A DNA stretch of 37,746 bases from an uncultured Bacilli bacterium. GTDB lineage: Bacteria > Bacillota_I > Bacilli_A > RF39 > UBA660. Where the stretch lies: contig CALVSK010000006.1 of NCBI GenBank assembly GCA_944359015.1, forward strand, positions 1 to 37,746. Direction: 5' to 3'. Positions within the stretch are counted from its first letter, which is position 1. Every line of letters starts with the position of its first letter. This document shows positions 1 to 37,746 of this stretch, in pieces. Both the position numbers and the translations under genes were made by a program. A model generated the notes under the pieces. It was given only the letters and a program-made list of their open reading frames with translations. It ran no database searches and was not told the DNA's origin.

Positions 1-2475
1 ATGAGTCAAGATGAAATTGACGAAATTTTAGCAAATGCTACTGCAGAAGATACTATAACTATTGCAAGTGGTGATTACAGTACTACTAAAAATAATAAGC
101 CATATCATAAAATTATATTTGTTGATAATGAAGGCTTAAATTTTGTAATTGCTGGTGAATACACTGAATTGCAATTTATTGTAAGAGCAGAAAATGCTGA
201 TATTATAGCAAATAATGCTACAATTAATGGTAGTGCTAGTACAGAAGGTAATCCTGGAGCAGCATTGTTTATTGAAAAGGGTTCAGTTAATTTAAGTGGT
301 AACTTAATATTAAATGACCATAATCATGGTGTTCGTTTAGGATATGGAAAAGCTCAAAATACTGTAACCAGTACATTAACTATAATGGAATCAGCAGTTT
401 TAACTATTCAAAATAACGATAATACTTATGGAAACAATTATTATGGTAATGGTTATGATGACCCAGATAATTCTGATTATTCTGGTGCTGTTGATAAAGG
501 TCAAGGAAACGGAACAAGTGGTGCAGCAATAGATGTTCGTGGTAAAGGATATGCTAATATTATTTTAGAAAAGAATGCTACTTATAATGCCTTTAACACA
601 GAAGCGGCCGTTTATGCTATTAATGTAAGTAATTTTACTTTTGAAGCAAAAGAAGGTTCTTATGTTAATTTTGATAGCAATGGTCAAGGATTCAACATGA
701 ATACTGACTATGCTGGCAGTGTCGATATTATATTAAATAATGCCAAGATGGATATTACTAATAGTAGAAGTAATGCTATTACTGGTCAAGTACTACCTTA
801 TTTATTTGATATAACTAACAAATCAGTAGTTAATCTTATTGGCAATGGTGGAATTGGAATCAATAACTTCTACATTAAAGTAACTGATTCAACATTAAAT
901 GTAAATGGAAATGGTTCACATGGTGCAAGTAATGTTTCATTTGATGCTACAAATAGTACCATCGATACATCAAATAATGCATATTATGGTTTACGTATCA
1001 CAAAATATAATTCTAATAAGAATAGTATAGACATTAAAAATAGTACGATAACTTCAAATAATAATGGAGGCCCAGGAGTTTTTGTATTTCTAGAAAATGC
1101 AATAACTAATATTACGGATTCAAAAATAATCACTAATGAAAATGGCTATGGCAATGATCTATATGGTTGGGAAGTAAAACCTGGAGATTCTGCTTACTGG
1201 GCTGGATTTGTAGCAAAAGGAACTGTATATGTTAAAAGCTCTACTATGATGAGTGATGGTGTTAGTGGTTACTCACTATATGATACATCAAGTGGTAAAG
1301 CAGTATTTTATGTATTAGAAAACTCAGTAGTAGTTGGAAATGGTGATGAGTCTAAAGATATCTTTGATGACTATAACAGTGGCAAAGGTAACTCTGGTAG
1401 TACTGTTGTAGAAGGTGGTAGTCTTCAAATAGATAACGATAATGTATCATCATCAGATTCACTAAATAATAAATATCATCAAGAACAAAATCCAACTATG
1501 CCTAGTGGACAAGGAAGTAAAGACGAAGTTCAATATGCTGGACCTGTAAATAGTGATAATACAGCACTTACACAGTTTATTTTACATCAAAACATAAATA
1601 AAGAAGTGGGAGGATCTGGGTCTCACACCTTTACTTACTATGATCCAAATACAGGAAAACGTCATGATTATACATTTAGATATAATGAATTAGGTGAAGA
1701 TTTAGATCCTAATCTATCAGGTAATGCTTATATATGGGCACCTGTATCTATTCTTAGATATGATGCTACTGAAGGATTTATTAGTAGTTTAGGAACTGCA
1801 GGATTAGTTAAGTTTGGTTATGGATATACTGACTTAATGACAGGCCTATATACAAGATATACTAGTGATGTTACTATTTTTGGTAACAGCATGAATCTAG
1901 CAGAAAAAGTACTAGCTTTGGCTTCACGCGAAGGATATGTCTTCCTAGGTTGGTATATTGCTGATGACCAAGAGTTAGCTGCTAAATATGCTAGCGAAGG
2001 AAATTTTGAAGAATTATATAAACTATTAAATACTAAGTTTGATGGTTCTACAAAATTAGAAATCGATGGTGCACCAGTAAGCGAATTAACAGTATATGCT
2101 AAATGGGCTGAAGTAGGTAAAGTAATAGTAAACTACGTTGATGAAGAAGGCAATAAACTTGCTGATGAAGAAGTAATAACTGGTGTAGTTGGTGAAGATT
2201 ATGAAACTTCTGCTAAAGAATTTGAAGATTATTATTTACTTCGTGTTGAAGGATATGAAACTGGTGAAATAATTGCTAGTGCAATTTATGTAACATATGT
2301 ATATGTACCATATGGTATTGGGGATGTAGAAGATCCTGAAGAACCTACTGATGAACCAGTAGATGAACCAGAAATTATCCCTCCACATACTGATGCTACA
2401 TCTGTAAATGTAGTTTATCCAATAAGCCCTATAGTAGTTATAGATAATAAGAAAAAATATTTACAAAATATTTAA
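1..2475 (+). CDS. Large secreted/surface protein, beta-helix plus MucBP-type repeats (5' end outside window)
   Basis: The reading frame is open from the first base, so the 824 residues seen are almost certainly the C-terminal part of a larger protein; no signal peptide is present. Residues ~1-480 are rich in Asn, Ser, Thr and Gly with repeating short strand-turn units, as in right-handed beta-helix adhesins. Around residues 610-700 there is a Listeria-Bacteroides-type repeat (GYVFLGWY ... LTVYAKW). Residues ~703-770 (KVIVNYVDEEGNKLADEEV) match a MucBP-like domain. An acidic Pro/Glu/Asp linker follows. The end has PPHTD, a short hydrophobic run and DNKKK, which resembles a non-canonical sortase signal but is not LPXTG. 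A role in surface adhesion or mucus binding is inferred. The gene ends in a strong terminator. Confidence 0.75.
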   Translation: MSQDEIDEILANATAEDTITIASGDYSTTKNNKPYHKIIFVDNEGLNFVIAGEYTELQFIVRAENADIIANNATINGSASTEGNPGAALFIEKGSVNLSGNLILNDHNHGVRLGYGKAQNTVTSTLTIMESAVLTIQNNDNTYGNNYYGNGYDDPDNSDYSGAVDKGQGNGTSGAAIDVRGKGYANIILEKNATYNAFNTEAAVYAINVSNFTFEAKEGSYVNFDSNGQGFNMNTDYAGSVDIILNNAKMDITNSRSNAITGQVLPYLFDITNKSVVNLIGNGGIGINNFYIKVTDSTLNVNGNGSHGASNVSFDATNSTIDTSNNAYYGLRITKYNSNKNSIDIKNSTITSNNNGGPGVFVFLENAITNITDSKIITNENGYGNDLYGWEVKPGDSAYWAGFVAKGTVYVKSSTMMSDGVSGYSLYDTSSGKAVFYVLENSVVVGNGDESKDIFDDYNSGKGNSGSTVVEGGSLQIDNDNVSSSDSLNNKYHQEQNPTMPSGQGSKDEVQYAGPVNSDNTALTQFILHQNINKEVGGSGSHTFTYYDPNTGKRHDYTFRYNELGEDLDPNLSGNAYIWAPVSILRYDATEGFISSLGTAGLVKFGYGYTDLMTGLYTRYTSDVTIFGNSMNLAEKVLALASREGYVFLGWYIADDQELAAKYASEGNFEELYKLLNTKFDGSTKLEIDGAPVSELTVYAKWAEVGKVIVNYVDEEGNKLADEEVITGVVGEDYETSAKEFEDYYLLRVEGYETGEIIASAIYVTYVYVPYGIGDVEDPEEPTDEPVDEPEIIPPHTDATSVNVVYPISPIVVIDNKKKYLQNI

Positions 2476-2480
2476 TAAAT

Positions 2481-2515
2481 GAAAGGTTTTCTTATAATGT
2501 GAAAGCCTTTTTTTG
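2481..2515 (+). terminator. Rho-independent terminator of the surface protein gene
   Basis: A 10-bp stem (2482-2491 with 2501-2510, one G-U pair) encloses a 9-nt loop and is followed by a T-run, seven bases after the stop codon. Confidence 0.85.
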
Positions 2516-2549
2516 TTTAAAAAAAATTTTAAAATCCATTGACATTTAT

Positions 2550-2699
2550 TGTGATTAATTAAACAAAATGTCCGCTTTTTGAATAAGTATTTTTAAAACA
2601 AAATGTCCTATTAAAAATAACTTTTCAGAATATTTTACTAGGACATTTTAACTTAAAAACACTTTTATAAAAATAGGACATTTTAAAAAACAAATCACA
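2550..2699. mobile_element. 150-bp element with IS21-like paired inverted ends and no transposase
   Basis: The element begins TGTGATT (2550-2556) and ends AATCACA (2693-2699), a perfect 7-bp inverted match. Inside each end, AAAATGTCC occurs twice at 35-bp spacing (2565 and 2600 on the left; as GGACATTTT at 2641 and 2676 on the right). Both ends have the same distance from terminus to first motif. The bases between the motifs are also partly symmetric. Reiterated subterminal motifs and TG...CA termini are typical of IS21-family ends; the family assignment is an inference. No coding sequence fits inside and I see no target-site duplication. It could be an internally deleted insertion sequence, a MITE or a regulatory palindrome. 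Confidence 0.6.
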
Positions 2700-2715
2700 G
2701 AAAAGTAAAAAATAC

Positions 2716-2744
2716 TTGATTAATTGATTATATTATGATAATAT
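2716..2744 (+). promoter_or_regulatory. Promoter of tRNA-Ala
   Basis: TTGATT (2716-2721), a 17-bp spacer and TAATAT (2739-2744) lie 13 bp before the tRNA. An overlapping TATAAT (2742-2747) is an alternative -10. It sits 16 bp downstream of the inverted-repeat element. Confidence 0.6.
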
Positions 2745-2756
2745 AATCTTGTTCTT

Positions 2757-2833
2757 GGGGAATTAGCTCAGCTGGCTAGAGCACCACGCTTGCACCGTGG
2801 GGGTCAAGGGTTCGAATCCCTTATTCTCCACCA
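2757..2833 (+). tRNA. tRNA-Ala (anticodon UGC)
   Basis: A full cloverleaf is visible. The acceptor stem GGGGAAT pairs with ATTCTCC (one G-U). The anticodon stem CCACG/CGTGG holds the loop CTTGCAC, with anticodon TGC at 2791-2793. The T-loop is GTTCGAATC, the discriminator is A and the CCA end is encoded. It is transcribed alone between its own promoter and terminator. Confidence 0.97.
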
Positions 2834-2845
2834 ATGTTAAAAATG

Positions 2846-2878
2846 ACTCAAACTTTTATAGTTTGGGTTTTATTATTT
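2846..2878 (+). terminator. Terminator of tRNA-Ala
   Basis: ACTCAAAC (2846-2853) pairs with GTTTGGGT (2861-2868) around a 7-nt loop, then a T-rich tract. Confidence 0.85.
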
Positions 2879-2958
2879 ATTTAATAAAATATAAAAATAT
2901 AATTATTTTATTACTTTATGTTGCATAATTAGTTTATATAGATTAATTGTATTTTTTT

Positions 2959-2967
2959 TGTTATAAT
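2959..2967 (+). promoter_or_regulatory. Extended -10 promoter of the HTH-membrane gene
   Basis: TGTTATAAT fits the extended -10 pattern TGnTATAAT and lies 19 bp before the start codon. No good -35 is seen. The same extended -10 form recurs before ylxM, dnaB and rimP. Confidence 0.6.
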
Positions 2968-2986
2968 TTGTAATAATGGTGGTATT

Positions 2987-3694
2987 ATGAATCAAGAAAA
3001 AATTGGAAAATTTATTTTGAATTTAAGGAAAAAATATAATCTGACTCAAGCTCAACTTGCTAAAAAGTTAAATGTTACATCGCAAGCCATATCTAAATGG
3101 GAAAATGGTCGTGGCATTCCTGATATTGAATTATTAAAAAAATTAAGTGAAGAATTTAATGTTTCAATATCTGATTTGATTGAAGGAGAAAATACTAATA
3201 AAACCAACTGGTGGGTATATTTGATTTTTTTAATAACTATTATAACTGTTATGGTTTTGGTATTAATTTTTACAAATTCTACTGAGAATTCATTTGTATT
3301 TAATTCTTTAGTTTGTGATAATGATTCATTTAGTATAGATGGTGTTATAGCATATAATGATAGTAAAAAATCAATATATATTTCCAATATTGAATATTGT
3401 AATGAAAATAATGAAGAACCAAAATATATTGCTGTAGAATGCATATTATATGAAAATACCAGTGATGGCAAAATAAATAAAATAGCAAAATATGGTAGTT
3501 TAAATAATCCTTTAGATAATTCATCATATATTTCTGATTTGTTAAAAGATATTGAATTTAATATTGATGATTATGACTGTGGCTGTAATAATAAAACATG
3601 TAATAATTTAACTATAGTTTTAAATGCATTGGATGAAAATGGAGATACAGTTTTGTATGAAATACCAATTGAAATAGATAATACCTGTAACTAA
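2987..3694 (+). CDS. Membrane-tethered XRE-type HTH protein
   Basis: The 235-residue protein starts with a clear helix-turn-helix of the XRE/HTH_3 family (residues ~6-60, with LTQAQLAKKLNVTSQAISKW as the core). After a short linker there is one hydrophobic segment (~75-96). The remaining ~140 residues should be outside the cell; they have paired cysteines (CGCNNKTC) that could form disulfides. This layout suggests a DNA-binding head coupled to an extracytoplasmic sensing domain. The ligand and targets cannot be read from the sequence. The gene is monocistronic, with an extended -10 promoter, GGTGG before the ATG, and a stop codon that lies inside its terminator stem. Confidence 0.8.
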   Translation: MNQEKIGKFILNLRKKYNLTQAQLAKKLNVTSQAISKWENGRGIPDIELLKKLSEEFNVSISDLIEGENTNKTNWWVYLIFLITIITVMVLVLIFTNSTENSFVFNSLVCDNDSFSIDGVIAYNDSKKSIYISNIEYCNENNEEPKYIAVECILYENTSDGKINKIAKYGSLNNPLDNSSYISDLLKDIEFNIDDYDCGCNNKTCNNLTIVLNALDENGDTVLYEIPIEIDNTCN

Positions 3695-3717
3695 ACGCAA
3701 AGTTTAGTTTTTTTTTA
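3689..3717 (+). terminator. Terminator overlapping the stop codon of the HTH-membrane gene
   Basis: AACTAAAC (3689-3696) pairs perfectly with GTTTAGTT (3702-3709) around a 5-nt loop, followed by T-rich sequence. The TAA stop lies in the 5' arm. Confidence 0.9.
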
Positions 3718-3762
3718 TTTACAAAATCTTTATTTTTTGATAAGTTTTTATCGGAGGTATAT

Positions 3763-4374
3763 ATGAAAGATAAAAAAATTATTGCTTTATTAGGAGTTAT
3801 CATTGTAATTTTAATTGGAATAGTTATATTTTTAGTTGTAAAAAATGGAAAAAGAGATACTGTTGTTAATGAGAAAAGTGATGCAGTAAAATTTGCTGAA
3901 GAATACACTGAAATTGATGATGATAATGTATTTGTTTATAGTGATGTAGATGAAATAATCGACATTCTTGAAAGTGGTACAGGAGTTGTTTATTTGGGAT
4001 TTCCTGAATGTAAATGGTGCCAACGTTATGTAACTTATTTAAATGAAGTTGCTAAAAGTAGAGGAATAGATAAAATTTATTATTATAATATTAGACAAGA
4101 TAGAAATGATAACTCAGAAAATTATTTAAAAATTGTAGAATTAATTAAAGATTATTTACAAGTAGATGATGAAGGTAATCCAAGAATTTATGTTCCTGCA
4201 ATTATATTTATGAGTGATGGAAAAATTATTGGTTTTGATGATGAAACATCACTTGATACTAAAGGTTTAGCTTCTCCAGATGAATATTGGACTGATGAAG
4301 AAATAAATGATTTAAAAGCAAAATTAAATGAAATAATTGATGGTTCAAATATATGTGTTAGTTGTAATAGTTAA
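3763..4374 (+). CDS. Membrane-anchored thioredoxin-fold protein
   Basis: The 203-residue protein has an N-terminal membrane anchor (residues ~5-27), then an extracytoplasmic thioredoxin-like domain. The redox motif CKWC (YLGFPECKWCQRY, ~residues 80-95) and a candidate cis-proline strand (YVPAIIFM) are present. A second Cys pair, CVSC, sits four residues from the C-terminus, which is unusual and could act as a resolving pair or metal site. A thiol-disulfide exchange role at the outer face of the membrane is inferred; electron donor and substrates are unknown. CGGAGGT precedes the ATG. It follows the terminator of the HTH gene and precedes the tyrS promoter, so it is likely transcribed alone. 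Confidence 0.75.
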   Translation: MKDKKIIALLGVIIVILIGIVIFLVVKNGKRDTVVNEKSDAVKFAEEYTEIDDDNVFVYSDVDEIIDILESGTGVVYLGFPECKWCQRYVTYLNEVAKSRGIDKIYYYNIRQDRNDNSENYLKIVELIKDYLQVDDEGNPRIYVPAIIFMSDGKIIGFDDETSLDTKGLASPDEYWTDEEINDLKAKLNEIIDGSNICVSCNS

Positions 4375-4401
4375 TAAAGTATTTAAAAACAAAATAAATG
4401 C

Positions 4402-4431
4402 TTGCAGTTTAAAATGATTAAGTGTTATAAT
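4402..4431 (+). promoter_or_regulatory. tyrS promoter
   Basis: TTGCAG (4402-4407), an 18-bp spacer and TATAAT (4426-4431) are present. Transcription should start near 4438, which fixes the 5' end of the T-box leader. Confidence 0.75.
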
Positions 4432-4437
4432 TAATTC

Positions 4438-4556
4438 AATCAACAAAGAAAGAATTTACGACTCTGGAGTTGATACGTATTCTTGCGTTAAAAGAATAAA
4501 AGTAAAATAAAAGGATGGTACCGTGCAAATGCACTCCTTGGTAGCATTCTTTTTTT
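4438..4556 (+). promoter_or_regulatory. Short T-box leader of tyrS
   Basis: The T-box core AAGGATGGTACCGTG (4511-4525) can form the antiterminator: AAGGA pairs with TCCTT, GTGC with GCAC, and the TGGT bulge is left to meet the tRNA NCCA end. A competing hairpin (AATGC with GCATT) runs into a T-tract at 4549. Upstream only a ~35-nt stem fits: AAGAAT (4450-4455) with ATTCTT (4479-4484), topped by CGACT/AGTTG with a CTGG loop. The 3' side of its internal loop has TAC (4474-4476) followed by G, a suitable tyrosine specifier. The promoter leaves no room for a canonical Stem I, unlike the thrS leader in this window. Confidence 0.8.
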
Positions 4557-4578
4557 TATTAAAGAAAGGAAGATATTT

Positions 4579-5823
4579 ATGACTTTATTTGAGGATTTAA
4601 AATGGCGAGGACTTATTAACGATGTAACTAGTCCTGATGTTGAAGATGCAATTAATAAAGGAGGATTAAAGTTCTATGTTGGGGTTGACCCAACTGGTGA
4701 TAGTATGCATATTGGGCATTATTGTACGGTAATTGCTATTACTAAAAGGCTTATGGATGCTGGACATATTCCGATTCTTATTGCTGGAGGTGGTACTGGT
4801 TTAATTGGTGATCCTAAACCAAATGTTGAAAGACCAATGATTAGTAAAGAAGCCGTTAAACATAATATTGAATGTATTTCTAAACAAATAAATAAAATTC
4901 TTGGTACTAATATTAAAGTTGTTAATAATGCTCTTTGGTTATGTGAAATGAATGCCATTGACTTTTTGCGGGATTATGGTAAATATTTTAATATTAATTA
5001 TATGCTTGCTAAAGATACTGTTAAAAGAAGATTAGATATCGGTATTACTTATACAGAATTTTCTTATATGATATTGCAATCTATTGATTTTTTGAAATTG
5101 TATGAAACTTATGACGTTACTTTACAAGTTGGTGGTCAAGATCAATGGGGAAATATCACTTCGGGTTTAGAGTTAATTCGTAAAGTTCATGGCTCTGATG
5201 TAAAATGTTATGGTTTTACTGTTCCATTAATTACTAGGGCAGATGGTACTAAATTTGGTAAAAGTGAAAGTGGTAAAAGTTTATGGTTAGATATTAATAA
5301 AACTTCTAGTTATGAATTTTATCAATATTTAATTAATACTGAAGACTCTAAAGTAATAGAATATTTAAAAAAATTAACATTTTTAAGTCAAGAAGAAATT
5401 ATAGAATTAGAAAAAAGTTTAAATGAACATCCTGAAGAAAGATTAGCTCAAAAAACTTTAGCAAAAGAAATAATAACTTTTATACATGGTGAAGATGAAT
5501 ATAAGAAAGCATTAAATATTAGTGAGTCATTGTTTTCTGATAAAATTTGGAATCTATCTAGTAAAGAAATTTTAAATTCTATTACAGATGTTCCAACGTT
5601 TGAAATAAAAGAAAATATTTTATTAGTAGATTTATTAGTAAATGAAAAAATTGTTAACAGCAAGCGAGAAGCTAGAGAAATGATTACTAATGGAGCAATA
5701 AGTATTAATAATGCTAAATGTATGTCTTTAGAAAAAATTATAAATAAAGATGATGCTATTAATCATGAAGTATTATTAATAAAAAAAGGAAAGAAAAATT
5801 ATTATTTAGGTATTATAAAATAG
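4579..5823 (+). CDS. tyrS: Tyrosyl-tRNA synthetase
   Basis: This is a class I aminoacyl-tRNA synthetase that charges tRNA-Tyr in the cytoplasm. The 414 residues have a typical length. The HIGH motif is at residues 44-47 (MHIGHY), the tyrosine-binding GGQDQWGN is in the middle, and the KMSKS-equivalent is KFGKS (~residue 230). The C-terminal ~60 residues form an S4-like RNA-binding domain (LLVNEKIVNSKREAREMITN). AAAGAAAGGAAG precedes the ATG. Expression is controlled by the T-box just upstream, which should permit read-through when tRNA-Tyr is uncharged. No strong terminator follows; a holin-like gene comes 64 bp later. Confidence 0.97.
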   Translation: MTLFEDLKWRGLINDVTSPDVEDAINKGGLKFYVGVDPTGDSMHIGHYCTVIAITKRLMDAGHIPILIAGGGTGLIGDPKPNVERPMISKEAVKHNIECISKQINKILGTNIKVVNNALWLCEMNAIDFLRDYGKYFNINYMLAKDTVKRRLDIGITYTEFSYMILQSIDFLKLYETYDVTLQVGGQDQWGNITSGLELIRKVHGSDVKCYGFTVPLITRADGTKFGKSESGKSLWLDINKTSSYEFYQYLINTEDSKVIEYLKKLTFLSQEEIIELEKSLNEHPEERLAQKTLAKEIITFIHGEDEYKKALNISESLFSDKIWNLSSKEILNSITDVPTFEIKENILLVDLLVNEKIVNSKREAREMITNGAISINNAKCMSLEKIINKDDAINHEVLLIKKGKKNYYLGIIK

Positions 5824-5859
5824 GTATTTATTATTGTTATTAATTTTTATTAAACATAT

Positions 5860-5868
5860 CATACAATA
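5860..5868 (+). promoter_or_regulatory. Sporulation-sigma-like -10 (CATACAATA) before the holin-like gene
   Basis: CATACAATA matches the sigma-E -10 consensus CATACAAT and lies 11 bp upstream of the ribosome binding site AAAGGAG. The -35 region is only AT-rich and not diagnostic, so chance occurrence is possible. Confidence 0.35.
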
Positions 5869-5895
5869 GATAACTGATTAAAGGAGATGTTTTAT

Positions 5896-6150
5896 ATAAC
5901 AATAACAATACCAATTATAATTATGTTAGTAACTTATATTTGTGGAGTTATTACTAGACTTTTTATTGAAAAAATTCCCAATAAATATATTCCAATTCAA
6001 AACTTAATTATCGGAGTATTGAGTGGAATAGTTTGCTTTTTTCTAAAATTAGATGATAATTTAGTACATGTTATGGTAATATGTATTATGTCATCAATGA
6101 GTGCTAGTGGAATGGCAGAATTAGTTAATGTAAAAAATCCAACAGATTAA
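5896..6150 (+). CDS. Holin-like small membrane protein, possible AUA start
   Basis: About 84 residues with two or three hydrophobic segments resembling phage holin superfamily V proteins (motif IPNKYIPIQNLIIGVLSG). It is cytoplasmic-membrane located. The nearest ATG (5887) abuts the ribosome binding site AAGGAG (5881-5886) with no spacer, which should block initiation. The next ATG in frame is at 5923, too far away. The ATA at 5896 sits 9 nt after the site, the ideal distance, so an AUA start is proposed as for infC. A holin outside a phage could serve lysis, sporulation or export; a sporulation-like -10 lies upstream. No endolysin gene is adjacent. Confidence 0.6.
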   Translation: MTITIPIIIMLVTYICGVITRLFIEKIPNKYIPIQNLIIGVLSGIVCFFLKLDDNLVHVMVICIMSSMSASGMAELVNVKNPTD

Positions 6151-6185
6151 TATAGGCAAATTAAATAAACAAAAAAAACGCTTTT

Positions 6186-6194
6186 CATACTTTA
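6186..6194 (+). promoter_or_regulatory. Sporulation-sigma-like -10 (CATACTTTA)
   Basis: CATACTTTA fits the sigma-K -10 form CATAnnnTA, with AC 15 bp upstream (6169-6170). The start point would fall close to the ribosome binding site at 6201-6207, so the call is weak. Confidence 0.3.
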
Positions 6195-6215
6195 TTAGTG
6201 AAAGGAGTTTTCTTT

Positions 6216-6443
6216 ATGTATCAAAGAAATTTTAGATATAATCGTCCAATGCCTGGTCAAAATGATAGATTTATTTTTCCTTTTTTAACCGGTGCATTAG
6301 TTGGAGGAGCTGCAATTGGTTTAACAAGACCAAGACCAATTTATAATGTTGCACCATATCCACCAGTACCACCACGTCCACCATATCCACCAATGCCTTA
6401 TTATAATAGTTCTTATAGTTATTATGTTCCTGGACAATTTTAA
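6216..6443 (+). CDS. Small membrane protein with Pro/Tyr-rich tail
   Basis: The start at 6216 is chosen because AAAGGAG lies 8 nt upstream; the in-frame ATG at 6198 lies before that site. The 75-residue product has a Tyr/Arg/Asn-rich N-terminus, one glycine-rich hydrophobic segment (FPFLTGALVGGAAIGL, ~residues 21-36) and a low-complexity tail of Pro, Tyr and Ser. The family is not known to me. Pro/Tyr-rich tails of this kind occur in spore coat and cell surface proteins of Firmicutes, so a surface or spore location is possible. The 3' end overlaps the convergent SEDS gene by 4 bp. Confidence 0.65.
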   Translation: MYQRNFRYNRPMPGQNDRFIFPFLTGALVGGAAIGLTRPRPIYNVAPYPPVPPRPPYPPMPYYNSSYSYYVPGQF

Positions 6444-7528
6444 TAATTAAAAGTATTTTTTTCTAACATACTTAAAATAATTCCTAAAAATACAAAATAT
6501 ATTATTATTGTTGTACCCCCATAAGATAAAAAGGGTAGTGGAATACCTATTATGGGAACTAATCCTAAATTCATTCCAATATTTATAATTTGTTGGAATA
6601 AAAATATACTAATAAAACTAATTAATACTAGTTTTATTTTTTTATTTTTTAACTTAAAATACTGATTTATTAAAAATATATCTATTAATAAATAATTAAA
6701 TATTATTAATAAACCAGAAATAATTCCAAAATTTCCGATGTTAAATGCAAATATAAAGTCTGTTGGAGCTTCGGGTATGTATAAAGATATTTTGTTGAGT
6801 CCAGTTCCAAATAATGTGGCTGCTCCGATTACTATTAGGGCATTTTCAAGTTGATAACTAGTTGATGTTTGAAATGTTATTAATCTTTCAACTCTATAAA
6901 AAAAACTAGTACCTATTAATTTAATTAATAAATCTTGATTGTTTATGTATAAATATATAAATAATAATATAAATATAGAAAATATTAGCCCAAGTATTAC
7001 AAACCAATATCTTTTTATTGGTGTAAAAAATAATATGGTCAATGCACTTAAAATGTAAAATATTATTGCTCCAGTATCTGGTTCTAAAAATACTAATATT
7101 GATGGAATTAATGTTATTATAATTACTTTTATTATTAAAAAAATATCTGGTTTACTTTTAGAGGCTATTTCACTTAAATATAAAATAAGTGTTAATTTTG
7201 TTAATTCACTAGGTTGAAATGAAAATAATCCTAAATTAAACCATGCTTTAGCTCCATTTGTTTCTTTGCCTATTATTAATACTAATACTAATAAAAATAT
7301 AGAAAATAAATAATAGTATTTAGAATATTTTAAAATTGTTGAAATATTTATTTTTTTTATAATTAATACAATTAAAATTCCTAATATGAAGAAAATTATT
7401 TGCTTTAATAAATGTTTATCATATATTTCACTTAATAATTTAGCATTTTGCATATTAAAAATACTAATAATCATTATTATTAATAAAGGTATATATAATA
7501 GTAATTTGCTATTTATTATTTTTTTCAT
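6440..7528 (-). CDS. SEDS-family peptidoglycan polymerase (RodA/FtsW/SpoVE type)
   Basis: The 362-residue protein has about ten membrane segments. SEDS proteins polymerise lipid II glycan strands with a partner class B PBP. The hallmark motifs are present: GAKAWFNLGLFSFQPSELTK (~residues 92-111), the PEAPTDFIFAF loop and the C-terminal PLPFLSYGGTT. The first two Asp/Glu-rich loops match the catalytic region of the family. RodA (elongation), FtsW (division) and SpoVE (spore cortex) cannot be separated by eye; the nearby coat-like genes keep SpoVE possible. No ribosome binding site is visible before the ATG. The partner PBP is not in the window. Confidence 0.88.
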   Translation of the reverse strand: MKKIINSKLLLYIPLLIIMIISIFNMQNAKLLSEIYDKHLLKQIIFFILGILIVLIIKKINISTILKYSKYYYLFSIFLLVLVLIIGKETNGAKAWFNLGLFSFQPSELTKLTLILYLSEIASKSKPDIFLIIKVIIITLIPSILVFLEPDTGAIIFYILSALTILFFTPIKRYWFVILGLIFSIFILLFIYLYINNQDLLIKLIGTSFFYRVERLITFQTSTSYQLENALIVIGAATLFGTGLNKISLYIPEAPTDFIFAFNIGNFGIISGLLIIFNYLLIDIFLINQYFKLKNKKIKLVLISFISIFLFQQIINIGMNLGLVPIIGIPLPFLSYGGTTIIIYFVFLGIILSMLEKNTFNY

Positions 7529-7584
7529 ATTAATATTATGTGTTTATTTTAAAGATTTATCATAAAATATATTGAGGTGGCGTA

Positions 7585-7869
7585 ATGGAAAAACCTAAAG
7601 TGTTTGCAAATCCTATTAATAAAAAAATAAATAATGTTCAGGATTTGTTTAGAAGTGATAAAAGTAATCGAACTAGTCCTATAGATGTTAATAAAAAAAT
7701 AAATGAAATATTTGCTTCTCGTAATCATGTATATAAAAGTAAAGTAAAAATAACTACAAAATCTTCAGTTTTTGAAACTGAAATAGTGGGTAAAACTAAT
7801 CTTAATTTATTAACACTTGATGGTAAATTAATTAATATAACAGATATTGTTGATATTGAAAGAATATAA
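7585..7869 (+). CDS. Small conserved-looking protein of unknown function
   Basis: The 94-residue protein starts at an ATG preceded by TTGAGGTGG. The N-terminal half is polar and Asn/Lys-rich and probably disordered (NKKINNVQDLF, then a similar VNKKINEIF). The C-terminal ~45 residues look like a small beta-barrel (KVKITTKSSVFETEIVGKTN ... ITDIVDIERI), perhaps Sm- or SH3-like. No signal peptide or membrane segment is present. I do not recognise the family. It shares a bidirectional terminator with the convergent EIIB-like gene. Confidence 0.6.
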   Translation: MEKPKVFANPINKKINNVQDLFRSDKSNRTSPIDVNKKINEIFASRNHVYKSKVKITTKSSVFETEIVGKTNLNLLTLDGKLINITDIVDIERI

Positions 7870-7907
7870 AAAAGTATATCTATAATATTTCTTCGATATA
7901 CTTTTTT
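7868..7907. terminator. Bidirectional terminator between convergent genes
   Basis: AAAAAAGTATATC (7868-7880) pairs perfectly over 13 bp with GATATACTTTTTT (7895-7907), with A-runs and T-runs on both sides. The loop contains the last codons and stop of the minus-strand gene. Confidence 0.9.
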
Positions 7908-8197
7908 AATTGTTTAGCATTTTTGCCAAATATTATTTTTAATTGATTATCTATTTCTACAATACCTTTAGCTCCAAGCTTTTGGATTGCATCTTTATTT
8001 GCTAATGATACATCTTTTAATATTACTTTAAATCTTGACATATTACACTCAGCATTTACTATATTATCTTTACCTCCAAGATAAGTTATTAATTTGTTTG
8101 CTTCAATATTAAAATTTTTCTTGGATAATTTAACTATTACTAATGAGATAATAATTAATACTATTCCTATTATAGTATATTGAATTATTGTTTGCAT
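7880..8197 (-). CDS. Orphan membrane-anchored PTS EIIB-like domain with displaced catalytic Cys
   Basis: The 105-residue protein has an N-terminal membrane segment (~residues 5-24), then a domain matching the glucose-family EIIB fold: YLGGKDNIVNAECNMSRFKV, LGAKGIVEIDNQLKIIFG. In true EIIB domains a phosphorylated Cys precedes (I/A)TRL(R/K)V; aligned here, that position is Asn (C-N-M-S-R-F-K-V) and a Cys sits one place earlier. Phosphotransfer is therefore doubtful. No EIIC, EIIA or sugar gene is near. It may be a sensor or scaffold that kept the fold. AGGTGAT precedes the ATG. Confidence 0.75.
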   Translation of the reverse strand: MQTIIQYTIIGIVLIIISLVIVKLSKKNFNIEANKLITYLGGKDNIVNAECNMSRFKVILKDVSLANKDAIQKLGAKGIVEIDNQLKIIFGKNAKQLKKYIEEIL

Positions 8198-8243
8198 TTA
8201 TATCACCTAGTTAATTATACAACAATTTTCATAAAAATAAAAG

Positions 8244-8272
8244 TTGCAAATTTATTATACTTAAAATATAAT
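8244..8272 (+). promoter_or_regulatory. Promoter of the 8299 gene
   Basis: TTGCAA (8244-8249), a 17-bp spacer and TATAAT (8267-8272) form a strong housekeeping promoter 27 bp before the start codon. Confidence 0.8.
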
Positions 8273-8298
8273 AATCTAATATTGATTGGAGATACATT

Positions 8299-9312
8299 AT
8301 GGGATTATTAAATATTTTTAAAAAAAATGATAATAAATTAAGAAGAGTAAAAAATGAGCCAAAAGTTATTTTTAAAAATATGGAATTACAAATCGTTATT
8401 GGACAATGGTTAGGTGTTTTACCTACAGTTAATTTTAATGAACATTTATTTCAAAATATTGACTCGGGTACTATATTAAAAAATAATGGTTTGACTAAAT
8501 CTCAAAAAGAAAAAATTGATTTTCTTTTTGGTCAAATATTAAAGCAAATTGGTGTATCAGAAAATGAAGTATGTATTGTAACGGATTTAAAACAAAATAA
8601 TTTTTGTTTTAAAGTTTATTTAAAAAATGGAAGATGTCTTAATATGCAAATAGTTGTTGATGAAAACAAAGAATTTTTGTCAGAGTTGAAAGTCGATTGG
8701 GGCAAGAAAATAGAAACATATTTTTTAAGTGTTACAAAATTAGCTTCGTTAAATTTACAATGTTATGAATTGATTTCAAGTATAAATGGAAATAAATGTT
8801 TAAGAAATTTTTCATTGGATTTAGCTTCATTTAATTTAGAGAATAATGGTAATAATTTATCAATTGTAGTAACAAGACCTGAAAATGAAGAGCTCCAAAA
8901 AAGATTGGCAGTTATTTTTAGATTAGGAGATGAAAAAGAACTTGAAAGATATTTGTTAGAGGCTTCATTTCCTTTGGTTATAGATGATGTAATTAAAAAA
9001 TTAAGAGAATGTTTATCAAGTAATGATTTATCTGTTTATCCAAGAATATCTATAAGAATTTTTAAAAAAGATAAAGAAAAGGTTTTGGTGACTGATTTAA
9101 TTGAAATAAAGTATGGAAAAGTTATAAAAGTTAAAAAAACTCAAGGTAGTAAAACTGTTTCATGGGATATTAATGGAAGTTGGTCATATCATGAAGATTT
9201 TGCTTTTGGATTAGAAAAAAATGGCTGTCAAATTAAACCACAAGAAATTTTTGATTTTAATAGTAGTGAAGTTGAAATGATTAGAAAACTAATAAGGGAT
9301 TTAATGAAATAA
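8299..9312 (+). CDS. Protein of unknown function, 337 residues
   Basis: The ATG is preceded by TTGGAG. The product is soluble, with no signal peptide or membrane segment. It begins MGLLNIFKK, the short amphipathic start often seen on proteins that touch the membrane. The rest is a mix of strands and helices without a motif I recognise. There is a cluster of strands around residues 105-135 (FCFKVYLKNGRCLNMQIVV) and another at ~250-290 (ISIRIFKKDKEKVLVTDLIE). It has its own strong promoter and stands between a minus-strand EIIB-like gene and the coat-like gene. Its function is unassigned. Confidence 0.7.
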   Translation: MGLLNIFKKNDNKLRRVKNEPKVIFKNMELQIVIGQWLGVLPTVNFNEHLFQNIDSGTILKNNGLTKSQKEKIDFLFGQILKQIGVSENEVCIVTDLKQNNFCFKVYLKNGRCLNMQIVVDENKEFLSELKVDWGKKIETYFLSVTKLASLNLQCYELISSINGNKCLRNFSLDLASFNLENNGNNLSIVVTRPENEELQKRLAVIFRLGDEKELERYLLEASFPLVIDDVIKKLRECLSSNDLSVYPRISIRIFKKDKEKVLVTDLIEIKYGKVIKVKKTQGSKTVSWDINGSWSYHEDFAFGLEKNGCQIKPQEIFDFNSSEVEMIRKLIRDLMK

Positions 9313-9354
9313 GTTAAACTAAATTAATTTGAAAATTCTATTTATTTTGTAGAC

Positions 9355-9381
9355 ACTTATTTTAAGATTATTCATAAATTA
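9355..9381 (+). promoter_or_regulatory. Sigma-K-like promoter of the coat protein gene
   Basis: AC (9355-9356), 16 bp and CATAAATTA (9373-9381) match the sigma-K form AC-N16/17-CATAnnnTA. It lies 30 bp before the start of a CotY/CotZ-like gene, the class of gene sigma-K and GerE control in Bacillus. Confidence 0.45.
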
Positions 9382-9411
9382 TTAATGAAAGTACATGAAA
9401 GGGTGAAAGTT

Positions 9412-9858
9412 ATGAATAATCAAAATAATAACAGAGATGGAAATTGCATAAATGAAATATTATGTGTCATCTTAGTTTTACAAGAAAATGCATGCCCAGA
9501 CAACTGTTTACAAACATGTGATAGACCAGTACTTGGTGGTGGAACTAATTGTATAGTATGTAATACTAGACCAGTAATGTTATATACTTGTTGTGGAAAT
9601 GGAGTTCCTTGGAGTATGCCAATAACTAAAGATTCAACATCAAGTTGTGCTGGAGAAGGTAGTACTACAACTTGTTCAAATGTATTCAGAGTAGAAAAAA
9701 TAGAAGGAAATTGCTGTACATTTAGAGTATTAGCAGAAAATACAGACTCTACAAGTTTATATCCTTATGTTGCAACTAATGTATTCTTTACAATGGATTG
9801 TAGTTGTTTATGCAGTATAAGATGTTTATCTGATACATATGTAGATTGTCTTTGTTAA
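9412..9858 (+). CDS. CotY/CotZ-like cysteine-rich spore coat protein
   Basis: The start at 9412 is chosen because AAGGGTG lies just upstream; an earlier in-frame ATG at 9385 has no such site. The 148-residue protein has about 20 cysteines. It follows the CotY/CotZ pattern: CINEILCVILVLQENAC near the N-terminus, a VMLYTCCG segment, FRVEKIEGNCCTFRVL (~residues 92-107) and FFTMDCSCLCSIRCL near the C-terminus. CotY and CotZ form disulfide-linked crystalline layers of the spore coat crust. This implies that the organism, or a recent ancestor, sporulates. A sigma-K-like promoter precedes it and a strong terminator follows, so it is a single-gene unit. Confidence 0.8.
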   Translation: MNNQNNNRDGNCINEILCVILVLQENACPDNCLQTCDRPVLGGGTNCIVCNTRPVMLYTCCGNGVPWSMPITKDSTSSCAGEGSTTTCSNVFRVEKIEGNCCTFRVLAENTDSTSLYPYVATNVFFTMDCSCLCSIRCLSDTYVDCLC

Positions 9859-9860
9859 GT

Positions 9861-9890
9861 AAAAGCCACGGAAGTGGTTTTTATTTTGAT
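9861..9890 (+). terminator. Terminator of the coat protein gene
   Basis: AAAGCCAC (9862-9869) pairs with GTGGTTTT (9874-9881) around a GGAA tetraloop, and the T-run follows. Confidence 0.9.
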
Positions 9891-9897
9891 TAAATTT

Positions 9898-9906
9898 TGA
9901 TATAAT
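9898..9906 (+). promoter_or_regulatory. Extended -10 promoter of ylxM
   Basis: TGATATAAT fits TGnTATAAT. Transcription should begin near 9913, which is the first possible start codon. Confidence 0.6.
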
Positions 9907-9912
9907 GATTTT

Positions 9913-10221
9913 GTGATTTGTATGGAAGACTATGTATATTATGGTAATTTATTAGACATATATCAAACTTTATTAAATGATAATAATAAAATAATATTTA
10001 AGTTATATTATGAAGAAAATTTAACTTTTCAAGAAATTGCAGATAATTTAAATGTATCTAAAAGTTATATTGGTAAAATAATTAAAAATACTCAAAAAAA
10101 ATTAAATGATTATGAAAGAAAATTAAATGTTTATAAAAATAAAGAAATATTAAAAGAATTATTGAAAATTGATGATATAAAAATTATTAAAAAGAAACTT
10201 ATTGATTTAATCGAAAGTTAA
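9913..10221 (+). CDS. ylxM: YlxM-family HTH protein (SRP-associated)
   Basis: The 102-residue protein carries a sigma-70 region 4-like helix-turn-helix (NLTFQEIADNLNVSKSYIGK, ~residues 36-55) within the YlxM/UPF0122 layout, including IYQTLLNDNNKIIFKLYYEE and KLNDYERKLNVYKNKEIL. YlxM is usually encoded beside ffh and binds the signal recognition particle; here ffh is absent and ylxM sits before a hydrolase-wall operon. The start is either GTG at 9913, which would coincide with the predicted transcription start, or ATG at 9922. Neither has a ribosome binding site, so the mRNA may be leaderless or nearly so. Confidence 0.8.
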   Translation: MICMEDYVYYGNLLDIYQTLLNDNNKIIFKLYYEENLTFQEIADNLNVSKSYIGKIIKNTQKKLNDYERKLNVYKNKEILKELLKIDDIKIIKKKLIDLIES

Positions 10222-10279
10222 AATAAGTATGTTCGTGATTATTTTTTAGGCATATGTTATAATATGGGTGGTGATTAAA

Positions 10280-11017
10280 GTGGAAATGGTTGTAAAAGAT
10301 TCAAAGATAAATTTTGATTACTATGATAATAAAAGCAATTTTTGTTTGGTTTTTTTACATGGATGGGGTCAAAATATTGCAATGATTGAGCCACTTGCAA
10401 AGCCTTTTTTAAAAAAATATAGTTGTCTATTAATAGATTTACCAGGGTTTGGTAAGAGTCCAGAACCACCATTTGCTTGGACTTTGAATGATTATGCCGA
10501 AATGATAAATATATTAGTAAAGAAATTAAAATTAAAAGATTTAATTATTGTAGGTCATTCTTTTGGAGGAAAAGTAGCTTTAGTTTATGCTCTTAATTAT
10601 GAAGCAAAAAAATTAATTTTATTGGCAAGTCCTTATACAAAAAAAATTAAGAAGCCTACATTAAAAATGCGTTTTTATAAGTTTGTGAAAAATACTCCAG
10701 GGTTAAAGGTTTTTGAAAATTTTGTAAAAAACAAAGTAGGTTCAGTGGACTATAGGAATGCATCCCCTTTAATGAGAAATATTTTAGTAAAACATATAAA
10801 TCAAGATTTAGTTGATGATTTACCTAATATTAAAATACCAGTTTTATTAGTTTGGGGTACTAATGATAATGCAGTTAGTTATGAAGATGCCAAAAAATTA
10901 GAAAAAATATTGCCGAATGCTGGTCTAGTTACTTATGAAGGTGCTACTCATTATGCATATTTGGAAAGATTACATCAAACTGTGATGATTATTAATAGTT
11001 TTATAGGAAGTGATTAA
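10280..11017 (+). CDS. Alpha/beta hydrolase
   Basis: The GTG at 10280 is favoured because GGTGGTG lies at the right distance; ATG at 10286 is the alternative. The ~245-residue protein is a canonical alpha/beta hydrolase: HGWGQN oxyanion region (~residue 30), nucleophile elbow GHSFGG (~residue 93), acid in WGTNDNAV and His in THYAYLE near the C-terminus. No signal peptide is present, so it is cytoplasmic. The substrate is unknown. It overlaps the following murF frame or lies 1 nt from it, so the two are probably co-transcribed with the wall genes. Confidence 0.85.
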   Translation: MEMVVKDSKINFDYYDNKSNFCLVFLHGWGQNIAMIEPLAKPFLKKYSCLLIDLPGFGKSPEPPFAWTLNDYAEMINILVKKLKLKDLIIVGHSFGGKVALVYALNYEAKKLILLASPYTKKIKKPTLKMRFYKFVKNTPGLKVFENFVKNKVGSVDYRNASPLMRNILVKHINQDLVDDLPNIKIPVLLVWGTNDNAVSYEDAKKLEKILPNAGLVTYEGATHYAYLERLHQTVMIINSFIGSD

Positions 11018-11018
11018 A

Positions 11019-12599
11019 TTGTTCTATTTTATTTTAAGTTTAATTCCAGGTTTTTTATATCTTTTTTTTAAAACAAAAAAACCTTGTCAAATGCTTCAAC
11101 AAAATTGGTATAATGATGCAAATAGATATTTAAAATGGATATTATGTAATTTATTAACTGTTTTTGGTTATTTTGATTTTTTTATATTTTTTGTTATTTT
11201 ATTTAGCGATTTTTCTACTTACTTAGTTTGGTGTTTTGCTATTTTTTATATTGTAATGTTATTAATTTTTTATGCTCATAGTTTAAAAGAACAAAATAAA
11301 AAACCTTTAGTGTTTACTTCTAGAATAAAAAGATTATATATAAATATGTATTTAATATTGTTTATAATATTGATTATAATGTTAGTAACTTTTAATTATG
11401 ATTATTTAGCAATTTATTATTTAATATTTGGTTTATTTATATATTTTAATTGGTTTGTTGTTTCTTTTATTAATTTTTTGAATAAACCTATTGAAAAAAT
11501 GGTTTTTAATTATTATAAAAATTGTGCTTCAAAAAAATTAGATTCTTTGCCAGAGTTAAAAAAAATTGGTATAACGGGGTCTTATGGTAAAACTTCAGTT
11601 AAAAATATGGTAAATGAAGTATTAAAAGTTAAATATAATAGTTATGCAACTGATAAAAGTTATAATACTATGAACGGTTTAATGTTGACAGTTAATAATA
11701 AATTAAATAATTATACTGATATTTTTATTGCTGAAATGGGTGCTTTTCATAAAGGAGAAATTAAACAAAAAGCGGATTTTATAAAACCACAATATGGAAT
11801 ACTAACAGTTATTGGGGAAGCTCATTTAGAAGATTTTAAAACAAGAGAAAATATTAGAGATACTAAATTTGAACTTATTGAAAGTTTACCTAAAAATGGT
11901 ATTGCAATACTTAATAAAGATGATGAATATCAAGTTAAATATAAATTAAAAAATAAATGTAAAGTTTTGTGGATATCTTTAAATGATTCTAGTGCTGACT
12001 TTTATGCAAGTGATATTAAAATGAATAACTCTGGTATGTCTTTTAAAGTTACGTTTAAAGATGTAAAAAAGACTGTTACTTTTAAAACTAAATTATTGGG
12101 GATTCATAATGTTTCAAATATATTATTTGCTATAGCTATAGGTTATTTATTTAATTTAAGTTTTGATGAGTTAAAATTAGGGGTAAAAAATATTAGAAGT
12201 ATAGAACATCGTTTAGAATTAAAAAAATGGAATAATATTTATTTAATAGATGATGCTTATAATTCTAATCCTGTAGGTTCAAGCATGGCGTTGGATGTTC
12301 TTAATTTAATGCCTGGGAAAAAAGTTATTGTTACTCCTGGGATGATAGAACTTGGAGATAAACAATATATATATAATAAAGAATTTGGTAAAAAAATTGC
12401 TAAAGTATGTGATGAAGTTATTTTAGTTGGAGAAATGCAAACTAAGCCTATTATGGATGGTTTAATGGAAGAAAAGTTTGATAATGATAAAATCTATGTA
12501 ATAAATGATATAAAAGATGCTTTTAAAATGTTTAATAAATATTCAAAAAATACATATATTTTACTTGAAAACGATTTACCAGATATATTTAATGAATAA
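11019..12599 (+). CDS. murF: MurF-like Mur ligase with N-terminal membrane domain
   Basis: A TTG start at 11019 is chosen because AGGAAG lies 8 nt upstream; GTG at 11010 is too close to that site. Residues ~1-160 contain four or five membrane segments and replace the usual soluble substrate-binding domain of MurF. The central ATPase domain follows, with the P-loop GITGSYGKTS (~residue 185), AEMGAFHKGEI and NKDDEYQ. The C-terminal ligase domain has DDAYNSNPVG. MurF adds D-Ala-D-Ala to UDP-MurNAc-tripeptide; the next gene, ddl, makes that dipeptide, which supports the call. Another Mur-type ligase with a membrane anchor remains possible. Confidence 0.8.
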   Translation: MFYFILSLIPGFLYLFFKTKKPCQMLQQNWYNDANRYLKWILCNLLTVFGYFDFFIFFVILFSDFSTYLVWCFAIFYIVMLLIFYAHSLKEQNKKPLVFTSRIKRLYINMYLILFIILIIMLVTFNYDYLAIYYLIFGLFIYFNWFVVSFINFLNKPIEKMVFNYYKNCASKKLDSLPELKKIGITGSYGKTSVKNMVNEVLKVKYNSYATDKSYNTMNGLMLTVNNKLNNYTDIFIAEMGAFHKGEIKQKADFIKPQYGILTVIGEAHLEDFKTRENIRDTKFELIESLPKNGIAILNKDDEYQVKYKLKNKCKVLWISLNDSSADFYASDIKMNNSGMSFKVTFKDVKKTVTFKTKLLGIHNVSNILFAIAIGYLFNLSFDELKLGVKNIRSIEHRLELKKWNNIYLIDDAYNSNPVGSSMALDVLNLMPGKKVIVTPGMIELGDKQYIYNKEFGKKIAKVCDEVILVGEMQTKPIMDGLMEEKFDNDKIYVINDIKDAFKMFNKYSKNTYILLENDLPDIFNE

Positions 12600-12611
12600 A
12601 GGAGTGATTTT

Positions 12612-13769
12612 ATGCTAAAATTAGGTGTTATTTTTGGAGGAGAAACTGTTGAACATGAAGTAAGTATTATTTCTGCTTTACAAGCAATAAGTAATATTGA
12701 TAAAAATAAATATGATGTTATACCTATATATATTTCGAAAGATAGAATTTGGTATACAGGTGATGAGTTAAAAGATATAAAATTTTATTCTGATTTTGAA
12801 AATAATAAAAAAGTATTAAAACAAATTGTGCTTTATAAAAAAGGTAATGAATTTTATCTTAGAACTGTTGATAAATTAATTAGTAAAAATCTGACTAATA
12901 TTGATATTGTTTTACCAATAGTTCATGGTAATAATGTCGAAGACGGCTCTTTAGTTGGGTATTTAGATACATTGGGGATTTGTTATGTAGCTTCTAGAGT
13001 TTTAGGTAGCAGCATTGCTCAAGATAAAGTGGTGATGAAAGACCTTATGAAAGCTCATAATATACCAATTGTTCCTTATGTTTGGTTTTATGATTATGAG
13101 TATTTAAAAAATAAAAATAATATCTTAAAGGAAATAAAAAATTTAGAATATCCAGTTGTTGTAAAGCCTGCAACGCTTGGAAGTAGTGTGGGTATAACTT
13201 TTGTAGATAGTGAAAAGAAAATTGAAGATACTATTGAAGAAGCAATGAAATATGATGTTAAAATAGTGGTAGAAAAAGCAGTTACAAATTTAATAGAAGT
13301 TAATGCTAGTGTACTTGGAAACTATGAAACTCAAAAAGTTAGTACTTTAGAAGAAGTTATGGGACTTGATGAAATATTAAGTTTTAATGATAAATATTTA
13401 TCCGATGCTAAAACTAAAGGGATGGTTGCTACTTCTAGAGTTATTCCTGCAAGAATTTCTGATAAATTAACTAAAGATATAAAAGATACAGCAATTTTAC
13501 TTTTTAAAGTATTTAATTTAAGTGGGGTTGTTAGAATAGATTTTCTTATCGATGGTAAAAATAAAAAGTTTTATGTTAATGAACCAAATACTATTCCAGG
13601 AAGTTTAGCTTTTTACTTATGGAAGTATGAAGGTTTAGAATATAAAGATATGTTAAATGAAATAATTGATTTATGTATGAAAGAATATAAACAACGCTTG
13701 AAAAAAATAAAAAGTTTTGATTCAAATATATTAAAAAATTTTAATGGTGCTAAAGGTGTAAAAAAATAA
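12612..13769 (+). CDS. ddl: D-alanine--D-alanine ligase
   Basis: The 385-residue cytoplasmic ATP-grasp enzyme joins two D-alanines for the peptidoglycan stem peptide. Visible motifs are GVIFGGETVEHEVSIISA at the N-terminus, HGNNVEDGSLVGYLDTLG (~residues 102-119), VVKPATLGSSVGI and the metal-binding FYVNEPNTIPG near the C-terminus. The NDKY sequence in the omega-loop region has the Lys-Tyr typical of D-Ala-D-Ala rather than D-Ala-D-lactate ligases. AAAGGAG precedes the ATG. It sits 12 bp after murF and before a D,D-carboxypeptidase gene, forming a wall operon. Confidence 0.95.
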   Translation: MLKLGVIFGGETVEHEVSIISALQAISNIDKNKYDVIPIYISKDRIWYTGDELKDIKFYSDFENNKKVLKQIVLYKKGNEFYLRTVDKLISKNLTNIDIVLPIVHGNNVEDGSLVGYLDTLGICYVASRVLGSSIAQDKVVMKDLMKAHNIPIVPYVWFYDYEYLKNKNNILKEIKNLEYPVVVKPATLGSSVGITFVDSEKKIEDTIEEAMKYDVKIVVEKAVTNLIEVNASVLGNYETQKVSTLEEVMGLDEILSFNDKYLSDAKTKGMVATSRVIPARISDKLTKDIKDTAILLFKVFNLSGVVRIDFLIDGKNKKFYVNEPNTIPGSLAFYLWKYEGLEYKDMLNEIIDLCMKEYKQRLKKIKSFDSNILKNFNGAKGVKK

Positions 13770-13822
13770 TTTACTTTGTAATAAATTATAAAAATAGTCA
13801 TAATTATTTAGTAGGTGAAGTT

Positions 13823-14980
13823 ATGAAAAAATGGTTACTAATAATTATGACTTTTTGTTTGTTTCCTTTGATATCTTTTGCGGAAGAAGATTTTGCTAGT
13901 GGTGCTAAAAGTGCAATTTTGATTGATAATGCAACAGGAAAAGTTTTATTTGAAAAAAATGCAGATGAAGTACTTCCTCCAGCATCAATGACTAAAATTG
14001 GTAGTATGTTAATTATCATGGAAGCAATTAATCATGGTAATTTAAAATTAGATGATAAAGTTACTATTAGTGAAGAAGCTGCAAATATGGGAGGTTCTCA
14101 AGTATTTTTAGAAGCTGGTGAAGTTTATACTGTTCATGATTTATTAAAAGCTGTGGCAATAGCTAGTGGGAATGATGCTGTAGTTGCTCTAGCAGAAAAA
14201 GTAGCGGGTTCTCAAGGTGAATTTGTCAATATGATGAATAAAAGATTTAAAGAGTTGGGGGCTAAAAATACAAATTTTGTTAATGCCCATGGTTTGGATG
14301 CTGAGGGACATTATTCTACAGCAAGAGATATGGCTATAATTGCTAGAGAATTGTTAAAACATGAAAAAATATTGGAATATACTAGTATTTATGAAGAATA
14401 TTTAGAAAAAAATGATGGCTCTAAAACTTGGTTAGTAAATACTAATAAATTAGTTAGATTTTATGATGGAATCGATGGTCTTAAAACTGGTTATACTACT
14501 AGCGCCGGTTATTGCTTAACTGCTACTGCAAAAAAAGATAATTTTCGTCTTATATCCGTAGTAATGGGGGAGGAATCTACTGAAAATCGTAGTAGTGATA
14601 CTGTAAAAATGTTAAATTATGGATTTAATACTTTTAAAATAAATACAATAAAAACTAATGATGAAATATTGGGAAAAGTAAGAGTAGAAGGTGGAAAAGA
14701 AAACTTTGCAGATATAGTTTTATTAAATGATGCAACTGAACTTTTAAAAAATACTGATGAAGTAAGTAATTATAAATTTAATTTAAAAGTAGATAGTATT
14801 AAAGCTCCAGTGAAAAACGGAGAAGTCGTTGGTAGTGCTGAAATAATAGATGATGATGGTAATATTGTTGATGAAGTTGATGTAACAGTTAAAACTGATA
14901 TAAAAAAAGCAAATTTTTTTGATTATTTATTTAAGAATATTAAAGTAATGGTAGCTGGTAAGACAGTTATAAAACAATAA
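13823..14980 (+). CDS. D-alanyl-D-alanine carboxypeptidase (peptidase S11, DacA/DacF type)
   Basis: The 385-residue exported enzyme removes the terminal D-Ala of peptidoglycan stem peptides. A signal peptide is visible (MKKWLLIIMTFCLFPLISFA, cleavage near residue 20). The penicillin-binding triad is complete: SMTK (residues 55-58), SGN (~114-116) and KTG (~216). A PBP5-type C-terminal domain follows, ending in a basic amphipathic stretch (FDYLFKNIKVMV) that probably touches the membrane. GTAGGTGAAG precedes the ATG. It is the last gene before a strong terminator; murF-ddl-dac may be one transcript. DacF (spore cortex) versus DacA cannot be settled here. Confidence 0.92.
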   Translation: MKKWLLIIMTFCLFPLISFAEEDFASGAKSAILIDNATGKVLFEKNADEVLPPASMTKIGSMLIIMEAINHGNLKLDDKVTISEEAANMGGSQVFLEAGEVYTVHDLLKAVAIASGNDAVVALAEKVAGSQGEFVNMMNKRFKELGAKNTNFVNAHGLDAEGHYSTARDMAIIARELLKHEKILEYTSIYEEYLEKNDGSKTWLVNTNKLVRFYDGIDGLKTGYTTSAGYCLTATAKKDNFRLISVVMGEESTENRSSDTVKMLNYGFNTFKINTIKTNDEILGKVRVEGGKENFADIVLLNDATELLKNTDEVSNYKFNLKVDSIKAPVKNGEVVGSAEIIDDDGNIVDEVDVTVKTDIKKANFFDYLFKNIKVMVAGKTVIKQ

Positions 14981-14992
14981 TCCTTATTAATG

Positions 14993-15018
14993 AATTAGTG
15001 AAAACTAATTTTTTTTTG
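14993..15018 (+). terminator. Terminator after the carboxypeptidase gene
   Basis: AATTAGT (14993-14999) pairs with ACTAATT (15004-15010) around a GAAA tetraloop, followed by a long T-run. Confidence 0.9.
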
Positions 15019-15028
15019 CTGGTTAAAG

Positions 15029-15037
15029 TGTTATAAT
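15029..15037 (+). promoter_or_regulatory. Extended -10 promoter of dnaB-dnaI
   Basis: TGTTATAAT fits TGnTATAAT and lies 17 bp before the dnaB start codon. Confidence 0.6.
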
Positions 15038-15054
15038 GTAGTTGATGGGTGTTG

Positions 15055-16329
15055 ATGGTTATGAATATTTATACTCTTTTACCTGCAGATAGATATGTTT
15101 TAATTAATAAAACTATTTTAACTAATTTTGATAAAAAAATTTTAATAACTTTTTATGAGCCAATTATTGGCCATTTAGCTACTAGTTTGTATTTAACTTT
15201 TTGGAATGATTTAGAAGAAAATAAACAAATTTCAAGAGAACTTACACATCATCATTTAATGTCTTTACTTAAATGTCCTTTAAAAGTGATTAAAGAAGCA
15301 AGAGAAGCTTTAGAAGCTATTGGATTATTAAAAACATATATAAAACCTGGAGATGTAAATAATTATTTATATGAAATTTATTCGCCGCTTTCTCCGAATG
15401 AATTTTTTTCTCATCCTATTTTAAATGTTGTTCTTTATAATAATATTGGAGCAACTGAGTATGAATATTTGAAAAAATTGTATCAAAAAGTAAAAATAAC
15501 TCCGAAAGATTATGTAGAAATAACAAAAAAAATGGATGAAGTTTATACATCTATTTCTGATGTTCCTGTTTTTGAAAGTATAGAAAGAAGTGTTAATGAT
15601 ATTGAATGTAATAATCAAGTTGACTTTGATTTAATTATTTCTTCAATACCTAAGGGTATAATAAATGAAAAAGCTTTTAATAAGAAAACTAAAGAATTAA
15701 TTAATCAGCTTGCTTTTATTTACAAAATGGATTCTTTAAAAATGATGGAACTTATTAGAAGTGTATTAAATGAGTATGGAATGATTGATAAAAATGATTT
15801 AAGAATTTCAGCTAGAAAAATGTACCAATATAATAGTGGGGCATTACCAACCCTAATTTATCGTAGTCAACCAGAATATTTGAAATCACCAGCTGGAGAT
15901 AATTCTATGCGAGGTAGAATAATTAATATGTTTGAAAGTATTAATCCTGTTGATTTTTTAAGAAATAAGTATCGGGGAGTTAAACCAACTAATAGAGATA
16001 TAAAAATAATAGAATCATTAATAATTGATTTGGAAATGCCTCCGGCAGTTGTAAATGTTTTACTTGATTATGTGCTTAGAAAAAATAATAATAGATTATC
16101 TACTAATTATATCGAAGCTATTGCAGGTCAGTGGAAAAGAGCAGGATTAAAAAATGCTAGTGAAGCAATGGATTTTGCTGAAAAAGAAAACAAAAAATTT
16201 AGCAAAAAAATTCCAAATAAAAATAATGAAAATAAAGAGCCAGTTTGGTTTAATAAAGTAAGTGAAAAAGAAGAGTTAACTGCTCAAGAACAAGTTGAGT
16301 TAGAAAACTTATTTAAGGAGTTTAAATAA
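15055..16329 (+). CDS. dnaB: Replication initiation / membrane attachment protein DnaB (Firmicutes type)
   Basis: The ~424-residue protein matches the Bacilli DnaB helicase co-loader, not the replicative helicase. It has an N-terminal winged-helix-like region and a C-terminal DnaB_2/DnaD-like domain (YRGVKPTNRDIKIIESLI ... VLRKNNNRLSTNYIEAIAGQW, ~residues 300-365) with the conserved Y-x3-I-x3-W motif. An acidic tail follows. It works with DnaD and DnaI to load the replicative helicase at oriC. The start may be ATG 15055 or ATG 15061; the ribosome binding site is weak. It overlaps dnaI by 1 bp (TAATG), so the two are translationally coupled. Confidence 0.9.
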   Translation: MVMNIYTLLPADRYVLINKTILTNFDKKILITFYEPIIGHLATSLYLTFWNDLEENKQISRELTHHHLMSLLKCPLKVIKEAREALEAIGLLKTYIKPGDVNNYLYEIYSPLSPNEFFSHPILNVVLYNNIGATEYEYLKKLYQKVKITPKDYVEITKKMDEVYTSISDVPVFESIERSVNDIECNNQVDFDLIISSIPKGIINEKAFNKKTKELINQLAFIYKMDSLKMMELIRSVLNEYGMIDKNDLRISARKMYQYNSGALPTLIYRSQPEYLKSPAGDNSMRGRIINMFESINPVDFLRNKYRGVKPTNRDIKIIESLIIDLEMPPAVVNVLLDYVLRKNNNRLSTNYIEAIAGQWKRAGLKNASEAMDFAEKENKKFSKKIPNKNNENKEPVWFNKVSEKEELTAQEQVELENLFKEFK

Positions 16330-17207
16330 TGAAAAAATTATTTACGAGTTTAGATGAAAAATTAAATCAAGATTTAGAAAATTCATTAAAAGAATCATTA
16401 AAAAATGAAGATTTTTGTAATTTATTAAAAAGATTGAAAATAAGTAAAGAACTTGCTAAAAAATTTAATTCAAGTTTGTTAGATACTTGCGAAGAATTAA
16501 ATAATTGTAATAATTGTAAAGGTTTATTTGCTTGTAAAAATAAATTTGAAGGGCATGTGCTATACCCTAGTTTGGATAACCAAAGTTTAAAATTTATTTA
16601 TATGCCTTGTAAATATCAAAAAGAATTAGAGAAAAAAAAGAAATTAAGTAATGAACTTGCTAATTCTAGAATGAAAGATATTGATATAACAGATAAAAAA
16701 AGAGTTGATGTAATTAAATGGTTAAAAGATTTTTATGATAGTTATGAAAAACTTAATGATTTAAAGGGCTTATATTTACATGGTTCTTTTGGTAGTGGTA
16801 AAAGTTTTTTGATTTCGGCATTATTTAATGAACTTTCTTATAAAAAAAATGCTAGAACAGAAATAATTTATTTTCCAGAATTTTTGAGAACTTTAAAGGA
16901 TGATTTTAGTTTAGTTGATGATAAAATAGATTATTTACAAAGCATTGATTTATTATTAATTGATGATATTGGAGCAGAAAATTTATCAACTTGGGGTAGA
17001 GATGAAATTTTAGGTACAATATTGCAATATAGAATGAATAATAAATTAACTACCTTTTTTACTTCAAATTTGAATATTGAAGAATTAGAAAATCATTTAT
17101 CTATAACTAAAGCTGGAGAAGATAAAATAAAAGCTAGAAGAATAATTGAAAGAATTAAACAATTGACTGTGGATAAAGAATTAGTCAGTGTAAATAGGAG
17201 AAAATAA
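16329..17207 (+). CDS. dnaI: Primosomal protein DnaI, helicase loader
   Basis: The 292-residue AAA+ ATPase loads the replicative helicase. The N-terminal domain has the Cys cluster CNNCKGLFAC (~residues 60-69), as in the zinc-binding region of DnaI. The ATPase domain has Walker A LHGSFGSGKS (~residues 150-159), Walker B LLLIDDIG (~213-220) and an arginine-finger region near ARRIIERIK. TTTAAGGAG lies before the ATG, inside the end of dnaB. The dnaB-dnaI order is that of Bacilli. Confidence 0.95.
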   Translation: MKKLFTSLDEKLNQDLENSLKESLKNEDFCNLLKRLKISKELAKKFNSSLLDTCEELNNCNNCKGLFACKNKFEGHVLYPSLDNQSLKFIYMPCKYQKELEKKKKLSNELANSRMKDIDITDKKRVDVIKWLKDFYDSYEKLNDLKGLYLHGSFGSGKSFLISALFNELSYKKNARTEIIYFPEFLRTLKDDFSLVDDKIDYLQSIDLLLIDDIGAENLSTWGRDEILGTILQYRMNNKLTTFFTSNLNIEELENHLSITKAGEDKIKARRIIERIKQLTVDKELVSVNRRK

Positions 17208-17213
17208 AAAGTT

Positions 17214-17474
17214 ATGATAGAGAATAAGGGAATTTTTAATAAAGATAATATTGTGGCTTATAGTGTGAAAGTAATAGCATATGCATTTTTGGTTTCTGGA
17301 AGTTTGATTTTATTTTTTTATATTAATTCGCTAAATATATTATTAAAAGAAAAAATATTTTTTGCTTTTTATGGTATTATTATTTTAATAGTATCATTTG
17401 TTTTTGTTTATGCTATTGGTGAATTACTTCAAATTTTACACGATATTAGAAAGAAAATATATGAAAAATTATAA
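17214..17474 (+). CDS. Small two-helix membrane protein
   Basis: The 86-residue protein has two membrane segments (~residues 14-38 and 48-70) and a short basic C-terminus. The second helix runs into GELLQILHDIRKKI, a pattern seen in uncharacterised small membrane proteins of Firmicutes. Function unknown. It starts 7 bp after dnaI with AGGAG in the dnaI end, so it probably belongs to the same transcript. Confidence 0.65.
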   Translation: MIENKGIFNKDNIVAYSVKVIAYAFLVSGSLILFFYINSLNILLKEKIFFAFYGIIILIVSFVFVYAIGELLQILHDIRKKIYEKL

Positions 17475-17500
17475 AATTTATTTATTAATTTTTTAAAATA

Positions 17501-17509
17501 TGTTATATT
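17501..17509 (+). promoter_or_regulatory. Possible extended -10 promoter
   Basis: TGTTATATT is one mismatch from TGnTATAAT and lies 16 bp before the start of the next gene. Confidence 0.4.
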
Positions 17510-17524
17510 GAAATAGAGGGTGTG

Positions 17525-18400
17525 ATGATAGTGAAACAAGAACCTTTATTAAAAGATGAAGAAGAAAAAATTGTTTTTAGAAATACTAATAACAATAATA
17601 AAAAAAATAATTTTAATTTTAGTGTGGTTTTAACTGTAATATTGACAGCCTTTGTTTTTTATGCCTTTGGTGATACAATGTATAAATTTTATTTGGGATT
17701 TAAGTATTATGATTTAAGATTAGAAAACAAAGAAAGTTTGGTAGATAATGAAGATATAAAAGAAGAAGAAATTCCTTTAAATTCTGCTTTGCTTGCTTCT
17801 GTTTACAATAAAATAAATTTAGATAATTGTTCAAATGATATATCATTGTTAAAAAGATTTTATAGTTATTCTTTAAATAATATTGAATTGACTCAAGAAG
17901 AAAAAATAACTTTGATTTTTAATAAAATTATTGGGGATGAATGTATTAATAATTTAATTGTTCCTGTTGATGAATTTAATAGTGTTGCTTTTGATATTTT
18001 CAATGTTTTAGACTTTGCTAGTCTTCATAATATGTTACAAATCGTAAATATTAATTATAATAATTTAAATGTTACTTATGATAATACTCAAAATGCTTTT
18101 GTGGTAAATCAAAGTATGTGTAATACGTGTGATGATAATTTTGTTGCGAAAAAAATAGTAAAAGCAACTACCAAAGGTGATGAACTATATATTTATGAAA
18201 AATATGGATATTTCTTATTTGTTCAAGATAATAGTTATAATATTTATGGGGATTTTATGCATGAACAATTATTAGGAAATTATACTGATTTGACTGGTAA
18301 TAAGGAATATACTGATTATGATAATTTAAAAACTTATAAATGGACATATAAAAAAGGAACTGATGATAATTATTATTTTGTATCAGTTATTCAAATTTAA
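17525..18400 (+). CDS. Single-pass membrane protein of unknown function
   Basis: About 291 residues. An Asn/Lys-rich cytoplasmic start leads into one membrane segment (~residues 34-54, VVLTVILTAFVFYAF). The remaining ~235 residues should be extracytoplasmic; they contain a CNTC pair (~residue 200) and a late beta-rich part ending YYFVSVIQI. I do not recognise a family. The start is uncertain: AGAGGG (17515-17520) favours ATG at 17525, but GTG at 17531 is also possible. The 3' end overlaps the convergent yolD-like gene by 14 bp. Confidence 0.65.
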   Translation: MIVKQEPLLKDEEEKIVFRNTNNNNKKNNFNFSVVLTVILTAFVFYAFGDTMYKFYLGFKYYDLRLENKESLVDNEDIKEEEIPLNSALLASVYNKINLDNCSNDISLLKRFYSYSLNNIELTQEEKITLIFNKIIGDECINNLIVPVDEFNSVAFDIFNVLDFASLHNMLQIVNINYNNLNVTYDNTQNAFVVNQSMCNTCDDNFVAKKIVKATTKGDELYIYEKYGYFLFVQDNSYNIYGDFMHEQLLGNYTDLTGNKEYTDYDNLKTYKWTYKKGTDDNYYFVSVIQI

Positions 18401-18710
18401 TTTTTAATATTTGATTAAATAGTAATTTTGTTTTATTTTCAAGATAGATTGTTTTATAAATTAAATCTATCTTTTTTATTTTTGATTTAGTTTTAAATAT
18501 ATATCCTTCCTTATAATAACTTATAAACACTACGTTTTGGTAATAATAACTTTCTATAATTTTCTTTTCTAATTCACTTTGTTCTTCTTCAGAAAGTAAT
18601 GGTTTGCTTATTTTGGATTTTTCAATTAATAAAGAATTAATTAAATATTTTCCATTAAGTAATGAGTTAAATGGTTGCCATTTAATTATTCCTCTGTCTA
18701 AATTATTCAT
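18387..18710 (-). CDS. YolD-like protein
   Basis: The 107-residue protein begins with the YolD signature DRGIIKWQPFNSL (residues 5-17), then a region rich in helix and strand. YolD-like proteins are encoded next to Y-family polymerases in Firmicutes and are thought to assist or restrain them. Here the gene overlaps the 3' end of umuC by 8 bp and its ribosome binding site CGGAGGT lies inside umuC, so the two are co-translated. No independent promoter is seen. Confidence 0.85.
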   Translation of the reverse strand: MNNLDRGIIKWQPFNSLLNGKYLINSLLIEKSKISKPLLSEEEQSELEKKIIESYYYQNVVFISYYKEGYIFKTKSKIKKIDLIYKTIYLENKTKLLFNQILKIKFE

Positions 18711-19965
18711 GATGACCTCCGATTTTTGTGTTTCTTTCTATCGCTGTTGAATCTTCTAATAAATTGGATGCTTTAATTAAACTGTTTTTCCCAAATTTAG
18801 ATTTTATTTCATCGATTGCTTCGTTTATTTTTTGTTCACTTTTAATGTCATCAATTTTTTCAAATAAATTTAGTTGTACTCCTGTTTTGGGTATTAACCC
18901 TCCACAAGAAATGCTTACCTTTCTAATGGGTAAATACTCATAATATCTATCAAATAAAATATTACAGTAATTATTTATTTCTTTATTGGAATCTGTTGGT
19001 GCATCTAATTTTAAACTGTGATAAAATCCACTGTTTATTTCTTTTGAATAACTTATTCCAAAACCTATTACTGTTGTTTGTTTATTATTTGCTCTAAGTC
19101 TAGATGTTAGTTGTTCTACCATTTCTCTAATTATAATTCTTATATTTGTTTCATTATAATCCTTAAATAGTACTTGAGAATGACTATAGGACTTATCTTT
19201 AGCTTGAACTTTATAATCAGAAATACGACTTGTATCTATACCGTTAGCATGATTCCAAAGTTCTAAGCCCATCACTCCAAATTTGTCTTTTAATTTGTGA
19301 GGATTATATTTTGCTAAATCTCCAACTGTATAGATTTTTAAAATATTTAAGTTTTTTTCCATCCTACTACCAATTCCCCACATCTTAGAAAGAGGAGTTA
19401 TTGTCCATAATTTAGTAGGTATGTCTTCATAAGTCCATTTGGCAATACCATTTTTATATTTTTTGGCTTCTATATCCATGGCAACTTTTGCTAATAACAA
19501 ATTTGGCCCAATTCCACAAGTGGCTGTTAATCCAGTTTTTTCATAAATTGTGTTTAATATTTCTTCTGCTAGTTCGTAGTCGGTTTTTTTATATAACTTT
19601 AAATAATCTGTTACATCTAAAAAACATTCATCAATTGAATAAACATGTAAATCTTCACTAGATACATAATCTAAATAAATGTTTACAACTTCTTTGCTTT
19701 TTTCAATATATAATTTCATTCTTGGAGGAACAATTATATATTTTATGTTTTTAGGTATATCATATAATCTTGTTCTTGATGCTACTCCTTTATTTTTTAA
19801 ATAGGGAGTTATTGCTAATGTTATTGCTCCATTTCCTTGATTGGGATTGGCCACTACTAGAGGTACTTGGAAAGGATTTAATCCTCTTTCAACACATTCA
19901 CATGATGCAAAAAAACTTTTTAAATCAATACACATAATATTTCTTTTGTTATATAAAGTTTCCAT
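18703..19965 (-). CDS. Y-family translesion DNA polymerase (UmuC/UvrX type)
   Basis: The 420-residue enzyme is a Y-family polymerase for error-prone bypass of DNA damage. Visible motifs are the catalytic Asp in MCIDLKSFFASCEC (~residues 11-24), RTRLYDIPK, and the second acidic motif YSIDECFLDVT (~108-118). A helix-hairpin-helix region (WGIGSRMEKNL) and little-finger domain follow. Its partner YolD-like gene overlaps the end. Upstream lie a good sigma-A promoter and a LexA-like box between start point and ribosome binding site (CGGAGGT), so damage-inducible expression is likely. It is the UvrX/YqjW kind rather than DinB. Confidence 0.93.
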   Translation of the reverse strand: METLYNKRNIMCIDLKSFFASCECVERGLNPFQVPLVVANPNQGNGAITLAITPYLKNKGVASRTRLYDIPKNIKYIIVPPRMKLYIEKSKEVVNIYLDYVSSEDLHVYSIDECFLDVTDYLKLYKKTDYELAEEILNTIYEKTGLTATCGIGPNLLLAKVAMDIEAKKYKNGIAKWTYEDIPTKLWTITPLSKMWGIGSRMEKNLNILKIYTVGDLAKYNPHKLKDKFGVMGLELWNHANGIDTSRISDYKVQAKDKSYSHSQVLFKDYNETNIRIIIREMVEQLTSRLRANNKQTTVIGFGISYSKEINSGFYHSLKLDAPTDSNKEINNYCNILFDRYYEYLPIRKVSISCGGLIPKTGVQLNLFEKIDDIKSEQKINEAIDEIKSKFGKNSLIKASNLLEDSTAIERNTKIGGHHE

Positions 19966-19975
19966 AATTTACCTC

Positions 19976-19989
19976 CGAACATTTGTTTA
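19976..19989 (-). promoter_or_regulatory. LexA/DinR-like SOS box before umuC
   Basis: Read on the minus strand, TAAACAAATGTTCG matches the Gram-positive SOS box CGAACRNRYGTTYG at 12 of 14 positions. It sits just downstream of the predicted start point, where a bound repressor would block transcription. Confidence 0.6.
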
Positions 19990-19996
19990 CAACTAA

Positions 19997-20025
19997 ATTA
20001 TAGTTCATATACTTATATATATCAA
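19997..20025 (-). promoter_or_regulatory. umuC promoter
   Basis: On the minus strand TTGATA (20020-20025), a 17-bp spacer and TATAAT (19997-20002) form a strong promoter. Confidence 0.8.
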
Positions 20026-20044
20026 TTCCTATTTTTGGCATTTA

Positions 20045-20239
20045 TTATTTGTCTTTGATTAATTTTAAAATATCTTTATCTTTTATTTCTAATACTTCAA
20101 TTAATTTTATTATTGTTTCAAATTTAGCATTTTTATAACTTCCATTTTCTATTCTAAATAAGTTTCTCCATGATATGTTGCATTTTTCTGCTACTTCTTC
20201 TAAAGTCATGTTTTTATTTTTTCTGTATTCTTTAAACAT
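20045..20239 (-). CDS. Small XRE-type HTH regulator
   Basis: The 64-residue protein is essentially one XRE helix-turn-helix (MTLEEVAEKCNISWRNLFRIENG, starting near residue 11), with GAGGTGG before the ATG. It lies upstream of umuC on the same strand and diverges from a surface protein gene. The spacer between them has three copies of a paired ATGTCA motif, which are good candidates for its operators. Autorepression and control of the divergent gene are inferred. A role in umuC control is possible but umuC has its own promoter. Confidence 0.8.
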   Translation of the reverse strand: MFKEYRKNKNMTLEEVAEKCNISWRNLFRIENGSYKNAKFETIIKLIEVLEIKDKDILKLIKDK

Positions 20240-20251
20240 TTGGCCACCTCT

Positions 20252-20367
20252 ATGTCAATTATGTCATCTAAGAAAATCATTGTGTATGACACAAAAGACA
20301 TAAAATATCTTATTTTTTTAATAATCATGTGATATTATTTATATAATATATATGTCATGTATGTCAT
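20252..20367. promoter_or_regulatory. Three-copy operator array, ATGTCA-N3-ATGTCA
   Basis: Copy 1 (20252-20266) is ATGTCA-att-ATGTCA. Copy 3 (20352-20366) is ATGTCA-tgt-ATGTCA. Copy 2 (20286-20301) is an inverted, imperfect version with the same 9-bp phase. Copies 1 and 3 are 100 bp apart. Copy 3 lies just after a TATAAT (20343-20348) facing the surface protein gene, and copy 1 sits next to the ribosome binding site of the HTH gene. The layout suits cooperative binding by the small HTH protein and perhaps DNA looping. Confidence 0.6.
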
Positions 20368-20398
20368 ATAAATATTGTGGTTAGGAAGTGCTTTCTTT

Positions 20399-21517
20399 AT
20401 GCAAAAAAAAGTAGTTTTATTTTTTTTGATTTTGTTTTTTGGGTGTTTATTTTGTTTATTAAAGAATAGTTTTGAGATAAATGATAAGGTTCTAAAAAGT
20501 AAAAAAGAAGAAAATATCGTTTCAGCAAATGCGATAAGTATGCTTTATGAAACAGAAGTAGGAAGTGGCGAATATCAAATTTCAACAGACATAATGTGGC
20601 CTCAGGATGGATATATTTTTAATGAAAGATTATCAAAATGTGAAAATGGCGGAACACTTTCTTGGAATGAAGAGACAAAAAGAGTAATAATGCAAACAAA
20701 TAAAAGTGATAAGTGCTATGTATATTTTGATAAAGAACCAGATATAGTATACTTTGTTGATTACATAAAAAGTTTGTATACAAGTCAAGGTGTAAATGGA
20801 ATATATTATCACAACTCAGGTTTGGCAAATAGTGCAGCAGATAACTCATATAGATATGCTGGAGCAAATCCAAATAATTATGTATGCTTTGGTAGTGATG
20901 CAGAAACTTGTCCGGAAGATAACTTATACCGCATTATTGGCGTATTTGACTCAGAAGTAAAACTGATTAAGTTAACAAACATAGGAAATTATCCGTGGGA
21001 TAATAATAATCGTAATACTTGGAGTTCTTCATCAATAAAAAATACTTTAAACACAACATACTATAATGGTCTAAGTGTGACATGGCAAAATAAAATAGCA
21101 ATGCACACTTGGAAAGTTGGTGGAATGGATAATAATATAACAAGTACCTCTAAACAATATTATGATGTAGAAGTAGGTAATAGTTCAAAAAGTACAACTG
21201 ATAATATGAAAATCGGTTTAATGTATGTAAGTGATTATGGATTTGCGGCAATCCCAGATTATTGGGTAATTGCTATGCACAATTATTATATTTCAGCTAA
21301 AAGTACAAATTGGATATATTTAGGAGCAACTGAATGGACAGTTTCTCGTGAATCTTTAAATTCTCATTTATCATTTTATATTAGTTCTTCTGGTATTCCG
21401 GAAGCGGATGAATATGCTAATAATTTGTACGCTACGCGTCCGTCCTTCTATCTAACTTCTTCCACAACTTATGTCAGTGGAGATGGTACCCAAAGCAATC
21501 CATTTAGGATTTCTTAA
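20399..21517 (+). CDS. Signal-anchored surface protein
   Basis: The start at 20399 is chosen because AGGAAGTG lies 9 nt upstream; the frame is open 24 bp further. The 372-residue protein has a basic start and a long hydrophobic segment (residues ~4-22) that may be a signal peptide or anchor. The exported part has several Cys and a domain with RIIGVFDSEVKLIKL, then WSSSSIKNTLN, and a typical ending RPSFYLTSSTTYVSGDGTQS. I believe this type recurs in cell surface proteins of gut Bacilli, but I cannot name a family. The divergent XRE gene and the ATGTCA array suggest regulated expression. Confidence 0.7.
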   Translation: MQKKVVLFFLILFFGCLFCLLKNSFEINDKVLKSKKEENIVSANAISMLYETEVGSGEYQISTDIMWPQDGYIFNERLSKCENGGTLSWNEETKRVIMQTNKSDKCYVYFDKEPDIVYFVDYIKSLYTSQGVNGIYYHNSGLANSAADNSYRYAGANPNNYVCFGSDAETCPEDNLYRIIGVFDSEVKLIKLTNIGNYPWDNNNRNTWSSSSIKNTLNTTYYNGLSVTWQNKIAMHTWKVGGMDNNITSTSKQYYDVEVGNSSKSTTDNMKIGLMYVSDYGFAAIPDYWVIAMHNYYISAKSTNWIYLGATEWTVSRESLNSHLSFYISSSGIPEADEYANNLYATRPSFYLTSSTTYVSGDGTQSNPFRIS

Positions 21518-21596
21518 TTAATATGATTAATTTAAAATAAGATAATTATTTAATTTAGTAGTGAGTTTGTTTTTATTTTATTTTCATAAATAGTAA

Positions 21597-21625
21597 TGGA
21601 CAATTTAAAATAATAATAGTAAAAT
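21597..21625 (+). promoter_or_regulatory. Promoter of the herA-like gene
   Basis: TGGACA (21597-21602), a 17-bp spacer and TAAAAT (21620-21625) lie before AGGAG and the start codon. Confidence 0.55.
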
Positions 21626-21647
21626 TATTTTAGGAGAATATGATAAT

Positions 21648-23384
21648 ATGATGTTTGGTAAAATAATCAAAATAAATAATAATGAAGTAACTATAAAAAA
21701 TGATTCTGGTAAAGCAATGTCTAATTTAATGAATTGCCATTTGGCATTTGAAGAAGAATCCCGTATAGTAATTGCTGAAGTTATATATGTGGATGAAAGT
21801 ATTGTTAAAACTTTGTTAGTTGGAGAAATAATAAATGATAAATTTAGTTCAGGAATTATTAAAAAGCCAAGTGGAATAGTAAATATTAGAATTGTAAATG
21901 CTCAAGAATTAGAATTGATTTTTGGAAAAAACGTTTTTAATAAAAACTTTTTATTATTAGGTAAGTCTGCAATTTATAAAAACTTTAATGTTTCTGTTTC
22001 TTTAAATAGTTTTTATGCAAATCATAGTGCTATTATTGGAAATACTGGTAGCGGTAAATCTTGTGGTGTTGCTAGAATGCTTCAAAATTTGTTTTTGATA
22101 AATCCCAATAAACCTATTAATTCTCATTTTATTTTGTTTGATGCTTATGGCGAATATAAAAATACTTTTAAAGATTTGCAAAATAATGGACTTAATTCTA
22201 TTAATTATACAACTAATGTTGTAAGCTCAAATGAAAAGATGTTGGTGTTTCCTACTTATTTTTTAGATGTTGATGATTTAGCAATTTTATTACAAGCTAG
22301 TAGTGGAGAACAAGTTCCGGTTTTGGCTAAAACCTTAAAGTTAGTAGTAATTTTTAAAAGTAGTAACCCTCAAATGAAAAAATATAAAAATGATATAATT
22401 GCAAATTGCTTATATGATATTTTAACTAGTGGTAAATCCGCAAGTCAAATGCGTGACCAAATTATTGCTGTGTTATCAAAATATAATACAGAAACTTTAA
22501 ACTTGGATTCTATTATTCATCAACCAGGTTATAATCGAACTTTTAGACAATGTTTGTTAATTGATGAACAGGGAAAAATGAATGCAATTTTGGAAGTTGT
22601 AAATTTTTTACATCAATTTGAAAAAGTTAATTTGGATGATATAACTGTAGTTCAGGATTTTGCTTATTCTTTAAAAGATTTATATTATGCTTTAGAGTTT
22701 GCTTTAATAAGTGAAGGTAGTATAAATAATGATAATGTATATAAACAAAATAATATTTTAAAAACTAGATTACATACTATTATAAATAGTAAAGAAAGTA
22801 AAATATTTGAATATAATGAGTTTATTAGTAAAGAAAATTTTATTAAAAATTTATTTTTAAATACTCAACTTTTAAATATAGATTTAAGTTATTTAGATGA
22901 TAGATTTGCTAAAATAATAACTAAGTTATTTAGTAAATTGTTATTTAATTATACAACTTCTCTTAATCCAAGAGGAACATTTTCAATAAATATAATATTG
23001 GAAGAAGCACATAGATATGTTCAAAATGATTTTGATATTGATATAATTGGTTATAATATATTTGATAGAATTACTAAAGAAGGAAGAAAATATGGTACTT
23101 TACTCACATTTATTACTCAAAGACCTAGTGAATTATCTACTACTGCTTTAAGTCAATGTGGTAATTTTGTGGTCTTTAGAATATATCATCCTAGAGATTT
23201 AGAAATAGTAAAAAATATGAGTGTTAATGTAGCTAATGAAACTATAGAACAAATCAAAGCATTGAATCCTGGTACAGCATTTTGTTTTGGTATAGGTTTT
23301 AAAATACCTATTTTAATTAATTTTGATTTACCAAACCCAATGCCTGAAAGTACAAGTTTAAAAATTAATGAATTGTGGTATTAA
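21648..23384 (+). CDS. HerA/DUF87-type hexameric ATPase
   Basis: The 578-residue protein has an N-terminal HAS-barrel-like region (residues ~1-100), then a RecA-like motor with Walker A IGNTGSGKS (~residues 128-136) and Walker B INIILEEAHRY (~residues 446-456). The later TFITQRPSEL and GNFVVFRIYHPRD match the sensor and arginine regions of HerA-FtsK ATPases. HerA pumps DNA, usually with a nuclease such as NurA, or with Sir2 or DUF4297 effectors in phage defence. None of those is adjacent; an alpha/beta hydrolase gene follows 10 bp later. ATG at 21651 is an alternative start. Confidence 0.88.
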   Translation: MMFGKIIKINNNEVTIKNDSGKAMSNLMNCHLAFEEESRIVIAEVIYVDESIVKTLLVGEIINDKFSSGIIKKPSGIVNIRIVNAQELELIFGKNVFNKNFLLLGKSAIYKNFNVSVSLNSFYANHSAIIGNTGSGKSCGVARMLQNLFLINPNKPINSHFILFDAYGEYKNTFKDLQNNGLNSINYTTNVVSSNEKMLVFPTYFLDVDDLAILLQASSGEQVPVLAKTLKLVVIFKSSNPQMKKYKNDIIANCLYDILTSGKSASQMRDQIIAVLSKYNTETLNLDSIIHQPGYNRTFRQCLLIDEQGKMNAILEVVNFLHQFEKVNLDDITVVQDFAYSLKDLYYALEFALISEGSINNDNVYKQNNILKTRLHTIINSKESKIFEYNEFISKENFIKNLFLNTQLLNIDLSYLDDRFAKIITKLFSKLLFNYTTSLNPRGTFSINIILEEAHRYVQNDFDIDIIGYNIFDRITKEGRKYGTLLTFITQRPSELSTTALSQCGNFVVFRIYHPRDLEIVKNMSVNVANETIEQIKALNPGTAFCFGIGFKIPILINFDLPNPMPESTSLKINELWY

Positions 23385-23394
23385 GGAGAAATGT

Positions 23395-24261
23395 ATGTTA
23401 GAAATAAGTTTAAAGTCAAGTGATTTATTGTATTTGTCTGCTTCATTATTTGAAGTTAATAATCCAGTGGGAGTAGTACAAATTATTTGTGGTTATAAAG
23501 AATATAAGGAAAGATATTATGAGTTAATAAGTATTTTAAATAATAATAAGTTAAATGTAATTATTTCAGATATTAGAGGACATGGTAAAAGTGTTGATAA
23601 CAATAATCCTTTGGGCTTTATGAGTGATTATAATAAATTAATTAGTGACCAAAGTGTTGTTTTTGAATATATTAAAAATAGATATAATAGTTTACCTATA
23701 TATCTTTTTGGGGATTCAATTGGCTCTGAAATATTGCTTGGTTTATTTTTAAAATATGAAAATCAAATAAATAAAATTGTTTTAGTAAGTCCTTTAAAAC
23801 CAAATGATAATATTAATTTGTGGTTAAAAACTGCAAATTTTATTAATAAATTTCAAGGTGGTACTAAATGTAATAGCTTTCTTGAAGGGGCTTTAGGACT
23901 TAGTAAATTAGAATTTTTGTTTCAAGATTTAAATGCAAGAGAATTATTTAAAAATAATCCTTTATGTAATTTTTCGTATTTTAATATATCTGTTAAAAAT
24001 ATATTAGAATTAAATAAATATATTGCAAATATTAAATTTAATGGTTTAAATAAAAATTTGCCAATTTTAATTTGTTATGGAGATAATGATACGGAAATTG
24101 GTGGTAAAATGGCGAGTGATTTAAAAATAAACATTTTTAATAAAAATGGATATACAAATATAAAAGTATTAAATTATCCTAGTGCTGCTCATAAAATATT
24201 ATTTGAACAAACTAGAAATTTAATATATAATGATATTGCAAATTTTTTAATTGGTGGTTGA
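23395..24261 (+). CDS. Alpha/beta hydrolase (lysophospholipase-like) paired with HerA
   Basis: The start at 23395 is chosen because AAGGAG (overlapping the herA stop) lies 6 nt upstream. The 288-residue protein resembles monoacylglycerol lipases: DIRGHGKS near residue 60, nucleophile elbow GDSIGSE (~residue 111), acid in YGDNDTEIGG and catalytic His in SAAHKILFEQ. It has no signal peptide. The pairing with a HerA-like ATPase in one short operon is unusual. It may simply be an enzyme of lipid metabolism, or an effector. Its TGA stop lies inside the -35 of the thrS promoter. Confidence 0.8.
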   Translation: MLEISLKSSDLLYLSASLFEVNNPVGVVQIICGYKEYKERYYELISILNNNKLNVIISDIRGHGKSVDNNNPLGFMSDYNKLISDQSVVFEYIKNRYNSLPIYLFGDSIGSEILLGLFLKYENQINKIVLVSPLKPNDNINLWLKTANFINKFQGGTKCNSFLEGALGLSKLEFLFQDLNARELFKNNPLCNFSYFNISVKNILELNKYIANIKFNGLNKNLPILICYGDNDTEIGGKMASDLKINIFNKNGYTNIKVLNYPSAAHKILFEQTRNLIYNDIANFLIGG

Positions 24262-24286
24262 AAAGAAATTGTATTTGTGCTAGAAT
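24258..24286 (+). promoter_or_regulatory. thrS promoter
   Basis: TTGAAA (24258-24263), a 17-bp spacer and TAGAAT (24281-24286). The -35 overlaps the stop codon of the upstream hydrolase gene. Confidence 0.75.
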
Positions 24287-24292
24287 ATCGTT

Positions 24293-24490
24293 GTAAATCG
24301 ATGAGGAAAGACATGATTTTTAATTGATTTTTATAAAGAGAGTTAGTGGTTGGTGGAAACTAATAAATAGATTAAAAGTTACTACTTTCTAAGAGAGTTA
24401 ATAAACTCCGGTGTTTACCGTTATCAGAATTAAGTTAAATAAAAGGATGGTACCGTGCTTTTGCACTCCTGGTGTATCATGCTTTTTTAT
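24293..24490 (+). promoter_or_regulatory. Canonical T-box leader of thrS
   Basis: A full-length Stem I is visible, with GGAAAG near 24304 pairing with CTTTCT (24385-24390) and GGTGGAAACTAAT in the distal part. The specifier is ACT (24381-24383), a Thr codon, followed by A. Stem III includes GAGTT/AACTC and CGGT-GTTT-ACCG. The T-box core AAGGATGGTACCGTG (24443-24457) forms the antiterminator with GTGC-TTTT-GCAC and TCCT. A T-run at 24483 ends the terminator form. Uncharged tRNA-Thr should allow read-through into thrS. Confidence 0.9.
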
Positions 24491-24516
24491 TTTAATTAAA
24501 GGAAGGGAAGATTAAG

Positions 24517-26262
24517 ATGATTAATATTAAAGAAGATGAAAAATTAAGTATTTTAAATCATAGTTGTGCTCATTTGCTGGCACAAGCAGTAAAACATTTA
24601 TATCCTCATGCAAAGTTTTGGGTTGGTCCTGTTATTGAAGAAGGATTTTATTATGATATTGACTTAGGTGATGATGTAATAAAAGAAGAAGACTTGGAAA
24701 AAATCGAAAAAGAAATGAAAAAAATTTCTAAAGATGGTAAAAGAATTGTTAGACATGAACTTACTAGGGAAGAAGCATTAGAAAAATTTAGTGATGATTT
24801 ATATAAGTTGGATTTAATTAATAATATGGATAGTAATACTGTTATTAGTTGTTACACTCAAGGTGATTTTACTGACCTTTGCCGTGGTCCTCATGTTGAA
24901 ACTGTTAAAGAATTAAAATATTTTAAATTACTTAAGGTAAGTGGTGCTTATTGGAAAGGGGACTCCAATAATAAAATGCTTCAAAGAATTTATGGTATTT
25001 GTTTTACAAATGAAAATGATTTGCAAAAACATTTAGAGTTCTTAGAAGAAGCAAAAAAGAGAGATCATAAAAAATTGGGTAAAGAACTAGATTTGTTCAT
25101 GATTAGTGAATATGGTCCTGGATTTCCATTCTTTTTAAATAATGGGATGATAATAAGAAATGAATTAGAAAATTTTTGGTATGATGAACATACTAAAGAA
25201 GGTTATGAATTTATTAAAACTCCAATTATGTTAAATAAAGATTTATGGGAACTTTCTGGTCATTGGTTTAATTATCGTGAAAATATGTATACTAGTGAAA
25301 TTGATGAAAAAGTATTTGCTATAAAACCTATGAATTGTCCAGGAGGGATGCTTGTTTATAAAAATAGTTTACATTCTTATAAAGATTTACCACTTAGAAT
25401 CGGTGAACTTGGTCAAGTACATCGCCACGAAGCAAGCGGAGCTTTAAATGGATTGTTTAGAGTTAGAACTTTTACTCAAGATGATGCCCATATATTCATG
25501 AGAAGTGACCAAATTGAAGAAGAAGTTATAAGACTTATTAATTTTATTGATAGAATATATTCAATTTTTGGTCTTACTTATGATATAGAACTTTCAACTA
25601 GACCGGAAGAAAAATATATTGGAGATATTTCTATTTGGGAAAAGTCTGAAAAAGCTTTGCAAGATGCTTGTGAAAAATCTGGACATACTTGTAAAATTAA
25701 TCCAGGTGATGGAGCGTTTTATGGTCCTAAATTAGATTTTCATATTAGAGATTCTTTAGGTCGTGTTTGGCAATGTGGAACAATTCAACTAGATATGAAT
25801 TTACCAGAAAGATTTGATTTAACTTATATTGACAAAGATGGTTCTAAGAAAAGGCCTGTAATGTTACATAGAGTTATTTATGGTTCAATTGAAAGATTTA
25901 TTGGAATATTGATTGAACATTACGCTGGAGCTTTTCCTTTATGGCTTTCTCCAGTTCAAATAAATGTAATTCCTGTAAATAATGAATTTCACTTAGAATA
26001 TGCTAAAAAAGTATATAATTTGTTAAAAGAAAATGGTTTTAGAGTAAAAATAGATGATAGAGATGAAAAATTGAGTTATAAAATGCGCGAAAGTCAAACC
26101 AAAAAAATTCCTTTAACTTTAATTTTGGGAGATAAAGAAAAAGATAATGATGCAATTAGTTATCGTAAATTTGGAATGCAAGAAACTAATACTTTAAATA
26201 TTTTAGAATTTATTGAAAAAGTAAATAAATGTATTTTAGAAAAGGAAAAGAATATTAATTGA
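24517..26262 (+). CDS. thrS: Threonyl-tRNA synthetase lacking the TGS domain
   Basis: This is a class II synthetase that charges tRNA-Thr. The N-terminus starts straight in the N2 editing domain, with LNHSCAHLLAQAVKHLYP (HxxxH, residues ~14-31) and DLCRGPHV (~125-132); the ~60-residue TGS/N1 domain of longer homologues is absent, giving 581 residues. The catalytic core has the zinc-binding MNCPGG, the class II motif 2 RIGELGQVHRHEASGAL and motif 3 near VIYGSIERFIG. The C-terminal anticodon-binding domain ends the protein. GGAAGGGAAG precedes the ATG. Editing residues are intact, so mischarged Ser-tRNA-Thr should still be cleared. Confidence 0.97.
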   Translation: MINIKEDEKLSILNHSCAHLLAQAVKHLYPHAKFWVGPVIEEGFYYDIDLGDDVIKEEDLEKIEKEMKKISKDGKRIVRHELTREEALEKFSDDLYKLDLINNMDSNTVISCYTQGDFTDLCRGPHVETVKELKYFKLLKVSGAYWKGDSNNKMLQRIYGICFTNENDLQKHLEFLEEAKKRDHKKLGKELDLFMISEYGPGFPFFLNNGMIIRNELENFWYDEHTKEGYEFIKTPIMLNKDLWELSGHWFNYRENMYTSEIDEKVFAIKPMNCPGGMLVYKNSLHSYKDLPLRIGELGQVHRHEASGALNGLFRVRTFTQDDAHIFMRSDQIEEEVIRLINFIDRIYSIFGLTYDIELSTRPEEKYIGDISIWEKSEKALQDACEKSGHTCKINPGDGAFYGPKLDFHIRDSLGRVWQCGTIQLDMNLPERFDLTYIDKDGSKKRPVMLHRVIYGSIERFIGILIEHYAGAFPLWLSPVQINVIPVNNEFHLEYAKKVYNLLKENGFRVKIDDRDEKLSYKMRESQTKKIPLTLILGDKEKDNDAISYRKFGMQETNTLNILEFIEKVNKCILEKEKNIN

Positions 26263-26271
26263 TTTAAATTT

Positions 26272-26296
26272 AAAAGACTAATTTGTCTTTTTTTTT
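26272..26296 (+). terminator. thrS terminator
   Basis: AAAAGAC (26272-26278) pairs with GTCTTTT (26285-26291) around a 6-nt loop and runs into T's. Confidence 0.85.
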
Positions 26297-26338
26297 GGTT
26301 TGTGTTAAAATAACTTTTATTAAAAAAAGGGAGATAAT

Positions 26339-27241
26339 ATGGAATTTAAAAATTTAGATCAAAATAAAGCATTTATTAAAAAAGAAGCTAAAAGAATTGG
26401 TATATCTGTAAATGCTGCTTATTCAACATATTATTCTATGCTTTTATTAAGACGATTAGCCAATGTGAATTATGGAACTTTAGTTGTTAAAGGAAGTTTT
26501 AGTCAATATGTTCATTTAGGAAAACTTAGTAGACCAGTTTTAGATATAGATTTGTCAAGTCAACTTTTTCATCAAATTCCGCTTGAATTATTATATTCTT
26601 TATTATATCATTCTGAGGATGAGTTTGTGAGATTTGATATTAAAAAGTTACCTTATCAAACACCTAATGGAGTATATAAAATTCCATTAATAGCAATAAT
26701 TAACTATCCAGATGATAAAAGAGAAATGGTTATTCCAATACCAGTAGATTTTAAAGAAAATAATCAGGTTATTTTTGAAACCCAATTTAAATGTGTGGAA
26801 CCTTTGTTTGAAGGTGATGAAAAATTTTTTATTAATACTCCTTCTTTTGAGGAACATATTGCAGAAAAGCTTTATATAATTAGTCATAATAGAAGAACTG
26901 ATGTTGCGAATACAAGAGTAAAAGATTTTTATGATATATATGAATTGCATGGTAAAGATTATAATCCTGATAAATTTAGTCTATATTTTCAAATGATAAA
27001 TTTAATGTATGGTGAAAATTTGGATAATTTAAATGCAGAATTTTTAAATAAAGAGTATATTAAAAGACATTTAGAATTATGGGAGAAAATGAGTAAAAAA
27101 TATGAGTTTATTGATGGTGATGTAGATTTTTCTGAAGTGGTTTATTATACTAAAGCAGTTTTAAAAGAACAAATACAAAAAATAAGATGTAGAGAATTTA
27201 CTGAACAAGCGGTTTCTTTAGTTAGAAAAAAATTAAGTTAA
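26339..27241 (+). CDS. AbiEii/AbiGii-type nucleotidyltransferase, no antitoxin partner
   Basis: The 300-residue protein fits the AbiEii nucleotidyltransferase family, the toxin half of the AbiE phage-abortive system. The fold signature is VVKGSFSQYVHLGKLSRPVLDIDL (~residues 47-72; the glycine-serine and D-x-D metal site are present). The second conserved block, EEHIAEKLYIISHN then RRTDVANTRVKDFYDIYEL, is also intact. AbiE systems normally have an adjacent AbiEi antitoxin gene; neither flank has one (thrS upstream, infC downstream). It is therefore a solitary member or a domesticated enzyme. AGGGAG precedes the ATG, and the gene lies between the thrS terminator and the infC promoter. Confidence 0.85.
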   Translation: MEFKNLDQNKAFIKKEAKRIGISVNAAYSTYYSMLLLRRLANVNYGTLVVKGSFSQYVHLGKLSRPVLDIDLSSQLFHQIPLELLYSLLYHSEDEFVRFDIKKLPYQTPNGVYKIPLIAIINYPDDKREMVIPIPVDFKENNQVIFETQFKCVEPLFEGDEKFFINTPSFEEHIAEKLYIISHNRRTDVANTRVKDFYDIYELHGKDYNPDKFSLYFQMINLMYGENLDNLNAEFLNKEYIKRHLELWEKMSKKYEFIDGDVDFSEVVYYTKAVLKEQIQKIRCREFTEQAVSLVRKKLS

Positions 27242-27255
27242 AATGTTAAAAATGA

Positions 27256-27284
27256 TTGACAAGCATATATTTATAGTGTAAACT
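27256..27284 (+). promoter_or_regulatory. Promoter of the infC-rpmI-rplT operon
   Basis: A consensus TTGACA (27256-27261), a 17-bp spacer and TAAACT (27279-27284). Transcription should start near 27291. Confidence 0.8.
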
Positions 27285-27290
27285 ATTGTT

Positions 27291-27411
27291 GTTATTAAAA
27301 AAAGGAAAGAGATTTGTATCCACCTGATTACGAATAGTGATAGGTAAAAAGCCGAAGAATCAATAGAAGTATATAGGTTTTTAAATGGATACAAGTATGT
27401 ATTCATTTTTT
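27291..27411 (+). promoter_or_regulatory. L20-type attenuator leader of infC-rpmI-rplT
   Basis: Two exclusive structures are visible. TTGTATCCA (27314-27322) pairs perfectly over long range with TGGATACAA (27386-27394). Alternatively TGGATACA (27386-27393) pairs with TGTATTCA (27398-27405) around AGTA and runs into six T's, a terminator. Between them ACCT...AGGT and further hairpins could form the L20 site that mimics 23S rRNA. The arrangement matches the L20 leader of Firmicutes, in which excess L20 favours termination. Confidence 0.85.
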
Positions 27412-27432
27412 AATTTTGTGGAGGTGCTTAAA

Positions 27433-27957
27433 ATAGCAAAAGGTGTAGAAGAATTACCAATTAATGAAAATATTAAAATACCTGAAGTAATGGTAATTGG
27501 GCCGAATGGCGAAAAAATGGGGTTAAAAAAGATTGCAGATGCTTTGACATTAGCAAATTATGCTGGGTTAGATTTAGTTTTAATGAGTGGGACATCAACT
27601 CCAGCAGTTGTTAAAATAATGGATTATAATAAATATCGTTATGAAAAACAAAAAAAATTAAAAGAAACCCAAAAGAAACAAAGAGAATCTAATAAGGAAA
27701 TTAAGGAATATCGTTTGTCTGTAACTATAGATGTTGGAGATTTTGAAACGAGAAGAAGAAATGCTCAATCTTATTTAGAAAAAGGACATAAAATTAAAGC
27801 ATTTATTAGATTTAAAGGTCGTCAGATGGCTAGACCAGAATTGGGTAAAGAAGTATTATTAAAATTTGCTGATGCTTTAAAAGATTGTTCTACAATTGAA
27901 ACAGAACCAAAATTAGATGGTAGACAAATGGCTATGATTTTGGCACCTAAAAAATAA
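27433..27957 (+). CDS. infC: Translation initiation factor IF-3, AUA start
   Basis: IF-3 binds the 30S subunit, blocks subunit joining and checks the start codon. The 175-residue protein has both domains: N-domain VMVIGPNGEKMGLKKIADAL, the Lys-rich linker, and C-domain KEYRLSVTIDVGDFETRRRN ... IRFKGRQMARPELG. The ribosome binding site GGAGG (27420-27424) is 8 nt before ATA at 27433, and no ATG, GTG or TTG fits. The in-frame ATG at 27385 lies inside the attenuator. infC is known for rare start codons (AUU in other bacteria), which let IF-3 repress its own synthesis. First gene of infC-rpmI-rplT. Confidence 0.93.
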   Translation: MAKGVEELPINENIKIPEVMVIGPNGEKMGLKKIADALTLANYAGLDLVLMSGTSTPAVVKIMDYNKYRYEKQKKLKETQKKQRESNKEIKEYRLSVTIDVGDFETRRRNAQSYLEKGHKIKAFIRFKGRQMARPELGKEVLLKFADALKDCSTIETEPKLDGRQMAMILAPKK

Positions 27958-27974
27958 AGAAAGGAAGTAATAAT

Positions 27975-28169
27975 ATGGCAAAGTGTAAACAAAAAACTCA
28001 TAAATCAAGTGCAAAAGTGTTTATGAAAAAGAAAAATGGGGAACTTACTTATATGAAATCCGGAAGTAATCATAAAACTGGAAAGGATACTGCAAAAGAA
28101 GTTCGCCAAAGAAGAAATAAAGGGGTACTTAGTAAAGGAGATAGAAACAGATTAAAATCTGTTATCTAA
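27975..28169 (+). CDS. rpmI: 50S ribosomal protein L35
   Basis: The 64-residue basic protein matches L35 in full: KQKTHKSSAKVF at the start, the SGSNHKTGKD centre and KGVLSKGDRNRLKSVI at the end. It is a component of the large ribosomal subunit. AGAAAGGAAG precedes the ATG. It lies 17 bp after infC and 18 bp before rplT. Confidence 0.97.
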   Translation: MAKCKQKTHKSSAKVFMKKKNGELTYMKSGSNHKTGKDTAKEVRQRRNKGVLSKGDRNRLKSVI

Positions 28170-28187
28170 AGTTGAGGTGAATAAGTA

Positions 28188-28724
28188 ATGGCAAGAGTTA
28201 AAGGTGGAAATGTTTCTAAAAACAGAAGAAGAAAAGTATTAAAAGAAGCTAAAGGTTATTTTGGAAGTAAACATAGATTATATAAGACTGCTCAAGAACA
28301 ATTATTTCATAGTGGAGCTTATGCATTCCGTGACCGTAAACAAAATAAAAGAAACTTTAGAAAATTATGGATTACTAGAATTAATGCTGCATGTCGTGAA
28401 AATGATATAAGTTATTCTAAATTTATTAATGGATTAACAAAAGCAGGTATTGAAATTAATAGAAAAATGTTATCTGAAATAGCTATTGATGATAAAAATA
28501 GTTTTGCTTCTTTAGTTGAAACTGCTAAAAAAGCTTTAAATGGTGAAATAAAAAATACTCCTAAAAAAGTAAGTTCTTCTAAAAAAGTTGAAACAAAAAA
28601 TGAAGAAAAGAAAGAAGATTTAACTAAAAAAACTTTAGCAGAATTAAAAGAAATGGCTAAAGAAAAAGGAATAAAAGGTTATTCTACAATGAAAAAAGAT
28701 GAATTATTAGCATCTTTAAAATAA
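28188..28724 (+). CDS. rplT: 50S ribosomal protein L20 with C-terminal Rho_N-like extension
   Basis: Residues 1 to ~118 are a normal L20 ([18 protein letters not shown] ... [20 protein letters not shown]), a large-subunit assembly protein that also represses the infC operon. The family is normally ~118 residues; here 178. Residues ~119-144 are a Lys/Ser/Glu-rich linker. Residues ~145-178 ([19 protein letters not shown] then [11 protein letters not shown]) match a Rho termination factor N-terminal or SAP-like nucleic-acid-binding module. The reading frame is continuous, so this is a real fusion and not a frameshift. GAGGTG precedes the ATG. Whether the extension binds RNA is unknown. Confidence 0.95.
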
Positions 28725-28729
28725 AAATA

Positions 28730-28758
28730 TTGAAAAAGTGTGAGTTTTAAAATATAAT
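28730..28758 (+). promoter_or_regulatory. rpsO promoter
   Basis: TTGAAA (28730-28735), a 17-bp spacer and TATAAT (28753-28758), directly after the rplT stop codon. Confidence 0.85.
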
Positions 28759-28761
28759 AAA

Positions 28762-28817
28762 TATAGAAGTTTGTACTTGGTTTAGATATCTCCGTTTCTA
28801 TACTAGGTTTAAACCAA
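28762..28817 (+). promoter_or_regulatory. Predicted H-type pseudoknot in the rpsO leader
   Basis: Stem 1 pairs TATAGAA (28762-28768) with TTCTATA (28796-28802). Stem 2 pairs TTGGTTTAGA (28777-28786) with TTTAAACCAA (28808-28817), with one G-U. The stems interleave, which gives a pseudoknot. It ends 8 nt before the ribosome binding site AAGGAGG (28826-28832). S15 controls its own mRNA through leader structures, a pseudoknot in E. coli, so a similar role is inferred. Confidence 0.6.
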
Positions 28818-28840
28818 TTTAAGTTAAGGAGGTTAGTATT

Positions 28841-29110
28841 ATGGCTTTAAAAAAGGAAGAAAAAGCAAAAATAATTAAAGAATTTGCAAAATCTAAAAAT
28901 GATTGTGGTTCAACTGAAGTTCAAGTTGCAATACTTACAAATGAAATAAATAATTTAACTGAACATTTAAAAGAACATAAACATGATTTTCATTCAAAAA
29001 GAGGTTTGTTAATTAAAGTTGGACGTCGTAAAAAATTATTAGATTATTTAAAGAAAAACGATGTTGTTAGTTATCGTGAATTAATTAAAAAATTAAATTT
29101 GAGAAAGTAA
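28841..29110 (+). CDS. rpsO: 30S ribosomal protein S15
   Basis: The 89-residue protein is a standard-length S15. It shows [22 protein letters not shown] and the conserved HxxDxHSxRGL segment ([20 protein letters not shown]). S15 binds the central domain of 16S rRNA early in small-subunit assembly. It has its own promoter, a structured leader and a terminator, and stands just before pnp, the usual rpsO-pnp order. Confidence 0.98.
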
Positions 29111-29112
29111 TT

Positions 29113-29142
29113 AAAAGGCACTTATTTTTGGTGTCTTTTTTT
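29113..29142 (+). terminator. Terminator between rpsO and pnp
   Basis: AAAGGCAC (29114-29121) pairs with GTGTCTTT (29131-29138) with one G-U, followed by T's. Some read-through into pnp is likely because no clear separate promoter is seen. Confidence 0.8.
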
Positions 29143-29159
29143 GTATAGAAAGAGGTATT

Positions 29160-31340
29160 ATGAAAAAAGTATTTAAGTTAGATTTTAATGGAAGAGAAAT
29201 TGTTGTAGAAACTGGAGAACTTGCTAAACAAACTAATGGCTCTGTTTTAGTTAGATATGGTGATACAGCTGTTTTATCTGTTTGTGTTATGGGAAAAAAT
29301 ATGGTTAGTCAAGATTTTTTTCCTTTACAAGTGTTATATCAAGAAAGATTATATTCTGTTGGAAAAATTCCGGGGGGATTTATTAAAAGAGAAGGTAGAC
29401 CTAGTGATGCTGCAACTTTAGCTGCTAGATTAATTGATAGACCTTTAAGACCTATGTTTGATGAAAATTTACGAAATGAAATACAGGTTATTAATACAGT
29501 TTTATCAGTTGATCAAGATAATTCTCCAGAAATTACGGCATTATTTGGTTCATCTTTATGTTTAGGAATTAGTAATATTCCATTTGATGGACCTGTTGCA
29601 GGAGTTATTGTTGGTTTAGTTGATGGAGAATTTGTTGTTAATCCTACTGCTCTTCAAAGTGAAAAAAGTTCTCTTAATTTAACAGTTGCTGGTACTAAAG
29701 ATGCTATATGTATGGTTGAAGCTGGGGCTAGTGAATTAGATGAAAAAGTTATGTTAAAAGCGTTAATGTTTGCTCATGAAAATATTAAAGTTTTATGTGA
29801 TTTTGAACAAAAAATAATTGATGAAATTGGTTTACCTAAAAAAGAATTGGAAAAAGCAGAAATTGATGCCAACTTAGAAAATGAAGTAAATGAATATGCA
29901 ACAAAAGATATGCTTTTAGCAATTCAAATTAAGGATAAATTAGAAAAATATGCAAAAATTGATGAAGTAAAAGAAAAAACTATTGAATATTTTAAAGAAA
30001 AATATGCAGAAGATGAAAATTTAGAACAAAAAATTGCTCAGGTTTCAAAAATTTTGGTAAATATCGAAGCTGGAGAAGTTAGAAGATTAATAACAGAAAA
30101 ACATATACGTCCAGATGGTCGTAAGATGGACGAAATTAGACCTTTGTATGCTGGAATTGATATTTTATCCCGTACTCATGGTTCAGCTCTTTTTAGTCGA
30201 GGAGAAACTCAAGTTCTTGCTACTACAACTTTGGGAGCAATTGGTGAACACCAAATTCTTGATGGTCTAGGTATAGAAGATTCTAAAAGATTTATGTTAC
30301 ATTATAACTTTCCACAATTTTCAGTTGGTGAAATAGGAAGATATGGTTCACCAGGAAGAAGAGAAATTGGTCATGGTGCTTTGGGTGAAAGAGCATTAGC
30401 TCAAGTTATTCCAAGCGAAGAAGAATTTCCTTATACTATTAGAGTAGTATCAGAAGTTTTAGAAAGTAATGGTTCATCTAGTCAAGCTACTATTTGTTCA
30501 GGCTGCTTAAGTTTAATGGCTGCAGGTGTGCCAATTAAGGCTCCAGTTGCAGGTATTGCTATGGGATTAATAACAAGTAAAGATGGAAAAAAATATACAA
30601 TTTTAACTGATATTCAAGGTTTGGAAGATCATATGGGAGATATGGACTTTAAAGTTGCTGGTACTAAAAAAGGTATAACTGCTTTGCAAATGGATATAAA
30701 AATTAAAGGGGTTACTGAAAAAATATTAAAAGAAGCACTTGCCCAAGCTAAAAAAGCTCGTTTGGAAATTTTAGATGTTATGAGTACTGCTATTGATAAG
30801 CCAAGAAGTGAAGTAAGTAAATATGCTCCAAAAATAGAAACATTTAATATTGACCCAGAAAAAATTAAAGATGTTATTGGTCGTGGTGGAGAAATGATTA
30901 CTAAAATTATTTTGGAAGCATCAAATGTTAAAACGGTAAATGATAAAGATGCTGTAAAAGTTGATTTAGAAGATGATGGTAGAGTAATTATTTATCATAC
31001 TGATAAAGATATTATTGCTAAAACACGCTCAATGATTGAAAATGTTATTAGAGAAGTTGAAGATAATAAAGTATATACTGGTAAGGTAATAAAAGTTGAG
31101 GATTTTGGTTGTTTTGTAGAACTTTGGCCAGGTTGCGAAGGTTTAGTTCACGTTTCACAACTTGCTCATGAAAGAGTTGATAAACCAAGTGATGTTGTTG
31201 CTGTTGGTGATGAAATTATGGTTAAATCACTAGGTTATGACAATAAAGGAAGATTAAATTTATCTAGAAAAGAATGTTTACCTAAACCTACAAATAAAGA
31301 AAAAAGTGATAAAAAAGATGGAAAGAAAAGTAAAAATTAA
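29160..31340 (+). CDS. pnp: Polyribonucleotide nucleotidyltransferase (PNPase)
   Basis: The 726-residue 3'-5' phosphorolytic exoribonuclease has two RNase PH domains (residues ~1-220 and ~310-540), with the second showing [14 protein letters not shown] and the [20 protein letters not shown] segment. A KH domain follows ([18 protein letters not shown], ~residues 565-582), then an S1 domain ([20 protein letters not shown], ~635-655). The tail is Lys/Asp-rich. It degrades and tails RNA in the cytoplasm. AGAAAGAGG precedes the ATG. The 3' end overlaps the start of the DUF1653 gene. Confidence 0.98.
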
Positions 31341-31551
31341 TGGTTTATATAAACATTTTAAAGGTCATATCTATAAAGTTTTGTTAATAGCTAAAGATAG
31401 TGAAACTTTAAAAGAGAAAGTTGTTTATCAAAATATTGAAACTAATGAACTTTGGGTAAGAGATTATAATGATTTCTTATCCTTGGTTGATTTAAAAAAA
31501 TATCCTGATGTTAAACAAAAGGAAAGGTTTGAAGAAATTAAAAAAAATTAA
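31318..31551 (+). CDS. DUF1653 family small protein
   Basis: The ~77-residue protein matches DUF1653: [20 protein letters not shown] near the N-terminus and [20 protein letters not shown] in the middle. It is a small soluble beta-rich protein of unknown function. The start lies within the last codons of pnp (23-bp overlap) in another frame, so it is probably translationally coupled; the exact start (31318 or 31306) is uncertain because no clear ribosome binding site is present. Confidence 0.75.
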
Positions 31552-31580
31552 TATAGGGGTTTTTACCTATATTTTTTTAT
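31550..31580. terminator. Bidirectional terminator, DUF1653 gene / UvrD-like gene
   Basis: AATATAGG (31550-31557) pairs perfectly with CCTATATT (31566-31573), with T's after it and A's before it, so it can serve both convergent genes. Confidence 0.85.
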
Positions 31581-32915
31581 TTCTTTTATAAATTCAGATT
31601 TGCCAAAAATAGGTGTTAGTATATATACATAATTTTTAGTTCTAGTAAGTGCTACATAAAATAATCTTCTTTCTTCAGCATATAAAATGTTTTGGTCAAT
31701 GGGATGAATTTTATTTAAAATTTCATTATTTATTTTATTGGGAAAACCATTTATTTTATTAGTCATATTTATTAATATTATATTATTCGCTTCTAATCCT
31801 TTAGCAGAATGTACGGTTAAATAATTTAAATTTTTATTGTTACTAAATTTGAATATATCATTATTGTTTCTTCCTAATACTAATAAATCATTATTTTCAT
31901 TATTTAATTTTTTGTATAATTTATTAAATGCTTTTTTAGGATTAATGTAATAAATATATTTAATTGGCTTTTTAATATGTTTTTTACTTATAAGTTCTTT
32001 TTTTATTTGATTTTTATTTTTCATTATAAATTTTGTACTTATGTTTATTAATTCTTGAGAATTTCTATATGTATGAGTTAATTTTAATACTTGACAATGA
32101 GGAATTATATTTGCAAAATTTAAAAATATACTTAAATTACAGCCAGAAAAATGATAAATTGATTGATAGTCATCACCAACTGCAAAAATAAATGCATTAT
32201 TTATTTTTCTAACTTTATTAATTAAATTGAATCTAATTTGTGATGTATCTTGAAATTCATCAATTATTATATATTTATAGTTTGTTGGTTTATTAATTAT
32301 TTCTGTTGCTTTTATTATTAAAGTATCGAAATCATAACTATTAGTTGATAATAATTCTGTTTCATATATATTTAATATTATGTAAGTATATTTTATTAAA
32401 AATTTATTGTCATAATAAATTCTTTTTATTGTATTTTTATCTAAATTGTTAGTTTTATATATTTTAATTAATGAAATAATTGTATTTATAAAAATTTGAT
32501 ATTTAGTGGATTTTAAAAAAATATTATAATTACTTTCTTTAAAATATTTAAGTATTTCTTTTATATAATCTAAATTATTTAAACTATAAAAAAATTCATT
32601 AGTTATAAAATAAATATAATTGTCATTAACTAATTTATAATTAATATTATAATTTTTTAATATTTCAATTGCTAATTTGTGTATAGTTAATATTTTACAA
32701 TTATAGTCTATTTTCTTTTTTAAGTCTTCAACACTTTTATTTGTAAATGATAATACTAATATTTCTTCTGGTTGATAGTTTTTATGTTTTATTAAATATT
32801 CTATTTTATTAACAATTGTAAAAGTTTTGCCTGAACCAGCTCCGGCGATTAACAATATATTTCCATCTTTGGTTACTGCTTCTTGTTGTTCTTTATCTAG
32901 TTTTATTTTTTTCAT
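31563..32915 (-). CDS. Short UvrD/Rep-type superfamily 1 helicase
   Basis: The 450-residue protein keeps the SF1A core: Walker A LIAGAGSGKTFTIVNKIEYL (~residues 21-40), VLSFTNKSVEDLKKKI, the DExx box IIDEFQDTSQ (~residues 217-226), GDDYQSIYHFSGC, LTHTYRNSQEL, TVHSAKGLEANNIIL and VALTRTKNYVYIL at the end. It lacks the bulk of the 2B and C-terminal domains of UvrD or PcrA (normally 650-730 residues). No ribosome binding site is seen; a TATAAT box on the minus strand (32923-32928) lies only 7 nt before the ATG, so the mRNA may be leaderless. A role in DNA repair or recombination is inferred. Confidence 0.88.
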   Translation of the reverse strand: MKKIKLDKEQQEAVTKDGNILLIAGAGSGKTFTIVNKIEYLIKHKNYQPEEILVLSFTNKSVEDLKKKIDYNCKILTIHKLAIEILKNYNINYKLVNDNYIYFITNEFFYSLNNLDYIKEILKYFKESNYNIFLKSTKYQIFINTIISLIKIYKTNNLDKNTIKRIYYDNKFLIKYTYIILNIYETELLSTNSYDFDTLIIKATEIINKPTNYKYIIIDEFQDTSQIRFNLINKVRKINNAFIFAVGDDYQSIYHFSGCNLSIFLNFANIIPHCQVLKLTHTYRNSQELINISTKFIMKNKNQIKKELISKKHIKKPIKYIYYINPKKAFNKLYKKLNNENNDLLVLGRNNNDIFKFSNNKNLNYLTVHSAKGLEANNIILINMTNKINGFPNKINNEILNKIHPIDQNILYAEERRLFYVALTRTKNYVYILTPIFGKSEFIKEIKKYR

Positions 32916-32939
32916 AGGCTTTATTATAATTAATTTGTA

Positions 32940-32968
32940 TTGCTTAAATTAAAAAAATTTGTTATATT
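32940..32968 (+). promoter_or_regulatory. Promoter of small RNA 1
   Basis: TTGCTT (32940-32945), spacer of 17 and TATATT (32963-32968). The spacer is identical to that of the promoter at 33293. Confidence 0.65.
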
Positions 32969-32974
32969 ATAAAT

Positions 32975-33053
32975 GTAAGTGTTACCCCTAGTGGATAATG
33001 CCTGCATTTTTGTTGCAGACACTATACCTGAACAAGGCTAGTGTCTATTTTTT
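32975..33053 (+). ncRNA. Predicted small RNA 1, antisense to the 3' end of the peptide gene
   Basis: A ~79-nt unit runs from its own promoter to a terminator: AGACACTA (33017-33024) with TAGTGTCT (33039-33046), 14-nt loop and six T's. A second hairpin, CTGCA/TGCAG, precedes it. No open reading frame with a ribosome binding site is present. The unit is convergent with the peptide gene at 33052-33123, touches its stop codon, and would base-pair with its 3' UTR. Confidence 0.6.
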
Positions 33054-33123
33054 ATATTAACCGTAATATAATTACAAGTAACATAATTATGATTAATAAA
33101 AGAAATCTTCTTTCTTCTTTCAT
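33052..33123 (-). CDS. 23-residue hydrophobic peptide, candidate type I toxin
   Basis: The ORF starts with MKEERRF and continues with an almost unbroken run of Leu, Ile, Val and Met (residues 8-20), then RLI and a TAA stop. One membrane-spanning helix with a charged N-terminus is expected. A perfect ribosome binding site AAAGGAGG (33131-33138 on the minus strand) is 7 nt before the ATG. A minus-strand promoter lies ~95 bp upstream. The long leader contains CCTGCTTT, which can pair with the ribosome binding site at 7 of 8 positions and could hide it. Flanking antisense small RNAs suggest a type I toxin-antitoxin locus. The sequence is unlike Fst, TxpA or Ldr as I know them. Toxicity is untested. 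Confidence 0.6.
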   Translation of the reverse strand: MKEERRFLLLIIIMLLVIILRLI

Positions 33124-33154
33124 CTCTTTGCCTCCTTTTATCCAAAACCCCCAT

Positions 33155-33195
33155 AAAGAGTAGTCATAGATTACTCAGATTTAAAGCAGGCACTA
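33155..33195. repeat. 41-nt repeat, copy in the peptide mRNA leader
   Basis: The plus-strand sequence here matches 33325-33365 at 37 of 41 positions. Because the peptide mRNA is read from the minus strand, small RNA 2 is complementary to this part of its 5' UTR. It contains the hairpin GAGTAGT/ATTACTC. Confidence 0.8.
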
Positions 33196-33218
33196 CCACA
33201 AGTAGGTAACAGTTAAAT

Positions 33219-33247
33219 ATTTTAAATATAAAATTATATAATTACAA
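33219..33247 (-). promoter_or_regulatory. Promoter of the hydrophobic peptide mRNA
   Basis: On the minus strand TTGTAA (33242-33247), 17 bp and TAAAAT (33219-33224). Transcription would start near 33212, giving an ~89-nt leader. Confidence 0.55.
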
Positions 33248-33292
33248 GAAATATCGCTCGTAAAGTTTCGACAAAAAATATGAGTAAAATAA

Positions 33293-33321
33293 TTGTTTAA
33301 ATTAAAAAAATTTGTTATCTT
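33293..33321 (+). promoter_or_regulatory. Promoter of small RNA 2
   Basis: TTGTTT (33293-33298), 17 bp and TATCTT (33316-33321); near-identical over ~30 bp to the promoter of small RNA 1. Confidence 0.6.
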
Positions 33322-33327
33322 ATAAAA

Positions 33328-33394
33328 GAGTAGTAATAGATTACTCAGAATTAAAGTGGGCACTATACTTGAACAAAGCTAGTGTCTATTTTTA
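33328..33394 (+). ncRNA. Predicted small RNA 2, complementary to the peptide mRNA leader
   Basis: A ~67-nt unit begins with hairpin GAGTAGT/ATTACTC (33328-33346) and ends with terminator GGCACTA (33359-33365) / TAGTGTC (33380-33386) plus T's. The 41-nt segment 33325-33365 is a near-copy of 33155-33195, so the RNA can pair with the 5' UTR of the peptide mRNA. The terminator and flank are almost identical to those of small RNA 1, so it could also pair with sequence just past the peptide stop codon. No peptide with a ribosome binding site is present. Confidence 0.6.
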
Positions 33395-33491
33395 TATTAG
33401 ATAATTTAGTTGAATAAATAAACTTTTTTATAATAACGTAATACATTAAATTAACCTAATTAAAATGGGGGTTTTCAATTAAAAAAAAATG

Positions 33492-33500
33492 TGTTATAAT
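33492..33500 (+). promoter_or_regulatory. Extended -10 promoter of the rimP-nusA operon
   Basis: TGTTATAAT fits TGnTATAAT, giving a start near 33507 and a ~54-nt leader. Confidence 0.65.
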
Positions 33501-33515
33501 GTATTTGCAATTTTT

Positions 33516-33540
33516 AAGTGGGCAGAAATTCCCACTTTTA
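33516..33540 (+). promoter_or_regulatory. Leader hairpin before rimP, possible attenuator
   Basis: AAGTGGG (33516-33522) pairs perfectly with CCCACTT (33531-33537) around an 8-nt loop and is followed by TTTATTATTA. It is a weak intrinsic terminator or a 5' stabilising hairpin. Confidence 0.5.
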
Positions 33541-33560
33541 TTATTAGTTATGGAGGCGTT

Positions 33561-33812
33561 ATGGAAAAAAAGTTAGAAGAATTAAAATTAGAATTACAAA
33601 AAGTATTGGAAAAAGAAGAAATTATTGTTGATGATGTTACTTATGAAAAGAAAGGTAAATATAATTTTTTGACAATTACTTTAGATAAAATTGGGGGCAT
33701 TGACTTAGAAACTATTGTTGATGCTACTAAAATTGTAGATAAAGTTGTTGATAAGGCCAATATAACTGATGATAGTTTTATAATGGATGTTATAAGTAAG
33801 GAAAGAGGTTAG
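33561..33812 (+). CDS. rimP: RimP-like ribosome maturation factor, N-terminal domain only
   Basis: The start at 33561 has GGAGGCG just upstream; a longer in-frame reading from 33489 overlaps the promoter. The 84-residue protein matches the N-terminal domain of RimP (DDVTYEKKGKYNFLTITLDK, then GGIDLETIVDATKIVDKVVD). RimP is normally ~150 residues, with the domain junction SPGxxRPL and a C-terminal SH3-like domain. Here the protein ends at DVISKERG, at that junction. No frameshifted remainder is visible because nusA starts 3 bp later. RimP helps mature the 30S subunit, and its place before nusA supports the call. Confidence 0.85.
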   Translation: MEKKLEELKLELQKVLEKEEIIVDDVTYEKKGKYNFLTITLDKIGGIDLETIVDATKIVDKVVDKANITDDSFIMDVISKERG

Positions 33813-33814
33813 TT

Positions 33815-34927
33815 ATGAAAAGTAAAGATTTAATAAAAGCAATTGATGCTTTAGTTGTAGAAAAAAACATTAGTCCAGATATAATATTTGAAGCATTGCA
33901 ATTAGCACTTCAAACAGCATACAAGAAAAATTTTAATTCTAAAACAAATGTTAAAGTTGATATTAATAGAGAAACTGGAGATATTAAAGTTTATTCTTAT
34001 TTAGTAGTTGTTGATGAGTATGATGATGGTAAAGAAGAAGTAGATGAAGAAGGAAATGTTAAAAAAATTGAACCTAAAATAAATAGAGATGCTCAAATAC
34101 TTTTAGAAGATGCTAGAAAGTTAGTTCCTAATATTGAAGTTGGAGAAACTATTGAAGAAGAAGTTACTCCAGCAGATTTTGGTCGGGTTGCAGCAGGTAC
34201 TGCTAAACAAGTTGTTATGCAAAAAATAAGAGAAGCTGAAAAAGCAAGTGTTATTAATGAATTTGCTGATAAACAAGATGAATTAATGATTGGTATGGTT
34301 GCTTTGGAAGACCAAAATAATTATTATATAGATTTAGGTAGAACTAGAGGAATATTACCTAAAAAAGATATTATTCCTGGAGAGAAAATAGTAATGGGCT
34401 CAAATATTAAAGTATATATTACTAAAGTTGAAAATGGTCCAAAAGGCCCAATTATTAAATTATCAAGAAGAAATTATGGTTTTGTAAAAAGATTATTTGA
34501 ACATGAAATACCAGAAGTTGCTAATGGAATAATAATTTTACAAGCAGTTGTTAGAGAACCAGGTATTCGTAGTAAAGTTGCTGTTTATTCAACTAATGAT
34601 AGAATTGATGCAATTGGTTCTTGTATTGGAGAAAAAGGTTCTAGAATTGCAGGTATTTTGAAAGAATTGAATGGTGAAAGAATTGATATTGTACCATTTA
34701 GTGAAAATCCAGAAGAATTTATTAAAAATGCTATGACTCCAGCTAAAGATGTTATTGTTAGTATAACTGATATGGAAAAACATGAAGCTTTAGTTGTTGT
34801 AAATGAAGATAATTTATCACTTGCTATTGGAAAAAAAGGAAGCAATATTAAACTTGCTAGTAGATTAACTAAATATAAGTTAGAAATTAAAACTATGGAA
34901 GAAATTAATAAGGCAGGAAATAATTAA
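33815..34927 (+). CDS. nusA: Transcription termination/antitermination factor NusA
   Basis: The 370-residue protein has the N-terminal polymerase-binding domain (residues ~1-125), S1 domain (~135-200, with IDLGRTRGILPKKDIIPGE), KH1 (IGSCIGEKGSRIAGILKELN, ~residues 268-287) and KH2 (NLSLAIGKKGSNIKLASRL). It has no acidic repeats at the C-terminus, as usual in Firmicutes. NusA binds RNA polymerase and modulates pausing and termination. It starts 3 bp after rimP and overlaps ylxR by 1 bp. Confidence 0.97.
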   Translation: MKSKDLIKAIDALVVEKNISPDIIFEALQLALQTAYKKNFNSKTNVKVDINRETGDIKVYSYLVVVDEYDDGKEEVDEEGNVKKIEPKINRDAQILLEDARKLVPNIEVGETIEEEVTPADFGRVAAGTAKQVVMQKIREAEKASVINEFADKQDELMIGMVALEDQNNYYIDLGRTRGILPKKDIIPGEKIVMGSNIKVYITKVENGPKGPIIKLSRRNYGFVKRLFEHEIPEVANGIIILQAVVREPGIRSKVAVYSTNDRIDAIGSCIGEKGSRIAGILKELNGERIDIVPFSENPEEFIKNAMTPAKDVIVSITDMEKHEALVVVNEDNLSLAIGKKGSNIKLASRLTKYKLEIKTMEEINKAGNN

Positions 34928-35196
34928 TGAAAGTAAAAAAAATTCCTATGAGGAGTTGTGTAATTAGTCATGAAAAATTACCTAAAAAAGAATTAGTTAG
35001 AGTTTTAAGAACTCCAGATAAAAATGTAATAGTAGATTTAAGTGGTAAATGTAATGGTAGAGGGGCTTATTTAAAAAAAGATATTGAAGTAATAGAAAAA
35101 GCAAGAAAAAGTAAAGTTTTGAATAAAATTTTAGAGGTAGAAATACCTGATAATGTATATGAGGAGTTAATTAATATAGTAAATAATAACGAATAA
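34927..35196 (+). CDS. ylxR: YlxR (RnpM) family RNA-binding protein
   Basis: The 89-residue protein matches DUF448/YlxR: MRSCVISHEKLPKKELVRVL near the N-terminus and VDLSGKCNGRGAYLKKD in the middle. YlxR is an RNA-binding protein reported to affect RNase P activity. It overlaps nusA by one base (TAATG). The small L7Ae-like gene (ylxQ) that often follows it is absent here; infB comes next. Confidence 0.93.
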   Translation: MKVKKIPMRSCVISHEKLPKKELVRVLRTPDKNVIVDLSGKCNGRGAYLKKDIEVIEKARKSKVLNKILEVEIPDNVYEELINIVNNNE

Positions 35197-35218
35197 AAAA
35201 AGAAAGGAAAGTGATAAT

Positions 35219-37336
35219 ATGACAGTTAGTGAATATGCTAAAGATGTTAATTTGTCAGTAGCAGAAGTTTTAAAAAAATGTAAGGAATTAGGTATTAAAG
35301 TAAATAATGCTAATGATTTATTAAATGATGATGATATTATTATGTTAGATAATACAATTAATTTAATAAGTACTGATGATGAAATAACATTTGAAGAAGA
35401 AGATGATATTGATGATAAAGTTGATGAAATATTAACTTCTAGTTCTTTTGATAAAAATATGAAAGAAAGTAAAAGTATTCAAAAGTTAAAAAAGAAAGAT
35501 AATAGTAAAAATGAATTTAATATTCTAAAAAAAGAAATGTATAAACATAAGAATAAATTAATGAGTAATAAAACTGATGAAAATATTGTTTTATATAAAA
35601 ATGATATGACTGTTGGAGAACTTGCTAATGTTTTAAACGTTGGTGGTACTGATATAATTAAAAAATTAATGAGTTTAGGTTTAATGGTTAATATTAATCA
35701 AACTATTGATTTTGAAAATGCAGAGATTATTGCTCTTGATTATGGTAAAACATTAAAAAGAGAAGAAACTCAAGATGTAGCTAATTTTGAAGAATATGAA
35801 ATTATAGATAAAGAAGAAGATTTAGTAAAAAGACCACCAATTGTTACTATAATGGGACATGTTGACCATGGAAAAACTACTTTACTTGATTATATTAGAC
35901 ATACGCATGTTGTATCTCAAGAATTTGGTGGTATTACACAACATATTGGGGCTTATCAAACTAAATATCAAGATGAATTAATAACTTTTATAGATACTCC
36001 AGGACATGCTGCTTTTACAGAAATGCGAGCAAGAGGGGCTAGTGTTACAGATATTGTTATTATAATTGTGGCTGCAGATGATGGGGTAAAACCTCAAACT
36101 AAAGAAGCAATTGACCATGCTAAAAGTGCTAATGTTCCAATAATTGTTGCTGTTAATAAAATTGATAAACCAGATGCTAATATAGATAGAGTTTTAACAG
36201 AAATGAATGAAGCTGGTATTACACCTGAGGCGTGGGGTGGAGATGTGCCATTTATAAATATTTCTGCTGTAACAGGTGAAGGTATAGATTTATTGTTAGA
36301 AACTATTTTGACTGTGGCAGAAGTTAATGAATTTAAAGCTAATCCAAATAGATATGCTGTTGGAGCAGTAATTGAATCAAGATTAGATAAAAATGTTGGA
36401 GGTATTGCTTCTTTCTTAATCCAAAATGGTACTTTAAGAATAGGAGACCCAATAGTTGTTGGAACTAGTTATGCTAAAGTAAGAACTATGAAAAATGATT
36501 GTGGTGAATCTATTGCCTTTGCTGGACCATCAACTCCAGTTGAAATAACTGGTTTAACTAAAAATCCATCAGCTGGTGATAAATTTATGGCTTTTGAAAC
36601 TGAAGCGGAAGCTAAAAGTATTGCTTTAAAAAGAGAAAATTTATTGAAAATGAATGAAGGTAAACAAAAAAGAGTTTCTCTAGATGATTTATTTGCAGCG
36701 GTTGATTCTGGTAGTAAAGAAATTAATATAGTATTAAAAGCAGATGTTAGAGGTAGTGAAGAAGCAGTTAAAAATGCTTTAGAAAAAATAACGGAATCTG
36801 GTGTAAAAGTTAAAGTTATTCGTAGTGGTATTGGGGCTATTACAGAATCTGATGTTGTTTTAGCATCAGCTTCAAATGCTATTATTATTGGATTTAATGT
36901 TATTGCATCTAATAATGCAAAAGAAATTGCTAAAGATAATAATATTGATATTAGATTGTATACAATTATTTATAAATTAGTTGAAGATATTGAAGATGCT
37001 ATTAATGGTTTATTAGAACCTGAGTATGAAGAAAAAGTATTAGGTAGTGCTGAAGTAAGAAAATTATTTAAATTTTCAAAAATTGGAAATATTGCGGGTT
37101 CTTATATTACTGATGGTGTTGTTAAAAACAATGCTTTAGCTAGAGTTATTAGAGATGGAATTATAATTGCAAGTGATGATAAAATCGCTTCATTACAAAG
37201 AGAAAAAGATAATGCTAAAGAAGTTAAAAAAGGTTTTGAATGTGGTATTACTTTGGAAAAATTTAATGATTTTAAAGAAGGAGATGTAATAGAAGTATAT
37301 GAAATGTTAGAGGTGAAGAAAAATGCCAAGTCATAA
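35219..37336 (+). CDS. infB: Translation initiation factor IF-2
   Basis: The 705-residue GTPase places initiator tRNA on the 30S subunit. It has the N-terminal IF2_N domain (residues ~1-50), an acidic/Lys linker, a second IF2_N domain ([20 protein letters not shown]), then the G domain with [15 protein letters not shown] (~residues 217-231), DTPGHAAF and NKIDKPDAN. Domains II, III and IV follow to the C-terminus. AGGAAAGTG precedes the ATG. The last 14 bp overlap rbfA. Confidence 0.98.
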
Positions 37337-37658
37337 AATTGAAAGAATTGCTTCTGATATTTCAAGACATATTAGTGATATTTTAGCAAATGAAGCTGAT
37401 TCTTTACTTCTTAAAACAATTACTATTACTGGTTGTACTGTTACTAATGATTTAAGTTTTTGTAAAGTTTACTTTACTTCACTTTCTGATTTAGATAAAA
37501 AAACTTTAGAAAAAGAATTAAATGATGCTTCATCTTATATAAGAGGAGAAGTAAGTAAAAGAGTTGATATTAGACATACTCCAGAAATAAAGTTTATTTA
37601 TGATGAATCAATTCAATATGGTAAAAAAATTGATGATATAATTAATTCATTAAATTAA
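37323..37658 (+). CDS. rbfA: Ribosome-binding factor A
   Basis: The 111-residue protein matches Rbf[19 protein letters not shown] at the start, a KH-like centre (ITITGCTVTNDLSFCKVYFT) and RVDIRHTPEIKFIYDES near the end. RbfA is needed for late 16S rRNA processing on the 30S subunit. GAGGTG lies before the ATG inside infB, and the genes overlap by 14 bp, so it is translationally coupled. Confidence 0.95.
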   Translation: MPSHKIERIASDISRHISDILANEADSLLLKTITITGCTVTNDLSFCKVYFTSLSDLDKKTLEKELNDASSYIRGEVSKRVDIRHTPEIKFIYDESIQYGKKIDDIINSLN

Positions 37659-37687
37659 ATATTAAGTTTTTTAGTTTAGGAGGTTTT

Positions 37688-37746
37688 ATGATAGAAATCG
37701 TAAGAGATAAATTGCCAAAAGAATATGAAAGGGTTGTTTTAGAAGA
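37688..37746 (+). CDS. Start of an unidentified gene (truncated by the window)
   Basis: A strong ribosome binding site TAGGAGG is followed by ATG at 37688, and the frame stays open for the remaining 59 bases (start MIEIVRDKLPKEYERVVLE). Too short to identify. The usual followers of rbfA (truB, ribF, a DHH phosphoesterase) do not obviously start this way. Confidence 0.6.
   Translation, partial: MIEIVRDKLPKEYERVVLE

What the first reader, a model, noticed from the sequence alone, without database searches (positions are those of the whole stretch)
32940..33396. Candidate new type I toxin-antitoxin locus: hydrophobic micropeptide with two repeat-derived small RNAs
Seen: on the minus strand, a 23-codon ORF (33052-33123) has a perfect AAAGGAGG site 7 nt before ATG and encodes a charged start plus a Leu/Ile-rich helix. 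On the plus strand, two short promoter-to-terminator units flank it (32940-33053 and 33293-33394) and share ~30 bp of promoter and ~40 bp of terminator. Unit 1 converges on the peptide stop codon. Unit 2 carries a 41-nt segment that matches the strand opposite the peptide mRNA leader at 37 of 41 positions. Known: in Fst/par-type systems the antitoxin RNA pairs with both the toxin mRNA 5' leader repeats and the 3' terminator. Inference: the same logic with an unrelated peptide and two RNAs. The leader also contains CCTGCTTT, able to pair with the ribosome binding site.
Basis: partly seen in the sequence, partly recalled or inferred. Interest (0 to 1): 0.92.

Follow-up and report, generated by a model that had tools for sequence, protein, structure and literature searches.

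The report
Sporulation-linked peptide toxin–antisense RNA modules
In an uncultured gut bacterium with genes for making spores, a tiny membrane peptide that looks like a cell toxin is paired with an antisense RNA, and the peptide's promoter (but not the RNA's) carries the landing site of Spo0A, the master switch of sporulation; related genomes carry up to about a dozen copies of this otherwise undescribed module.

Summary
The window holds one member of a multi-copy family found in 25 of 30 genomes of its genus (up to 12 copies each) and in at least one other genus of the family; no Rfam, Pfam or NCBIfam model matches it. Each module has three parts. (1) A constitutive-looking promoter drives a 62-100 nt RNA (5' hairpin, variable linker, terminator) with compensatory changes. 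(2) A convergent gene encodes a 22-29 aa hydrophobic peptide under purifying selection (pN/pS 0.37). The organism has Spo0A and other sporulation genes, and its spoIIAA promoter carries the same box. The peptide mRNA's 5' and 3' ends are complementary and predicted to pair in 68 of 76 modules. Best reading: an antisense-restrained peptide toxin switched on by Spo0A~P. Toxicity, transcripts and Spo0A binding are untested.

The parts
32940..32968 (+). Antitoxin promoter: TTGCTT, 17 nt, TG-extended TATATT
   Evidence: the -35/-10/start region is the most conserved part of the family
32975..33053 (+). Antitoxin RNA (unit 1): 5' hairpin P1 (about 32979-33001), variable linker, terminator stem 33018-33045 and U-tract
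   Evidence: R1 match 32975-33051, E=1.8e-14 (this sequence is in the model); compensatory pairs in P1 and terminator over 47 sequences
33052..33123 (-). Toxin-like peptide, 23 aa: MKEERRFLLLIIIMLLVIILRLI
   Evidence: pN/pS 0.37 across the family; no Pfam/NCBIfam match
33131..33138 (-). Ribosome-binding site AAAGGAGG, 7 nt before ATG
   Evidence: an SD-like site is present before most toxin starts
33124..33213 (-). Toxin mRNA 5' leader, beginning near (A)CTGTTACC; 5' segment matches the antitoxin 5' end and so is complementary to the mRNA's own 3' end
   Evidence: Fold of window mRNA; cognate pairing -31.8 vs -22.0 kcal/mol for other-class partners; predicted in 68 of 76 mRNAs
33183..33191 (-). 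Anti-Shine-Dalgarno GCCTGCTTT, 8 of 9 pairs with AAAGGAGGC
   Evidence: covarying variants by eye in L017, L056, L225; statistical support weak
33219..33247 (-). Toxin promoter: TTGTAA, 17 nt, TAAAAT
33257..33273 (-). Spo0A (0A) box TGTCGAA at 33273-33267, followed 10 bp on by a degenerate second box (TTACGAG)
   Evidence: 70 of 77 modules vs 1.7 expected
33293..33393 (+). Unit 2: orphan chimeric RNA gene = antitoxin promoter (33293-33321) + complement of toxin leader (33325-33365) + antitoxin terminator
   Evidence: junction found in no fetched relative locus; pairs with leader at -59.4 kcal/mol, 0 of 300 shuffles as good

Best explanation
This is a member of a previously undescribed, multi-copy family of type I toxin-antitoxin-like modules wired to sporulation. 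A strong housekeeping-type promoter keeps a short structured antisense RNA (unit 1) present during growth. The convergent gene encodes a 22-29 aa hydrophobic, presumably membrane-active peptide from a sigma-A-type promoter with Spo0A boxes just upstream of the -35, so Spo0A~P should switch it on when the cell commits towards sporulation. The antitoxin is fully complementary to the 3' part of the toxin mRNA if that mRNA runs into the antitoxin gene. Duplexing there should expose the mRNA to RNase III. It should also break the predicted 5'-3' pairing of the mRNA, so that the leader's anti-SD can close over the ribosome-binding site, as SR4 does to bsrG mRNA. Toxin is made only when toxin transcription outruns the antitoxin. 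Shown by sequence comparison: the module, the frame, the RNA fold, the boxes, the end-to-end complementarity, and Spo0A and other sporulation genes in the genome. Inferred: toxicity, transcription, Spo0A activation, and the order of RNA steps.
For: Module conserved and multi-copy: 25 of 30 genus genomes, up to 12 copies; 87 modules; other genus of the family. RNA with compensatory changes: (6 of 11 pairs with both sides changed; e.g. pair 53-92 GC in 30, AU in 14 sequences). Peptide frame under purifying selection although nearly all of it lies outside the antitoxin RNA: pN/pS 0.37. 0A boxes: 70 of 77 modules vs shuffle mean 1.7, maximum 6; antitoxin promoters 1 of 106; spacings of 10, 20 and 30 bp apart from one of 29. 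TGTCGAA is the experimentally defined 0A-box core (PMC3485338). Tandem sites: 32 in 15 genus genomes and 1 in the 10 outside, 0 for the reversed pattern. Positive control: spoIIAA promoters carry TGTCGAA in the own genome and the other genus genomes checked. Spo0A, SpoIVA and SpoIIGA present. 5'-3' pairing.
Against: No RNA-seq, toxicity assay or Spo0A binding test exists here. No intrinsic terminator for the toxin mRNA was found, so its 3' end, and with it the antisense overlap and the end-to-end pairing, is assumed. Anti-SD pairing is only modestly better than shuffles (P unpaired 0.17 vs 0.29) and not class-specific. In the window the second 0A box is degenerate. spoIIGA lacks a box in its 330 nt upstream. 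Three of 18 genus genomes showed no Spo0A (two of the three are under 85% complete), and one of these, G009, still has boxed modules. The rest of the family has Spo0A but almost no modules, so the module is not needed for sporulation.
Confidence: 0.72

Rival explanations
1. The peptide is not a toxin but a small membrane protein with a job in sporulation (in the manner of small sporulation proteins such as SpoVM, recalled from memory), and the antisense RNA only sharpens its timing.
For: Spo0A boxes; short conserved charged ends around a hydrophobic core in several classes.
Against: Copy number 0 to 12, tandem arrays and nine toxin classes under one RNA scaffold look like addiction or toxin modules rather than a core spore function; five of 30 genus genomes lack a match.
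Confidence: 0.2
2. A MITE-like repeat: the inverted-repeat ends are transposon ends and the peptide and RNA are passengers or accidental.
For: Multi-copy, tandem arrays, near-inverted ends; a repeat probably broke the assembly in this genome.
Against: Codon-level constraint on the peptide, compensatory RNA pairs, promoter-class-specific 0A box positions and cognate-specific ends are not expected of passengers; no transposase was seen beside the module in the window; absent from viral, phage and plasmid collections.
Confidence: 0.06
3. One reading: a par/Fst-type system in which the functional antitoxin pairs with both leader and terminator, with unit 2 as the main antitoxin.
For: Unit 2 pairs with the leader at -59.4 kcal/mol with 0 of 300 shuffles as good and shares the terminator.
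Against: Unit 2 occurs in no fetched relative, whereas unit 1 is universal; unit 2 would cover the leader's anti-SD, which could open rather than close the ribosome-binding site; no Fst family match.
Confidence: 0.08

Closest known systems
BsrG/SR4 and TxpA/RatA (Bacillus subtilis; PMC6562991)
   Same: Short hydrophobic peptide; toxin and antitoxin RNAs pair at their 3' ends over a long stretch; SR4 also closes the toxin SD by refolding the mRNA; the toxin RBS is pre-sequestered
   Different: Unrelated peptide and RNA sequences (no Pfam, NCBIfam or Rfam match); prophage/skin-borne in B. subtilis versus no phage or plasmid match here; here 5' ends of both RNAs are near-identical inverted repeats; Spo0A boxes on the toxin promoter
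CD2517.1/RCd8-type modules (Clostridioides difficile; PMC6563280)
   Same: Convergent overlapping toxin and antitoxin genes; toxins without homology to other type I toxins; several copies per genome; regulated transcription
   Different: Sigma-B promoters on both toxin and antitoxin there; Spo0A boxes on the toxin promoter only here; no sequence relation detected
Fst/RNAII of the par locus (Enterococcus pAD1)
   Same: Convergent RNAs; RNA-only antitoxin; short hydrophobic toxin
   Different: No Fst toxin or RNA family match; unit 1 is not antisense to the leader; plus-strand-only terminator rather than a shared bidirectional one
hok/Sok and AapA/IsoA (5'-3' fold-back mRNAs; PMC6733600)
   Same: Toxin mRNA ends predicted to pair with each other; SD under structural control
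   Different: There the full-length folded mRNA is inert and 3' trimming activates it; here the predicted full-length fold leaves the SD slightly more open than the truncated one (0.28 vs 0.16)

Membership tests
Type I toxin-antitoxin system (general) | Small hydrophobic peptide gene with conserved reading frame and RBS | tested here: met
   (pN/pS 0.37)
Type I toxin-antitoxin system (general) | Adjacent or overlapping small RNA gene complementary to the toxin mRNA | tested here: met
   Promoter, structured RNA and terminator conserved; complementarity to the 3' part of the mRNA follows from convergent arrangement, but transcript ends are unknown
Type I toxin-antitoxin system (general) | Peptide inhibits growth; RNA rescues | not testable with these tools
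   Needs expression assay
Fst/par family | Fst toxin sequence family | tested here: not met
   No Pfam or NCBIfam match for 10 representative toxins up to E=10 except chance
Fst/par family | Antitoxin RNA antisense to toxin leader repeats as well as to the terminator | tested here: not met
   Unit 1 vs leader -32.9 vs shuffle mean -30.8 (91 of 300 as good); only unit 2 meets it and it is not conserved
Fst/par family | Matches an Rfam model of this RNA type | tested here: not met
   No Rfam match for the window or 9 related loci
BsrG/TxpA type | 3'-3' overlap of toxin mRNA and antitoxin RNA with SD closure on binding | tested here: inconclusive
   Overlap by layout; predicted SD opening 0.28 full-length vs 0.16 without the 3' end; no experimental ends
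Spo0A regulon | 0A boxes (TGTCGAA core) at a constrained position upstream of the promoter | tested here: met
   70 of 77 modules vs 1.7 expected; positions -47/-57/-77 or -63; mostly 10-bp spacing; core motif per PMC3485338
Spo0A regulon | Organism encodes Spo0A and uses this box at a known target | tested here: met
   Spo0A in own genome; box at spoIIAA in own genome and relatives; spoIIGA has none
Spo0A regulon | Spo0A~P binds and changes transcription | not testable with these tools
   Needs EMSA or reporter

The most novel reading that the evidence does not exclude
A class of type I toxin-antitoxin modules placed directly under the sporulation master regulator: constitutive RNA antitoxin, Spo0A~P-driven membrane peptide, amplified to a dozen diversified copies in tiny-genome gut spore-formers, acting as a programmed brake, lysis or fate-commitment device at the onset of sporulation. 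In this genome unit 2 is an evolving trans-acting RNA that pairs with the leader's anti-SD and tunes, or even activates, the toxin.
Probability: 0.4. Interest if true: 0.9.

Novelty: new variant of a known kind. Interest (0 to 1): 0.78.

Why it matters
What type I modules on chromosomes are for is a long-standing question; most are tied to phage, plasmid, SOS or general stress. Here sequence alone points to a specific developmental switch, Spo0A, acting on the toxin and not on the antitoxin, in dozens of independent copies. That makes a concrete hypothesis testable: toxin peptides as part of sporulation entry in genome-reduced, uncultured Bacilli. The family also offers a natural experiment in RNA design, with near-identical 5' ends on two opposing RNAs, fold-back mRNAs, and variable linkers that may keep paralogous pairs apart.

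Tried and rejected
Rfam, Pfam and NCBIfam gave nothing above chance; the weak Rfam E-values (PISRT1, MIR319) are chance in AT-rich DNA. Unit 1 antisense to the leader: rejected, duplex no better than shuffles. Unit 2 as a general feature: rejected, junction absent from every fetched relative locus. Anti-SD as class-specific co-evolution: not significant, only modest occlusion. The variable linker of the antitoxin as a conserved extra hairpin: weak (mean z -0.8); a YUNR motif occurs in 77 of 85 but is short and common by chance. Phage or plasmid origin: no match. 0A box upstream of spoIIGA: absent in the 330 nt upstream.

Full report
1. What is in the window. The minus strand has a 23-codon ORF at 33052-33123 (MKEERRFLLLIIIMLLVIILRLI), with AAAGGAGG 7 nt before the ATG. 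On the plus strand two short units flank it. They share the promoter (33 of 35 nt) and the terminator (31 of 33 nt); unit 2 also carries a 41-nt copy (37 of 41) of the strand opposite the toxin leader. The setting is the intergenic space between a UvrD-like helicase gene and rimP-nusA-infB.

2. It is one copy of a repeated module. A DNA search of 59 relatives found the 32938-33275 stretch in several genomes of the same genus, often as several copies or tandem arrays. The alignment of about 30 full copies shows what is held constant: the antitoxin promoter and 5' end, the terminator, the peptide frame, the RBS, the leader, the toxin promoter, and a motif upstream of it. A profile of the antitoxin promoter found about 90 units in the fetched loci. 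After parsing, 87 distinct modules with peptides of mostly 22-29 aa remain; the 77 with a recognisable leader cluster into nine peptide classes at 50% identity. A covariance model of the antitoxin RNA (R1) matches 25 of 30 genus genomes, with up to 12 copies each. Outside the genus it is rare: 6 of 395 genomes of the class, including own-genus ones, and 2 of 88 of the family, both own genus (stricter filters). One other genus (G356) has nine copies, with the same layout where parsed. A pattern scan of genome contigs gave 61 stretches, nearly all from uncultured Bacilli MAGs; viral, plasmid and phage collections gave none. The own genome has this complete copy and a second, nearly identical one broken between contig ends C22 and C18.

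3. The antitoxin RNA. Unit 1 starts near 32975 and ends near 33053. Over 47 family members (about 61-97 nt in the alignment, up to 100 nt in others) the consensus is a 5' hairpin (GUUACC...GGUAAC type), a variable linker and a terminator. Six of 11 predicted pairs show changes on both sides with the pair kept; terminator pair 53-92, for example, is GC in 30 sequences and AU in 14. Rfam has no matching family.

4. The peptide. Ten representatives match nothing in Pfam or NCBIfam above chance. Pairwise codon comparison within classes gives pN/pS 0.37. Apart from its last codons the ORF does not overlap the antitoxin RNA, so this constraint is on the peptide. The pairs are not independent, so the ratio is descriptive. 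Several modules have an in-frame upstream ATG overlapping the SD region.

5. Spo0A. Upstream of the toxin -35 the family carries TGTCGAA, the core of the Spo0A box (PMC3485338). In the 55 nt tested, 70 of 77 modules have TGTCGA[AT]; dinucleotide shuffles give 1.7 on average and 6 at most; antitoxin promoters have 1 in 106. Relative to the leader's GTTACC the boxes sit mainly at -47, -57 and -77 in one promoter type and at -63 in the other; pair spacings are 10, 20 or 30 bp apart from one of 29. The tandem pattern TGTCGAANNNTGTCGAA occurs 33 times in 25 genomes (32 of them in the 15 genus genomes) and never reversed. Besides toxin modules its contexts include genes that I read from their translations as dnaA, miaB, cspA and a penicillin-binding protein (not checked with a profile). 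Spo0A is in the own genome and most of the genus, as are SpoIVA and SpoIIGA, and 82 of 88 family members have a Spo0A_C match. As a positive control, the spoIIAA promoter carries TGTCGAA in the own genome and in the other genus genomes that could be read. spoIIGA has no perfect box in the 330 nt upstream. In the window the first box is perfect (minus 33273-33267) and the second degenerate.

6. RNA mechanics. The leader's first about 28 nt resemble the antitoxin's 5' end, so they are complementary to the mRNA's own 3' end if the mRNA crosses the antitoxin gene. Cognate ends pair at -31.8 kcal/mol on average, same-class non-cognates at -28.0, other classes at -22.0; permuting one module per class gives p of 0.005 or less. 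The fold-back is predicted in 68 of 76 mRNAs, with mean pairing 0.74 versus 0.15 after shuffling the leader 5' segment. Gene conversion between the inverted ends could also keep them alike. In the same leader GCCUGCUUU can pair with AAAGGAGGC. By eye the pair changes in step in other classes (GCCUACUUU with AAAGUAGGU in L017; CCUGCUUUC with GAAAGUAGG in L225), but the statistics are weak. The SD is predicted to be more closed without the 3' end (0.16) than with it (0.28). I therefore infer that antitoxin pairing with the 3' end releases the leader to close the SD, in addition to RNase III decay. This is the SR4 mode (PMC6562991), opposite in sign to AapA3, where the full-length folded mRNA is inert (PMC6733600). 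No terminator for the toxin mRNA was found, so its 3' end is an assumption.

7. Unit 2. It joins an antitoxin promoter to the leader complement and then, at a shared GCACTA, to the antitoxin terminator. No fetched relative has the junction. Its RNA pairs with the leader at -59.4 kcal/mol (0 of 300 shuffles as good) and would cover the anti-SD. It could lead to decay of the mRNA or free the SD; the sign cannot be predicted.

8. Comparison and verdict. It works like a type I toxin-antitoxin module of the 3'-overlap kind (BsrG/SR4, TxpA/RatA; the convergent C. difficile modules, PMC6563280). It is not a member of the Fst family: the sequence and leader-antisense criteria fail. The combination of new peptide and RNA families, Spo0A boxes on the toxin side only, and multi-copy spread in genome-reduced Bacilli with sporulation genes was not found in the literature searched (open-access papers only). 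Sporulating lineages among uncultured, reduced Bacilli orders are known (PMC10868615). Toxicity, transcription and Spo0A binding remain untested.

Noticed in passing
L162 (G012:C6), L145 and L149, L148 and L167, L156: Tandem 0A boxes (10-bp spacing) lie upstream of genes that read as dnaA, miaB, cspA and a penicillin-binding protein in this genus: a candidate direct Spo0A regulon in an uncultured reduced-genome lineage.
   Followed up: partly
L245 (G000:C18) and L240-L250: The spoIIAA promoter in this genus has a conserved TTTGTCGAA box followed by TGTTTAAA.
   Followed up: partly
L089, L139, L123, L049:1717: Antitoxin-like RNA units without a recognisable toxin downstream, or with a divergent one (L139, L123): possible solo antitoxins.
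   Followed up: no
G000:C22:18127 and G000:C18:1: A second nearly identical module appears to have broken the assembly of this genome; it lacks the unit 2 promoter beyond the -35 region.
   Followed up: partly
window 33472-33537: rimP promoter and a terminator-like leader hairpin (AAGTGGGCAGAAATTCCCACTT + T-rich tail) upstream of rimP.
   Followed up: no
L049, L053, L056, L017 and similar: An in-frame ATG 18 nt upstream of the toxin start, overlapping its Shine-Dalgarno region, could extend the peptide by six residues (MKGAKD..., MKVGEV...).
   Followed up: no
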